Positions 1-64,000 of a stretch of DNA of 64,000 nt are shown in pieces. The translations under genes were made by a program, and so were the position numbers. The notes under the pieces are model-generated. The model ran no database searches. It was given only the letters and a program-made list of their open reading frames with translations, and was not told where the DNA came from. Source of the DNA: Actinomycetota bacterium (GTDB lineage Bacteria; Actinomycetota; Humimicrobiia; Humimicrobiales; Humimicrobiaceae); NCBI GenBank assembly GCA_028698215.1, contig JAQVDY010000001.1:62001-126000 (forward strand). Reading direction: 5' to 3'. Position 1 is the first letter of the stretch; each line of letters begins with the position of its first letter.

Positions 1-306
1 CATAAAATAAATTGGATTAAAAAAATAGCCGAGTTTGGTATAGTGATTGGTGACAAGCAATATTGGAACCAGGGCTATGGCACTGATGCGGTAAAACTGG
101 TATTACAATATGCCACCCATGACTTGGGCTTAAGAAAAATTGAATTGAATGTATATAATTACAATGGAAGAGCTATAAAAACTTATCTTAAATGCGGCTT
201 TAAACATAAAGAGGTACTTAAAAAAGACCACTACTATAATGGCCGGTATTGGGATACCTATGTTATGGAATATGTAAAACATAAAAAAGAAGAAAAAGAT
301 GTATGA
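1..306 (+). CDS. GNAT family N-acetyltransferase, 5'-truncated by window edge
   Basis: C-terminal part of a RimJ/RimL-type acetyltransferase that would transfer acetyl from acetyl-CoA to an amine. The frame is open to base 1, so the true start lies outside the window; the GTG at 43 is internal. The acetyl-CoA-binding segment is seen as NQGYGTDAVKLVLQYA, followed by LRKIELNVYNYNGRAIKTYL and CGF, typical of motifs A and B of this fold. Its last 8 bases overlap the next gene, so the two are probably co-transcribed. The substrate cannot be inferred. Confidence 0.8.
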   Translation, partial: HKINWIKKIAEFGIVIGDKQYWNQGYGTDAVKLVLQYATHDLGLRKIELNVYNYNGRAIKTYLKCGFKHKEVLKKDHYYNGRYWDTYVMEYVKHKKEEKDV

Positions 307-1690
307 GTATAGCGGAAGACATAAAACCGGGGCCGGCTCCCTGATAATTATAGCCCTTTTTTTGCTGTCCGCCGCCGGTTTAGGCTATCTGGCTTATGCA
401 GACAGGGGCCTATTTTGGGATTATCTGCCCATAGCCAGCATAGCTGCGGTGGTATTAAGCTTAATATTTGCAATTTTTAACCTGGTCAGGAAAAACGCTA
501 TAGGCTTCCTCTTTATATTATTTTTGCTGGCTTCCATAGGAGGCATCGTTTTTTCCAGCCTTTTTGGGCCTTTTGCCCTGAACCAGAGAGCCCAGAATTC
601 CTACCAGGAGGGCAGTTACCCTGAAGCCATACATTCCTGGGAAGCCCTGGTAGGGCATTACCCCAGCAGCCGTTATTACCAAACAGCTATGGGTATCCTC
701 CCTATGGCCTATTACCAGCAGGGCGACTGCATAAACACCATAAATTACCTGGATAAAGCCCTGGATTTAAAACTGCTGGAGTCCAATCTGGAAACCAGCA
801 ATATGTACACCCAATGCCACTTGGATTTAGCAGAAAACTATTTTAAGCAGAACAGTTACCAACAAGCTGCTCACCACTACCTGGCAACCATAAACCTTTA
901 TCAAAAATTAAAACAGGATTATCCCGATACCGATGAGGCTTTTGTAGCTGATTACAAGATACCGGAGCTCACCTTTAAGGCAGCCACCTGCTATAAGCAG
1001 GCTGGTGACCGGCAGAAATCAAATGAAATACTGACCTCCCTGATAGACCAGTATCCCTTAAGCGAATATTCGGAAAGTGCCAAAGAAATGCTGTTTGCAA
1101 ACTACATAAACAACGCCCTGCAGCTAAAACAGCAAAAGGAATACGAAGCAGCCATAGAAGAACTGCTGCGGGTAACCGAGTTGTTTAATTCCCCCCGGGA
1201 TGTTTTCAGGGTTTCCCATTACAGCCAGGTGATATTATCGGATATACCTCAAATTCAATTGGGGAAAGCTGCCCTGCAGCATTATGACCAGCAGGAGTAT
1301 GATAAATCAGCTTACCTCTATCAGGCCATACTGGAATACTACCCTGAGTCTTCCCTGGACTATATGACCAATTTAGTGTTAAGCAAAATTAATGTGATAC
1401 AGAATTCCAGCTATCATAACCTGTCTTTTACCGGAGAAGCCACCCGCATATATGCACCTGAGCAAAGTAAGCTGGAAGTCAATAATACTGGTTCCCATGA
1501 TGCTGTGTTGTACCTTTCCGGTCCTCAAAAGATAAGGACAGAAATTGCTTCCAATACCACTTTGGAATTGGAGCTTATGCCGGGAGTTTACCAATCGGCA
1601 GTGGAATACCTTTCCCGGTCTTCCATACCCCTGTTCGGAAACTTAAGCTTTGAACAGGACAGCAGGTATTTTTTGGATATTGGTTTTTAG
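299..1690 (+). CDS. Membrane-anchored TPR-repeat protein
   Basis: 463 aa. Three hydrophobic segments near residues 14-33, 42-63 and 67-90 anchor it in the membrane. A long tetratricopeptide-like region follows at about residues 95-365, with repeated motifs such as YQEGSYPEAIHSWEALVGHYP, KQNSYQQAAHHYLATI and YDQQEYDKSAYLYQAILEYYP. The last 90 residues look like a beta-rich domain. TPR proteins are scaffolds; partner and role are unknown. ATG 299 overlaps the end of the acetyltransferase gene. Its 3' end overlaps the convergent next gene by 4 bases. Confidence 0.7.
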   Translation: MYEYSGRHKTGAGSLIIIALFLLSAAGLGYLAYADRGLFWDYLPIASIAAVVLSLIFAIFNLVRKNAIGFLFILFLLASIGGIVFSSLFGPFALNQRAQNSYQEGSYPEAIHSWEALVGHYPSSRYYQTAMGILPMAYYQQGDCINTINYLDKALDLKLLESNLETSNMYTQCHLDLAENYFKQNSYQQAAHHYLATINLYQKLKQDYPDTDEAFVADYKIPELTFKAATCYKQAGDRQKSNEILTSLIDQYPLSEYSESAKEMLFANYINNALQLKQQKEYEAAIEELLRVTELFNSPRDVFRVSHYSQVILSDIPQIQLGKAALQHYDQQEYDKSAYLYQAILEYYPESSLDYMTNLVLSKINVIQNSSYHNLSFTGEATRIYAPEQSKLEVNNTGSHDAVLYLSGPQKIRTEIASNTTLELELMPGVYQSAVEYLSRSSIPLFGNLSFEQDSRYFLDIGF

Positions 1691-2106
1691 TTGATTTCTT
1701 TTAGGCCGTCATCAATAAGCCTTCTAAGGTTTCCGTCCAGAAAACCTCTTACATAGCTTCTGTCAGTAGCACGGTCTACCTCTAAATTGCCTTCCATTTT
1801 TTGCATTAATTGGTCTAGAATTCCACTGGCCGCTTCTATCTTGTCCTTGGTGGCCTGTTCATTATCGGCCTTCATGTCTTTGGCTATCTGGTCAGCTTGT
1901 TGGTTGAACTGATCATAATTATCCTTTAATGCTCCGGTAAATTGGGCCCTCTGCCAGAACCATCTGCCCCTGTTTTTCTGATTGTAAAGGTTAAACAATC
2001 CAAACAGGTACTCTATCTCCACTCCGTTATGCTGGCATATCTGCTGTATAATGTACATCCTTTTAGCCATATAGGAAGCTCTTTTAAGCTTTTCATAATC
2101 TATCAT
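1687..2106 (-). CDS. Conserved hypothetical, mostly helical 139-aa protein
   Basis: Soluble, highly charged, probably alpha-helical protein with no motif I recognise. A central Trp/Arg-rich stretch (NRGRWFWQRAQF) precedes a Gln/Asp/Lys-rich helix. There is no signal peptide or membrane segment. It is convergent with the TPR gene (4-bp overlap) and lies about 70 bp downstream of the 3-methyladenine glycosylase gene on the same strand, so it may share that transcript. Confidence 0.5.
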   Translation of the reverse strand: MIDYEKLKRASYMAKRMYIIQQICQHNGVEIEYLFGLFNLYNQKNRGRWFWQRAQFTGALKDNYDQFNQQADQIAKDMKADNEQATKDKIEAASGILDQLMQKMEGNLEVDRATDRSYVRGFLDGNLRRLIDDGLKEIN

Positions 2107-2172
2107 TAATTACCGCCTTCCTTTATTTGTACTCATTATATTAGAAAAAAGACTACATTCAAACAAACAGGG

Positions 2173-2766
2173 CTATTTTAATGGTAACTTTGCCCTTACC
2201 TCTTTTTCCGGCAGGTAAAACCTAAACAAGAAATTGCTGCCGGCCCTAACCCCTATCCTGGCTGATTTACATACCGGTAGATCCATAGCTGAGGCAGGCT
2301 TAACCACATATATGGTACTGGACTGCTTGGTTAGGTCCCAGCCGTTATCTTCCAGTCTTATGCCTAAAGCCAAAGTCAGCTTTCCTGGTCCATTTAAAAT
2401 AAGCCTGCCATTACCACGGCCCCTTCTTTTTTCCATAAGGGGCTGCCCTTCTAAAGGGACCGCCCCCCGTATCAGTACTGCTCCCGGTTCTCCCTTACCC
2501 CGGGTAACTATATTAAACAGGTTATGCATTCCGTAACAAAGGTAAACATAGGCTATTGCTGCCCTTCCAAACATAAGCTGGTTTCTGGGAGTAAGCCCCC
2601 TGTAAGCATGGCTGGCTGGATCGTCACTGCCGTAATAAGCTTCAGTTTCAGTAATAATGGCAGAGCATTTGCCTTCTTTTTTGGTAACCAGTATACAGCC
2701 TAAAAGCTGTTGGGCTACCAGGGCAGAATCCCTGGAAAAGAATTCAGTTTGTAGTCTATTTTCCAT
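2173..2766 (-). CDS. mpg: DNA-3-methyladenine glycosylase (AAG/MPG family)
   Basis: 197 aa, normal length for bacterial members. Excises alkylated purines such as 3-methyladenine to start base-excision repair. Family signatures: the catalytic Glu region TETEAYYGSDDPASHAYRG followed by TPRN, the YVYLCYGMHNLFNIV block, GAVLIRGAVPLEG and NGPGKLTLALGI. Cytoplasmic monofunctional enzyme. No SOS- or Ada-type operator was recognised upstream. Confidence 0.93.
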   Translation of the reverse strand: MENRLQTEFFSRDSALVAQQLLGCILVTKKEGKCSAIITETEAYYGSDDPASHAYRGLTPRNQLMFGRAAIAYVYLCYGMHNLFNIVTRGKGEPGAVLIRGAVPLEGQPLMEKRRGRGNGRLILNGPGKLTLALGIRLEDNGWDLTKQSSTIYVVKPASAMDLPVCKSARIGVRAGSNFLFRFYLPEKEVRAKLPLK

Positions 2767-2923
2767 TAATTCAGATTAAGAATCTGGCCTAAACTTAAAA
2801 CATGCTGCGAAAATATTAATAATAGCAAACCTGGTTTCTTACAGTCAAACTTTGGCTCTTTATTGGTTTTGCCCATCGGTTTAAAATATGAGGTATGTAT
2901 AAACAAACAGAAAGGAGACGGCG

Positions 2924-3355
2924 TTGGAAAACCGGGCATACCCTTACCTGCTGGCCCTTATTACCATGTTCTTCTGGGGAATAGCCCCTGTATTTGGAAA
3001 ATTAGGCTTAGCTAAAGTAAGTCCCTATATAGCCTTGGTATTTAGAAGCCTGGTAGTAACCGTAATACTGCTAATAGTAATTCTGGTACGGGGGGAGCTA
3101 AGACAGCTGGCAGCTATTGACTTAAAAAGTGCAACCTTTATAGGGCTGGAGGGTATCATGGCCTCCCTGCTGGGTCATTTTGCCTATTATTATGCCCTTA
3201 AGCTGGGAGAAACCTCCAGGGTAGTACCAATTACCTCCGCCTTTCCGATTGTTACATTGGCAGTAGCTGCAATATTTTTAACAGAAAAAATTACCATGGT
3301 TAAAGGGGCAGGAGCAGCTCTAATAATAGCGGGGCTCTTGCTGCTCAGGTGGTAG
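2924..3355 (+). CDS. EamA/DMT-family half-size transporter
   Basis: 143 aa with about five hydrophobic helices and one EamA unit: opening YLLALITMFFWGIAPVFGKLGL and closing helix GAGAALIIAGLLLL. Full DMT permeases carry two such units, so this one probably dimerises like the small EmrE-type proteins. It starts at TTG 2924 behind an AAAGGAG Shine-Dalgarno at 2911-2917. Substrate unknown. Monocistronic. Confidence 0.8.
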   Translation: MENRAYPYLLALITMFFWGIAPVFGKLGLAKVSPYIALVFRSLVVTVILLIVILVRGELRQLAAIDLKSATFIGLEGIMASLLGHFAYYYALKLGETSRVVPITSAFPIVTLAVAAIFLTEKITMVKGAGAALIIAGLLLLRW

Positions 3356-3357
3356 GG

Positions 3358-3732
3358 CTAAGTAATAAGGCTTATGGCTTGGCCCTGCTTTATTTTTCTC
3401 AGCTGCCCTATATCTTTCTGTCTAGCTATATGTCCCACTACCGTAACCGGTCCTGCCGCCCGGGGACGGTGGTCTGTGCTGGCAGGGGTAGGGCCAAAAA
3501 ATATGCATAACGCCTGTCCGGGGGGCCAGAAAGCAATATCCCCTACTTCCAGCAGCTCTTTTCCCTGCTCCAGCCTTGCATCAAGTGGTATTGGAAAGTA
3601 GATTTCACCGCCCCATCTCTGTACCTTTGCCTGGAGGGGAAGTATGGAAAGCAGCTGCAAAGCGGTCCCTGACCGGTTAAGCCTAAACCTTATTTTTACT
3701 CCCCCGCAGCATACAAATATAATATTTTCCAT
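3358..3732 (-). CDS. Cyclophilin-like fold protein (TM1367/PF04126 type)
   Basis: 124 aa with the beta-barrel pattern of the small cyclophilin-like family: GEIYFPIPL, then EVGDIAFWPPGQALCIFFGPTP, and a closing VTVVGHI. Family members are structurally related to cyclophilins, but prolyl isomerase activity is not established. It is convergent with the EamA gene (2-bp gap), and the divergent ferredoxin gene begins about 140 bp away. Confidence 0.65.
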   Translation of the reverse strand: MENIIFVCCGGVKIRFRLNRSGTALQLLSILPLQAKVQRWGGEIYFPIPLDARLEQGKELLEVGDIAFWPPGQALCIFFGPTPASTDHRPRAAGPVTVVGHIARQKDIGQLRKIKQGQAISLIT

Positions 3733-3793
3733 AGTGTAATTTATTGTATTGATTTTGACCTAAATCAACAAATAAAAAATAAATAAAAATTGG

Positions 3794-3822
3794 TTGAATT
3801 ACCTTTTGAAATTATGTATATT
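3794..3822 (+). promoter_or_regulatory. Sigma70-type promoter of the ferredoxin gene
   Basis: TTGAAT (3794-3799), 17-bp spacer, TATATT (3817-3822). Expected transcription start is near 3829, about 45 nt before the ferredoxin ATG, which has a GAAGAAAGG Shine-Dalgarno. Confidence 0.55.
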
Positions 3823-3874
3823 ACATTAATGTATCTAAGGTTGAAATTAATTAAAATCGGAAGAAAGGTTGTAA

Positions 3875-4066
3875 ATGGAAGTAAGAATAGATGAAGAACT
3901 TTGTACCGGTTGTGGTCTTTGTGAAGAAACCTGCCCTGATATTTTCAAAATTAATGAAGATAAGGACATAGCTGAAGTAATCAAGACTGATTATGATGAA
4001 AGCGACGAAGAGTGCATCCAGGAAGCAGAAGAAAGTTGTCCTACCGAAGCTATTATCGTTGACTGA
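3875..4066 (+). CDS. Single-cluster [4Fe-4S] ferredoxin
   Basis: 63-aa acidic electron carrier. The N-terminal CTGCGLCEETCP motif supplies Cys in CxxCxxCxxxC spacing. A later CPTEAIIVD supplies a further Cys; no second CxxCxxC motif is present, so one cluster is likely, as in Thermotoga/Desulfovibrio-type ferredoxins. It has its own promoter and terminator, so it is a single-gene unit. It is a plausible electron donor for the ferredoxin-like subunits of the complex I-like operon in this window (inference). Confidence 0.9.
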   Translation: MEVRIDEELCTGCGLCEETCPDIFKINEDKDIAEVIKTDYDESDEECIQEAEESCPTEAIIVD

Positions 4067-4099
4067 TAAAGCTTGGGATAAACTCTACTAATGTTTTTA

Positions 4100-4129
4100 A
4101 TAGCCCTGCTGCTGGCAGGGCTATTTTTA
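4100..4129 (+). terminator. Rho-independent terminator after ferredoxin
   Basis: Perfect 10-bp stem (ATAGCCCTGC / GCAGGGCTAT, 4100-4109 and 4115-4124), 5-nt loop, then TTTTT at 4125-4129. The minus-strand side lacks a U tract, so it mainly serves the ferredoxin transcript. Confidence 0.9.
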
Positions 4130-5344
4130 TTAATACTCAGACCTGCAGGCCAGCCAGTCCCTTACTATTAGCGACAAACCGCCCAAGCCAAAAATTACAG
4201 CAGCCAGCCTGGCCAGCCACCCTAATACTGGTATGGCAAAAACTATAGCTATTATGGCCAGGCCTACCAAATAAGCCAAAACTTTCCATCCATAGTTATC
4301 AAAGGAAACAGAAGAACGGGAAAATATGGATCGGCCCAGCAAATAGGCTAAAAAGATAGTACTGGCATAGATGAAAACCAGATAGATAATTACCAGTAAT
4401 GCATTTAAGGCCATCAGCATCAATCCTATTCCAGACCCGATCAAAGTCATTACCAGAACTACAGATACTATAAGAATAACCAGCACTGCCAAAGGCAGCC
4501 CAAACAATACAATGGCTCCTATACCAGCACTAATGCCCAGACTGGAGAACATTCTCTGGTTAAATTTCTCAAATACCCGGGGCCAGGCCAGTATAAGCAA
4601 AATACCTAATACAAACAGACTGATAAAGGACGCTACCTTACCCCCAATATAAGTGGCGGTAAACAAGGCCAAGGGAGTCCTGCCTAACCCTCTTAACCAG
4701 CCAGAGGCGGCTTTTTCCATCATCTGGAAATTTATTTCTCCCCCAATATCAGCATCAGGTGCAATATCTGCAGGCCGGGCTGAAGCATAAGTAAGATCGC
4801 CCCCAATTTCTGCCCCGGGCAATATAGTTAAATGATCCACGTCCCCTATTATCACCTCACGGCCAATTTTTCCTCCAATGATGATATCGCCGCCACTGGC
4901 AAATACCCGGTCAGCCACCTGTCCATCAATACGCACCATTACTCCGGTTACTGCCAGATCTCCTCCTATATAGGAGTCCTCACCAATAGAAATCCTGCCC
5001 CCGGCTACCATCAAATCGTCTTCGATGCTGGAGTCAATGAGCACCCTGCCTCCTGCTATGCGGGCATCATCTCCAATACTTCCCCCTATCCTTAAATCGC
5101 CCCCGGCAGCCATCAAGTCCTGGCCTACATTGCCTTGAACCAATATCCTGGTTCCGGCAGCCGCCAGGTCATTTTGCACATCTTCCTGTAAAATTACTGA
5201 GCTGCCAAAAACATAAAGGTCATCTGCCACTGGATTACTAATGGTTATGGACTCATCACCTTGAAACGAAAAGGCAAACACAAATACCAGGCATGCAGAC
5301 AAGCATAAGATTGACCCCAGGATAATAATTGATTTTTGTCTCAT
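4130..5344 (-). CDS. Bactofilin-like beta-helical domain fused to multi-pass membrane domain
   Basis: 404 aa. An N-terminal signal/anchor (residues about 5-27) is followed at about 35-205 by short repeats of the form DxxxAGGxVxIxGxIxxD (for example QDLMAAGGDLRIGG, DDARIAGGRVLI, DDLMVAGGRISIG), typical of bactofilin/polymer-forming beta-solenoids. The C-terminal half (about 230-395) has roughly five transmembrane helices. The repeat domain is probably extracytoplasmic given the leader. A cell-envelope scaffold is plausible but unproven. Monocistronic. Confidence 0.7.
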   Translation of the reverse strand: MRQKSIIILGSILCLSACLVFVFAFSFQGDESITISNPVADDLYVFGSSVILQEDVQNDLAAAGTRILVQGNVGQDLMAAGGDLRIGGSIGDDARIAGGRVLIDSSIEDDLMVAGGRISIGEDSYIGGDLAVTGVMVRIDGQVADRVFASGGDIIIGGKIGREVIIGDVDHLTILPGAEIGGDLTYASARPADIAPDADIGGEINFQMMEKAASGWLRGLGRTPLALFTATYIGGKVASFISLFVLGILLILAWPRVFEKFNQRMFSSLGISAGIGAIVLFGLPLAVLVILIVSVVLVMTLIGSGIGLMLMALNALLVIIYLVFIYASTIFLAYLLGRSIFSRSSVSFDNYGWKVLAYLVGLAIIAIVFAIPVLGWLARLAAVIFGLGGLSLIVRDWLACRSEY

Positions 5345-5517
5345 TTTAATTCACTTCCCTCAAATCAATTGAACTTTTTTATAAGTTTAATACTACTGGG
5401 TAATACAGTAAAGAGGCACGGGGGGCATAAACAAGAAAAAATTATTTTTCTATAGAATTTTTTTTCAATCTCTTTTATTATTACTAAAACTTTATTATTT
5501 ATCCTTTTTGGCAATAT

Positions 5518-7122
5518 ATGTATTTTATGCTAGTAATCGAAGTTTTAGCAGGTTTATCCCTGTTTATATTTGGCATAAACCGACTTAGTACCAGCCTACA
5601 GAAGATTACTTCCAATAAACTTAAGTCCATTATTAACCTGGTAGCCAAGAGATCGTGGTCAGCCCTGCTGGTGGGGCTTTTTACTACGGTAATCATACAG
5701 AGCAGCAGCGCCACTTCGGTAATGACAGTGGGATTTGTAAATGCAGGCCTGCTGACCCTCAAACAAGCTATAGGTATAATCATGGGAGCCAATATTGGTA
5801 CCACCATTACCGCCCAGATTATCTCTTTTAATATTGAGCTAATTTCCTTGCCCATGATTATCATTGGTTTTTCTTTCTACTTTTTTGGGCGTAGGAAAAG
5901 ATATAAAAATATTGGTACAGCCATACTGGGACTGGGCCTTTTATTCCTGGGCATGACTATCATGAAAGAAGCTTTGGGCCCCTTGAGAACCAACCAGGCC
6001 TTCAAAGACTTCTTATTAATATTTAGCAGGAACCCTTTCCTGGGAATTATAGCTGGTATTGCCTTAACCACGCTGCTGCAGAGCAGCTCTGCTACCATCG
6101 GCCTTCTTATTGCTTTAGCCAGCCAGGGCCTGATGCCCATTGAAGCCGCCATACCCATACTGCTTGGAGACAATATTGGTACCTGCTCCACAGCCCTGAT
6201 TAGTTCCATGAAAACTACCATTACCGCCAGGCGTACCGCTTTTTCCCATTTGATGTTCAACCTGGTGGGAACAGTCATATTTGTAATTCTGCTTTATGGT
6301 TTCCGCCTGCAGAACTTCATAGTTAACATAAGCGGAGATGATATATCCCGTCAAATTGCCAATATCCATACCGGATTTAATTTGATTACTACCGCAGTGT
6401 TGTTTCCAGCCCTGGGTCTTTTTGAAAAAACAGTTACCAAGATATTTCCAGGAAAAGACGTGGTTATCAACAAGAATGCCCTCTTTTTGGATCCCCGTCT
6501 GATAGCTACCCCGGCCATAGCCTTGGAACAGACTAAAAAAGAGGTGGCCCGGGTCACCAGAATTACGCTGGAGATGCTAAAACTTTCCAGGGAAAGGCTC
6601 CATAACTCCAGGGCCGTCATAGAAGAGAAAGTACTGGACAGGGAAGCAGCAGTAGACAGCATAACTGAAGACATAATCCGCTATCTTACCAAAATATCCC
6701 AGAAATCCCTTAATGCCACCCTTTCTAGGGAATTGACCGGTTTTTTGCATATGGCCTATGATTTGGAAAGGGCAGCCGACCACTGTGAAAGCATACTCTA
6801 TTTATCCCTGGTAAAGGAAGAAAACAAGATGAGCTTTTCCAGTGTAGCCCAAAAAGAGCTGAATTCAGCTTTTGACAAGACAGAGCAGATGTTTGCTTCC
6901 CTGCTGAACGGGCTGGAAGAAAACCAGCAGGCTTTGCTGGATTGTGATGATATAGAGGAAGAAATAGATTCCATAGTGGAAAAAGTAAGGGCCAATCACT
7001 TAAAACGGCTTCAGGAAGGTAGCTGTATGCCTCTATCCGGGGTGGTATTTGCAGACATAATACTTCACCTGGAAAGAATCGGGGACCTCTTGCATGGAGT
7101 TTCCAGAAACCTTAAAGAATAG
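5518..7122 (+). CDS. Na+/phosphate symporter family protein with C-terminal PhoU-like domain
   Basis: 534 aa. The two inverted Na/Pi-cotransporter repeats each carry the family QSSSAT signature (IIQSSSATSVMTVGFVNAG and LLQSSSATIGLLIALASQG) within eight or so membrane helices up to about residue 310. Residues about 340-534 form a helical PhoU-like domain. Family members import phosphate with sodium; the PhoU part likely regulates uptake. Start ATG 5518 or 5527; no clear Shine-Dalgarno is visible. Confidence 0.9.
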   Translation: MYFMLVIEVLAGLSLFIFGINRLSTSLQKITSNKLKSIINLVAKRSWSALLVGLFTTVIIQSSSATSVMTVGFVNAGLLTLKQAIGIIMGANIGTTITAQIISFNIELISLPMIIIGFSFYFFGRRKRYKNIGTAILGLGLLFLGMTIMKEALGPLRTNQAFKDFLLIFSRNPFLGIIAGIALTTLLQSSSATIGLLIALASQGLMPIEAAIPILLGDNIGTCSTALISSMKTTITARRTAFSHLMFNLVGTVIFVILLYGFRLQNFIVNISGDDISRQIANIHTGFNLITTAVLFPALGLFEKTVTKIFPGKDVVINKNALFLDPRLIATPAIALEQTKKEVARVTRITLEMLKLSRERLHNSRAVIEEKVLDREAAVDSITEDIIRYLTKISQKSLNATLSRELTGFLHMAYDLERAADHCESILYLSLVKEENKMSFSSVAQKELNSAFDKTEQMFASLLNGLEENQQALLDCDDIEEEIDSIVEKVRANHLKRLQEGSCMPLSGVVFADIILHLERIGDLLHGVSRNLKE

Positions 7123-7168
7123 TAACTGCTTACCTCTTTTATGGTTTTATTGTAAAATCTTAACTGCC

Positions 7169-7444
7169 ATGAAAACTTTTTCTATTACAGTCATGAATCA
7201 GGAAGGGCTGCATGCCCGGCCGGCCTCCAGGCTGGTACAGCTTTGCCATAGCTACAGCTCCCAAATTAATATCAGCTTTAACCACACACAGGCTAATGCC
7301 AAAAATATTACTGAAGTACTAAGCCTGGGCGTAGAAGACGGCGATACCATAGAAATAAGTATTGAGGGACAAGATGAGCTGGAAGTTTTCCAGCAGCTTT
7401 CTGCTTTTTTTAAAAATAAAATTACCAAATTGAAAAACTACTGA
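7169..7444 (+). CDS. ptsH: PTS phosphocarrier protein HPr
   Basis: 91 aa from ATG 7169; a longer in-frame reading from 7094 would overlap the previous gene and add a non-homologous leader. The phospho-acceptor His15 lies in the canonical EGLHARPAS. The position of the regulatory Ser46 of Gram-positive HPr is Asn46 (AKNITEVLSLGV), so HPr-kinase control is unlikely. It lies 2 bp before the Enzyme I gene, forming the general PTS operon. Confidence 0.92.
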   Translation: MKTFSITVMNQEGLHARPASRLVQLCHSYSSQINISFNHTQANAKNITEVLSLGVEDGDTIEISIEGQDELEVFQQLSAFFKNKITKLKNY

Positions 7445-7446
7445 CC

Positions 7447-9243
7447 ATGGAAGTTATAAAAGGGATAATCGCTTGCCGGGGATGCGTCATAGGCAAAACC
7501 CTGGTAACCGAAACCGTACATAAAAGAGAAAAAACCTTGCTTCAGACCCTGTCTAAAGAATTCTACGACTTGGATATAGAAAATGTAGAAAAAATAGAAG
7601 TTTTAAAAAAAGACCTGGACCAAAAAAAACTTAAGCATGGGGATATTCAGGCAGAAATAGACCGTTTCCGCCTAGCCATTAAATCGTCCCGGCAGACCTT
7701 GGTGGAAGCTAAGGGCAAGCTAAAAAAGAATATAAGTGAAAAATTTTCTGAAATAATAGATTTTCAGATATTGGCCCTGAAAGATACCAACATATTTGAT
7801 AAGGTTATCCAGATTATTGGTGACTACCGAATATCTGCATATTTGGCCCTGTCCATAGTATTTAACGAAAGAATTGAGCTGCTTAAAAGAAACAAAAAAG
7901 AAAAATTTAAAAACCGCATTTACGACCTGATAGATCTCTACAACCGGCTGGTGGGCTACCTTAAACCCACTGCCCAGGAAAATACCAGTCTTGCAGGTAA
8001 AAAAGGCCAGGCTCCCCTAATATTGATTACCAATAATCTTTTTCCTACAGATTTGGCAGAAATAAACTTTGACCGGATTAAAGGGATTGTGAGCCAAAAG
8101 GGGAGCCTGGAGTCACATACCTCTATTTTGGTAAAATCCATTAAAATCCCATACCTGATACAAGCAGAAAGCCAGGTCAACCATATTAAAAATAACCAGA
8201 CCGCCATACTGGACGGCTATCTGGGTATACTAATATTAGATCCTGATCCTGCTACCCTGCAAAAATACCAGGATTATTGCTTTCCTGCCAGCCACCTGGA
8301 AATAGCCAGCCAGAAAATTAAGTCCCGGCTGCCGGTGATGGCCAATATAAATTCTGCCAGGGAAGCCCTGGAAGCCAAAAAAATGGGAGCAGAAGGTATA
8401 GGGCTGTTCAGGACCGAGCTGTCTATCCTTAATGGAGACATGGGCCTGACCCTGGAAAAACAATACCAGAACTACAAGACCATTCTATCTGCTTACGGCA
8501 AACAGCCTGTTACCTTAAGGATGCTGGACTTGAGCGGGGATAAGCAGGCATTAATAAATCTATTATATAAACAATCTTTTAATAGGGAAGAGATAAAGCC
8601 TAAAATAAATGAAATACTGAAGATACAGCTGGAGGCCATGCTTATGGCCAGTGTTTGCGGCAATCTGTCAATATCCCTGCCTATGGTATCTAAACCGGAA
8701 GATATTATTAATTTTAAGCAGATACTGGCCGAAGCCCAGCAAAAGCTAATCCAGAAAGGTATCAAATTTAAATCTGATATACCCTTAATAGCCATAATAG
8801 AGGCTCCGGCATCCATATTTTCCCTGGACTATATCCTGGCTAATACCCACAGCATCAGCATAGGCACCAATGACTTGTTTTCCCTAAGCTTTGCTGCCAG
8901 CAGGTTTAACCAAACCGGCACCAATGAACAAAACTTCTTATATCAGCCCACCCTGAAGATGCTCCGGTTCATTATAGAAGAGGCCAAGAAATATAAAAAA
9001 CAGGTTACCGTATGCGGGGAAGCTGCCTCGCATCCCTACTATATTCCCTTGCTGATAGGAATGGGGATAAGCGGTTTAAGCGTGGGCTTGAGGAATTATT
9101 TTAAAGTGAAGGATATGCTCAAATTGCTGGATATAAAAAAATGCGCCCAACTGGCCAGGGAAACTGCCGCCCTGGAAACCAAGCCGCAGATAGAAAAACT
9201 GATAAAATCCTACCTGCCTGAAAGCGGATTTAACCAGACTTGA
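7447..9243 (+). CDS. ptsI: PTS Enzyme I (phosphoenolpyruvate-protein phosphotransferase)
   Basis: 598 aa, slightly longer than usual because of a charged segment at about residues 30-65. It autophosphorylates from PEP and passes phosphate to HPr. The swivelling-domain active His is kept, but its context is divergent (KGSLESHTSILVKS where the family has GGxTSHxAIxAR). The PEP-binding barrel is typical: EGIGLFRTELSIL, SISIGTNDLF and the catalytic Cys in VCGEAASHPYYIPLLIGMG. The 3' end overlaps convergent rpe by 14 bp. Confidence 0.92.
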   Translation: MEVIKGIIACRGCVIGKTLVTETVHKREKTLLQTLSKEFYDLDIENVEKIEVLKKDLDQKKLKHGDIQAEIDRFRLAIKSSRQTLVEAKGKLKKNISEKFSEIIDFQILALKDTNIFDKVIQIIGDYRISAYLALSIVFNERIELLKRNKKEKFKNRIYDLIDLYNRLVGYLKPTAQENTSLAGKKGQAPLILITNNLFPTDLAEINFDRIKGIVSQKGSLESHTSILVKSIKIPYLIQAESQVNHIKNNQTAILDGYLGILILDPDPATLQKYQDYCFPASHLEIASQKIKSRLPVMANINSAREALEAKKMGAEGIGLFRTELSILNGDMGLTLEKQYQNYKTILSAYGKQPVTLRMLDLSGDKQALINLLYKQSFNREEIKPKINEILKIQLEAMLMASVCGNLSISLPMVSKPEDIINFKQILAEAQQKLIQKGIKFKSDIPLIAIIEAPASIFSLDYILANTHSISIGTNDLFSLSFAASRFNQTGTNEQNFLYQPTLKMLRFIIEEAKKYKKQVTVCGEAASHPYYIPLLIGMGISGLSVGLRNYFKVKDMLKLLDIKKCAQLARETAALETKPQIEKLIKSYLPESGFNQT

Positions 9244-9913
9244 TATTTTCCCTTAACTGTTTTAGGTAAACCGCCATATCCGGTGCATTACATAAAGAAG
9301 TGCCCATAACCAATACCGTGGCCCCGGCATAAACCGCCCTGGAAGCTGTGTCCAGGCCAATGCCTCCATCTACCTGTATTTCTATCCGCTTCTTTTTATC
9401 CTGCTGGAGCTGGTAATTTTCTACCAAGCCTGACACTTTGGCAATTTTATCCTCCATAGCGGGAATAAACTGCTGTCCCCCAAACCCGGGATTGACTGTC
9501 ATCACTAAAATCAGGTCCAACTGGTCCATTACATGTTCCAGGCAATAAATGGGAGTAGAGGGATTTAAGGCCACCCCTGCTTTTATGCCGGCCTTATTTA
9601 TACGGGCCAGGGTATGCTGCAAATGGGGACATACTTCCGCATGAACCGTAATAAGATCGGCCCCGCTCTCTATAAAGGAATCAAGCAGGCAGTCAGGATT
9701 ATCCACCATCAGGTGTACATCAAAAAACAAGCTGCATTTTTCCTTTAGGCTTCTTATCACATAAGGGCCAATAGAAAGATTGGGTACAAAGTGGCCGTCC
9801 ATAACATCCAAATGGAGCATGTCGACTCCGGCCTGCTGAGCCTGGTTTAAAGATTTAGACAGGTTAAAAAAATCACAGTTAAGTATGGAAAAGGAAATTT
9901 TTAGATTATCCAT
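9230..9913 (-). CDS. rpe: Ribulose-phosphate 3-epimerase
   Basis: 227-aa TIM barrel interconverting ribulose-5-phosphate and xylulose-5-phosphate. Signatures: FSILNCDF, HLDVMDGHFVPNLSIGP (catalytic Asp and metal ligands), DVHLMVDNP, HAE, MTVNPGFGGQQF and QVDGGI. It lies 9 bp after an EIIB gene, so it may act with a sugar PTS feeding the pentose-phosphate pool. The related D-allulose-6-phosphate epimerases are an alternative substrate class. Confidence 0.93.
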   Translation of the reverse strand: MDNLKISFSILNCDFFNLSKSLNQAQQAGVDMLHLDVMDGHFVPNLSIGPYVIRSLKEKCSLFFDVHLMVDNPDCLLDSFIESGADLITVHAEVCPHLQHTLARINKAGIKAGVALNPSTPIYCLEHVMDQLDLILVMTVNPGFGGQQFIPAMEDKIAKVSGLVENYQLQQDKKKRIEIQVDGGIGLDTASRAVYAGATVLVMGTSLCNAPDMAVYLKQLRENIKSG

Positions 9914-9922
9914 GGAGTCCTT

Positions 9923-10213
9923 TCAGTCCCTTAACAGGTCAATTAGTTTTTGTTTAGTCTCATCCAGCTCGTTTCCGGTTATAAAAGGTATCCCGCTAAC
10001 CTGGGGCTTGGAAATCTTGGGGGGCAGCTGGGTAGTAGATATAACTATATCTACATCCTGATAAAGGTTTTCAATATCAGCAGCCTTGCATTCAATTATT
10101 TCTGCGTCTTGCCTTATTTCATCCAGTATATTCCTAACTTCCTGGGCAATAAAAGAACTGGCTACTACCCCTGTTCCACATGAAACTAAAATCCTTCTTA
10201 CCTTATATGGCAA
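9923..10213 (-). CDS. PTS EIIB component, galactitol-like; orphan
   Basis: 96 aa. The phosphocysteine loop is VSCGTGVVASS near the N-terminus, as in GatB-type EIIB proteins that pass phosphate from EIIA to sugar. It starts at TTG 10213 behind GGAG on the minus strand. No EIIA or EIIC is encoded in this window, although HPr and Enzyme I are adjacent on the opposite strand. It is either an orphan regulatory EIIB or part of a split system. Confidence 0.8.
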   Translation of the reverse strand: MPYKVRRILVSCGTGVVASSFIAQEVRNILDEIRQDAEIIECKAADIENLYQDVDIVISTTQLPPKISKPQVSGIPFITGNELDETKQKLIDLLRD

Positions 10214-10291
10214 TTATTAACTCCAGTTTAAATGTTACTGGCTACATTTTAATGTATTGTTTAAAAATTCAAAAGCAAAATCGGATTAAAT

Positions 10292-10319
10292 TTGTAAAAA
10301 CATTAAATTCTGATATAAT
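10292..10319 (+). promoter_or_regulatory. Promoter of the riboflavin operon
   Basis: Extended -10 TGATATAAT (TATAAT at 10314-10319) with TTGTAA (10292-10297) 16 bp upstream. Transcription would start near 10326, just ahead of the FMN aptamer. Confidence 0.6.
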
Positions 10320-10357
10320 TTTCCCGTAATCAGGTTAGATTGACAATATATTTTAAT

Positions 10358-10514
10358 AAATTTTCAAGGATAGGTGTAATTCCTTACCGGCAGTATAGTC
10401 TGCAACCCTTTAAAAAGGCTGACTTAGTGAAATTCTAAGACCGACAGTTAAAGTCTGGATGAGAGAAAGTTTATGACTTAATTTAAGCCACAGATTTTCT
10501 CTGTGGCCTTTTTT
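10358..10514 (+). ncRNA. FMN riboswitch (RFN element) with terminator expression platform
   Basis: The conserved RFN core is clear: GGTGTAATTCCTTACCGGC, later CCGACAGTTAAAGTCTGGAT and GAGAGAAAG. Closing stem P1 pairs 10358-10365 with 10465-10472. A terminator hairpin GCCACAGA/TCTGTGGC (10487-10494, 10500-10507) is followed by T6. The 3' strand of P1 (AGAGAAA, 10462-10468) can instead pair with TTTCTCT (10496-10502), which would break the terminator. FMN binding should therefore favour P1 and termination, shutting off ribD onward. The aptamer identity is established knowledge; the switching pairs are read from the sequence. Confidence 0.95.
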
Positions 10515-10517
10515 ATT

Positions 10518-11672
10518 ATGGAAACAAATAATTTTACATTACAAGACAAAAAATATATGGAGCTGGCCTTGCGCCTGGCGGAAAAAGGCCGGGGTAAAAC
10601 CAGGCCTAATCCTATGGTGGGAGCAGTAATAGTAAAGAATAATGAACTTATATCTACCGGTTACCACCGGAAGGCAGGGTTACCCCATGCAGAAGTAGAA
10701 GCAGTGTCCGCCGCCAGGCAGCCCCTGGCCGGGTCCACCATGTATGTAACTTTGGAGCCCTGTAATATTTACGGCAAAACGCCTCCCTGCACCGACCTTT
10801 TAATTAGGGAAGGATTTTTCGAGGTGGTAATTGCCTCCCCTGATCCTAATCCCAGGGTAAACAATAAAGGCATAGAAAAACTAAGGGCAGCCGGAATAAA
10901 GGTAAAGGTGGGATTGTTGGAACGTCAAGCAGCCAGGCAGAATGAAGAATTTTTTAAAAATATGAAAACCGGCCTTCCCTGGGTTACCCTTAAGGCAGCA
11001 GCCAGCCTGGACGGCAGGATAGCTGCTGCATCCGGGGATTCAAAATGGATAACCTCGGAAAAATCCCGGCTTCAAGTCCAAAAGTTAAGGAGGGAGGCAG
11101 GCTGTGTGCTTACCGGAATAGGAACCGTGGCTGCCGATGACCCTTATCTTTTCCCCAGAAGTTCTTTGGATAAACCAATACCGGCAGGCGGACTTGACCA
11201 TTTCAAGCGGGTGATACTAGACCCTGAATTAAAATTGAAGCTGGATTCTAATCTGGTTAAAACCGCATCAGCGGTAAATACCATAGTAATTACTGCTGTC
11301 GGGGCCACTCCTAAAACAAGGCAGCTGGGCCAAAGGGGAATAGAAATAGCAGTGATGAAAACCCGCCAGGGAAAGTTTGACATACCAGGGGTATTAGCCC
11401 TGCTTTATAAGCAATATGGTATAACCTCCCTGCTGGTAGAAGCAGGAACAGGAATTGCCACCTCTTTTTTAAGGCAAGGCCAGATTGACAAGTACCTTAT
11501 TTTCCTGGCCCCTTTGTTTCTAGGGGGAGGACATAAGTTTAGTTTATTTGGTGATCTGGGAATAGAAACAGTGGCCCAGGGACCGCAGCTAAAATTTAGC
11601 AGTATTAGAAAAATCGATAGAGATATATTAATAACCGCCTACCCTATAAAAGATGTTTACCGGAATAATTAA
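10518..11672 (+). CDS. ribD: Bifunctional pyrimidine deaminase/reductase RibD
   Basis: 384 aa from ATG 10518, taken over the GTG at 10503, which lies inside the riboswitch terminator stem. The N-terminal zinc deaminase has HAEVEAV and EPCNIYGKTPPC. The C-terminal DHFR-like reductase includes VTLKAAASLDGRIA, GDSKWITS and LLVEAG. It carries out the second and third steps of riboflavin synthesis. The start abuts the terminator T-run and has no Shine-Dalgarno. It overlaps ribE by 20 bp. Confidence 0.95.
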   Translation: METNNFTLQDKKYMELALRLAEKGRGKTRPNPMVGAVIVKNNELISTGYHRKAGLPHAEVEAVSAARQPLAGSTMYVTLEPCNIYGKTPPCTDLLIREGFFEVVIASPDPNPRVNNKGIEKLRAAGIKVKVGLLERQAARQNEEFFKNMKTGLPWVTLKAAASLDGRIAAASGDSKWITSEKSRLQVQKLRREAGCVLTGIGTVAADDPYLFPRSSLDKPIPAGGLDHFKRVILDPELKLKLDSNLVKTASAVNTIVITAVGATPKTRQLGQRGIEIAVMKTRQGKFDIPGVLALLYKQYGITSLLVEAGTGIATSFLRQGQIDKYLIFLAPLFLGGGHKFSLFGDLGIETVAQGPQLKFSSIRKIDRDILITAYPIKDVYRNN

Positions 11673-12297
11673 ACAAACAGGAACCATAAGCAAGATAACC
11701 GGGCAGCCTTCAGGATCCAGGATCAATGTCTTTTGTCCTGAGCTGGTTTCCAGTCTGGCCATTGGCGACTCAGTAGCAGTAAACGGCTGCTGCCTTACTG
11801 TTGAGAGCAAAGACAGGCAAGGCTTTGAGGCCTATATCTCCTACCAGACCCTTAAAAACACTACCCTGGGAAAATTAAGGACAAATGATATGGTAAACCT
11901 GGAAGAAGCCCTGCAGGCATCAGACCGCCTAGGGGGGCATATGGTCACCGGACATATAGATGCGGTATCCAGGATATTATCATTGGAGCCGGTAGAGCAG
12001 GCTTACCGGATAAAAATTGAACTTAACCGCAGTCTTGACCCCTTTATTGCCCCCAGGGGGTCGGTAGCGGTAGACGGAATAAGCCTTACCGTTTCAGAGA
12101 AAAAAGAGAGCTGGTTTGCAGCAGCAATTGTACCCCATACTTTCCATAATACCAATCTCAATACCAGGCAGGCTTCAGCAGAAGTAAATATTGAAGTAGA
12201 CCTTATAGCCAGGTATGTGGCTAACTTTTTAGGCAGCCGTAATATTAATTCAGACCAATTACTGGAGGAGAAGTTAAAGAAATATGGATTCATGTAA
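11653..12297 (+). CDS. ribE: Riboflavin synthase alpha subunit
   Basis: 214 aa with two lumazine-binding barrels. It dismutates two 6,7-dimethyl-8-ribityllumazine molecules to riboflavin. The hallmark N-terminus MFTGIIKQTGTI is present, with SVAVNGCCLTV, the GHMVTGHID repeat and the second-barrel SVAVDGISLTV. It is translationally coupled to ribD (20-bp overlap) and to ribBA (14-bp overlap). Confidence 0.96.
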   Translation: MFTGIIKQTGTISKITGQPSGSRINVFCPELVSSLAIGDSVAVNGCCLTVESKDRQGFEAYISYQTLKNTTLGKLRTNDMVNLEEALQASDRLGGHMVTGHIDAVSRILSLEPVEQAYRIKIELNRSLDPFIAPRGSVAVDGISLTVSEKKESWFAAAIVPHTFHNTNLNTRQASAEVNIEVDLIARYVANFLGSRNINSDQLLEEKLKKYGFM

Positions 12298-13501
12298 TCA
12301 AAAACAAGATTTTTCAAAAATTGAACAGGCCATCCCTGATATAAAGAAGGGCAAAGTACTGATTATAGTGGATGACTGCTCGGAAAAAAACGAAGGAGTA
12401 TTTTTCGTAGCAGCAGAAAAAGCCAGCCCTAAATCTATTAACTTTATGATGACCCATGGCAAAAGCCTTATCTGCCTGGCCACTCCAGCAGAAAGGCTGA
12501 AACAGCTAAACATACCCATGATGGTAAGTGACTCCCCCGGCACTGCAATGGCTGCTTTTGCCGTATCCATTGATCTTAAGCACAAGCAGGGTAGCGGGGT
12601 ATCAGCTGCAGACAGGGCTGCCACCATTAAGGCTTTTACTGAAGCCGGTGCCCGTTCACAGGACTTTGTTATGCCCGGCCATATATTTCCCCTCAGGGCC
12701 CAGCCGGGAGGAGTCCTGGCCAGGGCAGGCCATACTGAATCTGCGGTGGACCTTAGCCGGTTAAGCGGACTTTATCCTGCCGGAGTTATCTGCGAAGTTA
12801 TAAACCAGGAGGGGGAAGTAGCCCTGCTTTTAGACCTGGTGGCTATTGCCCGGGAATTCGGCCTTAAAATAGTTACTATTGAAGAACTGATTAGATACAG
12901 GAAAAGAAAAGAAAAACTGGTTGAAAAGGTTTCAGAAATAATACTGCCCACCAAATGGGGGGACTTTAAGGCCCTTACCTACAAATCAACCCTGGACAAT
13001 GAAACCCATATTGCCCTGGTAAAAGGGGAGGTAAGGGGAAAACCTAATGTACTGGTAAGGGTACATTCCCAGTGCCTGACCGGGGATACATTCGGATCCA
13101 AGCGTTGCGACTGCGGCCAGCAGCTGGACAGCGCTTTTAACCAGATTAACCAGAAAGGGGAAGGGGTGCTGCTATATATGGCCCAGGAAGGCAGGGGCAT
13201 AGGACTATGCAATAAGATGAAAGCATACGAGCTTCAGGATAAGGGTTTGGATACCGTGGAGGCTAATTTGCAGCTGGGATTTGATGCAGACTTAAGAGAC
13301 TACGGTTTAGGGGCCCAGATTTTGGCTGATTTAGGTTTATCCACCCTGCATCTTATGACCAATAATCCCAGAAAAGTGGTGGGATTGGAAGGTTACGGCT
13401 TGAAAATTACCAAAAGAATCCCCATACAGATAACTCCCAACCTCAATAACCAGCGCTACCTTGCTACCAAAAAAACAAAGTTAAACCATTTATTAGACTA
13501 G
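12284..13501 (+). CDS. ribBA: RibBA-type fusion: DHBP synthase domain (degenerate loop) + GTP cyclohydrolase II
   Basis: 405 aa. The C-terminal GTP cyclohydrolase II (about 205-400) is intact: RVHSQCLTGDTFGSKRCDCG zinc motif, EGRGIGL and TNNPRKV. The N-terminal 3,4-dihydroxybutanone-4-phosphate synthase domain keeps PGHIFPLRA, GHTESAVDL and CEV. Its substrate/Mg loop, normally DDEDRENEGD, reads DDCSEKNEGV, so the usual Arg, first Glu and last Asp are replaced. The first domain may be weak or inactive. It starts at ATG 12284 overlapping ribE. Confidence 0.9.
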   Translation: MDSCNQKQDFSKIEQAIPDIKKGKVLIIVDDCSEKNEGVFFVAAEKASPKSINFMMTHGKSLICLATPAERLKQLNIPMMVSDSPGTAMAAFAVSIDLKHKQGSGVSAADRAATIKAFTEAGARSQDFVMPGHIFPLRAQPGGVLARAGHTESAVDLSRLSGLYPAGVICEVINQEGEVALLLDLVAIAREFGLKIVTIEELIRYRKRKEKLVEKVSEIILPTKWGDFKALTYKSTLDNETHIALVKGEVRGKPNVLVRVHSQCLTGDTFGSKRCDCGQQLDSAFNQINQKGEGVLLYMAQEGRGIGLCNKMKAYELQDKGLDTVEANLQLGFDADLRDYGLGAQILADLGLSTLHLMTNNPRKVVGLEGYGLKITKRIPIQITPNLNNQRYLATKKTKLNHLLD

Positions 13502-13517
13502 AGAAAGGCTGTTAGAT

Positions 13518-13982
13518 ATGAAAAAAATAGAAGGAAACCTGGATGCAGGAAAATTAAAAGTGGCTATTATTGCCAGCCGTTTTAATGAATTTATAACTTC
13601 AAAGCTTCTGGATGGGGCTGTTGACTGCCTGATCCGCCATAACTGTCCTGATGGCAATATTGATCTAATATGGGTACCGGGGGCCTTTGAGATGCCTTCA
13701 GCTGCTAAACTGGTAGCCGCTTCCGGCAAATACCAGGCTGTCATATGCCTGGGTGCCGTAATAAAGGGAGGCACTTCCCATAACCAGTATATTGCTAATG
13801 AGACAGTTAAAGGAATTGCCAAAATAAGCCTTGATTATGATTTGCCCATAGCTTTTGGGGTAATAACCCCTGATACCCTGGAACAAGCTATTGAAAGGGC
13901 TGGCACCAGAATGGGTAATAAAGGTTGGGAAGCTGCTCTCAGCGCCATTGAAATGGCCAATTTGATGCCTAAATTGAAATGA
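13518..13982 (+). CDS. ribH: 6,7-dimethyl-8-ribityllumazine synthase
   Basis: 154 aa, normal length. Condenses the RibD-derived pyrimidine with 3,4-dihydroxybutanone phosphate. Family blocks: VAIIASRFNEFIT, WVPGAFEMP, CLGAVIKGGTSHNQYI (catalytic His), and FGVITPDTLEQAIERAG. It is the last gene of the FMN-controlled operon, 16 bp after ribBA with a GAAAGG Shine-Dalgarno. Confidence 0.96.
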   Translation: MKKIEGNLDAGKLKVAIIASRFNEFITSKLLDGAVDCLIRHNCPDGNIDLIWVPGAFEMPSAAKLVAASGKYQAVICLGAVIKGGTSHNQYIANETVKGIAKISLDYDLPIAFGVITPDTLEQAIERAGTRMGNKGWEAALSAIEMANLMPKLK

Positions 13983-13990
13983 TGCTTAAA

Positions 13991-14028
13991 AGATAGAAGC
14001 GCTTAATGGCAATCAAGCGCTTCTATCT
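13991..14028. terminator. Terminator hairpin between ribH and the corrinoid protein gene
   Basis: Perfect 14-bp inverted repeat (AGATAGAAGCGCTT and its complement, 13991-14004 / 14015-14028) with a 10-nt loop. Read on the minus strand it is followed by TTTT, so it best ends the corrinoid-protein transcript. The plus side has only a weak T tract after ribH. Confidence 0.75.
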
Positions 14029-14055
14029 TAATGTTATGTTTAAATACCGGCGGTT

Positions 14056-14691
14056 TTAACCAGCTACCAGTTTTTCAGCCAGATCTACTGCACTGGAGGC
14101 ATCAGGCGCATAACCGGCAGCACCGATGGAATCTGCATATTCCTGGGTAAGAGGCGCTCCCCCTACCATTACTTTTACCCCTTTAGTATCGTCATCAGCA
14201 GAAAGGGCCTGGATAATATCTTTCATTACCGGCATAGTAGTAGTTAAGAGAGCAGAAAGCCCTACTACCTTTACTCCATTTTTCTTAACTTCTTCTACAA
14301 ACTTTTCCGGTGCAACATCCACACCAGCATCTATTACCGTAAAGCCTCCTCCTTCCAGCATCATTCCTACCAGGTTTTTTCCAATATCATGGAGGTCTCC
14401 CTGTACAGTACCAATCAGTACCGATCCTCTGGAGGGGGCGCCCGATTCGGTTAATAGAGGCTTAATTATATCCATGGCAGCATGCATGGCTCTGGCAGCA
14501 ATCAATACTTCAGGTATATACATCTCATTAGCCTTAAATCTCTTGCCTACTACATTCATTCCCGGAACCAAACCTTCGTTTAGAATATCAGTAGCTTCCA
14601 CACCATTTTCTACTAGTTTTTGGGTAAGCTCTTTGCTCTTGACATTGTCGCCTGCGATGATTGCGTCGGCCAAGTCTTGATACTGTGCCAT
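14056..14691 (-). CDS. Corrinoid (cobalamin-binding) methyltransferase carrier protein
   Basis: 211 aa. Helical cap (about 1-85) plus a B12-binding Rossmann domain with the cobalt-ligand motif GDLHDIGKNLV, followed by GLSALLTTTM and VGGAPL. Same architecture as MtbC/MttC/MtmC carriers that take methyl groups from methylamines or methoxylated compounds to tetrahydrofolate or CoM. No cognate MtxB or MtxA is in the window, so the substrate is unknown. A clear AAAGGAG Shine-Dalgarno precedes ATG 14691. Confidence 0.9.
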   Translation of the reverse strand: MAQYQDLADAIIAGDNVKSKELTQKLVENGVEATDILNEGLVPGMNVVGKRFKANEMYIPEVLIAARAMHAAMDIIKPLLTESGAPSRGSVLIGTVQGDLHDIGKNLVGMMLEGGGFTVIDAGVDVAPEKFVEEVKKNGVKVVGLSALLTTTMPVMKDIIQALSADDDTKGVKVMVGGAPLTQEYADSIGAAGYAPDASSAVDLAEKLVAG

Positions 14692-14721
14692 ATCTATGCT
14701 CCTTTACTCGGATTATTTTTA

Positions 14722-14738
14722 CTCGTGCAGGGCACGAG
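14722..14738 (-). promoter_or_regulatory. Small leader hairpin upstream of the corrinoid protein gene
   Basis: 7-bp GC-rich stem CTCGTGC/GCACGAG with a 3-nt loop, about 30 nt upstream of the minus-strand ATG at 14691. It has no U tract. It may affect mRNA stability; the role is unknown. Confidence 0.3.
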
Positions 14739-14854
14739 GTTGATATATATAATAACAAAATATTGAAAAAAAAAAAATTAATGTGTTTAGCTGTCTTGAC
14801 TTGATTATAATTAATAAGTAGTATATAAGCACTTAGAAAAAATACCAAGACTAT

Positions 14855-15463
14855 ATGCCAATAAGCTCAAAAGAAAGTTTGAACAACTTACATAAGTCAG
14901 TTACCAATTGTAAGAAATGCAGCGAGCTTGTTAAAAGTAGAAAACAACCCGTTCCCGGCATCGGCGCCCCCAATGCCAAGATAATAATTATAGGTAATTA
15001 TCCTACTGCCCAAGGCGCAGAAAAATCAGGAAGGCCCTACAGCGGTGACAGCTCGGGAGAATTTATTAGAAGGATCCTAAATGAAGTGGAACTATCCCTG
15101 GAAGAGGATACCTATCTTACCTACCTGGTTAAATGCGTACCCCGGGATGGAGACATCCTGAACCTTAAACCGGAATATATAAATAATTGTATCCATTATT
15201 TTAATGAGGAAATATCCATCACCACCCCCCATATCATCGTGTCTTTGGGGCTTAAGGTATCTAATATAATTCTGAAGCATTTCTTTTCGGTAGAGACGGA
15301 ATATGAAGACATAAACCAGATACATATGAGGGTATTTGAAAATCCCTCTTTTAAGCTGGTCCCTTTTTACAGCCCCCATGATGTGATGGTAAAAAAGAGG
15401 GTAAGTGAAGAGAAGTATACTGAGGATTTCCGTTCCCTGGCCAAGGTACTAAAAATAGTTTAA
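14855..15463 (+). CDS. Uracil-DNA glycosylase family 4-like [4Fe-4S] protein with altered active-site motifs
   Basis: 202 aa. The four cluster Cys of family 4 UDGs appear conserved (C19, C22, C94, C112), as do the surrounding blocks VPGIGAPNAKIIIIG, SGRPYSGDSSGEFIRRIL and the VKC region. Motif 1, normally GEAPG, is GNYPT (47-51). The C-terminal HPS/HPA motif reads SPHD (173-176), so the catalytic residues are not those of known enzymes. It may have a different specificity or only bind DNA. The 3' end overlaps the convergent next gene by 4 bp. Confidence 0.7.
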   Translation: MPISSKESLNNLHKSVTNCKKCSELVKSRKQPVPGIGAPNAKIIIIGNYPTAQGAEKSGRPYSGDSSGEFIRRILNEVELSLEEDTYLTYLVKCVPRDGDILNLKPEYINNCIHYFNEEISITTPHIIVSLGLKVSNIILKHFFSVETEYEDINQIHMRVFENPSFKLVPFYSPHDVMVKKRVSEEKYTEDFRSLAKVLKIV

Positions 15464-16449
15464 TTTTCTACCAGGTATACCTTTATTTTTCTTCTTCCGA
15501 ACCGGTAACATTCTTCCAAAGATTCAAAACCTAAATCTATCCTGTCACCTTTAACCCAGCCTCCTGTATCTGCTGCCAGGGCTTCTCCATATCCTGGTAT
15601 ATACAGCCTGGTGCCTAAAGGTATCACTTTGGGATCTACAGCCACTATGCCATGTTTTACCCTTAGCCCGATAGCGGTTATTCCATTTCCATTGGGCCCT
15701 CCGCCTCCAGAATAATAAGCGGTAGCTACCATATCCCATTCTCCTACCAGGTTTAAACCGGGTGGCTGGACCTGGGCTATCCTTCTTTTAATCTCGGAAA
15801 GCAAGGTAGCCACTTCAGACCTTTCCCCCTTTACTTGTTCCAGAAGAGCCTGGTTATGGGCAATGCTTTGCTCCAGCTGCTGCTGTTCTTCTAAAACCCT
15901 TTGCCTGGTTTGTTCTACCTCTATCTTTTTTTCCTCGGACTTCCTTGATACCCGGTCAAACTCTTCCCTTTCATAACGGTATTCCTGAATCAGTTCTGCA
16001 TCCCTTTCCATAATATTTTTAAATAAATATAGGTTATTTATAACTTCGTTTAAGCTCTTGGCCGATAAAATAAATTTGGTTACATCATCATTGCCGTACT
16101 TATAGGTATACACCATTCTTTCCATCAGCAGTTCCTGCCTGAGCTTTAGGCTTTCCTTGAGCTCTTTTCTTTTCTGATAAAGGTCCTCCAGCTGTATCTC
16201 AAAATTTTCCAAATCCTGGTTTAAGGCCTGAAGCTGCTCCTGGTTTACCTGAACCTGTGTTTCAGAAGCTACTATCTGTTCCAGCAGGGCTTCCTCCTCT
16301 GAGCTTAGCTGGGACATCCTTTCCCCCAGCTCATTTAAAGTAATGGCTTCCAAATCAGATGGCAGGCATAAGGGGATGGCCCCCGCAATAACTGCAGTTA
16401 GGGCCAGCAACGCAGCCGTTTTAATTTTTAGTATATAATGCTTATGCAT
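15460..16449 (-). CDS. Secreted coiled-coil protein with C-terminal 3D domain
   Basis: 329 aa. A signal peptide (about 1-35, hydrophobic ALLALTAVIAGAIPLCL) is followed by a long coiled coil (about 38-215, rich in Glu/Gln/Leu). The 3D domain (about 240-329) shows VATAYYSGG, VDPKVIPLGTRLYIPGYG, ADTGGWVKGDRIDLGF with the three Asp. This layout resembles Firmicutes cell-wall proteins that cleave or bind peptidoglycan (MltA-like fold). Probably acts at the cell wall. Confidence 0.85.
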   Translation of the reverse strand: MHKHYILKIKTAALLALTAVIAGAIPLCLPSDLEAITLNELGERMSQLSSEEEALLEQIVASETQVQVNQEQLQALNQDLENFEIQLEDLYQKRKELKESLKLRQELLMERMVYTYKYGNDDVTKFILSAKSLNEVINNLYLFKNIMERDAELIQEYRYEREEFDRVSRKSEEKKIEVEQTRQRVLEEQQQLEQSIAHNQALLEQVKGERSEVATLLSEIKRRIAQVQPPGLNLVGEWDMVATAYYSGGGGPNGNGITAIGLRVKHGIVAVDPKVIPLGTRLYIPGYGEALAADTGGWVKGDRIDLGFESLEECYRFGRRKIKVYLVEN

Positions 16450-16549
16450 ATGTACTATTTTAATATAGTTGTACCTATTTTTACAAAATTAAGATATAAA
16501 AAGCAAACATTGCAAATGCAGGGCAAAAAAATTATCATTAAAGACTGCC

Positions 16550-17173
16550 ATGAAAATTTTACTGGTAAGCGACAAAGTAATTGATTTCCTGTATAGTCCG
16601 GTCATTGCTGACAAGATGTCAGACATAGATTTGATAATTTCCTGCGGTGATTTGCCTACCTCTTATTTGGAATATATGGTTACCGTATTAAATAAGCCTC
16701 TCTATTATGTATTTGGAAATCACCATAAAGAAAAAATATGGTCTGAAAACGGCCTTAAGAGCAATATGCCCCAGGGATGTATTAACCTGGATAACAAAAT
16801 AATTGATTTTAAGGGGCTGCTCCTGGGAGGGTTGGAAGGTTCTTACCGGTACAGCGGAGGAAAGCATCAGTATTCCGAAAGGGAAATGTGCCTTAAGACC
16901 TGCCGTTTAAAACCCAGGATGTATATAAATAAATTATTAAAACACCGGTACCTGGATATTCTGGTGACCCATGCCCCTCCTCTAGGAATACATGACGGAA
17001 AGGATCTTTGCCACCGGGGCTTTAAATGCTTTAATGATTTTATTCAGAAATACAAGCCGAAGTATTTAATCCATGGGCATGTACACCTTTACGGAGTAGA
17101 CAACTACTGGATGACCGAGGTAAACAACACCACAGTGATAAATGCTTACGGGTACAGGGTAATTGAGGTTTAA
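16550..17173 (+). CDS. Calcineurin-like metallophosphoesterase
   Basis: 207 aa. Metal-binding motifs appear in order: VSD (first Asp), CGDLP, GNHH, VTHAPP and HGHVH. The usual DxH at the first motif is DKV, so one metal ligand differs. Cytoplasmic; substrate unknown. It is only 2 bp from the following gene, which is likely in the same operon. Confidence 0.85.
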   Translation: MKILLVSDKVIDFLYSPVIADKMSDIDLIISCGDLPTSYLEYMVTVLNKPLYYVFGNHHKEKIWSENGLKSNMPQGCINLDNKIIDFKGLLLGGLEGSYRYSGGKHQYSEREMCLKTCRLKPRMYINKLLKHRYLDILVTHAPPLGIHDGKDLCHRGFKCFNDFIQKYKPKYLIHGHVHLYGVDNYWMTEVNNTTVINAYGYRVIEV

Positions 17174-17175
17174 GC

Positions 17176-18102
17176 ATGCAATTGTATTCGGATAGTGGTT
17201 CCACTGAAGCTTTCGATAAGGCCAGGTTTCTATCCCTGCTGGGAGACCTAAAATCTCTGTTTACCAGGGAAGAAAACCGCCTGCTTTCTTTTGACAGTTT
17301 CAGCCGGAAACTCAATTTAAAAAACCAGAGGTACCTGGGTATTAAAGCAGTCCCTACCCGGGCTATTGTAGGCAGTGTAGACCGTTACCTGGATTTTGAC
17401 CGCCGTTTTTTACCCCGGAAGGCCCATTTGGAAACCAGGTGGAGCAACATCTATAAGGCTTATTCACGGTTTGAGAATTTACCTTTGGTAAAGCTATATA
17501 AGGTGGGCGAACTTTATTTTGTAGTAGATGGAAACCACCGGGTAAGCGTAGCCAAAAATATAGGAACCGAATTTATAGATGCAGAAGTAATAGAATTTTT
17601 AACCAAGTTTCCAGTTACCCGGCAGATGGATCCCAAAGACCTGTTTATTCTCACTGAAAGAGAGAACTTTCTACAGTTAACCGGCCTTGTTGAGAGCAGG
17701 CCCCAGATAAAAATAAGGTTAACCATACCTGGAAAATATGAGGTTCTTTTAGACCAGATTGGCCAGTTCAGGGAAGCTTTTAATCTTAAACAGAACAGCA
17801 AACTGGATTTTAAGCAGGCTGCTGCCCTGTGGTATGACCAAGTCTATGAGCCGGCATTGGAAAAAATTGAAGAATCCCATATTGTAGACCGGTTTGGCCA
17901 AAGGACTAAATCAGATCTTTTGGTATGGATATATGAGCACCAGCAGCATCTTAGAAAAAAGTATGGCCAGGATATACAATGGTCTCAGGCCATGGATCAC
18001 CTTTCAGGCAAATATGGTAATAACTTATGGGGAAAAGCCCGGGCTTTCTGGATTAAGCTTTTCAGTAAGCGTCCCGCTGGGGATAACGGTAATGGCCAGT
18101 AA
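17176..18102 (+). CDS. ParB/sulfiredoxin-like domain protein
   Basis: 308 aa. A ParB/Srx-like core is visible at about 85-150, with LVKLYKVGELYFVVDGNHRVSVAKNIG. The flanks are helical and unfamiliar. No helix-turn-helix like that of true ParB is evident, and no conserved Srx Cys was noted. It is encoded 2 bp after the phosphoesterase, so a shared role is likely. The last 41 bp overlap the convergent DUF1287 gene antisense. Confidence 0.6.
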   Translation: MQLYSDSGSTEAFDKARFLSLLGDLKSLFTREENRLLSFDSFSRKLNLKNQRYLGIKAVPTRAIVGSVDRYLDFDRRFLPRKAHLETRWSNIYKAYSRFENLPLVKLYKVGELYFVVDGNHRVSVAKNIGTEFIDAEVIEFLTKFPVTRQMDPKDLFILTERENFLQLTGLVESRPQIKIRLTIPGKYEVLLDQIGQFREAFNLKQNSKLDFKQAAALWYDQVYEPALEKIEESHIVDRFGQRTKSDLLVWIYEHQQHLRKKYGQDIQWSQAMDHLSGKYGNNLWGKARAFWIKLFSKRPAGDNGNGQ

Positions 18103-18850
18103 TAATTTCTTTGCCCAGTATGTCCTGCTCACAGGTATATCCAGGCTCAACATAATTATAGATAACCTTGGGCACCCCGCTGCGGGTGGTGCTGTCTGAT
18201 ATAATCCCGGCATTATCAGTATAACCATCCTTGTCCATGTCAAAAAATACCACATCCCCGGGAAGCCACTGGCTCAAGTTTTGGTCCTGGGCTGGGTCAA
18301 ACAGGGTAGTTAAAACCTGGGCATTCCGCCTGAAAAATACTTCCAGATTCTGGATACGCCTGTAATCTATGTCAGGGTCGCTGTAGCTTTGGTTCCATAT
18401 GGCCTTTAATGGATACTGGTCAAAATTTTCACTTATATCCTTATAAACAAGCTCCCTTAAGTCAAACCCGGCTTCCCAAAAAGCCCTGGCAATAATATCA
18501 GTAGGCAGCGCTAAGTCCGGGGGAGGATCCCCGCCCTGGTAATAATTGGCCTCATCGGGAAACAGCATTATATTTTTGGCCTTATTTTCCAACTGTTTTT
18601 GGGCACCGAGCAGTATATCCTTTTGGTCGTTTATACCATCCCCGTCAGCGTCACTTTCAATACCGGTATTTTCCATATCAAAAACACGGTACCGGGGCAA
18701 TATATCTGTTACAGCAGTAGGCGGTTCATATTCAGCCTTAAAGGGGAGCTCCCTAATGCTGAGCACTATTCCCAGCACAATTATTAATATCAGTATGATT
18801 AGGAGAAAGTGCTTTATATTAAACCTTTTATGTTCCTGATTGGTTTCCAT
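18062..18850 (-). CDS. DUF1287-type protein, membrane-anchored
   Basis: 262 aa. One N-terminal helix (about 13-32, FLLIILILIIVLGIVLSI), then a DUF1287-like domain: YYQGGDPPPD, TDIIARAFWEAGFDL, DIDYRRIQNLEVFF, WLPGDVVFF. In E. coli YijF-like members the block before TDV contains GVC; here it is ALP, so the conserved Cys is missing. It also has an Asp-rich DADGDGINDQKD stretch like a calcium loop. It starts 2 bp after the antiporter-like gene and is probably the last gene of that operon. Confidence 0.7.
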   Translation of the reverse strand: METNQEHKRFNIKHFLLIILILIIVLGIVLSIRELPFKAEYEPPTAVTDILPRYRVFDMENTGIESDADGDGINDQKDILLGAQKQLENKAKNIMLFPDEANYYQGGDPPPDLALPTDIIARAFWEAGFDLRELVYKDISENFDQYPLKAIWNQSYSDPDIDYRRIQNLEVFFRRNAQVLTTLFDPAQDQNLSQWLPGDVVFFDMDKDGYTDNAGIISDSTTRSGVPKVIYNYVEPGYTCEQDILGKEIITGHYRYPQRDAY

Positions 18851-18852
18851 CT

Positions 18853-20361
18853 TTACACAGGCGGTTTTAGAAACCCGGGATTATTAATACTGATTGAAGT
18901 TGCCGGGATTAGCCCTGCCAGTTCCAGCAGGCCCCAAATACCCATAGCCAATATCATCAGGGTAAACAGGGTTATATACACATAATAAGCATGGTGATAA
19001 TAAACATTATTCCGGATACTGCCTTGCTTTTTCCTAAACATGAATACCAGCAGCCTAACCGTATTGGCCGCTATAAGCAGGAAAGCAGCAGCAGTTGCTG
19101 CCAATGCTATGATACTGTATAAGGGCAACTGCCCTATATGGCCGCCGGCGATAGAATTAACTAGAGGGCCTACCATATGATGGCGCAGCAGGTATCCAAA
19201 AGTTCCTGCCATACCCAGCCAGCCCAGCATAATTATTACCAGGTTTACCCCCAGGTAGGTATTCCTGCTAATAAAGCCGGTTAGGCTGTCCAAGGTATCA
19301 GGAAGCCGGAAAAATATGGCCCATACCGGTATCAGGCATAAAACCAAATTTAAAATATTGGCCAGTATCAGCCATTCCAGCCTCCCTTGATCTATCAACC
19401 CTGCAGATAAAAGGGAAAAACCCAGCAGGGACAAGCCCATAAAGGATAAAAATAAAAATCCCAGTATTCTTTTAATGCTCTTGGTAGACAGGGCACCTAT
19501 AGCCGGGCCCAGGGTACACAATGCCCCCAGAGCCAGTATAACTGTGGGCAAAACAGTATTTTGGGATAGGTAATAATAAATAACCTCCCTAAATTTTAGC
19601 AGGATTATAAAGCCTGCCGGCAGATAATAGAACCAAATGAAAGCAGAGGCCATGCTGCTGGTCCTCTTCACCAGTTTTAGGTACTGCCCGTGCAGGGGAT
19701 AAAATGACATAAATATCAGCAGTGAACCCATTATTAATATAAAGCTTATGGCATAAAAGGGGCTAAATGCTGAACCTGATTCCAGGATCTGCTGTAAATT
19801 CTTAAAATCGGTTACTGAATAAAGATAAGAAAATCCAACCAGCATCAGCAGCAGCGAAAACAAGGAACTTAAAAAGAACCTGATTATATAGGGGCTTTCC
19901 GATTTTCCTCCTGCTCCTGAGACCAGCTGGAAATTGCCTAATACAAACAGGGACCAGGCCACCAATATGGCCAAGAAGTTTCTAGATAAGATTAAAAACA
20001 GCAGGGAGGCCAGGCTGAATAAAAAGATGATAATCATCTTGGTAAAGTTATCCTGTTTATAGTGGTCTAGGGATAAAAATATAAGCAGGTTTAAAGAAAT
20101 AAATAAAACCAACATTATCTCAGACAGGTGTATAGCTCCAAAAGCAACCACCATGCTGGTAAACACACCCCGCTGGATAAAACTATATATTACCAGAAAA
20201 CCAGATGCCAATATGCCTGCTAATGATATACCTATGGATAGCTTTTTAGCCCAGGGCCTGGCAGAAAGGCCAAAAAAAATGTTGATAATTATAGCTATGC
20301 CTATAACCGCTACCGCGTAAGTGGAATTAAAATTAGTCTTTAAATATTCCCATACTGCCAT
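18853..20361 (-). CDS. NuoN/antiporter-like membrane subunit of complex I-like complex
   Basis: 502 aa with about 14 transmembrane helices, the length of NuoN/NuoM. Homology shows at MGSLLIFMSFYPLHGQYLK, matching the family block GxxFKxxxxPFHxW. By hand alignment the essential TM7 Lys is Phe217, the TM5 Glu segment reads ILVAWSLFVLG without Glu, and the TM8 Lys region reads SAFIWFYYLP. It may thus be structural rather than proton-pumping. Only one such subunit is encoded here. It overlaps the NuoK-like gene by 1 bp. Confidence 0.75.
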   Translation of the reverse strand: MAVWEYLKTNFNSTYAVAVIGIAIIINIFFGLSARPWAKKLSIGISLAGILASGFLVIYSFIQRGVFTSMVVAFGAIHLSEIMLVLFISLNLLIFLSLDHYKQDNFTKMIIIFLFSLASLLFLILSRNFLAILVAWSLFVLGNFQLVSGAGGKSESPYIIRFFLSSLFSLLLMLVGFSYLYSVTDFKNLQQILESGSAFSPFYAISFILIMGSLLIFMSFYPLHGQYLKLVKRTSSMASAFIWFYYLPAGFIILLKFREVIYYYLSQNTVLPTVILALGALCTLGPAIGALSTKSIKRILGFLFLSFMGLSLLGFSLLSAGLIDQGRLEWLILANILNLVLCLIPVWAIFFRLPDTLDSLTGFISRNTYLGVNLVIIMLGWLGMAGTFGYLLRHHMVGPLVNSIAGGHIGQLPLYSIIALAATAAAFLLIAANTVRLLVFMFRKKQGSIRNNVYYHHAYYVYITLFTLMILAMGIWGLLELAGLIPATSISINNPGFLKPPV

Positions 20362-20699
20362 CAGCTCTTATCCTCTCCCCACCATGCACTAAAGCCCCAT
20401 TCCCAAAAATTTAATTGCTGCCATACTTCTGCTTTATCCCTCTCCCACAGGGTATAAGCATAAAACAGAATCATAAACAGCAGCATATATACCGGAATTA
20501 GCCCCAGCATCAAGAAGGTCTTGTCCCATAATGAACCCTGGTATAAAAAATAGGAGAAAACCAAAAAATTTATCACTGCAGAAAAAATAATTATCTGCAG
20601 GCTCCATAGTATCCTTACCAGGCCTTTAAAATAGGTAAGGGCAAACAATCCCCATAAAAACAAGAAAAAACTTGCATACACCAGTATTATTAGATTCAA
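20361..20699 (-). CDS. NuoK-like subunit
   Basis: 112 aa with three membrane helices plus a Trp-rich cytoplasmic tail. The block LWSLQIIIFSAVINFLVFSY aligns with the NuoK LMSIELMLNAVN block, placing Gln35 at the proton-channel Glu36. The second channel Glu (about position 72) aligns with Val70. Identity rests on operon position, size and this alignment. Confidence 0.65.
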   Translation of the reverse strand: MNLIILVYASFFLFLWGLFALTYFKGLVRILWSLQIIIFSAVINFLVFSYFLYQGSLWDKTFLMLGLIPVYMLLFMILFYAYTLWERDKAEVWQQLNFWEWGFSAWWGEDKS

Positions 20700-20701
20700 A
20701 C

Positions 20702-21199
20702 TTATGGCCTCCGTTTATCCAGCATTAATATAAACCACACCAGGGTGACAAAAATAGCCCCCATAAACATCACTATCAAGATGTAATAATTGGTAAAATA
20801 CTCCCTGGCAATATCAATAAAATTCATGATGGTAATATTTTCCACCGGCTCCCAGCCTGCCACCACTGGTGCTGAACTGTTATAGAACCAGTAGCCCAGG
20901 CCTATTACTGCTATTGCTGCCCCTCCCAATTCCCAGGGCCTTAATCCTGCAGGCAAGTCCTTTGGTATTTGATGATAAAAATAATAAGTCATAATATATA
21001 CAGGCAGCAGAAGCACTGCCAGCATCAACACAAATACCCCCGAAAAAAGCAGCAGGGAAAAAGCAGATACCAGTAGTATTAAAAAGAAACTTATAATTAG
21101 CCTGGTCCTGCCGTCTTCTAACGAAACTGCCAGCACTGAAATAACGGCTATAGCCATAATAAGTGCCAGCTGCAGGTTGTTAATTATTAATTGAGTCAT
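20702..21199 (-). CDS. NuoJ-like subunit
   Basis: 165 aa with about five membrane helices: two before and one after the SGVFVLMLAVLLLPVYIMTYYF segment, which replaces the NuoJ YxGAIxVLF block, and a final helix near 140-160. It lies between the NuoI- and NuoK-like genes as NuoJ does in canonical operons, with 1-2 bp spacing. Sequence conservation is weak; the call is mainly positional. Confidence 0.6.
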   Translation of the reverse strand: MTQLIINNLQLALIMAIAVISVLAVSLEDGRTRLIISFFLILLVSAFSLLLFSGVFVLMLAVLLLPVYIMTYYFYHQIPKDLPAGLRPWELGGAAIAVIGLGYWFYNSSAPVVAGWEPVENITIMNFIDIAREYFTNYYILIVMFMGAIFVTLVWFILMLDKRRP

Positions 21200-21200
21200 T

Positions 21201-21632
21201 TTATTTAGACCAAAAATCCCTGATTACAAAATCTGCCTGCTTCACCAAATCCAGTTTCTCTACTACCAGCTGCTCCCTTTCGTATTCAGCAAGCTGATAA
21301 CGGTAAGACATCTCCAGGGAATTCCTGCCGCAGACTTCTACGCAGTTTCCGCAAAAAATGCACCGTCCTGAATCCAGGTAGAATTCTTCCAGCACCAAAT
21401 TTCCCCGTTCATCCCTTTCCCTTTTTATGCTTATGCATTTTTGGGGACAGGCTTGTTCACATTGGCCGCAGGCTTCGCACACTATCTCCAGGCTATCCGG
21501 ATCCAGCCTAAGGTGAAGCATCCCCTTGCTGCCTTCCGGTATAATTATTTTTTCCCTGGGGTAATTTACCGTTACCGGCCTGGAAAATACATTTCCAAAA
21601 TTTTTAAAGAAATTTTTAATAATCTTTATCAT
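21201..21632 (-). CDS. nuoI: NuoI-like 2[4Fe-4S] ferredoxin subunit
   Basis: 143 aa from the ATG at 21632, which overlaps the NuoH-like stop as ATGA; a longer in-frame start at 21716 lies well inside that gene. Two complete cluster motifs: CEACGQCEQACP and CIFCGNCVEVCG. It would carry electrons toward the NuoB-like N2 cluster. All eight Cys are present, so electron transfer appears intact. Confidence 0.85.
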   Translation of the reverse strand: MIKIIKNFFKNFGNVFSRPVTVNYPREKIIIPEGSKGMLHLRLDPDSLEIVCEACGQCEQACPQKCISIKRERDERGNLVLEEFYLDSGRCIFCGNCVEVCGRNSLEMSYRYQLAEYEREQLVVEKLDLVKQADFVIRDFWSK

Positions 21633-22561
21633 ATCCAACCATATATATTCCTGATTATTAGAAAAGCCAAGGTCAACCCAAAATTGAACAGGGATACCGG
21701 AACCAAAAATTTCCAATTAATATCTACTATATATTTATAGCTGTCAATCTCAGGCATGGCTTTATCCACCAACATAATAATTCCCAGCATAATATAAAAT
21801 TTAACTATTAAGAACAGGTTGCCGTCAATTAGGTGCAAATCAAGCCAACCGCCCAGAAAAAAGATATTCATCAAAACTATAATACAGAATACTATCATAT
21901 ATTTGGAAAACCTGTGTATGGCCAGGGGAAGGCCGGATCCTTCCACTTCAATACTCCTACTGGAAAGGGCTGAGCCCTTTCTGGTAAGCCCCAGCACTTT
22001 TAGCAGCAGTACCGCCGCTATTAATACCACCAAGAACCCCAGGGGCTGCTGAACAATATTCCAGTAGTCATATTGCTGGTTTACCAGTTCCTTTAAATCC
22101 ATAGTCTGGTTAACCATAATTACTGAAAGAAAGCTGACTGCTGCTGGAATAAGCAGGGAAGCTGCCATTGCCGCTTGACGGAAAATATTTTCTGAAATCC
22201 GGCTGTGCCTGGAATTAGCAGCCAGTACCTGTACTGCCAGCATTGCCCATAAAAAGAACAGGGCTATCAAAAACCCCGAATCTATATCCAGAATGAAAAT
22301 ATGGGAGGTCAATGGTACAAAGGACCACAAAAGAAGTGATAACAGAAAAAGTATGATATCCCAGATCCCAATCCTGCTTTCCTTGGAAAGGTATTTCAGC
22401 AGTTTAAAATAAGGGTAGCCAATGCTGCCTGCCTTGGTAAGGGTAAAGCCCCTCCTCGATTCCGCCCTAGCCGGTATTTTGGATATAAGATAAGAGCAGA
22501 TATAAAGGTTTATACCCAGGGTTAGCAACATATACAATACTCTTTTTAGGGTCAGCCACAT
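21629..22561 (-). CDS. NuoH-like membrane subunit
   Basis: 310 aa with about eight membrane helices. The N-terminal RRGFTLTKAGSIGYPYFKLLKYLSKE loosely matches the NuoH RxGPNxxG..LQ..DxxKLxxKE block. The acidic quinone-loop segment (family FDLPEAExELVAG...EYSG) is reduced to IEVEGSGLPLAIHRFSKYM, and the SYE helix motif is MAASLLIP. Strong divergence at quinone- and proton-related sites, so substrate and coupling may differ from NuoH. Confidence 0.7.
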   Translation of the reverse strand: MWLTLKRVLYMLLTLGINLYICSYLISKIPARAESRRGFTLTKAGSIGYPYFKLLKYLSKESRIGIWDIILFLLSLLLWSFVPLTSHIFILDIDSGFLIALFFLWAMLAVQVLAANSRHSRISENIFRQAAMAASLLIPAAVSFLSVIMVNQTMDLKELVNQQYDYWNIVQQPLGFLVVLIAAVLLLKVLGLTRKGSALSSRSIEVEGSGLPLAIHRFSKYMIVFCIIVLMNIFFLGGWLDLHLIDGNLFLIVKFYIMLGIIMLVDKAMPEIDSYKYIVDINWKFLVPVSLFNFGLTLAFLIIRNIYGWI

Positions 22562-22562
22562 A

Positions 22563-24071
22563 CTAACTCCACCTGTTTCTCATAATTTCTCCCCCGCTTA
22601 TATCCAGGCTGGCCATAATCAGGGGTATGTCTTCTACCAGTTCGCCTACCAGAATTTTTTCCGCCGCTATTAAACTGTTAATAGAAGGACCCATTACGGC
22701 CAAGGCATCCAGATTCTGATGGCCAGTTTCCATATAAATATGGAACATTCCGTGAGGACATTCTACACTGGAAAGATAGGACCGGAAAGGAAGACCGGCT
22801 ATGTTGAACCTGCTGACCACCTTTATTTCCTCTTCGGGGATGTGGTTTATGCCATGATTTATAATTCTTAGTGACTGATAAATTTCCTTAAACCTGACAG
22901 TAACTCTTTCCAGTGCATCTCCCTGCCTTCCCAGGGGAGTGGTAAATGATACTCCCTCATACAGCAGGTACCCCGAATCTTTGCGCAAATCCTTCCTTAC
23001 CCCTGCTGCCCTGAGATTGGGGCCGGTTAATCCATACTGCATAGCCTGTTCCCGGCTTATTATCCCTTTTGATTGCAGACGGTTAAATACCAGTATATTT
23101 TCCAGCATGCTTAGTTCTAAAGCCCGGATCTTATGCAGCAGTTCCGGCAGGGCCTTCTTTACCATTAACAGTTTTTCAGGGGTGATATCTTTTCTAACCC
23201 CTCCAATACGGATAAAATTGGGAAGCAGCCTGGCACCGGTTATGGTTTCCATTAGCTTTAGTACCTTTTCCCGTTGAATTGCGACCTGACTGCCCATAAT
23301 ATCATAACCAACAGCTTCCAGCACCCGGCCCAGGTATCCCAAATGGCTGCATATCCTGGAAAGCTCACATATAATCATCCTTATGGCTTTTACCCGGTTG
23401 CCTACTTTTATTTCCAGTATTTTTTCCAAACCCTGGCACAGGCAGAGCTCAGGAAATATTCCAGCATCATAATCCAAGACGCCTATGCGGGCGATTACCG
23501 ATAAAAGATTCCGGTCTTCCAGCAACCCTTTCTGGGATATATGGGCAATTGATGAATCTATATAGGCTTTGCTGACCCGGTCTTCGTCCAGTTTTAAATG
23601 AATATCAAAACTGTCCATGCCGGCTGCCGGCTGGCTGTACAGGCTAAAGTTTACCTGACTGGCATCCAGGGGTTTGTGCCGCCGGAAAAATGCTGCTTCC
23701 GGAAAATGACCGGTTAAAATTTCTATAAAATCAAAATAACAATTACGGTAACCGCTATCACCCAAAGGGCTTTTTATCAACAGGTTAAAATTGTTTTCAT
23801 AGGAATACAGCACTATCAGGGCATAGGGCTTGTTGCTTTTCCAGAATAATTTGATGTCTTTGAAGCTATCAATAGAAAATTCCGGCTTGTCTTTTAATAC
23901 GGTAAGGAAATGATTTAGTTCTGCAAAATCAATTTCACATAACAGGTCTTTGCCCATTTTTTGTATGCTCGGGGTCCGGGGAGCCAGGCTGGAGGCCAGC
24001 GCTTGCTCCAATCGGTCCAAATACACAAAATGGGGTGAACCAAATTCTTTTTCATATATGCTGTCTATCAT
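22563..24071 (-). CDS. NuoCD-like fused subunit (no NiFe ligands)
   Basis: 502 aa from ATG 24071, in ATGA overlap with the nuoB-like stop. The N-terminal part (about 1-140) resembles NuoC. The C-terminal part follows NuoD: VKAIRMIICELSRICSHLGYLG, QREKVLKLMETITGARLLPNFIRIGGVRKDI, VECPHGMFHIYMETG. The paired CxxC motifs that bind NiFe in group 4 hydrogenases are absent, so it is not a hydrogenase large subunit. Likely forms the reaction chamber with NuoB. Confidence 0.85.
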   Translation of the reverse strand: MIDSIYEKEFGSPHFVYLDRLEQALASSLAPRTPSIQKMGKDLLCEIDFAELNHFLTVLKDKPEFSIDSFKDIKLFWKSNKPYALIVLYSYENNFNLLIKSPLGDSGYRNCYFDFIEILTGHFPEAAFFRRHKPLDASQVNFSLYSQPAAGMDSFDIHLKLDEDRVSKAYIDSSIAHISQKGLLEDRNLLSVIARIGVLDYDAGIFPELCLCQGLEKILEIKVGNRVKAIRMIICELSRICSHLGYLGRVLEAVGYDIMGSQVAIQREKVLKLMETITGARLLPNFIRIGGVRKDITPEKLLMVKKALPELLHKIRALELSMLENILVFNRLQSKGIISREQAMQYGLTGPNLRAAGVRKDLRKDSGYLLYEGVSFTTPLGRQGDALERVTVRFKEIYQSLRIINHGINHIPEEEIKVVSRFNIAGLPFRSYLSSVECPHGMFHIYMETGHQNLDALAVMGPSINSLIAAEKILVGELVEDIPLIMASLDISGGEIMRNRWS

Positions 24072-24469
24072 TGCTCCTGCCTGTCTAATAACCTTAACAG
24101 GGCATAAATAAATGCTTCCGGGCGGGGAGGACATCCCGGTACATAAATATCAATTGGAATTTCATCGGCCCATGAGTGCGGTTGATGCTGGTTACTTTCC
24201 AATATATTGCCGTCAATAGCACAGGTGCCCACCAAAGCTACCCATTTAGGGGAAGCCATCCTTTTATAATAATCTAAAATCCTGGCCTGCATTTGGGGAT
24301 TGATAAAGCCTTGTATCACCAACAGGTCTGCATCTTCCGGATAAGCCACAAAAGTAGCCCCGAATCTCTCCACATCATATAAAGGACCCTTGGCAGCATA
24401 AATTTCATGCTTGCAGCAGCCGAAACCGGCTACCAGTATATTCAGGTTTTTCTTTACGGCTGTTTTCAT
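24068..24469 (-). CDS. nuoB: NuoB-like N2-cluster subunit
   Basis: 133 aa from ATG 24469; a GTG at 24481 overlapping the previous gene is the alternative. The four N2 cluster ligands are present: GFGCCKHE, GTCAIDGN and PGCPPRPEA. Other family blocks are YDVERFGATFVAYPEDADLLVIQG and SPKWVALVG. The terminal Fe-S site is therefore intact. It is the best conserved subunit of this operon. Confidence 0.88.
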   Translation of the reverse strand: MKTAVKKNLNILVAGFGCCKHEIYAAKGPLYDVERFGATFVAYPEDADLLVIQGFINPQMQARILDYYKRMASPKWVALVGTCAIDGNILESNQHQPHSWADEIPIDIYVPGCPPRPEAFIYALLRLLDRQEQ

Positions 24470-24470
24470 T

Positions 24471-24827
24471 TTATTTATCACCGCTAAATATTCTGGATTT
24501 TACTACATACACTGCCATCATCACCAAAAGGATTATAAATCCCCCCAGCATGTAGACCGGGCCGCCTAGCTGGAGCGCAGCCATGGCCAAGGCAATATTA
24601 GTTACCAGCAGTGCTAACAGCAGCAGGCTTAGAAAAATTAGCCCCAAAGCCATGAGGTTCTTATGGAGCAGATGGCTGAATTTAAACCAGGATGAAGTGT
24701 CCAGCAGCTTATCTTTAGAACGTTTGGATAATAGCACCAGTACCAATAGAAGCAGCAGGCCTACTCCTAAAAAAATGAAAAATCTTAATAAATTATCTAT
24801 ATAAGAACCTAATGTATCTCTTAGCAA
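24471..24827 (-). CDS. NuoA-position small membrane protein
   Basis: 118 aa with three membrane helices (about 14-34, 55-80, 88-108), the topology of NuoA, and first in the operon as NuoA is. Sequence identity to NuoA is not obvious by eye. It starts at TTG 24827 with AAGG 7 nt upstream. Confidence 0.5.
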   Translation of the reverse strand: MLRDTLGSYIDNLLRFFIFLGVGLLLLLVLVLLSKRSKDKLLDTSSWFKFSHLLHKNLMALGLIFLSLLLLALLVTNIALAMAALQLGGPVYMLGGFIILLVMMAVYVVKSRIFSGDK

Positions 24828-24925
24828 TGATTACCTTATAAATTAATTTTGTTGATTTTAAACTTTATCATAATAACCATGGTTCTTCAATCAGAAGCGC
24901 CTGGAAGTAGAGTAAAACTTAAATA

Positions 24926-24954
24926 TTGTTATAAGTCATAAATACTTATATAAT
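24926..24954 (+). promoter_or_regulatory. Promoter of the AI-2E family gene
   Basis: TTGTTA (24926-24931), 17-bp spacer, consensus TATAAT (24949-24954). Transcription start is expected about 17 nt before ATG 24978; no Shine-Dalgarno is visible in the short leader. Confidence 0.6.
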
Positions 24955-24977
24955 TTGTAGAAAAGTAATAAAATTGT

Positions 24978-26081
24978 ATGAATGCAAATCAACCCCAAAA
25001 CAATAATGACACCATAAAGAAAATCGGGATTTTTTGCTGGTCCATTGTAGGGCTCCTGCTTATCATTAGCCTGGTTGCTTATTTAATTTATCTCATAAAA
25101 TTGGCCATAATTCCCTTGCTCATAGCTATAGCTGTGGCTTATCTGCTGACCCCTCTGGTATTGCTTCTGCAAAGGAAAATGAGAAAAATTTTTGCAGTTA
25201 TTATCACCTATGTTTTGTTTTTGGGAATAATATTTAACATATTTTTCTTCCTAATACCCCTGGTAGTAGACCAGTTTAAAGTGTTTATGGACAATTTTCC
25301 TGCCTACCTGGCCAATTTGACCCAAATAATAAATGATTTTTTAACCGACAGTCCCTTTATACAAAATATTGAAAATTTTTTGGGTACTGAATTCATACCC
25401 CGGGATACCACTGCCATTACCCAATATTTCCTAAACCGTTTAGATTTAAGCCAGATAGACCTTTTGCAGCAAGCTACTGCTTTTACCAGAAATATAATCA
25501 ATTGGGTGGTTAATTTTATCATAGGACCTATTTTAGGTTTCTATGTACTTAAAGATACTAATCGGCTTAGGAGCCTGTTTGTTAAAATTCTTCCGGTCAA
25601 ATTCAGGCCCCAGGCAGTAGCCATACTGGATAAGATCAACATGGTAGCCGGCCGTTATATAAGGGGACAGATACTTATTTCCTTTATTGTAGGGTTCTTG
25701 TGCACCATAGCCCTGTTAATACTAAGAGTGGACTTTGCCATATTGCTGGGAGTAATAGCCGGCATCCTTAATTTGGTACCTTTTTTGGGTCCGGTATTGG
25801 GGGCCATACCGGCTGCCCTTACCGCCTTGCTAATATCCCCCTGGAAAGCCCTGCTGGTGGTGATATTATTTATAGTTATCCAGCAGATAGATAACTATTT
25901 CATTACCCCCAATATTATGAAATACCAGGTAAGAGTCCATCCAGCCATCATAATTGTATCCCTGATCGCCGGGGGTGCCCTTTTTGGGTTCTGGGGATTG
26001 TTGTTGGCAGTGCCTTTTGTAGCTATTGTACAGGAGATTCTCAAATACTATCTGATGGAAAAAAGAAATATAGCCCCTTAA
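24978..26081 (+). CDS. AI-2E family transporter (PF01594 permease)
   Basis: 367 aa with about seven membrane helices. Family pattern: paired N-terminal helices ending LIAIAVAYLLTPLVLLLQRK, an extracytoplasmic segment (about 95-175), FIIGPILGFYVLKD, and the C-terminal GVIAGILNLVPFLGPVLGAIPAAL and GFWGLLLAVPFVAIVQEI. Members export varied small solutes or exchange Na+/H+; AI-2 itself cannot be assumed. Single gene, convergent with larC. Confidence 0.92.
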   Translation: MNANQPQNNNDTIKKIGIFCWSIVGLLLIISLVAYLIYLIKLAIIPLLIAIAVAYLLTPLVLLLQRKMRKIFAVIITYVLFLGIIFNIFFFLIPLVVDQFKVFMDNFPAYLANLTQIINDFLTDSPFIQNIENFLGTEFIPRDTTAITQYFLNRLDLSQIDLLQQATAFTRNIINWVVNFIIGPILGFYVLKDTNRLRSLFVKILPVKFRPQAVAILDKINMVAGRYIRGQILISFIVGFLCTIALLILRVDFAILLGVIAGILNLVPFLGPVLGAIPAALTALLISPWKALLVVILFIVIQQIDNYFITPNIMKYQVRVHPAIIIVSLIAGGALFGFWGLLLAVPFVAIVQEILKYYLMEKRNIAP

Positions 26082-26093
26082 TAGGTGCTCTAT

Positions 26094-27266
26094 CTAATTT
26101 ACACCACTAATAAATGAATTCTTAACATCGGCATATACCTCTTTTAAGGCCCGGCCTGTCCTTTGGGCTAACTGTAAACAAGATTCATACTCGGGTTCTG
26201 CGGTGACTATTTTGCCTTCATTATAACCAATTTTTATATGGGCAGTACCATAGCTCAATTTTACTTCCTCTATTTTTCTCTGCAGGACATGCCGCCCTAC
26301 CGGTATAGAACGTATGCCAAGGGTGGTGGTTTCAGAAAATATGGTGGATACCAGCTGTGGTTCCAAGCCGGCAGGAACCAATAGGCATAATTTATAGGCC
26401 GGCCTTGCTTTCTTCATAAAGATATTTTCTATCCATACATCCAAAGCGCCTTTCTCCCCTAGCTTATGGCATACATAAGCTATAATTTCAGGGCTCATAT
26501 CGTCAATATTGGCAGATAGCAGTTTAACCTGGCCGCTGTCCTGACTGGTTTCTTGCTTAAGTTTTATCAGCCTCAGTACATTAGGTATATGGCCCTGCTG
26601 CCTGCTTCCGGCACCCATTCCTACCGCTTCTATGACAGCAGGGGGAAGGGAGCCGTATTGCTGTACATAATGCTTCAGGATTGTGGCTCCAGTGGGGGTG
26701 GTTACCTCAAAATCAAAGGGGCCCCCATATACCGGCGCCCCTTTTAGGATTTCTGTCACCGCAGGAGCGGGAACCGGGATAAGCCCATGGTCGCATTTAA
26801 CCAGGCCTGAACCTAAGGGGATATGGGAACTTGATACCTGCCCTATTTTCAGCTTATTCATAGCCGCTGCCGCAGCTACTATATCTATTATGGAATCTAC
26901 TGCCCCTACTTCATGGAAATGTACTTCTTCCGGACTGCAGCCGTGTATCTTTGCCTCTGCTTCCGCCAGTATCTTAAACATGCCCAGGCTGTCTTTTTTA
27001 ACCTGGGGATTAAGCCGGGCCGATTTTAGCATATCTTTTATCTGTTGATAATTTCTGCTCTCTTGACTGGATACCTTTACTTCAAACTTTTTGGCGGCCA
27101 GTGATTGGGGCCTGGTATCTTTGAGGGAAATCTCATATCCGGACAGGGGTAATTTAGACAGCTCTTCTCTTACTGCTTCCAGCTCCAGGCCTAAATCGAG
27201 TAAGGCTGCTACCATCATATCCCCGCTGATTCCTGCAAAACAATCAATATGTAAAAGGCTGCCCAT
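26094..27266 (-). CDS. larC: LarC, nickel insertion protein for the Ni-pincer nucleotide cofactor
   Basis: 390 aa in one uninterrupted frame; in some lactobacilli the gene is split by a programmed frameshift. It inserts nickel into the pyridinium-dithiocarboxylate nucleotide of lactate racemase-like enzymes. Signatures: HIDCFAGISGDMMVAALLDLGL, HFHEVGAVDSIIDIV, PVPAPAVTEILKG, TPTGATILKHY. Divergent from larE across an 88-bp gap. No larA or larB lies in the window. Confidence 0.93.
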   Translation of the reverse strand: MGSLLHIDCFAGISGDMMVAALLDLGLELEAVREELSKLPLSGYEISLKDTRPQSLAAKKFEVKVSSQESRNYQQIKDMLKSARLNPQVKKDSLGMFKILAEAEAKIHGCSPEEVHFHEVGAVDSIIDIVAAAAAMNKLKIGQVSSSHIPLGSGLVKCDHGLIPVPAPAVTEILKGAPVYGGPFDFEVTTPTGATILKHYVQQYGSLPPAVIEAVGMGAGSRQQGHIPNVLRLIKLKQETSQDSGQVKLLSANIDDMSPEIIAYVCHKLGEKGALDVWIENIFMKKARPAYKLCLLVPAGLEPQLVSTIFSETTTLGIRSIPVGRHVLQRKIEEVKLSYGTAHIKIGYNEGKIVTAEPEYESCLQLAQRTGRALKEVYADVKNSFISGVN

Positions 27267-27286
27267 AAAATTCTCCCTGTTTCAAC

Positions 27287-27315
27287 TTAATAATAGGTCG
27301 GCGCTAAAATATAAT
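27287..27315 (+). promoter_or_regulatory. Putative larE promoter
   Basis: TTAATA (27287-27292), 17-bp spacer, TATAAT (27310-27315), in the larC-larE divergent gap about 40 nt before the larE ATG. Confidence 0.4.
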
Positions 27316-27354
27316 TTAAATTAGCCAGCGTTGCTGTTAACATGATAATACATT

Positions 27355-28152
27355 ATGCAGCAGAAAATTGAAAAATTAAAAAAACATATTAAAAGCCTTA
27401 AATCAGCGGTAATTGCTTTTTCGGGAGGAGTGGACAGCAGCCTTTTAGCCCAGGCTGCCTATGAAGTGCTGGGAAAAAAGGCGGTAGCCGCAACTGCCGT
27501 ATCGGACCTGGTAAGCCGGCAGGAGATTAAAAGATCAAGGGAAGTAGCAGATGCCATAGGCATCAAACATCATCTTCTGCCTTTAAATTTATTGGCTGAC
27601 CCCCGTATAAGCAGTAATTCGGTTCGCCGTTGCTACTGGTGCAAAAGAGAAATTTTTAAAGCCATGATAAAGCTGCAGCAGCAGCTGGGGCTGGAAGCGG
27701 TACTGGAAGGAAGTATAGCAGAAGACCTAAATTGCTACCGGCCCGGTATACAGGCCTTAAGGGAATTGAAAATATTAAGCCCCCTGGCGGACCTGGGTTT
27801 TAATAAAGCTGAAGTTAGGCAATGCGCCCGGCTTTGGGGCCTGCCCAATTATGGCTTGGCCTCATCAGCCTGCCTGGCCACCCGCCTTCCCTATGGGCAT
27901 AAGCTGGAAAAGGGGATCCTTAAGCGTATCGGTGCTGCAGAATCCTATCTTAAAACCCTGGGCTTTGACCCGGTAAGGGTAAGGTACCATGCTCCAATGG
28001 CCAGAATTGAGCTTAACCCCGAGCAGCTGCCTTTGGTATTTACCCGGGGCCTGGAGGAGCCTATATACAGCCGCCTAAAGAGCCTGGGCTTTGATTATAT
28101 TACTTTAGACCTTAAGGGTTTCCGGTCAGGCAGCATGGATAAAGATGTTTAG
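27355..28152 (+). CDS. larE: LarE, ATP-dependent sacrificial sulfur transferase
   Basis: 265 aa PP-loop enzyme that activates the Ni-pincer precursor and donates its own Cys sulfur. The ATP motif FSGGVDSSLLA is near the N-terminus. The family block SSACLATRLPYG holds the sacrificial Cys. RRCYWCKREIF adds further Cys. Together with LarC this implies a Ni-pincer (LarA-family) racemase or epimerase elsewhere in the genome. Confidence 0.92.
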   Translation: MQQKIEKLKKHIKSLKSAVIAFSGGVDSSLLAQAAYEVLGKKAVAATAVSDLVSRQEIKRSREVADAIGIKHHLLPLNLLADPRISSNSVRRCYWCKREIFKAMIKLQQQLGLEAVLEGSIAEDLNCYRPGIQALRELKILSPLADLGFNKAEVRQCARLWGLPNYGLASSACLATRLPYGHKLEKGILKRIGAAESYLKTLGFDPVRVRYHAPMARIELNPEQLPLVFTRGLEEPIYSRLKSLGFDYITLDLKGFRSGSMDKDV

Positions 28153-28180
28153 ATATCGCCTTTTATAGTTCCGGCCCGGT

Positions 28181-28858
28181 TTAGTATGGGAGCAAAAATA
28201 TCCTTAAAACAGACAGTACTGACAGCAGTGACAGGCTGGCTGCAGTAAAGATTACATATATTTTTACCTGCGCCCATCCCCGGCTAATTTTGCCTGAAGC
28301 CTTGGAATTCAGGCTGAACCATAACAGCATTAACAACAGTGCTACCAGTAATATTAGGCCCGCTACGGACAGAACAGACCACAGCCAGCACCAAGAGGTC
28401 TGGAAAAAATAAAATAGGGTCATAAATACCGGAGCTGTTCCCATCCAGGCTAGAAACTGGCATTTTTTCTGCAGGTAAGATCCTTGGCTGCCGGGTTTAA
28501 ATAATAGAAGATTACGAACCGGCAGCAATATTAAAGGAATGCACCAGCCTACCATAAAACCGGTAAGAAAACTCACCATATTGCCTGTTTCATATATTCC
28601 CAGGGTGGAAAGCCCTACGTCCAAGCCCATTAATAGCAGAAAGGGAAGCATGCCCCATAGGATTTTGCCTGAAGGCAAAATATTCCTGGACTTTCTGTCT
28701 ACCAGGCTGATAGTTAAGGATGAAATTAAAATAGCAATATATATGCCGGTGCAACGTGCACATACCGGCATGGCCAAACCGCTACAGGCAAAAGACCTGG
28801 CCGGATTCTGATGGCAAAGGCTGGATCCCAGAAAGTGTAATATTCTTTCTAATACCAA
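28181..28858 (-). CDS. DUF2085 membrane protein (copy 1)
   Basis: 225 aa with about six membrane helices. It carries the DUF2085 signature CHQNPARSF and MPVCARCTGIYIAIL near the N-terminus, a Cys/His set that could bind metal. Function unknown. It overlaps the upstream DUF4190 gene by 10 bp, so they are co-transcribed. A second DUF2085 gene lies at 30979-31671. Confidence 0.75.
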   Translation of the reverse strand: MVLERILHFLGSSLCHQNPARSFACSGLAMPVCARCTGIYIAILISSLTISLVDRKSRNILPSGKILWGMLPFLLLMGLDVGLSTLGIYETGNMVSFLTGFMVGWCIPLILLPVRNLLLFKPGSQGSYLQKKCQFLAWMGTAPVFMTLFYFFQTSWCWLWSVLSVAGLILLVALLLMLLWFSLNSKASGKISRGWAQVKIYVIFTAASLSLLSVLSVLRIFLLPY

Positions 28859-29193
28859 TTTTGGTAGCTTCTGGCCATGGTAAAAAAGTAACCGGCTCCC
28901 AAAGTAATTATCCAGATTATTCCCCCGATTACACTTACTCCGCCCAAGACAATTCCTACTATGGCCATTACTTTACCGCTGCTGCTGGCAGTTTTTGCCT
29001 TGATATTTTTAAGCCCCAGTATTCCCAGTACTACTGCTACTGCCCCCATAATTACATTTAAAAAAGGAACCGCGCAGCATAGTATGGAAACTATGCCTAC
29101 AATCATGGCAGCAATAGCCATAGATCCCGGCTTCTCCGGCTCGGCTCCTACCACCTCGGACTTAACTTCTTCCACTTCTTTATTTTGGTCCAT
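28849..29193 (-). CDS. Small DUF4190-type membrane protein
   Basis: 114 aa. A charged N-terminal tail (about 1-22) precedes two membrane segments (about 25-62 and 72-100) with Gly-rich AAMIVGIVSILCCAVPFLNVIMGAVAVVLG, typical of DUF4190. Function unknown. First gene of a two-gene unit with the DUF2085 protein. Confidence 0.65.
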   Translation of the reverse strand: MDQNKEVEEVKSEVVGAEPEKPGSMAIAAMIVGIVSILCCAVPFLNVIMGAVAVVLGILGLKNIKAKTASSSGKVMAIVGIVLGGVSVIGGIIWIITLGAGYFFTMARSYQNWY

Positions 29194-29271
29194 GTTTATC
29201 CTAACTTTTTGCTTTTTATCAATTATTTCATTATCTTAAATTTATTGTCAACCTATAAATAATAAATAGCC

Positions 29272-29937
29272 CTAACTGTTTATGCCTAATTTTTTAAGCA
29301 TCATAGAGGTATTAACCCTGGTAATTTCCTCTATCTCTTCAACACTTAAGCCTGCACCCAAGCCTACCTGGTTTAAAAAATCCGGTTTAAACAGGTCTAA
29401 ATGACTGTGAGAGTCAGTATTAATTAAAAATCTGGCTTGGGCTTTCCTTCCTTCCATTACGGTGCGGCCATTGCCCAGACTATGCCCTTTACGGGCCGAG
29501 ATCTCTAAAAACACCATATTCTTAGCTGCAGCTTCAGCCTCCGCTGCCGTAATCAGCCCGGGATGAGCCAGCAGGTCTACATGGGGAGAATTAACTGCTT
29601 CCCAGTTAGTTTTTTCCTCCACATTTTCCACTATGGTCTGGCCATGGACCACCACTATTTTTGCACCCTTCTGTTTGGCATAAGCAGCCATGTCATTAAT
29701 GCTCTTAGCCGGCACATTGGTAATTTCTATTCCCGGTATAGCCATAATATCCCAGTATTTCCCGGCTAGCTGGCAATCCCTGGCAAGGCTTTCTATTATA
29801 AAATCTATATTGGAATAACTGGCATGGTCGGTTAAGGCAATACATTTGTATCCGGCAGCATCTGCACAGCGAATCAACTCTATGGGACTGTTTATTCCAT
29901 CTGATAAAAAACTATGAGTATGAAAATCAAATATCAT
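29272..29937 (-). CDS. PHP-domain metal-dependent phosphoesterase
   Basis: 221 aa. PHP motifs: FDFHTHSFLSDG, ALTDHAS, PGIEIT, VVVHGQT, LLAHPGL and NTDSHSHLD, giving the trinuclear metal site. Close to histidinol-phosphatase-like or PolX-like stand-alone PHP enzymes. The substrate is not inferable. Confidence 0.88.
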   Translation of the reverse strand: MIFDFHTHSFLSDGINSPIELIRCADAAGYKCIALTDHASYSNIDFIIESLARDCQLAGKYWDIMAIPGIEITNVPAKSINDMAAYAKQKGAKIVVVHGQTIVENVEEKTNWEAVNSPHVDLLAHPGLITAAEAEAAAKNMVFLEISARKGHSLGNGRTVMEGRKAQARFLINTDSHSHLDLFKPDFLNQVGLGAGLSVEEIEEITRVNTSMMLKKLGINS

Positions 29938-29970
29938 GGCTACCCTTTCTACACATAAAATTAGCTATAT

Positions 29971-30001
29971 TTTACCAATATAGTGTTAATAAAACTATAA
30001 T
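29971..30001 (+). promoter_or_regulatory. Putative promoter of the inositol-phosphatase-like gene
   Basis: Consensus -10 TATAAT at 29996-30001 with TTTACC/TTACCA 18-19 bp upstream. The leader to ATG 30036 would be about 30 nt. Confidence 0.4.
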
Positions 30002-30035
30002 TTTGGGCCAAGTTATAGTAAACTTTAATAAGACT

Positions 30036-30977
30036 ATGGATAGCAAGCAGATAATAGAACTGTCTCAAAACATCAGGAAAACAGTGCTCCCCTATCTTGG
30101 CCGGCCTGAATCCAAAAAAATATCAGGCAAGGCTATAGGAGGAGACTCTACCTTCCTAATAGATGATATATCAGAGCAGTTTTTAGCCCATTATTTTGAG
30201 CATCAAGCTAAAGATATTGCCTATTATTCAGAAGACAGGGGGCTGGTAGAAGTAGGTAAACCCCAGCATCTACTGATAATAGATCCGGTGGACGGCACCA
30301 GGGCTGCAGCCTGCGGGCTTGAATCCAGTTGTGTTTCCATTGCATTAAGCCCCTATAAGCAGGAGGCTACCCTGGGCGACATACAGATGGCAGTGGTTCA
30401 AGAAATTAAGTCCGGAACCCTTTACTTTGCCCAAAAAGGCAGGGGGGCCTGGATTATGGAACCTGACAAAAAATACCGGCCACAGCCTTCGCCAAATTCA
30501 GAGATTGATTCCCTATTCTGGTCTATTGGCCTTAGGGGAAGGCCCATAGTGCCCCTGATTACAGTATTGGAAGAACTAATTGATGTGTCTAATTTTAATG
30601 GTACCCTTTTTGGTTTGGGCAGTGCTTCTTTCTCCATGGCCAAAGTAGCTTCGGGACAGCTGGATTGCTACCTGGATATAGGGCATAGGTTGGTAAATGA
30701 CTTTCCTGTGCTGGAAAAAAATTATATGCAGGTAGGCCAGGGAAGCATCATAAACAATTATCCCTATGATATTGCGGCCGGGTACCTGGTGCTGCAGGAA
30801 TGCGGAGGGGTGGTTACCGATGCTTATGGATGTAACCTGGACCAGCATCCCTTGATGGGAATTGGAAAAGAATATCAGCTTTCTACGGTAGCCTCCGGCA
30901 ATGCTTCCCTGCATAAATTGCTGATAATGATGGTTGACCGGGGTTTCAGCCGGCTGGAAGACGACCTTAAGACCTGA
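30036..30977 (+). CDS. Inositol monophosphatase family protein
   Basis: 313 aa from ATG 30036; a TTG at 30003 is the upstream alternative but adds no homology. Mg-binding motifs: YYSEDRG, IDPVDGTRAA, and the C-terminal YDIAAGYLVLQECGGVVTDAYG, where WD is usual and YD is found. It hydrolyses sugar or inositol phosphates; identity as IMPase, FBPase or CysQ-like is unresolved. It is 1 bp from the following DUF2085 gene. Confidence 0.85.
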   Translation: MDSKQIIELSQNIRKTVLPYLGRPESKKISGKAIGGDSTFLIDDISEQFLAHYFEHQAKDIAYYSEDRGLVEVGKPQHLLIIDPVDGTRAAACGLESSCVSIALSPYKQEATLGDIQMAVVQEIKSGTLYFAQKGRGAWIMEPDKKYRPQPSPNSEIDSLFWSIGLRGRPIVPLITVLEELIDVSNFNGTLFGLGSASFSMAKVASGQLDCYLDIGHRLVNDFPVLEKNYMQVGQGSIINNYPYDIAAGYLVLQECGGVVTDAYGCNLDQHPLMGIGKEYQLSTVASGNASLHKLLIMMVDRGFSRLEDDLKT

Positions 30978-30978
30978 T

Positions 30979-31671
30979 ATGATTATGGAAGCACTTATGG
31001 GCAGTATAGGTTTTTCTGTCTGTCACCAGCTTACAGAACGCTGTTTGAATTTTGGTTCAACTGTAATGATAATCTGTGCCCGCTGTCAGGGAATATACCT
31101 TGGTTTTTTAATCTCAGCCGTAATAATGTTTGCCTTATACCGGAAACGGCAAAGTGGTCTGCCCCCGGTCTGGGCTTTTATCATTTTAGCGATATTTGTT
31201 GCATCCACCTTTATAGACGGGTTTCTGTCTTACCTGTCTATTACCCCCACTAATAATGTAATCAGGTTTATCACCGGGTTCCTATGCGGATCTTCGATAA
31301 TGGCTGTAATTTACCCTGTATTTGTATTCCAGTATTATGAAAATACCATACCGGATAAAATCCTGGATACCCCCAGGCACTGGTTGATCTACTTAGGCGG
31401 CCTGGCGGCAGCTGTAGTTATTACTATGGCCAGGTTTGAGTTTATGGCTGCCTTCTTTTATTATTTAACTGCATTTTCTGTATTGTTCACCTTCTATATG
31501 GTTAACCTGGTGGTAGCACTGCTGGTTCCCCGTCTATCCCAGAAAGCAGGGAAGCTGTTTTCCAGGTATTTAATTATTCCTTCCCTGGCAGCTTTAGTCC
31601 TTTCGGGCCTGGAGCTATATGTATTTTTTTTACTGCATAAGGTAACAGAGCAGTTAACCTTAAAGTTTTAA
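30979..31671 (+). CDS. DUF2085 membrane protein (copy 2)
   Basis: 230 aa from ATG 30979, just after the phosphatase stop; an upstream TTG at 30934 would overlap it. N-terminal signature SVCHQLTERCL and IICARCQGIYLGFL, then five or six membrane helices. The same Cys/His set as copy 1 but low overall identity, so an old paralogue rather than a recent duplication. The 3' end overlaps the convergent next gene by 12 bp. Confidence 0.72.
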   Translation: MIMEALMGSIGFSVCHQLTERCLNFGSTVMIICARCQGIYLGFLISAVIMFALYRKRQSGLPPVWAFIILAIFVASTFIDGFLSYLSITPTNNVIRFITGFLCGSSIMAVIYPVFVFQYYENTIPDKILDTPRHWLIYLGGLAAAVVITMARFEFMAAFFYYLTAFSVLFTFYMVNLVVALLVPRLSQKAGKLFSRYLIIPSLAALVLSGLELYVFFLLHKVTEQLTLKF

Positions 31672-32265
31672 ATTTAGAAACCCGTAAAGGGAAAATATAA
31701 AAAGGGCCCCAGTAGCAGATATGATTGACCCCAGTATTACCTGCATTATGGTATGCCTCTTTATTTGTACCCTGGCCCATCCCACAAAAGGTATCAGCAG
31801 CAAAAGCAGAAGCATCCATGGACCGTATATGATATAGAAGGTTATGGCTACTACTGTAATCCAGCTGGTATGGAAGCTTATTTTCCAGAAATAGGTAATA
31901 GTAGCCAGCAGCAATCCATTAATTATGGTTACTGCAAATATGGCTTTTAAAAACAGGGGCGCGTTTAGGACATAAAGGATAAAAAAGCCCATGATATAGC
32001 TTATTAAGGCTACTATGAGGGGCTTTATCCTGTTTTCCCGGTTGGGAAGGTGCAAATCAAATATCTTCTTTTTCCGGTATAAAACCAAAACATATAAAAA
32101 GGGGATAATAGTGGCAAAAAAAATACACAGGGCTGCCCAGCCCAAAGCCGCTCCCAAGCTATCTACTACAGTAAGGCAAATTATTATATAAACTGGTACA
32201 GAAATATAGGACCCGTCAAATATATAAGATACAACAGTGGCAAATTTTTTCATCATCCAGCCCAT
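31660..32265 (-). CDS. PAP2-like membrane protein
   Basis: 201 aa with five to six membrane helices. PAP2-like motifs appear late: SFHTSW with His, and GWARVQIKRHTIMQVILGSI with Arg and His in the usual PAP2 spacing. The N-terminal KxxxxxxRP motif is not evident, so it may be a divergent lipid-phosphate phosphatase or just share the fold. Confidence 0.55.
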   Translation of the reverse strand: MGWMMKKFATVVSYIFDGSYISVPVYIIICLTVVDSLGAALGWAALCIFFATIIPFLYVLVLYRKKKIFDLHLPNRENRIKPLIVALISYIMGFFILYVLNAPLFLKAIFAVTIINGLLLATITYFWKISFHTSWITVVAITFYIIYGPWMLLLLLLIPFVGWARVQIKRHTIMQVILGSIISATGALFIFSLYGFLNLKL

Positions 32266-32384
32266 ACTAATTTCTAAGATAAATCATTTTAACCTGTATG
32301 CTGGCCAAATGGCAATTGTTTATTGACACTAATACAAAAGGATGATAGTTTTTAATTCGATTTAAACCATAATTTGGATTGTTT

Positions 32385-33548
32385 ATGAGCAGTTCTTCTA
32401 AATATATATATTTTGACCATAGTGCTACTACACCAGTATTGCCGGAAGTAGTTGAAAAGATTAATCAATGCCTGCTGGCCAGCTACGGCAATCCTTCTGA
32501 AGGCCATCGGCTGGGAAAGGAAGCTCGCCAGCTGGTAGAACGGGCCCAGCAGCAGATAGCCTCTTCCCTGGGTGCAAATCCTTCAGAGATAATATTTACC
32601 AGTGGCGGTACCGAGAGCAATAATTTAGCTATTTTTGGAGTGGCCGAAGCTTACCGCCAGCAGGGTAACCATATCATTGCCAGCAGCATAGAGCATCCAG
32701 CAGTGACCATGCCCTTAAAGAGGCTGGAAAGAAAGGGTTACCGTATAACCTTTCTTCCGGTGGACCAATACGGGATGGTGGATCCCGAACAGGTGAAAGA
32801 TGCCCTTACCAAGGACACTATACTGGTGACCATCATGCATGCTAATAATGTCTTTGGCACCATTCAGCCTATCAGCCAAATAGGGGAGCTGCTAAGGCAG
32901 CAGGGAATTATATTCCATACCGATGCGGTTCAGAGCTTCTGCAATATAAATACCGATGTGTCCCAGCTTAAAGTTGACCTGCTGTCTCTATCCGGACACA
33001 AAATATATGGACCTAAGGGAATAGGGGCCCTATACATTAGGAAAGGTACCAAAATAATGCCCCAGATCTTCGGGGGAGGCCAACAGCGTGGGGTTCGTTC
33101 AGGTACAGAAAATGTGCCGGCAATGGCAGGCCTGGCTGAAGCGGCCAGGATAGGACAAAGGAACCTGGTGGATAAGTTAATAAGGTTAACAGTTATGCGG
33201 GAATATTTAATCAGCGGTTTGCTGGATTCAGTGCAAAACATAAAGATTTGCGGCCACCCTACTAAAAGGCTGCCCGGCAACTGTAATTTTACCTTAAGAA
33301 ATATTAGCGGCCAGGCCCTGGTTCAACAGCTGGACCAGGCAGGAATTGCTGTATCCGGAAGTTCTGCCTGTGCCTCTTCCTCCCTAACGCCCTCGGCCAC
33401 TTTGATGTCTCTGGGCTTGACCTGCGAGGAAGCAGTGGGTTCGGTACGGGTAACTTTAGGCTTTGAAAACACCTTGGAAGAAATAGATTATTTTCTGAAA
33501 GTGCTGCCTCCCATAATCCAAAAATTAAGGGCTTCCCCTTCTATTTAA
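32385..33548 (+). CDS. Cysteine desulfurase, NifS/IscS class
   Basis: 387 aa from ATG 32385 (a TTG two codons upstream is less likely). PLP enzyme taking sulfur from cysteine for Fe-S clusters or thiolation. Features: DHSATTPVLPEV, YGNPSEGH, SGGTESNNLAI, the PLP Lys in LSGHKIYGPKG, RSGTENV, and the active Cys in SGSSACASSSLTPS. No IscU or IscR is adjacent; a DUF59-like remnant follows at 33622. The precise role (IscS, NifS, or for tRNA thiolation) is open. Confidence 0.92.
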   Translation: MSSSSKYIYFDHSATTPVLPEVVEKINQCLLASYGNPSEGHRLGKEARQLVERAQQQIASSLGANPSEIIFTSGGTESNNLAIFGVAEAYRQQGNHIIASSIEHPAVTMPLKRLERKGYRITFLPVDQYGMVDPEQVKDALTKDTILVTIMHANNVFGTIQPISQIGELLRQQGIIFHTDAVQSFCNINTDVSQLKVDLLSLSGHKIYGPKGIGALYIRKGTKIMPQIFGGGQQRGVRSGTENVPAMAGLAEAARIGQRNLVDKLIRLTVMREYLISGLLDSVQNIKICGHPTKRLPGNCNFTLRNISGQALVQQLDQAGIAVSGSSACASSSLTPSATLMSLGLTCEEAVGSVRVTLGFENTLEEIDYFLKVLPPIIQKLRASPSI

Positions 33549-33621
33549 TAGTTTTATTTTAATTTAATTTAATATTCTATTAGAATAATCATTAATATAA
33601 ACTAAAAACAGGCAGGTTGCG

Positions 33622-33735
33622 GTGGGAGCCTCTAATATATCTGAAGCAAGGCTAAAAGAAGCTCTCCCTGAAATTTATGATCCTGGGATAGCGGTCAGTA
33701 TTTTTGACTTGGTCCTTATCTATACTAAAAATTAA
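33622..33735 (+). pseudogene. Remnant of a DUF59/MIP18-family Fe-S assembly gene
   Basis: A 37-codon reading frame from GTG 33622 to TAA 33733 that is open upstream only to 33601. Its middle, LKEALPEIYDPGIAVSIFDLVLIY, matches the DUF59 core (LxxVxDPExxxxIxDLGLIY) with DPE changed to DPG and DLGL to DLVL. The family needs about 100 residues, so this is a decayed gene or a very short derivative. Its position after a cysteine desulfurase fits an Fe-S context. The nadE Shine-Dalgarno starts 2 bp beyond its stop. Confidence 0.55.
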
Positions 33736-33749
33736 CAAGGAGCAATGCC

Positions 33750-35495
33750 ATTACCAATATAAGAGTTTATGCGGCACAGATTAATCCCATAGTAGGTGAT
33801 ATAAACTACAATTATAGGTTAATTGCCCGGCATATAGAAAAAGCCCGGCAGAAACAGGCCGACCTGGTAGTTTTCCCCGAGCTCAGCCTTACCGGCTATC
33901 CTCCGGAAGACTTGTTGCTAAAACCTGCTTTTATCCAAGAAAGCCAAGCCCTGGTGGAAAAACTGGCAGAACTTACTTCAGGTATAATAGCAGTGGTGGG
34001 GTTTGCCTGCAAAAGTGATGATCTTTATAACTCGGCGGCAATACTTTGCAACCGCAGGCTGGTTCATATTTACCATAAACAGCTTCTGCCTAATTACTCT
34101 GTGTTTGATGAAGAAAGATATTTTCAAAAAGGCTCACGCAGTACAGTGTTTATGGTGGGCAGCATCCCGGTAGGCATAAATATCTGTGAAGATATTTATT
34201 ATTCCCAGGGACCAGCCAGCATACAAGCCGTACTGGGTTCTGCAGCCCTGATAATAAATATCTCCGCTTCCCCTTATTACTGCGGCAAGATAGGGGAAAG
34301 AGAGAAGCTTCTATATGCCAGGGCAGTTGAAAACAGGGTTAATCTTCTGTACTTAAACCAGGTAGGGGGCCAGGATGAGCTGGTATTTGACGGAAGCAGC
34401 ATGGCTTTGGGCCCGGATGGAGAGATACTGGGCAGGGCCAGGCCTTTCAGTCCAGATACCCTGCTGCTGGATATTGATACCAAGGCAGTGGAGTTTGCCA
34501 GGCTTAAAGACCCCAAGTTTAAAAACCAGAGGAAAAGCTTGACTGCCCAATCAGGTTCACTGCAGGTAGTAGAAACCGGTTATCAGATAAAGGACAAGTA
34601 TATTGGCTTGGAGCCTGGCAGGGATAATTATATGGAATACATTAGCTGTCCCCAGGAAGAAATACTGGAGGCCTTGGTTTTAGGAACCCGGGATTACGTA
34701 CTAAAGAATGGATTCAAAACTGTGGTACTGGGCTTAAGCGGAGGTATCGATTCCGCCTTTGCTACCTTTATTGCCTGGCGGGCACTGGGCCCGGATAATG
34801 TAAAAGTACTGCTAATGCCTTCCATGTTTTCTTCTGAAAGCAGTGTGAAAGATGCAGAAGCCTTATCTAAAAACCTTGGTATTGATTACCACATAGTGCC
34901 TATTTCCAGTATTTATGATACCTATTTAAAGCAGCTGGAGCCCCTGCTTAAAACCAGGGACATCAATATTACCAAAGAGAACCTGCAGGCCAGGATAAGG
35001 GGTAATTTGCTGATGGCCATGTCCAATGAATATGGGTGGCTGGTGCTGGCCGCCAGCAATAAAAGCGAAGCCAGTGTTGGTTACAGTACCCTGTACGGGG
35101 ATATGGTGGGAGGTTTTTCCCCTATAAAGGATGTCTATAAGACTGCCGTATATGATATTTGCCGTTTTATTAACCAAAAATATGATAACCTTATCCCCCA
35201 AAATATTATAGACAAGGCCCCGTCTGCTGAGTTAAAGCCCCATCAGAAAGACCGGGACAGCCTGCCTGAGTATTCAGTTTTGGATGCAGTGCTAAAAGCC
35301 TATATTGAACAAGAGAAAGATTACCATTCCATTGTTAATATGGGTTTTGAGCCCCAGCTGGTAAAAAAGATAATAAATATGGTAGATTTTAGTGAATACA
35401 AGAGAAGACAAGGGGCTCCTGGTATTAAGATAACCCCCAGGGCCTTTGGCAAGGACCGGCGGTACCCTATTACTAATGGTTTTAAACTTAGCTAG
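33750..35495 (+). CDS. nadE: Glutamine-dependent NAD+ synthetase, apparent ATT start
   Basis: 581 aa if started at ATT 33750, which has AAGGAG (33737-33742) 7 nt upstream; the frame has a stop at 33726 and no ATG/GTG/TTG before TTG 33912. That TTG would remove VRVYAAQINPIVGD and the catalytic Glu in FPELSLTGYPPEDL, so the upstream start is required. The nitrilase triad continues with the Lys in YHKQLLPNY and the Cys in NICEDIYY. The synthetase domain has LGLSGGIDSAFA. It amidates deamido-NAD. Confidence 0.9.
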   Translation: MTNIRVYAAQINPIVGDINYNYRLIARHIEKARQKQADLVVFPELSLTGYPPEDLLLKPAFIQESQALVEKLAELTSGIIAVVGFACKSDDLYNSAAILCNRRLVHIYHKQLLPNYSVFDEERYFQKGSRSTVFMVGSIPVGINICEDIYYSQGPASIQAVLGSAALIINISASPYYCGKIGEREKLLYARAVENRVNLLYLNQVGGQDELVFDGSSMALGPDGEILGRARPFSPDTLLLDIDTKAVEFARLKDPKFKNQRKSLTAQSGSLQVVETGYQIKDKYIGLEPGRDNYMEYISCPQEEILEALVLGTRDYVLKNGFKTVVLGLSGGIDSAFATFIAWRALGPDNVKVLLMPSMFSSESSVKDAEALSKNLGIDYHIVPISSIYDTYLKQLEPLLKTRDINITKENLQARIRGNLLMAMSNEYGWLVLAASNKSEASVGYSTLYGDMVGGFSPIKDVYKTAVYDICRFINQKYDNLIPQNIIDKAPSAELKPHQKDRDSLPEYSVLDAVLKAYIEQEKDYHSIVNMGFEPQLVKKIINMVDFSEYKRRQGAPGIKITPRAFGKDRRYPITNGFKLS

Positions 35496-35511
35496 GCTAT
35501 AGGAAAGGAAA

Positions 35512-36186
35512 ATGGAGATATTACTTCTTTTAAGCCAGAACAAACATATGGAAGCCCTCAAGGAACTGCTGTCAAGCAGGCCTTATGCCGTGGAAAGCCT
35601 GGACAGGCTTCCTCCCCGGCTGGACCTGGACAGATACAGCCTGGCGGTTATAGACATAACCGGCTGTAATAAGGAAACCGACTTCCCCTTAAGTTTTTAC
35701 CAGCATCTTTGCCAGGGCGGCCTGCCTTTGCTGGTAATAGCAGAGACCTGCCAGTCTGAATTGCTGCTAAAACCGGAATTTAAATTTGAAGACGTGGTAT
35801 TTATATCCTCCCTGGCAGATGAACTGATGCTAAGATTGGACCGGATGATGGTAGCCGGCATTAAGAAAATTTTAGGAAACAGCCTTTCTGTGGGTGAGCT
35901 GGTGCTCAATATGGATAAATATGAACTTACTGTAAAAAATATGGCTGTTGAGCTTACCTATAAGGAATATGAACTGCTAAAACTGCTGCTTGAAAACCAA
36001 AACCATGCTTTTTCGCGTGATCAGCTGTTATCCATTATATGGGATTATGATTTTTACGGGGGCAGCCGGACAGTAGATGTGCACATCCGTAGGCTCCGGT
36101 CCAAGCTTCCTCCCCCCTATAATCTTATGCTGAAAACAGTGAGGAATGTCGGTTATATGTTTTCTCCTGATTTAACACAAATTTAA
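35512..36186 (+). CDS. glnR: GlnR-like orphan OmpR-family regulator
   Basis: 224 aa. An atypical receiver (about 1-110) keeps LAVIDITG but lacks the usual acidic pair and the Lys. The C-terminal winged helix is typical OmpR: LTYKEYELLKLLLENQNHAFSRDQLL, then GGSRTVDVHIRRLRSKL and TVRNVGYMF. This matches actinobacterial GlnR in layout and wording. It is next to amtB-glnK-glnA, the classic GlnR targets. No histidine kinase is nearby. It follows nadE by 16 bp with an AGGAAAGGA Shine-Dalgarno. Confidence 0.82.
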   Translation: MEILLLLSQNKHMEALKELLSSRPYAVESLDRLPPRLDLDRYSLAVIDITGCNKETDFPLSFYQHLCQGGLPLLVIAETCQSELLLKPEFKFEDVVFISSLADELMLRLDRMMVAGIKKILGNSLSVGELVLNMDKYELTVKNMAVELTYKEYELLKLLLENQNHAFSRDQLLSIIWDYDFYGGSRTVDVHIRRLRSKLPPPYNLMLKTVRNVGYMFSPDLTQI

Positions 36187-36225
36187 CCTTCCCTTAACTT
36201 GCCTGAAATAATTGTCAGCTACAAT
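36183..36225 (+). promoter_or_regulatory. amtB promoter with GlnR-like operator
   Basis: Direct repeats with an 11-bp period: TTAAC (36183-36187), TTAAC (36194-36198), GAAAT (36205-36209), each separated by 6 bp, like the GTnAC-n6-GAAAC layout known for GlnR. The -10 is TACAAT (36220-36225), with no good -35, as expected for an activated promoter. The glnA promoter has the same layout. Confidence 0.6.
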
Positions 36226-36257
36226 AGCCTCCATGTTAATTATTTAGAGGAGGTTGT

Positions 36258-37499
36258 ATGGATACGATCTGGATCTTGCTGGCTGCATTTTTAGTATTTT
36301 TTATGCAGGCCGGCTTTGCCATGGTTGAAACTGGTTTTACCAGGGCCAAGAATACGGTGAACATATTAATGAAGAATCTTATGGACTTTAGCCTGGGCAG
36401 TTTGGTTTTTTTCCTGGTGGGATACGGACTTATGTTTGGCGCCGATATAGGAGGGTTTGTAGGTTCTGACAGCTTTTGGGTGAAAATTATCAGTCCCCAG
36501 GATACATCCAATTTTGCTTTTTGGCTTTTCCAGGCAGTATTTGCCGCTACTGCTGCTACTATAGTATCAGGGGCTATGGCAGAAAGAACCAGATTTAAGA
36601 GCTACCTGGTGTATACGGTACTAATTACTGCCTTAATATATCCCATAACCGGTCACTGGATTTGGGGAGGAGGCTGGCTGTCTGAACTGGGAATGATAGA
36701 TTTTGCCGGATCTACCGTGGTCCATTCGGTAGGAGGATGGGCAGCACTGGCCGGCGCCTTGATTGTAGGCCCGCGTTGGGGCAAATACAATCCGGACGGA
36801 TCTTCCAACGCTATTCCGGGGCATAATCTTTCATTGGCCGCACTGGGAGTATTCATTCTATGGTTTGGCTGGTTTGGGTTTAATGCCGGCAGTACCCTTT
36901 CCGGTTCGAGCCAGGCAATTTCTACCATAGCAGTTACCACTACCCTGGCCGCCTCTGCCGGATCAGCCAGCGCTATGTTCTGGGTCTGGCTAAGGTATAA
37001 AAAACCTGATGCCTCCATGACTTTAAATGGTGCCCTGGCCGGCCTGGTAGCCATAACTGCCGGTTGTGCCGTGGTTTCCCCTTTAAGCGCAATCATTATT
37101 GGACTTATAGCAGGAGTACTATGCTGTGTGTCCGTTGATTTTATAGATAAGAAATTAAGGATAGATGACCCAGTAGGAGCTATTTCAGTCCACGGGGTAA
37201 GCGGTGCTTTTGGTACCTTGGCCGTAGGCTTGTTTGCCCAGCCGGAATTTAGTTCCCTGGCTGGCTTGGGCCAGGCGGCAGGGCTGTTTTTCGGGGGAGG
37301 CTTCAGGCTCCTGCTGGTACAGGCAGCAGGTATGGCAAGTGTGTTTGCCTGGACCTTTACCATCATGCTGGCTGCCTTTTTTATCATCAGTAAAACCATG
37401 GGTTTGAGGGTATCCAGGGAGACCGAAATAAAGGGGCTGGATATAGAAGAGCATGCCATGGAAGCTTATGCTGGTTTCCAGATTTTTAATAATGATTGA
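36258..37499 (+). CDS. amtB: Ammonium transporter Amt
   Basis: 413 aa with 11 membrane helices, normal for Amt. Key blocks: [25 protein letters not shown], the first channel His in [38 protein letters not shown], and the second channel His in [15 protein letters not shown]. It moves ammonium into the cytoplasm and is blocked by PII. A GAGGAGG-type Shine-Dalgarno precedes ATG 36258. It forms an operon with glnK. Confidence 0.95.
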
Positions 37500-37515
37500 C
37501 CAGGAAGGAGAGAAA

Positions 37516-37857
37516 ATGAAATTAATAATTGCCATGATACAGCCCCATCGGCTGCCTGATGTTAAAAAAGCCTTGTTTGATAACCAGATTTACAAGATGA
37601 CTATTACCAATGTATTAGGCTGCGGGCAGCAAAAGGGTTACACTGAGACTTACCGTGGAGTTATACATGAGGTAAATTTACTTAAAAAAATAAGGCTGGA
37701 AATAGCAGTTAATGATGAATTTGTAGAACCCACCATAAAAGCTATTATTGATGGGGCCAGGACCGGCCATATTGGTGACGGAAAGATATTCATTGTAGAT
37801 TTGGCCCAGTGTATCCGGATTAGGACCGGAGAAGAAGGCAGCCAAGCCATTGGATAA
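37516..37857 (+). CDS. glnK: PII nitrogen-regulatory protein, T-loop Tyr51 replaced by His
   Basis: 113 aa from ATG 37516 behind AGGAGAG; an earlier in-frame ATG at 37453 lies inside amtB. PII features: [21 protein letters not shown]-loop [19 protein letters not shown], and [16 protein letters not shown]. The residue uridylylated or adenylylated in other bacteria (Tyr51) is His51, while Tyr46 is kept. Signalling is thus probably by ATP/ADP and 2-oxoglutarate only. It likely blocks AmtB. Confidence 0.93.
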
Positions 37858-37860
37858 AAG

Positions 37861-37904
37861 TTTACACAGATTTAACATTGCTGAGGGTATTTTTAAGGTA
37901 TAAT
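37861..37904 (+). promoter_or_regulatory. glnA promoter with GlnR-like operator
   Basis: TTTAC (37861-37865), n6, TTAAC (37872-37876), n6, GAGGG (37883-37887), then TATAAT (37899-37904) and no -35. Same repeat phasing and nearly the same distance to the -10 as the amtB site, supporting a shared activator. Confidence 0.6.
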
Positions 37905-37934
37905 ATTTTTAAAATTATTTGACAGGAGGAACTA

Positions 37935-39272
37935 GTGGAAAATACAGAACAAATGAAAGAGTATGTTTTAAAAAAGGCAAGGGACAATGATATTAAGTTT
38001 ATAAGGTTATGGTTTACTGATGTTCAGGGATTTTTAAAAAGCTTCGCCATAACCGTAGAAGAGCTGGAAAAAGCCTTGGAGGAAGGAATGGGATTTGACG
38101 GGTCTTCCATTGAAGGTTTCTCCAGGATTGAAGAAAGTGATGTGATAGCCCTGCCCGACCCAAGCACCTTCCAGATACTACCCTGGAGTCCTGCCGAACA
38201 CGGGGTGGCCAGGATGTTTTGCGACATTATGGAGCCCCAGGGGGGCCACTTTAAGGGCGATCCCAGGTGGGTGCTAAAAAGAATTCTGCAAAAAGCCAAG
38301 GATATGGGTTACACCTTCTATGTGGGACCAGAGCTGGAATTCTTCTATTTTAGGTCTGATACAGGACAGCCAGAGGTTCTGGATAAGGGGGGCTATTTTG
38401 ACTTAACCACCCTGGACGTAGCCAGCGGGCTTAGAAGAGATACGGTATTATACCTGGAATCCATGGGTATAGGGGTAGAATATTCCCATCATGAGGTAGC
38501 CCCCTCCCAGCATGAAATTGACCTCAGATATACTGATGCCTTGACCATGGCCGACAATGCCATGACCTACCGGCTGCTGGTAAAGGAAGTAGCTACCAAG
38601 CATGGAGTATATGCTACTTTTATGCCTAAACCCATATTTGGGATAAATGGAAGCGGAATGCATACCCATCAGTCTCTGTTTAAAGGAAACAGCAATGTGT
38701 TCCATGACCCTGATGATAAGTATCACTTATCCCGGGAAGCCAGGGCTTATATTGCTGGTATCCTAAAACATTCCAAAGCCATAGTAGCCATAACCAACCA
38801 ATGGGTAAATTCATATAAAAGGCTGGTACCGGGCTATGAAGCTCCCGTGTACATATCCTGGGCCAGAAGAAACAGGTCCACTTTGGTAAGGGTTCCCATG
38901 TACAAGCCGGGCAAGGAGGAATCCACCAGGGTAGAGTTCAGGTGCCCCGATCCTGCCTGCAATCCGTACTTGGCTTTTTCAGTTATGCTGGCAGCAGGCC
39001 TGGATGGCATAGCTAATAACTATCCTCTGCCCGATCCAATAGAAGAAAATATATTTGAGATGGATGAAGCGGCTAGAGATGCGGCCGGCATTGATACCCT
39101 GCCCAATAATCTATTTGAGGCAGTAAAATTTATGGAAGAGAGTGAACTGGTAAAAGAAACTTTGGGAGAACATATCTTTCAGAAGTTTATTGAAAACAAA
39201 AAGATTGAGTGGGACCGTTATAGAACCCATGTATCCAACTATGAACTGGATACCTACCTGCCCATACTCTAG
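37935..39272 (+). CDS. glnA: Glutamine synthetase type I (alpha-like)
   Basis: 445 aa from GTG 37935 behind AGGAGG. Length and the absence of the adenylylation Tyr motif near the C-terminus (DTLPNNLFEAVKFME) place it with GSI-alpha enzymes. Active-site blocks: GFDGSSIEGFSRIEESD, EFFYF, the NGSGMHTHQSL ammonia/ATP region, VPGYEAPVYISWA and EFRCPDPACNPYLAF. The Arg in GFSRIEESD corresponds to the feedback-sensing Arg62 of Bacillus. It makes glutamine from glutamate and ammonia. Confidence 0.96.
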   Translation: MENTEQMKEYVLKKARDNDIKFIRLWFTDVQGFLKSFAITVEELEKALEEGMGFDGSSIEGFSRIEESDVIALPDPSTFQILPWSPAEHGVARMFCDIMEPQGGHFKGDPRWVLKRILQKAKDMGYTFYVGPELEFFYFRSDTGQPEVLDKGGYFDLTTLDVASGLRRDTVLYLESMGIGVEYSHHEVAPSQHEIDLRYTDALTMADNAMTYRLLVKEVATKHGVYATFMPKPIFGINGSGMHTHQSLFKGNSNVFHDPDDKYHLSREARAYIAGILKHSKAIVAITNQWVNSYKRLVPGYEAPVYISWARRNRSTLVRVPMYKPGKEESTRVEFRCPDPACNPYLAFSVMLAAGLDGIANNYPLPDPIEENIFEMDEAARDAAGIDTLPNNLFEAVKFMEESELVKETLGEHIFQKFIENKKIEWDRYRTHVSNYELDTYLPIL

Positions 39273-39281
39273 TTTAAGCAA

Positions 39282-39316
39282 AAGGGCAAGCAGTGGCTGG
39301 GCGCCTGCTTGCCCTT
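39282..39316. terminator. Terminator hairpin after glnA
   Basis: Perfect 12-bp stem AAGGGCAAGCAG / CTGCTTGCCCTT (39282-39293, 39305-39316), 11-nt loop. The minus side continues into TTTT; the plus side has a poor T tract. It overlaps the stop codon of the convergent VIT1-like gene, so it probably serves both. Confidence 0.7.
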
Positions 39317-39905
39317 ATTGTAAAAAGGACAAGAGATAACTCAGGCCTGCCGTAAAGACCCCTGCAATTACCATCTTTATGCCGCTTATAATCAAATTAG
39401 TCTTGGATATCCTGCCTAAGAACAAACCTATGCCCAACAGCACCAAAAAAGCTAAGCCAAAGGCTATATAGAAACTGATTTTAATGGGTATCAGGCTTCC
39501 GAAAAAAAAGGGAAGCAGGGGGATCAGGGCAGTAATAACCGGAGATAACCCGTTAACCGCTGCCAGCACTTTAGCCGCATAGCTCTGGGCATAATAGATT
39601 ACGGTGCGGTCCAGGTTGTGAAGAGTATATTTTTCCAGATCATCAATTTCTTTTTTTCTTTCTGCAGTTTCACTATTATAAGCACTCCACACCCCCGAGA
39701 CCCCCAAAGAAATACAAACTGCCAGGCCGGTTATAAGTACATGGGAATAACTGACAGTCCTAATTATGAAATTACCTATCAGCAGCCCGATAATGGTAAT
39801 CACGCCATCAAAACCATTTACGGCAAAATACCTCCTAACCAGCTTGGAGATATTGGTGATACGGTTATAGGTCTTAATTCTTTTTATAAAATTATCTTGA
39901 TCCAT
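39315..39905 (-). CDS. VIT1/CCC1-family membrane protein
   Basis: 196 aa with four to five membrane helices. Family-like block FAVNGFDGVITIIGLLIGN, then GVSGVWSAYNSETAERKKEIDDLEKY with the acidic ExxE-type metal-binding stretch after helix 2. VIT1/CCC1 proteins move Fe2+ or Mn2+; direction and metal are not determined here. Its start overlaps the HAD gene end by 14 bp. Confidence 0.72.
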   Translation of the reverse strand: MDQDNFIKRIKTYNRITNISKLVRRYFAVNGFDGVITIIGLLIGNFIIRTVSYSHVLITGLAVCISLGVSGVWSAYNSETAERKKEIDDLEKYTLHNLDRTVIYYAQSYAAKVLAAVNGLSPVITALIPLLPFFFGSLIPIKISFYIAFGLAFLVLLGIGLFLGRISKTNLIISGIKMVIAGVFTAGLSYLLSFLQ

Positions 39906-40689
39906 CTAATACATATTTATACAGGGCTTCCGCTACTCCGTTTTGGTCATTATTGCTTACCACAGTATCAGCTGCCACTTTAACCGCTTCCGGAGCGTTG
40001 CCCATAGCTATGGCCAAACCAGCCAGGTTCAACATCCCCAAATCATTTTCGCTATCCCCTATAGCTGCAATCTGGCTGGATTTTAGGCCAAACTGTTCCA
40101 ATATTTTGTTTAAGGCAAATGCCTTGCCTGCATTTTTATTGACTACATTTAAAAATACAGGACCTCCCCTTCTTAATTTTAGCTTGTGGCCAAACTCTTT
40201 TTCCATTACCTGGTTAAATTCATCCTTTGCTTCTATGGGAACAGTAAATACTAAAGCTTTGGAGGTGATATTATCTTTAATAAGGTCATCTACTTTTACG
40301 GTTTTGTCTCCTGTCTCAGCTATGAAATCTATTCCTGGATGATCTTTTTCATAATAAAGCAGTCCATCTTCTGCACTAAGGGCCAACCCTTGTTTATACT
40401 TCCGGCATAATAATACTACCTCATTACCTAAATCTAAAGGTATGTTTAACTTAAACAGTATATTCTTATTGCTGTCTATAATAGCTGCTCCCCCGGATAC
40501 AATCTGGGGATCTACTAAATTTAACTGGTCAATTATGTTGGATACAGAGTATATGGTTTTACCGGTGGTGATTATAACTTTTATACCTTTTTTTAGGCAT
40601 TCGGTTATAGCCTCCCTGTTTTCCGGACTGACTTTGGAGTCAGAATTATACAGGGTTCCATCTAGGTCTATGGCCACTAACTTAATCAA
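39892..40689 (-). CDS. Cof-type HAD-IIB hydrolase
   Basis: 265 aa. Motif I AIDLDGTLYNSD, motif II TTGK, the Lys/motif III region and motif IV GDSENDLGML are all present, with a C2 cap between. Cof-like enzymes dephosphorylate sugar phosphates, FMN or PLP. Specificity unknown. First of a two-gene unit with the VIT1-like gene. Confidence 0.9.
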   Translation of the reverse strand: MIKLVAIDLDGTLYNSDSKVSPENREAITECLKKGIKVIITTGKTIYSVSNIIDQLNLVDPQIVSGGAAIIDSNKNILFKLNIPLDLGNEVVLLCRKYKQGLALSAEDGLLYYEKDHPGIDFIAETGDKTVKVDDLIKDNITSKALVFTVPIEAKDEFNQVMEKEFGHKLKLRRGGPVFLNVVNKNAGKAFALNKILEQFGLKSSQIAAIGDSENDLGMLNLAGLAIAMGNAPEAVKVAADTVVSNNDQNGVAEALYKYVLDGSR

Positions 40690-40715
40690 TTTATTTCCTC
40701 CCTATAATATGGTGC

Positions 40716-41651
40716 CTAATTATCAGTAGTCTCTTCTGGTTCGGTTTCTTCCGCTTCCGGTATTAAAGGGACCTCTGGTTGCGGGGTAGACTCTTCCATC
40801 TTCTGCTGCAGGTCACCCAGGTCTATTAGGGGCACTATTCCTTCCGGTAAAATCCCCCAACTTATATTGGGTGAGAGTTTCTGGATAAACTCCAGCTGTA
40901 TAATTTCCGGGTATTCTCTCAGAGATTCGCCCCTGATGGTGATTTGTTGGGCTTCTGCTTCTGCCCTTATAATAGTCTGCTCTTTTTTTATTCTTTCCTG
41001 CTCCAGGATATTGCGCTCTACTTCTATTCTTTCTTCTGCAATTTGTTTTTCTTCCAATACGGTAAAGTATTCTTCTGTAAAATCTATCTTTCTTAGCAGG
41101 AACTCGTCTAAAATAATGCCGTTTTCAGCAAAAATTGGCCTAAGTGTTTCTGAAAGTTCTGCCTGTACATCAAATACCTGTTCAGAATAAAGCTGTAGGG
41201 CTGTATATTTCTTGGGGATGTTCCTGGCCAGGGACCTGGCCTCTGCCTTTACTACCTTCTCTACCAACTCATCCATGGTGCCAATATTGTTTAATACCCA
41301 TTCGGCCTGTTTGGCATCAATGGAAAACCTGATGGTATATTTAAGTTTTATTTGCTGTCCGTCTGAAGAGGTGGTATCTACGGCAAAATCGGTATAAGTA
41401 GCAGCGCTGGGTTCGGGGGTATCACTGGTTTCATAGGTAACCTGCCTGGTGGAATAATTAACCGTGTTCTGGATAAAGGGCACTTTCACATGAAGCCCCG
41501 GATAAAAAGTTACTCCTGTGGTTTTTCCAAACTGGGTCAATACCTGAACATTACCCGCTTGCACTATTACAAAACTGTTTAGTATAAGGACCAGTGCTAC
41601 TATAAAGATAACTATTCCTATTATAATTTTGGGAATCAATTTCACTTTCAT
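40716..41651 (-). CDS. SPFH/prohibitin-family membrane protein
   Basis: 311 aa from ATG 41651 behind GGGAGC; an in-frame earlier start at 41708 adds no homology. One N-terminal helix (about 7-27), SPFH domain (about 28-190, VLTQFGKTTGVTFYPGLHVKVPFI), a coiled coil rich in Glu/Arg/Ile (about 200-245) and an acidic Pro-rich tail. Forms membrane-associated oligomers like HflK/HflC. Partner unknown. Confidence 0.85.
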   Translation of the reverse strand: MKVKLIPKIIIGIVIFIVALVLILNSFVIVQAGNVQVLTQFGKTTGVTFYPGLHVKVPFIQNTVNYSTRQVTYETSDTPEPSAATYTDFAVDTTSSDGQQIKLKYTIRFSIDAKQAEWVLNNIGTMDELVEKVVKAEARSLARNIPKKYTALQLYSEQVFDVQAELSETLRPIFAENGIILDEFLLRKIDFTEEYFTVLEEKQIAEERIEVERNILEQERIKKEQTIIRAEAEAQQITIRGESLREYPEIIQLEFIQKLSPNISWGILPEGIVPLIDLGDLQQKMEESTPQPEVPLIPEAEETEPEETTDN

Positions 41652-41683
41652 ATTTGCTCCCTTCTTTGCAGCAAGATTGATAT

Positions 41684-41920
41684 TTACAATAAATCCAGTA
41701 CCACACAAGTCATGGTATCTTTTATCATATTGAGGTTCTGGATTTTAGATATAACCGTTCTTCCCAGGGAAGCCAGGTCCTCTGCCCCTACATAGGCAAT
41801 AATATCATAAGGCCCGGTAACCGTATGGGCAGATTGTACCCCCTTCATTTTGCTTATCTTGGTCAAAGCATCATTTTGTTTGCCCTGGTCTGATTTAATC
41901 AGGACATATGCATAAGTCAT
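41684..41920 (-). CDS. Stand-alone RAM (Lrp/AsnC ligand-binding) domain protein
   Basis: 78 aa; just the effector-binding half of Lrp/AsnC regulators, without a DNA-binding domain. Pattern: AYVLIKSDQGKQNDALTKISKMKGVQSAHTVTGPYDIIAYVGAEDLASLG. Such small proteins form decamers and bind amino acids or modulate other Lrp proteins. It lies upstream of the SPFH gene on the same strand. Confidence 0.88.
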   Translation of the reverse strand: MTYAYVLIKSDQGKQNDALTKISKMKGVQSAHTVTGPYDIIAYVGAEDLASLGRTVISKIQNLNMIKDTMTCVVLDLL

Positions 41921-42013
41921 CTATTGCTCCCTGTTAAAATTTAAATACAGGTAGGAATATAACATTTATCCCGGCATTTTTCTACTCAGTCCAACATTTG
42001 ATTCTACATGGTG

Positions 42014-42042
42014 TTGATTTTAGAAATTACACCCTTTATAAT
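42014..42042 (+). promoter_or_regulatory. Promoter of the aldolase gene
   Basis: TTGATT (42014-42019), 17-bp spacer, TATAAT (42037-42042). Start of transcription near 42049; AAAGGA (42071-42076) is the Shine-Dalgarno for ATG 42083. Confidence 0.7.
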
Positions 42043-42082
42043 TTAGGGCACATTATAACAATTTTTAGTTAAAGGATTATTT

Positions 42083-43093
42083 ATGGCTCTTATTAACCTA
42101 AAGGATTTATTAACCCATGCCCAACAAAACAAGTATGCAGTTGGGGCTTTCAATGTAACTAATTTGGATCTTATTGATACTCTAATAGATTCTGCAGTAG
42201 AGGAAAATTCCCCTATCATTATGCAGATAGCAGAAGTTCATTTCAAGTATTTAAATTTTGAGGAAATAGGTCCTGCCATAATTAATGCGGCCAATAAGGT
42301 AAGAATACCTATTTGTGTACACCTGGATCACGGGCAAAGCCTGCAGACAGTAGTAAGGGCTATCAGGGCAGGGTTTACTTCGGTAATGTTTGACGGCAGC
42401 AAGTACCCCCTGGATGAAAACATTGCCAGGACCAAAGAAGTGGTAAATATCGCCCATAGTGTTGGAGTAAGCGTGGAAGGCGAAATAGGTGCAATAGGAG
42501 GCGAAGCGGTAGGAGAGCAAGCAGCCACCGCCCATGCTGCCCAGAGGGAGCTTTTTACCAAGGTAGAAGAGGCCATAAGGTTCAGGGAAGAGACCAATCT
42601 TGATGCTATGGCTATAGCCATAGGCAATGTTCATGGCCTTTATAAAGGTGAACCCGAGCTTGACTTTGACCGTTTAACCAAGATTAGGAATTCAGTTGAT
42701 GTACCCCTGGTACTGCATGGAGGCTCAGGTATTTCTGATGATGATTTCAGGAAAGCTGTAAGCCTGGGTATATGCAAGATTAATTTCTACACCGAGATGT
42801 CCAATAATGCGGTTGATGCCGCTAGAACCTACCTGCAGCAGAACCCGGGAGCCATCAGCTATCCTGACCTGGTGAAAAAAGCCATGCTGGCTGCAAAAGA
42901 AACAGTAAAGGACAGGCTGAGGGTGTTTGGAAGTGCCAAACAGTGTGCAGCGGATAAGTCATTCTGCATTTCATGTGATGAGGAAAGCTGTGAAATAGTT
43001 GATCCCAGGTTCCAGCCAGATAGCAAGGCAGTCTTGTATTCAGACCTGGTAGATAGGATATCCAAGGAAGTTATTTCACAATTAAATAAATAA
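42083..43093 (+). CDS. fba: Class II fructose-bisphosphate aldolase family, with Cys-rich C-terminal extension
   Basis: 336 aa, longer than the usual 285-310. Zinc site and active residues: CVHLDHGQS, VEGEIGAIGGEAVG, GNVHGLYKG, HGGSG and INFYTEM. It cleaves fructose-1,6-bisphosphate (or tagatose-bisphosphate) to triose phosphates. Residues about 290-336 form an extra tail with CAADKSFCISCDEESC, four Cys of possible metal or redox use. Single gene with its own promoter. Confidence 0.9.
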   Translation: MALINLKDLLTHAQQNKYAVGAFNVTNLDLIDTLIDSAVEENSPIIMQIAEVHFKYLNFEEIGPAIINAANKVRIPICVHLDHGQSLQTVVRAIRAGFTSVMFDGSKYPLDENIARTKEVVNIAHSVGVSVEGEIGAIGGEAVGEQAATAHAAQRELFTKVEEAIRFREETNLDAMAIAIGNVHGLYKGEPELDFDRLTKIRNSVDVPLVLHGGSGISDDDFRKAVSLGICKINFYTEMSNNAVDAARTYLQQNPGAISYPDLVKKAMLAAKETVKDRLRVFGSAKQCAADKSFCISCDEESCEIVDPRFQPDSKAVLYSDLVDRISKEVISQLNK

Positions 43094-43130
43094 TGGTTCC
43101 TGTGCTTTAATACCTGGTTTGTATCCAGCA

Positions 43131-43187
43131 TTGACATAATGGATTTATGGTTTAACATATATACTATTAATTCAATAGAATTTATAG
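43131..43187 (+). promoter_or_regulatory. metY promoter and 30-bp operator-like element
   Basis: TTGACA (43131-43136), 16-bp spacer, TAACAT (43153-43158). The element at 43158-43187 begins TATATACTATTAAT and ends ATAGAATTTATAG. It matches, in reverse orientation, the element at 44997-45026 before metX, 27 of 30 bases by my count. It covers the predicted transcription start, as a repressor site would. Confidence 0.65.
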
Positions 43188-43202
43188 TTTATAGGTGGGA
43201 AT

Positions 43203-44486
43203 ATGAATAAAGAATACGGTTTTGAAACCAAAGCCATTCATCAGGGATTTAAAAAAGATCATACCGGTGCCCGGGCTGTACCTATTTACCAGACTTCATC
43301 CTATCTTTTTGAAGATACCAAACATGCTGCTGACCTGTTTGCATTGGACCAAAAGGGATTCATCTATTCCAGGATTATGAACCCTACGGTAGAAGTTTTT
43401 GAAGAAAGGATGGCAGCGCTTGAAAATGGCGTGGGGGCTTTGGCCACTTCTTCAGGACAGGCTGCAGAAACTTTATCCATTTTAAATATTGCAGGATCAG
43501 GTGATCAGATTGTCTCTTCTTCTTCCCTATACGGAGGAACCATCAATCTTTTTGAGAATACCCTGTCCAAATTAGGAATCGAGGTAAGGTTTGTGGAGCC
43601 TTCGGATATGGACGGTTTCCAAAAGGCAATAACCCCCCATACCAAGGCTCTATATGCTGAATCTATTGGAAACCCCAGTTTAGATGTATTAGACTTGGAA
43701 GCATTGTCAGCTGTTGCCCACAGTAATGGAATACCTCTCATAATTGATAACACCCTGGCTTCGCCTTATTTACTCCGACCCCTAGATTGGGGGGCGGATA
43801 TAGTAATACATTCGGCTACTAAATTTATATGCGGCCAGGGGACTACCATTGCCGGGGTAATTATTGATTCCGGAAGATTTGATTGGAATGAATCAGAAAA
43901 ATTCAAGGGACTAAATCAACCAGATCCCAGCTACCATGGCCTGGTTTATACTAAGAAATTTGGAAAGGCTGCCTATATAAACAAGGCCCGGGTGCAATTG
44001 CTGAGGGATTTAGGTGCTTGCCTGTCTCCTTTTAATGCTTTCCTGCTGCTGCTGGGATTGGAAACCCTGGCGGTTAGAATGGAGAGGCACAGCAAAAATG
44101 CCATGGCAGTGGCCGAACACCTTGACCAGCATCCACAGGTAAACTGGGTAAGATATCCAGGCCTGGATAGCCACCCCACTTACCATCTGGCCCGGAAATA
44201 TTTAAATAAAGGCTATGGGGCTATGGTTAGTTTTGGCATAAAAGGCGGGTTGCCTGCAGGGCAAAAATTTATAGAGTCGCTTCAACTTTTCTCACACCTG
44301 GCCAACATTGGTGATGCCAAGTCTTTAGCCATTCACCCAGCTACCACTACCCATCAGCAGTTAAGCCGGGAGCAAAGGATAGCCAGCGGTATTACAGATG
44401 ATTTTATACGGTTATCCATAGGCTTGGAAACTTTGGAAGATATAATTGGTGACCTCAATCAGGCCCTGGACCATGCAAAAAGCTAA
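43203..44486 (+). CDS. metY: O-acetylhomoserine sulfhydrylase
   Basis: 427-aa PLP enzyme making homocysteine from O-acetylhomoserine and sulfide. Family blocks: [62 protein letters not shown], the PLP Lys in [16 protein letters not shown], and [15 protein letters not shown]. The long insert at about 230-265 is typical of MetY rather than MetB/MetC. It works with metX further on and shares an operator-like element with it. Confidence 0.94.
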
Positions 44487-44902
44487 GGGGTAAGATTGTC
44501 TTGCCTTTCTAAACAATCTTGCAGGGTTACTGCATCCAGTTTTTGATAAATATCCTGGGTTATCTCTGCCCAGATATCCTTGCTTACACAATGCCGGTAC
44601 CGGGAGCAAATATGGGGATCATTTATACATTCTACCATGGCAATCGGGCCTTCCACCGCTTCCACAATTTCCCTCAAAGTTATTTTCTCCGGGCTTCTGG
44701 AAAGGGTATACCCGCCATGGGCTCCCCTGGTGGATTTTACCAGTCCCGCTATTTTTAGGGGTATGATGAGCTGAGACAAGTATTTTAGGGATATATCCTG
44801 AGCCTGGCTTACATCCTTTAAAAATATGGGGCCTTGACTGTATTTGGAAGCCAGCTCCAGCATCAGCCGGGTGCTGTATCTTCCCCTGGTAGATATTTTC
44901 AT
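44483..44902 (-). CDS. Rrf2-family regulator with IscR-like cysteines
   Basis: 139 aa. The winged helix [59 protein letters not shown] is standard Rrf2. Cys92, Cys99 and Cys105 stand in IscR-like spacing (x6, x5), so it may hold an Fe-S cluster, unlike CymR. It lies between metY and metX, each of which has the same 30-bp element, so it is the likely sulfur/methionine regulator. The 3' end overlaps metY by 4 bp. Confidence 0.9.
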
Positions 44903-44942
44903 TTTCTGCTCACCATAATATTAGTATTCTTATAGGAAAAGT

Positions 44943-44971
44943 ATTGTATAATATAATAGTAAAATTGACAA
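44943..44971 (-). promoter_or_regulatory. Promoter of the Rrf2 gene
   Basis: On the minus strand: TTGTCA (44971-44966), 17-bp spacer, TACAAT (44948-44943). Its -35 overlaps the -35 of the divergent metX promoter, so the two compete for polymerase. Confidence 0.6.
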
Positions 44972-44993
44972 TTACTGTTAGATATAATATTAT
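44965..44993 (+). promoter_or_regulatory. metX promoter
   Basis: TTGACA (44965-44970), 17-bp spacer, TATTAT (44988-44993). Transcription start near 45000, inside the operator-like element that follows. Confidence 0.65.
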
Positions 44994-44996
44994 TCC

Positions 44997-45026
44997 CTAT
45001 AATTTCTATAGTATTAATAGTATATA
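44997..45026 (+). promoter_or_regulatory. metX operator-like element, ending at the start codon
   Basis: Reverse-complement copy of the metY element: on the minus strand it reads TATATACTATTAAT, 3 variable bases, then ATAGAAATTATAG. It ends at 45026, directly before ATG 45027, and leaves no room for a separate Shine-Dalgarno. Predicted binding site of the Rrf2 protein (inference). Confidence 0.6.
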
Positions 45027-46169
45027 ATGGTAGAAGATAAAAAACAAATTACAAAAACTGAAGTTTTTTCAGCTTACGGCCAGGACGATCCTCTTGTGCT
45101 GGAGTGCGGAAAGGAATTAGCTCCAGTTAATGTTGCTTATGAAACTTATGGACAGCTAAACCAGGATAGAACCAATGCTATCCTTATCTTTCATGCCCTT
45201 TCCGGAGACTCCCATGCCGCCTTTTATCACTCATCCCAGGACAAAAAACCCGGTTGGTGGGATTTTATGATTGGGCCAGGCAAACCTTTTGATACTGGGA
45301 AATTTTTCATAATCTGTGCTAATGTACTGGGAGGATGCAAGGGTTCTACCGGACCGAGTTCCCTAAACCCTGGGACCGGTAAGCCTTATGGAATATCTTT
45401 TCCTCCCATAACCATAACTGATATGCTTAAACCCCAGCAAAGACTGGTACAACATTTAGGTATAAAAAAGCTGATGGCGGTTGCCGGGGGCTCCATGGGA
45501 GGCATGCTTTCCCTGCAATGGGCCCTAAATTATCCTCAAATGGCCCGGGGGGCAATTTTTATTGCTACTGCCCCCACCCATACCGCCCAGGCTATTGCTT
45601 TTAACAGTGTGGGAAGATATGCCATTATATCTGACCCTAATTGGAATAATGGAGATTATTACGGGCAGGAGCAGCAGCCTCTGGTAGGCTTGAAAATTGC
45701 CAGGATGATTGGCCACATTACATATATCAGCCAACAGTCCATGCATCAAAAATTCGGGAGGAAATCTTATCCTGTCCGGGAAGCCAATATTGATTTCTTT
45801 AAGGAATTTGAGGTAGAAAGCTATCTGCAATATAAAGGGGAATCCTTTGTTAGGAGGTTTGATCCCAATTCCTATTTGTATATTACCAAGGCTATTGATG
45901 CTTTTAACCTTTACGGAAACTATGGTAGCCTGGCTGAAGCCCTAAAGCCGGTTAAGGCCAAGTCATTGGTGATTTCCTTTTCATCGGACTGGCTTTATCC
46001 CCAGGCCGAATCGGCCAAAATTGTAAAAGCCTTAAAAATTAATGGTATAGATACCACCTATTGTAATATCGAATCACCCTATGGCCATGATTCTTTTTTG
46101 CTGGACTTGCCCAAGTTTAAGGATACAATAACCGGTTTTATCCATTCCCTGGGAGGTCAAAATGACTGA
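45027..46169 (+). CDS. metX: Homoserine O-acetyltransferase
   Basis: 380 aa, alpha/beta-hydrolase fold. Transfers acetyl from acetyl-CoA to homoserine. Blocks: NVAYETYGQLNQDRTNAILIFHALSGDSHAA, GPSSLNPGTGKPYG, the nucleophile Ser in AGGSMGGML, FSSDWLYP (Asp) and SPYGHDSFLLD (His). Some relatives use succinyl-CoA. It overlaps metW by 8 bp. The leader is very short and lacks a Shine-Dalgarno. Confidence 0.93.
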   Translation: MVEDKKQITKTEVFSAYGQDDPLVLECGKELAPVNVAYETYGQLNQDRTNAILIFHALSGDSHAAFYHSSQDKKPGWWDFMIGPGKPFDTGKFFIICANVLGGCKGSTGPSSLNPGTGKPYGISFPPITITDMLKPQQRLVQHLGIKKLMAVAGGSMGGMLSLQWALNYPQMARGAIFIATAPTHTAQAIAFNSVGRYAIISDPNWNNGDYYGQEQQPLVGLKIARMIGHITYISQQSMHQKFGRKSYPVREANIDFFKEFEVESYLQYKGESFVRRFDPNSYLYITKAIDAFNLYGNYGSLAEALKPVKAKSLVISFSSDWLYPQAESAKIVKALKINGIDTTYCNIESPYGHDSFLLDLPKFKDTITGFIHSLGGQND

Positions 46170-46746
46170 GCCAAATTATTTGAAATGGATAGAAGACCAT
46201 TCTAAAATCCTAGTACTGGGATGTGGTTCTGGTGAAATATTAAAACAACTTATGCTTGAAAAAAAAGCAGATTGTTTTGGCCTGGACATATCTGAGCAAA
46301 AGGTAATTGCTGCCATATCCAAGGGCCTTTCAGTCATACAGGGCGATATAAATCATGATTTGGCAGATTATCCCCCTAAGTCTTTTGATTTGGTATTAGC
46401 CCATGATATTTTGCAGTTAACCGATAATCCTAAAAAAATTATAAAGGATATTCTAAAGATAGGTCATAAGGCCATAGTTAGCTTCCCTAATTTTGCCTAC
46501 CTGAAAATAAGGCTTTCTATTCTGTTAACAGGGAAAATGCCCAAGACCCAGATACTTCCCTATAAATGGTATGAAACCCCCAACATCCATTTGTTTACGG
46601 TAAAAGATTTTAAAGAATTTTGCAAAGAAGAGGGCATACAGGTATTGGCACAGGATTACACTATATTCCAGGGGAAAAGATCGGTTAATTGCGCCCCCAA
46701 CCTGACTTCAGAATTTGCTTATTTCCTTATATCCTGCCTGGATTAA
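46162..46746 (+). CDS. metW: MetW-like methyltransferase-fold protein
   Basis: 194 aa. SAM-binding Rossmann start ILVLGCGSGEILKQL, then LSVIQGDINHDLADYPPKSFDLVLAHDILQL and the MetW hallmark IVSFPNFAYLKIRLSILLTGKMP with LPYKWYETPNIHLFT. MetW acts with MetX in methionine synthesis in several bacteria; its activity is not settled. It is coupled to metX. The 3' end overlaps the convergent next gene by 39 bp. Confidence 0.92.
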   Translation: MTEPNYLKWIEDHSKILVLGCGSGEILKQLMLEKKADCFGLDISEQKVIAAISKGLSVIQGDINHDLADYPPKSFDLVLAHDILQLTDNPKKIIKDILKIGHKAIVSFPNFAYLKIRLSILLTGKMPKTQILPYKWYETPNIHLFTVKDFKEFCKEEGIQVLAQDYTIFQGKRSVNCAPNLTSEFAYFLISCLD

Positions 46747-47157
46747 TTGTTTGCATACTTCCGGTTTTATTTTACTTTTAAAATGATAAAGATGGCTGGG
46801 GCAGCTGCAATCAGAGGAGCCGAATCCGGATACTGAATCTAATTTTAGACTCATGGCTTTAGCTGTGCTGCATTCCAGGTCAGGGCGCCAGGGGGCATAG
46901 AAAATATTCTTTACAGCAGTATAGGGGCTATCCAGCAGATAATCTATATGCCAGTATAGTTTTTTTGTCCGGCTTAAATGCCTGGATATCCTAAAGTTTA
47001 TATTGGTTTTTGCCGAACCAATATAAATATAATAACCGGGATAGAAGCTCTTTGGGCCCAGTTTTCCTATTATTAAATCAAGCTGCCTGCTGCAGGCAAT
47101 TATCAAGCTGTAGTTTCCGCCTGCGATCTTTATTACCCCCTGGTTATTGCTGGCCAT
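46708..47157 (-). CDS. DUF123 (GIY-YIG-like) protein
   Basis: 149 aa from ATG 47157; an earlier in-frame start at 47217 lies deep inside lipA. The DUF123 pattern is YSLIIACSRQLDLIIGKLG, YPGYYIYIGSAKTNINFRISRHL, HIDYLL and SSDCSCPSHLYHF. Related to GIY-YIG nucleases, but activity is unproven. The start overlaps the lipA 3' end by 14 bp. Confidence 0.8.
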   Translation of the reverse strand: MASNNQGVIKIAGGNYSLIIACSRQLDLIIGKLGPKSFYPGYYIYIGSAKTNINFRISRHLSRTKKLYWHIDYLLDSPYTAVKNIFYAPWRPDLECSTAKAMSLKLDSVSGFGSSDCSCPSHLYHFKSKIKPEVCKQLIQAGYKEISKF

Positions 47158-48037
47158 TATGGTTTGTTTTTCTGGCTGTTTCCAGTAACTGGGCAGCTTT
47201 ATAAGAGGAACGGACAAAAATTCCGCTCACCACAGCTTTTATGCCTGTTTTTTTTGCCATTTTTCCTATCAGCTTGAATTCTTCTGCAGTATAGTATCTG
47301 CTTACTTCTGCCTGTAAGGGACCAGGCTGTAGGTATTGACCTATAGTAACCATGTCGCAGCCGGCATTTTTTATGTCGCCTAACAGCTCTTTAATCTCGG
47401 CAATGGTTTCTCCCAACCCTAACATAAATCCGGTTTTGGTATATATGCCTTTCTTTAGTTCTTTGGCCATAGCTAACACAGATAGGGACTGGTGGTAATC
47501 TGCTTGCGGCCTAACAGCATCATAGTTTCTGCAAACAGTTTCAATATTATGGTTAAACACCGCTATGTCTTGTTCCAGTATTAAGGTTAATGCTTCTTGG
47601 TCTGCATTAAAGTCAGGTACCAGGCACTCAATATATGCTTCCCTGTTCTCCTTTTTAATTTCTCTTATCACTGCTGCTATATGGTCAGCCCCTCCATGAG
47701 GCAAGTCATCTCTGGTTACAGAGGTGAGTACCACATAATCCAACTTTAACTTACATACGGCCCTAGCTATATTCCGGGGTTCGTCAGAGTCCAAGGGCAA
47801 GGGTGAGCCAGGCCTTATAGAACAGAAAGTACAGTTTCTGGTACAGCGGTCCCCCATTAACAGAAAGGTGGCTGTTTTATGGCTGAAACATTCAAAAATA
47901 TTGGGGCATTGTGCGCTTTGGCACACTGTATGCAGGCCGGAACTATCAATTAAACCTTTAATTTCGGAAATGTTGGCATTATCTGCTTTAAATCTTTTTT
48001 TTAACCATTCAGGTTTTATGACCGACAATCTTGCCAA
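47144..48037 (-). CDS. lipA: Lipoyl synthase
   Basis: 297-aa radical-SAM enzyme inserting two sulfurs into octanoyl groups. Auxiliary cluster CQSAQCPNIFEC, radical-SAM cluster CTRNCTFC, and the C-terminal RSSYKA giving the Ser ligand. TTG start at 48037 or 48028; AAAGGA lies 3 or 12 nt upstream respectively. It overlaps parB by up to 29 bp and so joins the origin-proximal operon. No lipB or lipoate-dependent complex is in view. Confidence 0.95.
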   Translation of the reverse strand: MARLSVIKPEWLKKRFKADNANISEIKGLIDSSGLHTVCQSAQCPNIFECFSHKTATFLLMGDRCTRNCTFCSIRPGSPLPLDSDEPRNIARAVCKLKLDYVVLTSVTRDDLPHGGADHIAAVIREIKKENREAYIECLVPDFNADQEALTLILEQDIAVFNHNIETVCRNYDAVRPQADYHQSLSVLAMAKELKKGIYTKTGFMLGLGETIAEIKELLGDIKNAGCDMVTIGQYLQPGPLQAEVSRYYTAEEFKLIGKMAKKTGIKAVVSGIFVRSSYKAAQLLETARKTNHNGQQ

Positions 48038-48887
48038 ATATCCTTTCCAAGTCTTTTACTGATTTGAAGGCTATCTCGACTTTGCCCTGTTTCTTACCCA
48101 CTTTAATATGGACCGGAGCCTGTAAATATTCAGCTATTTTTTCTGATAGTTCAGGTAATTTTTTGAATTGTACTTTATTTTCATTAGTGGCGGTTTTGGC
48201 TTTCTGGTTTTCCTTGCTTGCCAGATTTTCGATATCTCTTACCGTTAAGCTTCTTTTGATTATCAAGTGGGCCAAATCTATTTGTTTCTGACTGGAATCC
48301 AATGCCAGCAATGCCCGGGCATGCCCGGCACTAATTTCCTCTTTATCTACCATCTTCTGTACTTCCAGGGGTAGAGACAACAATCTCAGGCTATTGGTGA
48401 TGGCTGCCCTGCTTTTTCCCACCCGCTCTGACAGCTTATCATGGGTTATTTTAAATTCTTCAATCAGTTGTTTATAGGTTAAGGCCAGCTCCATGGGGCT
48501 AAGGTTATCCCTGTGTATATTTTCTATTAATGCCATCTCCAGGGAAGAAATATCATCCAGCCCTGAAGCTACAATACAGGGTATGGTTTCCTGGTCAGCC
48601 AGCTTGGAAGCTCTGTACCGCCTCTCTCCCGCCACTATTTCAAAGCTATCATCCAGTTTATTGGATGTTCTTATCAATATGGGCTGTATGACCCCAAATT
48701 GTTTAATGGATTCGGCTAATTCCAACAAGGATTGGTCTTTAAAATTCTGTCTGGGCTGGTTCTTATTGGGGGTTATTTTATCTAAAGGTATTTCTTGTAC
48801 CTTGAATTTTTCATCTTTATTGGTTTCTTTGGTGCTGGGTATAAGAGCGCTTAACCCCCTACCCAATCCTCTTCTTGCCATTTTCAA
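48009..48887 (-). CDS. parB: Chromosome-partitioning protein ParB (Spo0J)
   Basis: 292 aa. The ParB N-terminal CTPase block IPLDKITPNKNQPRQNF, GVIQPILIR and IVAGERRYRASKLA are present, then the helix-turn-helix KITHDKLSERVGKSRAAITNSLRLLSLP and a C-terminal dimer domain. It binds parS; two perfect parS sites lie at 52295 and 54086. It overlaps parA by 29 bp. Confidence 0.95.
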   Translation of the reverse strand: MKMARRGLGRGLSALIPSTKETNKDEKFKVQEIPLDKITPNKNQPRQNFKDQSLLELAESIKQFGVIQPILIRTSNKLDDSFEIVAGERRYRASKLADQETIPCIVASGLDDISSLEMALIENIHRDNLSPMELALTYKQLIEEFKITHDKLSERVGKSRAAITNSLRLLSLPLEVQKMVDKEEISAGHARALLALDSSQKQIDLAHLIIKRSLTVRDIENLASKENQKAKTATNENKVQFKKLPELSEKIAEYLQAPVHIKVGKKQGKVEIAFKSVKDLERIFGKIVGHKT

Positions 48888-49701
48888 TCACTTCCTTCAT
48901 TAAGTTTTTATAAGCAATTGCCCCTTTACATCCAGCATCATATATCATTATAGGCTGACCATAGCTGGGCGCTTCACTCAGTCTCACGTTTCGGGGAATT
49001 ATGGTAGTAAATAATTTATGCTCAAAATAATTCCTAACTTCTTTTATGACTTCTTCCGCCAGTTTTATGCGGGGGTCGTACATGGTCATTACTGCCCCGG
49101 TAATTTTTAAGTCTTCATTGAGGTTATTTTTAACCAAATTAATGGTATTTATTAATTGGCCTAAACCCTCCAGGGCGTAATATTCGCATTGTATGGGAAT
49201 TAGTACCTCTCTAGCTGCAGTAAGGGCATTTATAGTTAGCAGCCCCAAAGCAGGAGGGCAGTCAATAATTATATAATCAAACTGTCCCTTTACCTTATCC
49301 ATAGCTTTCTGCAGGCGGTATTCCCTCTTCATGCTGGAAACCATTTCCACTTCTGCCCCGGCAAGTTCAATGGAGGAAGGGATAACCTTTAGATTTTCAT
49401 AATCTGTACCCATAATTACCTGATGGGGATCCTGATCGTTTATTAAAATATCATAGATGGAACTGTTGATATTTTGGGAGCTGAGTCCTATGCCGCTGGT
49501 AGAATTATTTTGAGGGTCCATATCTACCAACAAAGTTTTATAGCCTTCCATGCCCAAGTAGGCAGAAAGGTTTACAGCAGTGGTACTTTTACCCACTCCC
49601 CCCTTCTGGTTGGCAATAGCTATAATTCTGCATTCCTGGGTAAAAAAGTTTTCCTGCTCCTCTGCCTGGTTTTTACTGAATACTTTTCTTAAAAATTGCA
49701 T
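48859..49701 (-). CDS. parA: Chromosome-partitioning ATPase ParA (Soj)
   Basis: 280 aa with a 25-residue N-terminal extension before RIIAIANQKGGVGKSTTAVNLSAYL (deviant Walker A). Further motifs: LLVDMDPQNNSTSG and DYIIIDCPPALG. It moves ParB-parS complexes over the nucleoid. It lies between rsmG and parB as in most bacteria. Confidence 0.95.
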   Translation of the reverse strand: MQFLRKVFSKNQAEEQENFFTQECRIIAIANQKGGVGKSTTAVNLSAYLGMEGYKTLLVDMDPQNNSTSGIGLSSQNINSSIYDILINDQDPHQVIMGTDYENLKVIPSSIELAGAEVEMVSSMKREYRLQKAMDKVKGQFDYIIIDCPPALGLLTINALTAAREVLIPIQCEYYALEGLGQLINTINLVKNNLNEDLKITGAVMTMYDPRIKLAEEVIKEVRNYFEHKLFTTIIPRNVRLSEAPSYGQPIMIYDAGCKGAIAYKNLMKEVIENGKKRIG

Positions 49702-49723
49702 AATTACACAAATATGTAAATCA

Positions 49724-50446
49724 TTAAGTATTATTTCTTTTTATTTTGGCAAAATTTCTTGGATACCGGGTAGGTGTTTTGGATATTTTCTTAATCTCCA
49801 ATAACACCCTAAACTCGTTCAGGCCTTCAATGCTTATTTGATGTATACCCGTGATTTTGCCTCCCAGCTCTTCCACCATGCTTGAATGGTTCTTTATTTC
49901 TTCAAAAACTTTCCTGCTTTTGTAAAGTATAATTTTACCATTTATTTTACAAAAAGGAATTGCCAATTCTATTAAAATCCTAAAGTTGGCCACCGCCCTG
50001 GCTAATACTACATCATACTGCTCCCGGTAGCCGGGTTTTTTGGCCAGTTGTTCTGCTCTCTCCCTTATTACCTCTATATTATTTATTCGGCAAATCTTGA
50101 TAGCTTGGTTTAAGAATTCAGCTTTTTTTAAAGATTTCTCTACCAGGGTCCAATTAAAGCTTGGTAGAAACAGGGCCAGCAGCAATCCCGGCAATCCTCC
50201 CCCGCTTCCTATATCTACAGCCTTGGAGCCTGAACCAAAAAACTTATCCTTAAACTTTAATATCGATAAACTGTCTAAAAAATGCCGGTTAACTATTTCT
50301 AACTTGTCCTTGGTACCTACCAGATTTATTTTTTGATTCTGGCTATGGAGGTAGTCCAGGAATTGGACTGCGGTATTAATAATATCCGGGGCCGTATCTA
50401 TATCAAGGCTGCGGAGATAGTTTTTTATAATTTTAGCGTTATCCAA
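49724..50446 (-). CDS. rsmG: 16S rRNA (guanine-N7) methyltransferase RsmG
   Basis: 240 aa. The SAM site is KAVDIGSGGGLPGLLLALFLP, followed by LVEKSLKKAEFL and the active RERAEQLAK and LARAVANF blocks. Methylates G527 of 16S rRNA. It sits 3 bp from mnmG, matching the widespread mnmG-rsmG-parA-parB order. Confidence 0.94.
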   Translation of the reverse strand: MDNAKIIKNYLRSLDIDTAPDIINTAVQFLDYLHSQNQKINLVGTKDKLEIVNRHFLDSLSILKFKDKFFGSGSKAVDIGSGGGLPGLLLALFLPSFNWTLVEKSLKKAEFLNQAIKICRINNIEVIRERAEQLAKKPGYREQYDVVLARAVANFRILIELAIPFCKINGKIILYKSRKVFEEIKNHSSMVEELGGKITGIHQISIEGLNEFRVLLEIKKISKTPTRYPRNFAKIKRNNT

Positions 50447-50449
50447 TAT

Positions 50450-52279
50450 TTATCTTCCTTTTAATGCTATCATCAAAATTGAAATGTCGGCAGGAGAAAT
50501 ACCGGCAATCCTGGAAGCCTGGCCCAGGGTGTTGGGCTTGATATTGGATAGCTTCTCCCTGGCTTCAAAAGTCAACCCTTTAAATTTATAATAATTTAGG
50601 TCGGGTGGCAATAAATAGTTTTCTAAATTTTTTAGTTTTTTGATATCCGATAATTGCCTGTTGATATAGCCTTCATACTTTATTATTATTTCAGCCTGCT
50701 CCTGCACCGCCTTAGGGTAAACACGAGGGGATATTTTACCTAAAGGTAATACCTGTCCTATGCCTATTTCTGGTCTTTTTAATAAGTTATATCCGGTGGT
50801 CGCTCCGTTATTAGGATTGCCCTGCTGGTAAACCATACTGGTATCTTTCAATTTTTGTATAAGATCCTTTATCTTTTGTTGTTTATTTTTAACGCTCTGG
50901 TATTGTTCCCGGCTAATCAGCCCTATCGCGTGCCCCTGCCCTGCCAGTCTCAAATCTGCATTATCGGCTCTCAGCAATAGCCTGTATTCTGCCCTTGAAG
51001 TATACATCCTGTAGGGCTCTATCAACTCCTTGGTTATCAAATCATCTATTAGCACACCAATGTAGCTGCTGTCCCGGGTCAGTATTAATGGTTTTTTTCC
51101 TTTAATCTTTAAAGCAGCATTTACTCCAGCTATTAATCCTTGGGCCGCTGCTTCTTCATAGCCGGAGGTACCGTTTATTTGTCCCGCAAAATAAAGGTTT
51201 TCTATTAATTTAGACTCAAGGGTATAGTTAAGTTGATTGGGTATCAAATAGTCATATTCCACTGCATAGCCTGGCCTGATTATGGCCGCATGGCGCAGAC
51301 AATGAATGCTATTGATGATTTTTTGCTGAATATTAAAAGGCATGCTGGTAGTCAATCCCTGTAGATACATTTCATTGGTATTGGCTCCTTCCGGCTCTAT
51401 AAATACAGGGTGTTTAGCTTTTTTAGGAAAATTTATTACTTTCCGGTCAATTGAGGGACAATGCCTGGGTCCATGAGTGTCTACCATTCCCGACCTTATT
51501 GGTGAAAATTCAATATTTTCTGCTATGATTTGGTGTGTTTTTTCAGTGGTATACGTCAGGTAACTGGGAATATTGATGAACTTAGAAAGATCTCTGTCTT
51601 GCCAGAAGGAGAACTGTCCAGGTTCATCATCACCGGGGCTTAGTTCAGCTGATGAAAAATCAATGGTTTTTTTATGGATACGGGGAGGGGTGGCAGTTTG
51701 AAATCTGTCCATCTTAAAACCTAATTCAGTAAGATTTTGAGTTAGTTCCATGGCCGGATATTCTCCCATCCTTCCTGCCCTGTAATCCCGGCTGCCAATA
51801 ATGATCCTGCCTCTTAAAAAAGTGCCGCTGGTTATTACCACTGATTTAGCCCTAAATTCTAGGCCATCTTCAGTAAATACCCCTTCTACCCTGCCCTGGT
51901 GCACTATTAAACGCGAAACTGTACCCTGTTTGAGGATCAAATTAGGGGTATTCTCCAGAGTTTTCTTCATTTCTATTTCATATTCTTTTTTATCTATCTG
52001 TGCTCTTATACCTTGTACTGCAGGCCCCTTTTTGCGGTTCAAGATCTTGAACTGTATTCCGGTATTATCAGCAATTTTACCCATTTGGCCCCCTAGTGCA
52101 TCTAATTCTTTGACTAGCTGGCTTTTCCCCACTCCCCCTATGGAAGGGTTGCAGGGCATTAGGGCTATTTTATCTAAATTAATAGTCAGCAGTAATGTAT
52201 TTAGCTTTAATCTGGCACCAGCCAGGGCAGCTTCACATCCAGCATGGCCGGCTCCTACTACTATCAGGTCAAAATTCAA
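50450..52279 (-). CDS. mnmG: tRNA uridine-5-carboxymethylaminomethyl modification enzyme MnmG
   Basis: 609 aa, the copy closest to canonical GidA. FAD site [19 protein letters not shown], catalytic-region Cys in [51 protein letters not shown] and [10 protein letters not shown]. With MnmE it modifies U34 of several tRNAs. AGGAGG at about 52286-52291 on the minus strand is its Shine-Dalgarno, immediately next to a parS site. Confidence 0.94.
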   Translation of the reverse strand: [609 protein letters not shown]

Positions 52280-52291
52280 TTAGCAATCCTC

Positions 52292-54070
52292 CTATGTTTC
52301 ACGTGAAACATTTTTAACATAACACAATAAGGCAAAAATATCCGCAGAACTTACCCCTTCCATTTCTTGGGCCATCCTTAGGGTAGCTGGTTTCTTTTCC
52401 AGTAATGCCTGTAGAGCTTCATTAGAGATATTTCCCACCCTGTTGTAATCTATATTTGTAGGAATTTTTAAATTCAAGCTATTTTGAATAGCTTCTATAT
52501 GCTTCTTATGCCTATCTATATAGAATTTGTATTTTGCTTCTATATAGGCAGTTTCCATTTCCTCAGCATCCAATTTGTATTTCTGGCTTAAATCACATCC
52601 CCTTTTAGCGCTAAAATGGTTAAAATCTTCTCTAAGCGGCAAGGTTTCTGATAACAGCTCTTTTGTTGCTGCCAATATCTTTTCATATTTATTTTCAATA
52701 CTATCTGCTTTCTGGGTAAAACCCAGTTTTCTTAAATACTTAGACATCCTAAAGTCTGCATTATCGTGGCGGTGATAAAGCCTGTTTTCATTTCTGGAAG
52801 TTAGCATCCGGTAAGGCTGGCTGGCCCCCTTGGTAACCAAATCGTCTGCCAGTATCCCTAGATACCCATCTTCCCTTTCTATTACTACCGGTGTTTTTTG
52901 TTGAGCCGATCTGGCTGCATTTATGCCTGCCATAATACCTTGGGCTGCAGCCTCTTCATACCCAGTGGTGCCGTTAATTTGGCCTGCAAAGAACAGTCCG
53001 GGATATTCTTTGCTTTCCAGTATATGGTTTATTTGGTAAGGTAAAACATAATCGTATTCTACCCCGTATCCCGGCCTGGTTATGACTGCCTGGCCCAGTC
53101 CTTTAATTCTTTTTAATATACCTTGTTGTATTTCTTCTGAAAAAGTAGTCATAAGGCCGTGTATATACATCTCACTGGTATCAGCCCCTTCAGGCTGAAT
53201 AAAAACCAAATGCCTTTTACGATTAGGGTACCTTAATATTTTTTCCTCTATGGAAGGGCAATATTTGGGACTTTCCGCCTGTTTTGCATGTCTTATTATG
53301 GGTGCTTTGGCTAGATTTTTCCTAATATAGCATATTGCTTCTTTTTCTACATAAGTTATATAGTTATTTATCTGTTCTTGGTGCTGATAGCTGCTTTCAT
53401 AAGAGAATAGGCTGGGTTCTTTGTCAAATTCCTGCACGGATAAACAAGAGGTATCTATGGTTTTCCTATCCACCCTGGGAGGTGTGTCGGTTTGAAACCT
53501 GCCTAATTTTATGTTCATATGTTCCAAGCAAATGGGTAGGCTGTTAGAAGGAATTTCACCCTGCCTGCCGGCTTCAACCATATTGTCCCCCCAAAATATC
53601 TTCCCCCTCCAGAAGGTTCCACTACAGAGCACTACTGATTTGCTCCGATATTGGAAATTATCGCTGGTAGTTAGTATAAATAAACCATTATTTCTTTCTA
53701 GCCGGGTTACAAGAGCCTGTCTAAGGCCCAAATTATTCTGGTTTTCCAACACTTTTTTCATTTCCAGAAAATATCTGCGTTTATCAACAATAGCTCTCAA
53801 GGTCCTAACTGCCGGTCCCTTTGAAGTATTGAGCATTCTCATATGTATATAGGTTCTATCTGTATTTTTACCAATCTCTCCCCCCAATACATCAATTTCC
53901 CTTACCATTTGCCCCCTTCCTGGGCCGCCAATGGCGCTATTGCAGGGCATAGAAGCAATACTGTCCATATTTATATTTATCAGTAGTGTTTTTGCTCCCA
54001 ACCTGGCAGAAGCTAGCGCAGCTTCACACCCGGCATGTCCAGCACCCACTACTATTACTTCAAAATCCAA
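52292..54070 (-). CDS. Second, divergent MnmG paralogue
   Basis: 592 aa. The same fold and motifs as MnmG but more divergent: [54 protein letters not shown] (Gln for the usual Glu), [18 protein letters not shown]. It is complete, with an AGGAGG Shine-Dalgarno, so probably expressed. Its last five codons (VSRET) are written by a parS site. It could be a horizontally gained MnmG with its own tRNA set or a different folate/FAD tRNA modification. Confidence 0.85.
   Translation of the reverse strand: [592 protein letters not shown]
52295..52310. other. parS site 1
   Basis: Perfect 16-bp palindrome TGTTTCACGTGAAACA, the consensus ParB-binding site. It lies in the 3' coding end of the second mnmG-like gene and directly upstream of the mnmG Shine-Dalgarno. 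Confidence 0.97.
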
Positions 54071-54085
54071 TTAATATTCCTCCTA

Positions 54086-54101
54086 TGTTTCACGTGAAAC
54101 A
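54086..54101. other. parS site 2
   Basis: Identical palindrome TGTTTCACGTGAAACA, just upstream of the Shine-Dalgarno of the second mnmG-like gene, in the same local context (CCTCCTA before, TTT after) as site 1. The two are 1.79 kb apart. Confidence 0.97.
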
Positions 54102-54137
54102 TTTCGCCAAATTTTCTTATAATATTAAGTTTTGTCA

Positions 54138-55529
54138 TTATTTTCCAATACAAAATTGAGAAAATATCTGATTTAAAACCTCATCGGTGGCCGTTTCTCC
54201 TGTAATTTCCCCTAACAGATCATTAGCTATTCTCAGATCTGATGCCGGAAATTCTTCTGAAAGGTGTTCATCCATGGCTTTTATGGCACTATCCAGTAAG
54301 CCCTTTACCTCTGCTAATATTTGTTTATGCCTGCTGTTTACTATCACCATCTCCTCTAAGCCAAGCTCCCCTTTTCCTAGAACCATTTCCTTTATTTTTT
54401 CCTCCAGCTTTTCTAAACCCCATCCCTTTATGGCTGATACCTCTACCCTATTTTTGTTGGGAAAATAAGGTTTTAACTCTTCTTTGCTTATATTCTGTCC
54501 TAAATCTATTTTATTTATGATTCCAATCTTGTTCTTATTGTTTATTTTCTTTATTATTTCTATATCTTTGCCAGCCATTTTTTTGCTTCCATCCAGCACT
54601 ATCAGCACCAGTTCAGCTTCATCAATGTGCCTTAAGCTTCTTTCTACCCCCATTTTTTCGATTTTATTTTTTGTTTTCCTTATGCCTGCAGTATCCACTA
54701 ATATTAAAGGTATACCGCTTATATATATAATTTCTTCTACTGCATCCCTGGTAGTCCCCGGAATAGGAGTCACTATTGCCTTTTCTTTTTTTACCAATAG
54801 GTTTAACAAGCTGGACTTGCCTACATTAGGCTTGCCTACAATAGCTACCTTAATCCCATTTTTAACAATTTCACCTTTTTTTTCGTCTTTTATCAGCTTA
54901 TCCACAATTTTTTTTAAGTTTTTTACTTCCAGGCTTAATTGCCCATAAGGGGTTAATTCCAAATCTTCTTCTATAAAATCTACCGATGCTTCCAGCTGTA
55001 CCAGCACCTTCACTATTTTTTGTTTGATTATTTTTATGGTTTTGCCAGTTTCTCCCTTAATATTTTTAGCGGCAATCTTTAAGCTTTCTACCGTTTTTGA
55101 CCGCACCATATCTATTACTGCCTCTGCCTGGGAAAGATCTATTCTTCCATTAAGAAAAGCCCTCATGGTAAATTCTCCCGGTTCAGCTAGCCTGGCTCCC
55201 TGTTCCAAACACAACTCCAGCACCTTTGAAGTCGGAATAATCCCTCCATGGGTGTTTATCTCTACCACATCTTCCCTGGTATAGGACCTGGGCTCCCTCA
55301 TTACAGATACCACTGCTTCATCCACCATATGTCCTTTTTTATCCAATATATGGCCATAGGCCATAGAATAGCTATCCAGTTCCTTTAACCTGTACCCAGA
55401 GCCTGCCTTAAACAACTTATCAGCAATAGCTACTGCCTCTTGTCCGCTAAGTTTTACAATACCTATAGCTGCATCCCCTGGTTTGGTGCCAATGGCAGCT
55501 ATGGTATCCTGGTCAGATTTAAACATCAT
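54138..55529 (-). CDS. mnmE: tRNA modification GTPase MnmE
   Basis: 463 aa. N-terminal folate-binding domain (IGIVKLSG, YTREDVVEINTHGG), then a G domain with VGKPNVGKSSLLNLL, TTRDAVEE, DTAGIRK, and NKID, and the invariant C-terminal FCIGK Cys. Partner of MnmG in U34 modification. It is separated from jag by a terminator, so it has its own promoter. Confidence 0.96.
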   Translation of the reverse strand: MMFKSDQDTIAAIGTKPGDAAIGIVKLSGQEAVAIADKLFKAGSGYRLKELDSYSMAYGHILDKKGHMVDEAVVSVMREPRSYTREDVVEINTHGGIIPTSKVLELCLEQGARLAEPGEFTMRAFLNGRIDLSQAEAVIDMVRSKTVESLKIAAKNIKGETGKTIKIIKQKIVKVLVQLEASVDFIEEDLELTPYGQLSLEVKNLKKIVDKLIKDEKKGEIVKNGIKVAIVGKPNVGKSSLLNLLVKKEKAIVTPIPGTTRDAVEEIIYISGIPLILVDTAGIRKTKNKIEKMGVERSLRHIDEAELVLIVLDGSKKMAGKDIEIIKKINNKNKIGIINKIDLGQNISKEELKPYFPNKNRVEVSAIKGWGLEKLEEKIKEMVLGKGELGLEEMVIVNSRHKQILAEVKGLLDSAIKAMDEHLSEEFPASDLRIANDLLGEITGETATDEVLNQIFSQFCIGK

Positions 55530-55588
55530 GTTTTCCTATCTTTTTGCTAAATATATAATATCTTTTTTTACTTAAAATCAAGAAGGCA

Positions 55589-55617
55589 TAAAAAAATGGC
55601 ACCTTTTAGGTGCCATT
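55589..55617 (-). terminator. Rho-independent terminator after jag
   Basis: On the minus strand: a 10-bp stem AATGGCACCT/AGGTGCCATT (55595-55604, 55608-55617), 3-nt loop, then a run of six Ts. Ends the rpmH-to-jag transcript before mnmE. Confidence 0.9.
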
Positions 55618-55632
55618 CCTTATTATTTTAAA

Positions 55633-56217
55633 TTATTGGTTTTCTTGCACCGGATAAATCACTATTCTTCGATAAGGCTCCCTGTTTTTACTAATGGTTT
55701 TAATATTCTTAAAACCGGCTAAGGCATTGTGTACAACTTTTCTTTCAAAAGCACTCATGGGCTTAAGCTTTATTTTTATGCCTTCCTTGGCTGCTTTTTC
55801 TGCCATTTTTAACGCAGTTTTCTTTACTTTCTCCGCTTTCTTCTTTCGGTAATCCTTTATATCGATCGCTATATTTGTATCTGCCAATTTTTGCCTGGCA
55901 GCAATGAGATTGATAATATGCTCCAGGGCTTCAATGTTTTTGCCATTTTTCCCAATAGCCATCCCCAAATCCTTACCATAAACCGATATCATCATTTCTT
56001 CGGTATCTGTTTCTACCCTCACCTCTGGATCCATGCATATAATTTCTACTACTTTCTTTAAAACAGTTTCCAGCTTTTCCCAACCTTTATAGTCTTGGTC
56101 CTTTTCTGCAATAGTTAACTTTTTAGGGCTATGTTCCAGCAGCTGGTCATTTTCTTGTTCCTGCTTAAGAGATTCCACAAATGAGTCCAGAGCATCATGC
56201 ATCTTTTGGTCTTCCAT
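55633..56217 (-). CDS. jag: Jag/KhpB RNA-binding protein
   Basis: 194 aa. An acidic N-terminus, a KH domain with AIGKNGKNIEALEHIINLIA and an R3H domain FERKVVHNALAGFKNIKTISKNREPYRRIVI. Binds RNA and affects cell-envelope genes in Firmicutes. It follows yidC by 22 bp, the usual pairing. Confidence 0.92.
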   Translation of the reverse strand: MEDQKMHDALDSFVESLKQEQENDQLLEHSPKKLTIAEKDQDYKGWEKLETVLKKVVEIICMDPEVRVETDTEEMMISVYGKDLGMAIGKNGKNIEALEHIINLIAARQKLADTNIAIDIKDYRKKKAEKVKKTALKMAEKAAKEGIKIKLKPMSAFERKVVHNALAGFKNIKTISKNREPYRRIVIYPVQENQ

Positions 56218-56239
56218 TATGCTACCAACACCTCGCTTA

Positions 56240-56998
56240 CTATTTCTTCTTTCTTCTCTTCTTTCTTTTCTTGCCAGCTATTTCCTTTTTCTCTTCTTCC
56301 GATATTGGTTTCTCTTCTTCTGGCGGAGCTTTTTCCTGTACCTTTTCCTGGTGGTCTCCTCTTCGCACCCATCTGTTTACCAGGTACTGTTGGCCCATGG
56401 TCCACACATTGGTGGTAACCCAGTATACCAGTATACCTGAAGGCAGCCTGAAAGAAATAAAACCAAACACCAGGGGCATTACATAAGTTAGAAAGGACTG
56501 TTTGGGATCTGTGGTGGTCATCTTGGTAGTTAAAAACATGGTTCCCACCATGAGGATAACTAATATGTAGTAGGGGTCTGGCTCTTTAAGGTTTAGCCAG
56601 CCAAATTGGAAGCTCTCAATTATGCTGGTTACCCTTTCGGTAGGATTCCTAAGGGTCTGAAATAAAGCAAAAAATATAGGCATCTGCAGTATTAGGGGCA
56701 GGCATCCAGCCAAGGGGTTTACATTATTCTCTTTATAGAACTCCATGGTTTTTTCCTGGATTTTTTGCTGGTCGCCCTTAAATTTCTTTTGTATTTCTTG
56801 AATCTTGGGCTGCATCTTCTGCATCTTAGCCATTGATTTGGTCTGGCTGATGGTAAGGGGGGTAAGCACTATCCTCACTATGACTGTCAATAGTACTATA
56901 ACCCAGCCATAGCTCTGTACCACGTTCTGGTACAGATAAACCATTATGTGCTCCATAACATTTTGTATGGGCATTAGTAACTCAAATATTCGCTCCAA
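56240..56998 (-). CDS. yidC: Membrane protein insertase YidC
   Basis: 252 aa, the short Gram-positive-type form. Core: YGWVIVLLTVIVRIVLTPLTISQTKSMAKMQKMQPKIQEIQ, NVNPLAGCLPLILQMPIFFALFQTL and PSGILVYWVTTNVWTMGQQYL, five helices. The N-terminus lacks a lipoprotein Cys signal. A very basic Lys/Arg tail (about 220-252) probably contacts ribosomes. Confidence 0.95.
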   Translation of the reverse strand: MERIFELLMPIQNVMEHIMVYLYQNVVQSYGWVIVLLTVIVRIVLTPLTISQTKSMAKMQKMQPKIQEIQKKFKGDQQKIQEKTMEFYKENNVNPLAGCLPLILQMPIFFALFQTLRNPTERVTSIIESFQFGWLNLKEPDPYYILVILMVGTMFLTTKMTTTDPKQSFLTYVMPLVFGFISFRLPSGILVYWVTTNVWTMGQQYLVNRWVRRGDHQEKVQEKAPPEEEKPISEEEKKEIAGKKRKKRRKKK

Positions 56999-57016
56999 AC
57001 TAAAAAACCTCCCTTT

Positions 57017-57226
57017 TTATTTAACCGGATCGTATCCGCCTTTGTTAAAAGGATTACATCTTAATATTCTGTATACAGCTTTCATACTACCTTTTAGTAC
57101 ACCATATTTATATATTGCGTCTACTGCATATTGTGAGCAAGTAGGATAAAACCGACAGCTGTTTGGCAATATAGGTGACAGGAACCTCTTATAAGCTTTT
57201 ATGATTGTTATCAATATTTTTTTCAT
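57017..57226 (-). CDS. yidD: Membrane protein insertion efficiency factor YidD
   Basis: 69 aa. Typical [34 protein letters not shown] and [13 protein letters not shown] with three conserved Cys. It acts with YidC and sits between rnpA and yidC as in most bacteria. Confidence 0.95.
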
Positions 57227-57248
57227 GCTGCTGGCTAAATATGGTTGG

Positions 57249-57569
57249 TTACTTATAGGCAGACAAAACCTGGTTTAGGAATTGCTTTAATTGTTCATAG
57301 GTAGCAAAAGCTGACTCTTTTTTTGCTATTATTAAAAGGTCCAGGCCCTTTTGTTTTTGCCCTGTTTTCCTTAACACTTCTTTTATTATCCTTCTTATCC
57401 TGTTTCTAACTACAGAATTTCCAATATATTTGCCTGTACTTATTCCGGCCCTTAACATATCCAGGTCATTTTCAGCAATATAAACCTTTAGATACCTTCC
57501 ATCGGTTCTTTGGCCCTGATGATAAATCCTATTAAAATCACTCTTTCTTTTAATAGTGGTAAAGGGCAT
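57249..57569 (-). CDS. rnpA: Ribonuclease P protein component
   Basis: 106 aa. The RNR motif [18 protein letters not shown] and the F-rich N-terminus [16 protein letters not shown] identify it. It assists RNase P RNA in tRNA 5' processing. The start ATG shares its A with the rpmH stop (TAATG), implying coupled translation. Confidence 0.95.
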
Positions 57570-57703
57570 TAAGCAGTTAACTTCTTTCTGCCTTTTCTTC
57601 TTCTGTTTGCAATAATCCTTCGGCCTGCCTTGGTCTTCATCCTAGCTCTAAAGCCATGTACCTTTTTTCTTTTTCTAACATTTGGCTGATATGTTCGTTT
57701 CAT
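57569..57703 (-). CDS. rpmH: Ribosomal protein bL34
   Basis: 44 aa: [20 protein letters not shown], then [20 protein letters not shown] and a short tail. The canonical L34 sequence. First gene of the rpmH-rnpA-yidD-yidC-jag transcript. Confidence 0.97.
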
Positions 57704-57745
57704 ATTTTTTAATCCTTAAGCAATCTGTTTTCAATCAAGTTTAAA

Positions 57746-57774
57746 ATTATACATTCTAATGCTGCTAATATCAA
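57746..57774 (-). promoter_or_regulatory. rpmH promoter
   Basis: On the minus strand: TTGATA (57774-57769), 17-bp spacer, TATAAT (57751-57746). Same hexamers and spacing as the divergent promoter at 58084. Confidence 0.7.
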
Positions 57775-58083
57775 GCATCATCGGCTCCTCCGCAACCTTC
57801 AAACACTTGTTCTAGCATAAGAGCCTGATGAAAAGCTTTTTTCACATCTGTTTATAATATAGTGGAGTTTTTCAAAATCAAGTAAAATTTTTCGAAAAGT
57901 TTTCAACACCTGTGGAAAATAATGTTAATAACTCAAAAAAGGCCACTGTATGGGCTTCCAAGAAATCATAATTTCTGGTTGGTGTATGGTTTTAATGCTG
58001 AATTTTTCCTATATCTCTGTTAGTATTTTTAAAAAAAATATTGTTAATAACTCTACCAGTTGAAAAGATGTTGAAAAGATTGA

Positions 58084-58112
58084 TTGATAAAAACATCCTA
58101 AATTTATATAAT
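58084..58112 (+). promoter_or_regulatory. Promoter of the GHKL-ATPase/dnaA operon
   Basis: TTGATA (58084-58089), 17-bp spacer, TATAAT (58107-58112). Transcription would start near 58119, 28 nt before ATG 58147; no Shine-Dalgarno is seen. Confidence 0.7.
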
Positions 58113-58146
58113 TCTGTTTGTTATTAGCAACATAATCCTATTTTTT

Positions 58147-58941
58147 ATGTCAGACGAATCAGTTAACCCTAATAAAGAACCTGAGGTATTTATACCGGTC
58201 AGAATAGCTATATATGATAATTTGCGAAGCATACCCCGGGTAGTAGAGCTTAATTTTAACAGCATTAAAGATTTTATTAATGAGACCTCGCAAAAAACCT
58301 ATACCCTTTCCCATGAAGTAGGGGGCCAGATTCCGTACACCATTATTAGGGAAATTATTGAAAATTTAATACATGCAGAATTTTGTGAAATTATTATAAC
58401 CATAACCGATGCCGGAAACCATATTATAGTATCCGACCAGGGCCCGGGGCTGGAAGATAAGGAGAAAGCTTTTTTGCCGGGATTTACTTCTGCTACCCAG
58501 AAAATGAAAGAGTATATTAGGGGAGTAGGCTCTGGGTTGCCGATAGTAAAAGAAACCATTACCTTCTCGGGGGGGTCTATAGATATAACCGATAACCTAA
58601 AAAAGGGTACAGTAGTTTCTTTAAAGATAGACAACCGGCCCCAGCAACAGAACCAGGAAGCAGAACCCCTGCCGGCCTCTGAAGATAAAAGCCAAAAGGG
58701 TAAGGAATTTGAAAATATAGAGTTAAGCATAAGGCAGAAGCAAATATTATCCCTTATATTGGAGATGGATGAGGCCGGGCCTTCCAAGATTGCCAAAGAA
58801 CTAAACTTCAGTCTTTCCACTTCTTATAGGGAATTAATAGGTTTGGAAAACCAAAAGCTTCTTACCTCCAGCAGCTCTGGAAAAAGAAGCTTATCTCCCC
58901 GCGGGGTTAAATACCTTGAATATTATTCAAATAGTTTTTAA
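58147..58941 (+). CDS. GHKL ATPase fused to a winged helix, adjacent to dnaA
   Basis: 264 aa. A histidine-kinase-type ATP-binding domain (about 60-165): N-box REIIENLIHAEF, G1 DQGPGLED, F-box-like FLPGFTSAT, G2 GVGSGLPIVKETI and a final GTVVSLKI. After a Gln/Glu-rich linker (about 168-190) comes a MarR-like helix-turn-helix (about 195-260, LSIRQKQILSLILEMDEAGPSKIAKELNFS). No phospho-His dimerisation domain or sensor. 12 bp before dnaA with no promoter between, so co-transcribed. Possibly an ATP-sensing regulator of initiation; unproven. Confidence 0.75.
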   Translation: MSDESVNPNKEPEVFIPVRIAIYDNLRSIPRVVELNFNSIKDFINETSQKTYTLSHEVGGQIPYTIIREIIENLIHAEFCEIIITITDAGNHIIVSDQGPGLEDKEKAFLPGFTSATQKMKEYIRGVGSGLPIVKETITFSGGSIDITDNLKKGTVVSLKIDNRPQQQNQEAEPLPASEDKSQKGKEFENIELSIRQKQILSLILEMDEAGPSKIAKELNFSLSTSYRELIGLENQKLLTSSSSGKRSLSPRGVKYLEYYSNSF

Positions 58942-58953
58942 TATAGGCATATT

Positions 58954-60303
58954 ATGTTAGATATTAATGATTCTTGGAAATTGGTTTTAGAAGACATTAA
59001 GGGCATTATAAATATGCCCACTTTTAAAACCTGGTTTGAAAACATTTATCCGGTATCTTTTAAAAAAAACTGTTTAACCATATCGGTTAACAGCCATTTT
59101 GCCAAGGAGTGGCTGGAAACCAGGTATGTAGAAATTCTTTCTAATTCAATTAAGAAAAATATTAACAAAGATTGTGTATTTAAAATAATAGTATCTCCGG
59201 GAGAAGAGCTGGTTTACTCTGATTCTGATTTAATGCCGCCAAACAAGCCCAAACAAAAAAAGACTAAGGCCGTCACCTCCAGGTTTAACCATAAATATAC
59301 TTTTGATACTTTTGTAATCGGCAGTGGAAACAGGTTCTCCCATGCAGCTGCCCAGGCAGTTAGCGAAAACCCTGGCAAGGCTTATAACCCTTTGTTTATA
59401 TACGGAGGGGTGGGCTTGGGAAAAACCCACCTGCTCCATGCTATTGGCCAATATATTATACAGCTCTATCCTGACCTTACCGTTACTTATGTTTCAGCTG
59501 AAAAATTTTTAAATGATTTCATTAACGCTTTAAGGGATAAGACAGTGCTTACTTTTAAAGAGCATTACCGCAACACTGATGTTCTGCTGGTAGATGATAT
59601 TCAGTTTTTAGAAGAAAAGGAAGCCAGCCAGGAGGAGTTCTTTCATACCTTTAATGCCTTGCACGATACCAACCGCCAAATCGTTTTGTCCAGCGATAGG
59701 AAACCTAAAGATATTTCCACCCTGGAAGAAAGATTAAGATCCAGGTTTGAATGGGGTTTGGTAACCGATATCCAGCCTCCGGATTTTGAAACCCGTTTTG
59801 CTATTTTAAGAAAATATTCCGAAAGGGAAAAAATCGTAGTTTCTGACGACATACTAAGCCTGATTGCCAGCAAAATATCTTCCAATATCAGGGAGCTGGA
59901 AGGAGCTCTTACCAGGGTGGTAGCATACGCTTCCCTGACCAAATCCAAGCCCGATTTAGAAGCTGCCAAGAATGTTTTAAAAGACATACTTCCGGACAAT
60001 ATAAGCCAAAAGATAACCATACAACAAATTATTAAAGAAGTATCAAATCATTTCTCTATTCCAATTAACACCCTTACCGGTTCAAAAAGAAGCAAGTTTG
60101 TGTCCCAGGCCAGGCAGCTGGCTATGTATCTGTCCCGTGAGCTTACCAGCAATTCTTTGCCCAAGATAGGTAACGCTTTTGGAAACCGTGACCATGCCAC
60201 TGTTATTTATGCTATCAGCAAAATATCTGACCTTATGAACAAAGACGAATCTGTATATAAACATATACAGCAGATCACCAATAATATTAAAAACAAACCA
60301 TAA
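58954..60303 (+). CDS. dnaA: Chromosomal replication initiator DnaA
   Basis: 449 aa, normal length. Domain I at the N-terminus; AAA+ motifs YGGVGLGKTHLLHAIG and VLLVDDIQFLEEKEASQEEFFHTFN; the domain IV signature FGNRDHATVIYAISKI. It opens the origin by binding DnaA boxes, several of which follow directly. The spacer from the preceding ATPase gene is 12 bp. Confidence 0.97.
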   Translation: MLDINDSWKLVLEDIKGIINMPTFKTWFENIYPVSFKKNCLTISVNSHFAKEWLETRYVEILSNSIKKNINKDCVFKIIVSPGEELVYSDSDLMPPNKPKQKKTKAVTSRFNHKYTFDTFVIGSGNRFSHAAAQAVSENPGKAYNPLFIYGGVGLGKTHLLHAIGQYIIQLYPDLTVTYVSAEKFLNDFINALRDKTVLTFKEHYRNTDVLLVDDIQFLEEKEASQEEFFHTFNALHDTNRQIVLSSDRKPKDISTLEERLRSRFEWGLVTDIQPPDFETRFAILRKYSEREKIVVSDDILSLIASKISSNIRELEGALTRVVAYASLTKSKPDLEAAKNVLKDILPDNISQKITIQQIIKEVSNHFSIPINTLTGSKRSKFVSQARQLAMYLSRELTSNSLPKIGNAFGNRDHATVIYAISKISDLMNKDESVYKHIQQITNNIKNKP

Positions 60304-60582
60304 TAGCTGGTGTTGATAACCTGTGCATAACTGGCTTTTTTTATCCACAACCTTTTTAAATATGGTGGATAACTTACCTTCTTTTTTTTTAAGTTTAAAA
60401 CTCTGCTTTTTATCCACAGCTTTTAAAAATTTTTCCCACAGCCTCCTACCAGCTGCTGCCTTTAAAAAAGGCAGTTACCAACAGTTTGAACAGCACCTAT
60501 AATTACTATTAGTTATTTAAATAATTAAGTATATATAATAGAATGGTTAATAAGTTAACCATTTACTTAAAAGAGGTTAAAA
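60304..60582. other. Probable replication origin (oriC) between dnaA and dnaN
   Basis: Three perfect TTATNCACA DnaA boxes: 60322-60330 (reverse), 60341-60349 and 60410-60418. Near-matches at 60364-60372 (reverse) and 60432-60440. A very AT-rich block at about 60497-60541 would serve for unwinding, and a hairpin at 60456-60474 follows the box cluster. Also holds the dnaN -10 (TATAAT, 60534-60539) and its AAGAGG Shine-Dalgarno. Gene orientations diverge near here, as at origins. Confidence 0.85.
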
Positions 60583-61692
60583 ATGAAAATACAAACCACC
60601 AGAACTGATCTTCTAAACAGTATTATGTTTGCCAGCAGGGTAATTTCTTCTAAAAACACCAACTACATCTTAAGCGGTTTGATGATGGAAGCAGACCGGG
60701 AGTTAAGTGTTTACAGTACAGATTTGGAAACCAATATAAAAACCAGCATCAAGGCTAATATTCTTGAAAAGGGAAAATTAGTTGTTCCTTCCCGGATAAT
60801 ATTAAACATATTAAAAAACTTTCCTGAATCCAAAATCGAACTTGAATTCCAACCGGATACCAACCAATTGAAGATAACCTGCCAAAAAGCAGCTTTTAAC
60901 CTCAACACCTTTCCCTTAGAAGAATTTCCCCAGTTTCCCCAAATAAAAAAGGAAAACTCTTTTTATATAGATATGAAAAATTTTAAAAAAATTGTTAATA
61001 AAACCCAAAGATCTATCTCTAATGACGAGGGCAGGGTAATACTGACCGGTGTATTATGTGAAATCAAGGATGATGTTTTCAGTATGGTATCCACTGACAG
61101 CTACCGTCTTTCGTTTGTGGAACAAAAACTAAAAGACCTAAACCAGCAAATTTCAGTAGTTATCCCTGGAAAAGTTTTAGAAAATATTGCCAAGAGTGAA
61201 ACCAATGACGGGAAACTGGAAGTAAATATCGAAGCCAGCCAGATAAGCTTCGGCATAATGGATAAGAATGGTTTTAAGGCCACTATCGTCTCTAGGCTGC
61301 TCTCAGGAAAGTTCCCTGATTACAAGCAGCTAATCCCTAAGAATGTAAAACACAATATAGTGGTAGACCGTGAAAAATTACTGGAAGTGGTAAAAAGAAT
61401 TTCCTCCATATCCCAGGACAATATACCCATAAGCCTGGAGCTGGCAGAAGGCAATATGAAAGTATTTATGGATATAAAGGAAGTGGGCAGCTCCAGCGAA
61501 GAGTTTAAAGTGCCTTATGGGGAAGAAAAAATTGAGATAGCTTTTAATCCCCAGTTTTTAATAGACGGCATTAACATGATCGAAGGAAAAAATATTATAC
61601 TGGGAATAGAAGAATCGTTAAAACCGGTTCTCTTAAAACAGGAACAAGACCAAAGCCTTTTCTATTTACTTATGCCCATACGAATATCTTAA
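60583..61692 (+). CDS. dnaN: DNA polymerase III beta sliding clamp
   Basis: 369 aa, three clamp domains. Start MKIQTTRTDLLNSIMFASRVIS and end FYLLMPIRIS are typical, with VVPSRIILNIL, STDSYRLSFVE and IEIAFNPQFLIDGI inside. The usual recF and gyrB do not follow; a DUF2520 gene does. Confidence 0.96.
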   Translation: MKIQTTRTDLLNSIMFASRVISSKNTNYILSGLMMEADRELSVYSTDLETNIKTSIKANILEKGKLVVPSRIILNILKNFPESKIELEFQPDTNQLKITCQKAAFNLNTFPLEEFPQFPQIKKENSFYIDMKNFKKIVNKTQRSISNDEGRVILTGVLCEIKDDVFSMVSTDSYRLSFVEQKLKDLNQQISVVIPGKVLENIAKSETNDGKLEVNIEASQISFGIMDKNGFKATIVSRLLSGKFPDYKQLIPKNVKHNIVVDREKLLEVVKRISSISQDNIPISLELAEGNMKVFMDIKEVGSSSEEFKVPYGEEKIEIAFNPQFLIDGINMIEGKNIILGIEESLKPVLLKQEQDQSLFYLLMPIRIS

Positions 61693-61705
61693 CCCGGGTG
61701 ATGTC

Positions 61706-62635
61706 ATGGCCAGTCTAAATATTTCTATAATCGGTGCAGGCAGGGTGGGTTCCACCATGGCCTGTTTGCTAAAAGGCGGACCAAAAAGTAAAATCAAGGT
61801 AACCGCAGTATCCAGCAGGACGCATAATTCCATTGACCGGCTTAAGGCTATCATGGGTAATGACCAGGGACAGATATGCTTTACCCTGGATAATGTGGAA
61901 GCGGCCCGCAGGGGTAATTGTATATTAATCGCTACCCCCGATGATCAGGTAAAGAAGGTTTGCAGCCAGATATTTGATAAGATTAAACTGCAAAAAGAAA
62001 AATATGTTTTTTACTTCAGCGGGTCCAAACCCCTGGAGGTAGTTGAACCCGCCCGTAAAGCGGGGGCTTTTACAGGCTGCATGCATCCTATAAAATCATT
62101 TGCCTCCCCATCACAAGCGGCAAAAACCATGGCAGGCACAATATTTGGTTTAACTTTTACGGAGGCGGAAGCGGGAAGAGTATTAAAGGTATTGGTAGAA
62201 AAACTGCAGGGCAATTATATGGAAGTAAAAGACAGTAAAAAAACCCTGTACCATGCTGCCTGCTGTGTAGCTTCCAATTACCTGGTAGCATTATTGGACT
62301 ATTCCTTATCCCTGGTAACCAGCATAGGTATTGAACCCGGCCTGGCAACCAAAGCCCTGTTATCCCTTTCTGCCGGCACTTTGGATAATATTGAAAAGCT
62401 GGGCACTAAAAAAGCCTTAACCGGGCCCATTGCCAGGGGGGATACGGGCACCATAGAAGAGCATTTGGAACAGATTGGCCAATGCGGATGTCAAAAAGAC
62501 ATTTACCTGGTGATGGGAAAGAAATCAGCAGACATTGCCTATGGCAATAAATGGCTGTCAGGAGAAAAATATAAATTATTAAATTCTATACTGGAGGATA
62601 GCCCGAACCATGAACTCAAAAAAGATAACCATTAG
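61706..62635 (+). CDS. Rossmann-fold/DUF2520 oxidoreductase-like protein
   Basis: 309 aa. NAD(P) site ISIIGAGRVGSTMACLL, then ILIATPDDQV, FYFSGSKPLEVVEPARKAGAFTGCMHPIKSFASP and a helical DUF2520 half (about 165-300, LYHAACCVASNYLVALLDYS). The same family lies next to panC in Mycobacterium. Placed directly before panB (26-bp overlap), it may supply ketopantoate reduction in place of PanE. Activity is not shown. Confidence 0.85.
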   Translation: MASLNISIIGAGRVGSTMACLLKGGPKSKIKVTAVSSRTHNSIDRLKAIMGNDQGQICFTLDNVEAARRGNCILIATPDDQVKKVCSQIFDKIKLQKEKYVFYFSGSKPLEVVEPARKAGAFTGCMHPIKSFASPSQAAKTMAGTIFGLTFTEAEAGRVLKVLVEKLQGNYMEVKDSKKTLYHAACCVASNYLVALLDYSLSLVTSIGIEPGLATKALLSLSAGTLDNIEKLGTKKALTGPIARGDTGTIEEHLEQIGQCGCQKDIYLVMGKKSADIAYGNKWLSGEKYKLLNSILEDSPNHELKKDNH

Positions 62636-63413
62636 CACCTTACTGGAAATGAAAAAAAAGGGAGAAAAGATAACCATGCTAACCGCCTATGATTATCTGA
62701 TGGCTTCCCAAATGGATGAATGCGGAATAGACCTCATCCTGGTAGGGGACTCAGTAGGCAATGTGTTGCTGGGATATCCAAATTCAATCCCGGTTACCAT
62801 GGAAGAAATGATTCATCACTGTAAAGCAGCTAGAAGGGGAACCACTAATGCCTTGTTGATAGGAGACCTGCCATTTATGTCCTATCAGGTGAGCACAGAG
62901 GGTGCGGTAAAAAACGCAGGAAGGCTGGTAAAGGAAGCAGGAGTTGAAGCCGTAAAACTGGAAGGGGGACAAGAGGCAGTAGAAGCTATAGAAAAAATTG
63001 TGGCCGCCGGAATACCGGTAATGGGGCACCTGGGTCTTACTCCCCAATCCATAAACAAATTGGGAGGATATGGGGTTAGAGGAGAAGGGGAGGAGGAAGC
63101 TAAGCAGATTATAGCTGATGCCAAGGCCTTGGAGACCGCAGGTATATTTGCCCTGGTATTAGAAAAAGTTCCTGCCCGCCTAGCTAAAGAAATAACCGGT
63201 ATGCTGTCTGTTCCCACTATTGGCATAGGGGCGGGAGTAGATTGTGACGGACAGGTGCTGGTAACCCATGATATGCTCGGCTTTTTTGAAAAGTTTAAGC
63301 CTAAATTCGCTAAAAGATATATGGACCTGGCTGGCCAGATGAAAAACTGTTACCGTCTTTATATAGAAGAAGTCAAACAAGAAAAGTTTCCAGGCCAGGA
63401 GCATAGCTATTAG
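62610..63413 (+). CDS. panB: 3-methyl-2-oxobutanoate hydroxymethyltransferase
   Basis: 267 aa. Transfers a one-carbon unit to 2-oxoisovalerate to form ketopantoate. Blocks: MLTAYDYLMA, ILVGDSVGNVLLGY, VKLEGGQE, MGHLGLTPQSIN and PTIGIGAGVDCDGQVLVTHDMLG. It begins within the DUF2520 gene and is followed 2 bp later by panC. Confidence 0.96.
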   Translation: MNSKKITISTLLEMKKKGEKITMLTAYDYLMASQMDECGIDLILVGDSVGNVLLGYPNSIPVTMEEMIHHCKAARRGTTNALLIGDLPFMSYQVSTEGAVKNAGRLVKEAGVEAVKLEGGQEAVEAIEKIVAAGIPVMGHLGLTPQSINKLGGYGVRGEGEEEAKQIIADAKALETAGIFALVLEKVPARLAKEITGMLSVPTIGIGAGVDCDGQVLVTHDMLGFFEKFKPKFAKRYMDLAGQMKNCYRLYIEEVKQEKFPGQEHSY

Positions 63414-63415
63414 AA

Positions 63416-64000
63416 ATGAAAATTATTACCAGCATAAAAGAAGCACAGGCTATTGGCAGCAAAATAAGGGCTAGCCATAAAATTATTGGTTTTGTCCCCA
63501 CCATGGGCTATCTGCACCGGGGGCACCTGAGTTTGATGAAACTGGCCCGGAAAAAATGTGACGTGCTGGTGGTAAGCATTTTTGTTAATCCTATACAGTT
63601 CGGCCCGTCTGAAGATTACAAAAAATATCCCCGCGATCTCCAACACGACTCTGCAATGGCCCAAGAAGCAAAGGTAGACTATCTTTTTTGCCCCAGGGCA
63701 AAAAACATGTATGGCCCCGGCTACAGTACTGTAGTAAACGTAAACGGGCTAGACCAAATAATGTGTGGTAAGCAACGGCCCGGGCATTTTAGCGGGGTAT
63801 GCACGGTAGTGCTCAAGCTGTTTAATATAATTAAACCCCACCAAGCCTATTTTGGGCAAAAAGATTACCAGCAGCTGGCCATAATAAAAAGGATGGCCAG
63901 GGATCTAAATTTGGAGATAAAAATATTGGCTGGAAAAACAGTTAGGGAAAAAGACGGTTTGGCCATAAGTTCCAGAAATGTTTACCTTAACCGGGAGCAA
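63416..64000 (+). CDS. panC: Pantothenate synthetase, cut by window end
   Basis: First 195 codons from ATG 63416; the gene runs beyond the window. The nucleotide-binding VPTMGYLHRGHLSLM, FVNPIQFGPSEDYKKYPRDL, and GQKDYQQLAIIKRM and SSRNVYL blocks are typical. Joins pantoate and beta-alanine. Last visible gene of the probable dnaN-DUF2520-panB-panC run. Confidence 0.95.
   Translation, partial: MKIITSIKEAQAIGSKIRASHKIIGFVPTMGYLHRGHLSLMKLARKKCDVLVVSIFVNPIQFGPSEDYKKYPRDLQHDSAMAQEAKVDYLFCPRAKNMYGPGYSTVVNVNGLDQIMCGKQRPGHFSGVCTVVLKLFNIIKPHQAYFGQKDYQQLAIIKRMARDLNLEIKILAGKTVREKDGLAISSRNVYLNREQ

Follow-up and report, generated by a model that had tools for sequence, protein, structure and literature searches.

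The window analysed here is a 64,000-nucleotide stretch of the Actinomycetota contig JAQVDY010000001.1. Between its rpmH and dnaA genes there is a reading frame whose product has a GHKL ATPase domain in its N-terminal part and a winged helix at its C-terminus. The rnpA-rpmH side and the dnaA side are served by identical, divergent promoters. The features of the region, in window coordinates, are:

57746–57774, minus strand: divergent promoter TTGATA-17-TATAAT for rpmH
57900–57931, plus strand: DnaA-box triad TTTTCAACA-2-TGTGGAAAA-3-TGTTAATAA, kept across the phylum in carriers and non-carriers of the gene
58042–58050, minus strand: fourth DnaA-like box (TTATTAACA), 10 bp before the tandem repeat
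58061–58078, plus strand: tandem repeat TGAAAAG-N4-TGAAAAG, candidate operator, just upstream of the −35
58084–58112, plus strand: promoter TTGATA-17-TATAAT on the dnaA side, the best of the region (11/12)
58147–58941, plus strand: GHKL ATPase-winged helix gene (264 aa), an ORF with an ATG start
58192–58317, plus strand: conserved N-terminal beta hairpin and helix (residues 16–57), before the N box
58351–58377, plus strand: N box EIIENLIHA (residues 69–77), with E69, N73 and H76 invariant (43/43)
58435–58449, plus strand: G1 box DQGPG (residues 97–101)
58516–58542, plus strand: ATP-lid/G2 box IRGVGSGLP (residues 124–132)
58717–58929, plus strand: MarR/TrmB-like winged helix (residues 191–261), from an AF2 model, PDB matches and Pfam matches in relatives
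58954–60303, plus strand: dnaA, 12 bp after the GHKL-winged helix gene and second in the putative operon
60304–60582, plus strand: dnaA-dnaN intergenic region, with DnaA boxes at 60311 (minus), 60341 (plus) and 60410 (plus)

An earlier note, made from the letters alone, had placed a gene between rpmH and dnaA, 12 bp short of dnaA and behind the promoter listed above. The frame exists and reads as claimed, the spacing follows from its stop and the dnaA start at 58954, and the promoter, besides scoring best in the region, is conserved in all four species of the genus.

Within the genus the protein is 72–81% identical, and dN/dS is about 0.06 (two computable pairs; dS is near saturation, so the value is approximate). 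Its relatives across the phylum fall to 32–36% identity while their motifs stay invariant. Together, these three features show that the frame is not a chance one. The genome has one true copy, the next match being kinase-like (E=2e-4). None of the models in Pfam and NCBIfam is specific to the full-length protein, and literature searches returned no description of a GHKL-winged helix protein next to dnaA. The parts are known; no description of their combination, or of so strict a tie to dnaA, turned up in the searchable literature.

ATPase and winged-helix domains

Residues 64–163 match the Pfam family HATPase_c (48.3 bits, cut-off 26.4; E=1.5e-12), as do all 30 relatives searched. No member of a diverse set of 43 varies at E69, N73, H76, D97, G99, G101, G126, G128, G130 or G154, the last of which lies in the G3 box, GT, at residues 154–155. 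Tyr23, in the N-terminal hairpin and helix region, is present in 41 of the 43. This invariance, with the low within-genus dN/dS, makes an active ATP site a well supported prediction. Since E69, the catalytic Glu, is kept alongside the Mg-binding N73, ATP hydrolysis or phosphate transfer by the domain is probable. In AF2 models the GHKL half is of low confidence (pLDDT 61–65), and it has no significant fold match in the PDB.

The winged helix is modelled better (pLDDT about 80–87), with its recognition helix at residues 223–235. Its best PDB matches are all to the MarR family: 2fxa (E=6.5e-4), ZitR and MepR. Among the 30 relatives the Pfam match is to TrmB in 15 and to MarR in eight; the window protein itself reaches TrmB at E=0.024, below the cut-off. 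The domain and its recognition helix are conserved among relatives. [At loci L053, L059 and similar ones, which are probably from Coriobacteriia, the linker is long and Pro/Gln-rich and the C-terminal winged helix has diverged, with the protein still dnaA-linked.] The reading of ATP-site boxes (N, G1 and G2), of a MarR-like DNA-binding domain and of the absence of a kinase dimer domain and sensor, all made in the earlier note, agrees with these matches and with the search for kinase domains that follows.

One might take the protein for a degenerate two-component histidine kinase, given the best family matches of its ATPase domain, which are to histidine kinases; the best sequence match for the second half of the domain is the CA domain of sensor kinases (Thermotoga HK853, 2c2a/3dge). 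However, neither a HisKA/DHp nor a sensor domain was matched in the window protein, nor HisKA in the 30 relatives, and the phospho-acceptor His and an adjacent response regulator are absent. The SHE motif (SHEVGGQIP) was considered as an H box and rejected as not conserved: H56, 13 residues ahead of the N-box Glu, gives way to Q, R or K in 9 of 30. Histidine kinases have Asn at the position corresponding to the invariant Glu69, which replaces the first N-box Asn here, and the E-x3-N spacing is the one seen in catalytic-Glu GHKL proteins (MutL, SpoIIAB, PDK), not that of histidine kinases. A kinase of this kind is therefore extremely improbable.

With the ATPases of the catalytic-Glu group (MutL, GyrB, Hsp90, SpoIIAB and PDK/BCKDK) the protein shares the E-x3-N box, DxGxG, G2 and G3. 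It differs from them in its variable linker and C-terminal winged helix, the lack of a transducer, an N-box His instead of Asp and its being locked to dnaA. A DNA clamp driven by ATP, like MutL, GyrB or MORC, and shaping origin DNA, would fit the N box, whose form E-x3-N-x2-[DH]-A has the MutL/Hsp90 spacing, and the MutL structures among the profile matches. Against such a clamp, which is very unlikely, is the absence of the second, transducer domain of MutL, GyrB and Hsp90 with its switch lysine: past residue 165, the ATPase domain gives way to the variable linker and then to the winged helix. The fold of these C-terminal 70 residues is common to MarR/TrmB regulators (ScoC/Hpr 2fxa, ZitR, MepR), whose regulatory input is a small-ligand or metal site where the window protein has a GHKL ATP site.

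Distribution and linkage to dnaA

A profile search of 397 sampled Actinomycetota genomes (threshold E≤1e-10) found relatives in 161. Many deep-branching Actinomycetota carry the gene, and many others in the phylum lack it. Its carriers belong to about 25 of at least 75 sampled families, a count that leaves out three further families with weak matches only, and most carrier genomes have a single match at the threshold. Within the organism's own class and in the first distant families, a good match always lies immediately before dnaA if the contig extends that far. Outside the class, 59 genomes were tested. In 56 the gene immediately precedes dnaA on the same strand (52 within a contig and four across the junction of a circular chromosome), and in the other three the gene and dnaA are on different contigs of fragmented assemblies; in none of the 59 was the gene found to lie away from dnaA. 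Occurrence at unrelated loci in relatives, which would have spoken against the earlier proposal of a tie to dnaA, was thus looked for and not encountered: the 56 contiguous cases and the own-class loci all have the gene conserved at dnaA. Such strict linkage, with the gene never elsewhere in the genomes checked, is suggestive of an as yet unstudied regulator acting on dnaA or the origin.

Absences from the own family and class are mostly due to a missing contig, since most of the genomes concerned also lack dnaA. Eight genomes without a match (from the own family, the own class and another positive family) have no dnaA in the assembly, and one further has only a dnaA fragment. The earlier statement that usually no gene lies at this position holds in 20 sampled genomes without the gene: upstream of dnaA none of them has a GHKL frame, and most have a recognisable yidD and/or rnpA there.

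A scan of one genome per species (84,980 species), which reaches close relatives only, gave 19 loci, of which 18 are labelled Actinomycetota, Actinobacteria, Actinomycetes or Humimicrobium/Hydromicrobium and one merely ‘bacterium’. A mobile or phage origin was rejected as no relative was found in viral contigs; the matches in plasmids cover under half of the query, and the annotated ones are a histidine kinase, PAS proteins and an unnamed ATP-binding protein. [One locus, L063:5985–6998, has a homologue fused to the start of an unrelated GHKL protein, which is probably a misassembly.]

Distances between GHKL proteins correlate with those between DnaA proteins in a mirror-tree comparison (r=0.64 over 43 loci). 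In a 17-locus subset the correlation is 0.48 with DnaA and 0.50 with YidD, so the comparison is uninformative for a specific link to DnaA.

The gene could owe its position to operon structure only, as a passenger of the rnpA-rpmH-dnaA region with an unrelated task, and the synteny of this region is indeed generally conserved. Yet operons break at such divergence and zero exceptions to the dnaA linkage were found; moreover, of the two sides of the divergent promoters, the gene is on that of dnaA and not that of rpmH. A passenger is quite improbable.

The main rival to regulation of transcription is direct action on DnaA or the orisome. The protein would contact them as an ATPase or a SpoIIAB-like Ser/Thr kinase, with its winged helix as a tether at the origin. 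Phylum-wide co-inheritance with dnaA is consistent with this, as is the conservation of E69 as in GHKL proteins of the SpoIIAB/MutL type. DnaA domain I also differs between class Actinomycetes and other classes, the domain I dimer of that class not extending to the whole phylum (PMC13270200); that the class boundary of the dimer may coincide with the presence or absence of the GHKL gene is a lead. However, gene linkage can come from co-regulation alone, and the test for SpoIIAB/RsbW gave 23 bits with the SpoIIAB model TIGR01925 against a cut-off of 135, with HATPase_c_2 matched in only one of 30 members. Direct contact is judged rather unlikely.

DnaA boxes, promoter and tandem repeat

The triad of DnaA boxes about 245 bp upstream of the gene has a fixed geometry (plus, 2 bp, minus, 3 bp, minus; 0/+11/+23). 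In the window it has a single match where none is expected. At 50 of the 54 loci that have the gene, and at 13 of the 17 that lack it, the triad scores at least 23/27; it exceeds all 40 shuffles made for each locus at 54/54 and 15/17, respectively. As it occurs in most genomes without the GHKL gene, the triad belongs to DnaA and, by the same reasoning, the DnaA boxes at 57704–58146 are not sites of the GHKL protein. The 20-bp palindrome TTTTCAACA-NN-TGTKGAAAA was considered as an operator of the winged helix and rejected on this ground, the same box geometry being present in 13 of 17 genomes without the gene, and further because its box spelling appears to track the recognition helix of DnaA. 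The fourth box is found about 100 bp before the gene at many loci.

[Within DnaA domain IV (60115–60230) the family signature is DHATV, DHSTV or DHPTV in place of DHTTV. The deviating boxes TTTTCAACA, TTATTAACA and TTTTATACA occur with these signatures, and DHTTV mostly with TTWTCCACA, an apparent co-evolution of initiator and box. Separately, the sequence at 57798–57812, between rpmH and the dnaA operon, is TTCAAACACTTGTTC (reverse GAACAAGTGTTTGAA) and resembles a Gram-positive LexA box; it is present in 4/4 species of the genus and 6/23 upstream regions of the family.]

DnaA boxes largely explain 57704–58146, and the only candidate operator there is the promoter-proximal tandem repeat, which has the family form TGRAAAG-N4-TGAAAAG and is positioned between the last DnaA box and the −35. 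The exact repeat, looked for in 24 whole genomes of the family, has 13 matches there, ten of them at the dnaA-operon promoter, in ten genomes of three genera (the reversed control pattern gave six matches in all). In nine of these ten genomes the promoter copy is the sole match genome-wide, and so the repeat suits a regulator dedicated to the operon. The exact repeat is absent from several genera in the 24-genome scan and is not evident in other families. It may be the operator of the winged helix, though DnaA or, with direct repeats of 11 bp, an OmpR-type response regulator would also fit as its ligand.

A putative regulator of the dnaA operon

On these grounds we lean towards the protein being an ATP-gated DNA-binding regulator dedicated to the dnaA operon. 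Spacing and promoter suggest that its gene is co-transcribed with dnaA from the conserved promoter. The GHKL domain would bind ATP, and probably hydrolyse it or transfer its phosphate, with binding shifting the dimer state as is inferred from the superfamily. The winged helix may then bind DNA, the likeliest site being the tandem repeat that lies after the last DnaA box and before the −35. Bound there, it would set transcription of its own gene and of dnaA, in concert with DnaA at the neighbouring box. Speaking against this reading are the diverged winged helix and long linker in the L053 and L059 branches, the patchy occurrence of the exact repeat within the family and the low confidence of the modelled GHKL half.

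Further action on the nearby origin is possible. The dnaA-dnaN intergenic region is a probable part of oriC, and the contig's cumulative GC skew is lowest at window position 61019, within dnaN, which makes the locus probably the origin. More tentatively, the gene may represent an undescribed control of replication start, in which a dnaA-operon GHKL switch with a DNA-binding domain would couple an ATP or partner signal to both dnaA transcription and origin firing.

DiaA, HobA, SirA, YabA, Soj and Hda are likewise clade-specific and linked to replication start (a link that for the GHKL-winged helix protein comes from genomics). PrpR of M. tuberculosis is a regulator of the dnaA promoter (PMC3982210). 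All of these have domain contents unrelated to that of the window protein, and none is known as a GHKL protein with its gene in the dnaA operon. How the start of replication is tied to physiology in bacteria beyond E. coli and Bacillus is largely an open matter. For many Actinobacteria no DnaA regulator is known, a point that PMC5720831 makes for mycobacteria and many other bacteria. The role of the GHKL-winged helix protein is directly testable, as the approximately 25 sampled families presumably include culturable carriers such as Rubrobacter xylanophilus, Eggerthella lenta and Cryptobacterium curtum.

Downstream of dnaN, at 61706–63413, recF-gyrB is replaced by the gene of a DUF2520-type protein and panB, and many relatives have this order too.
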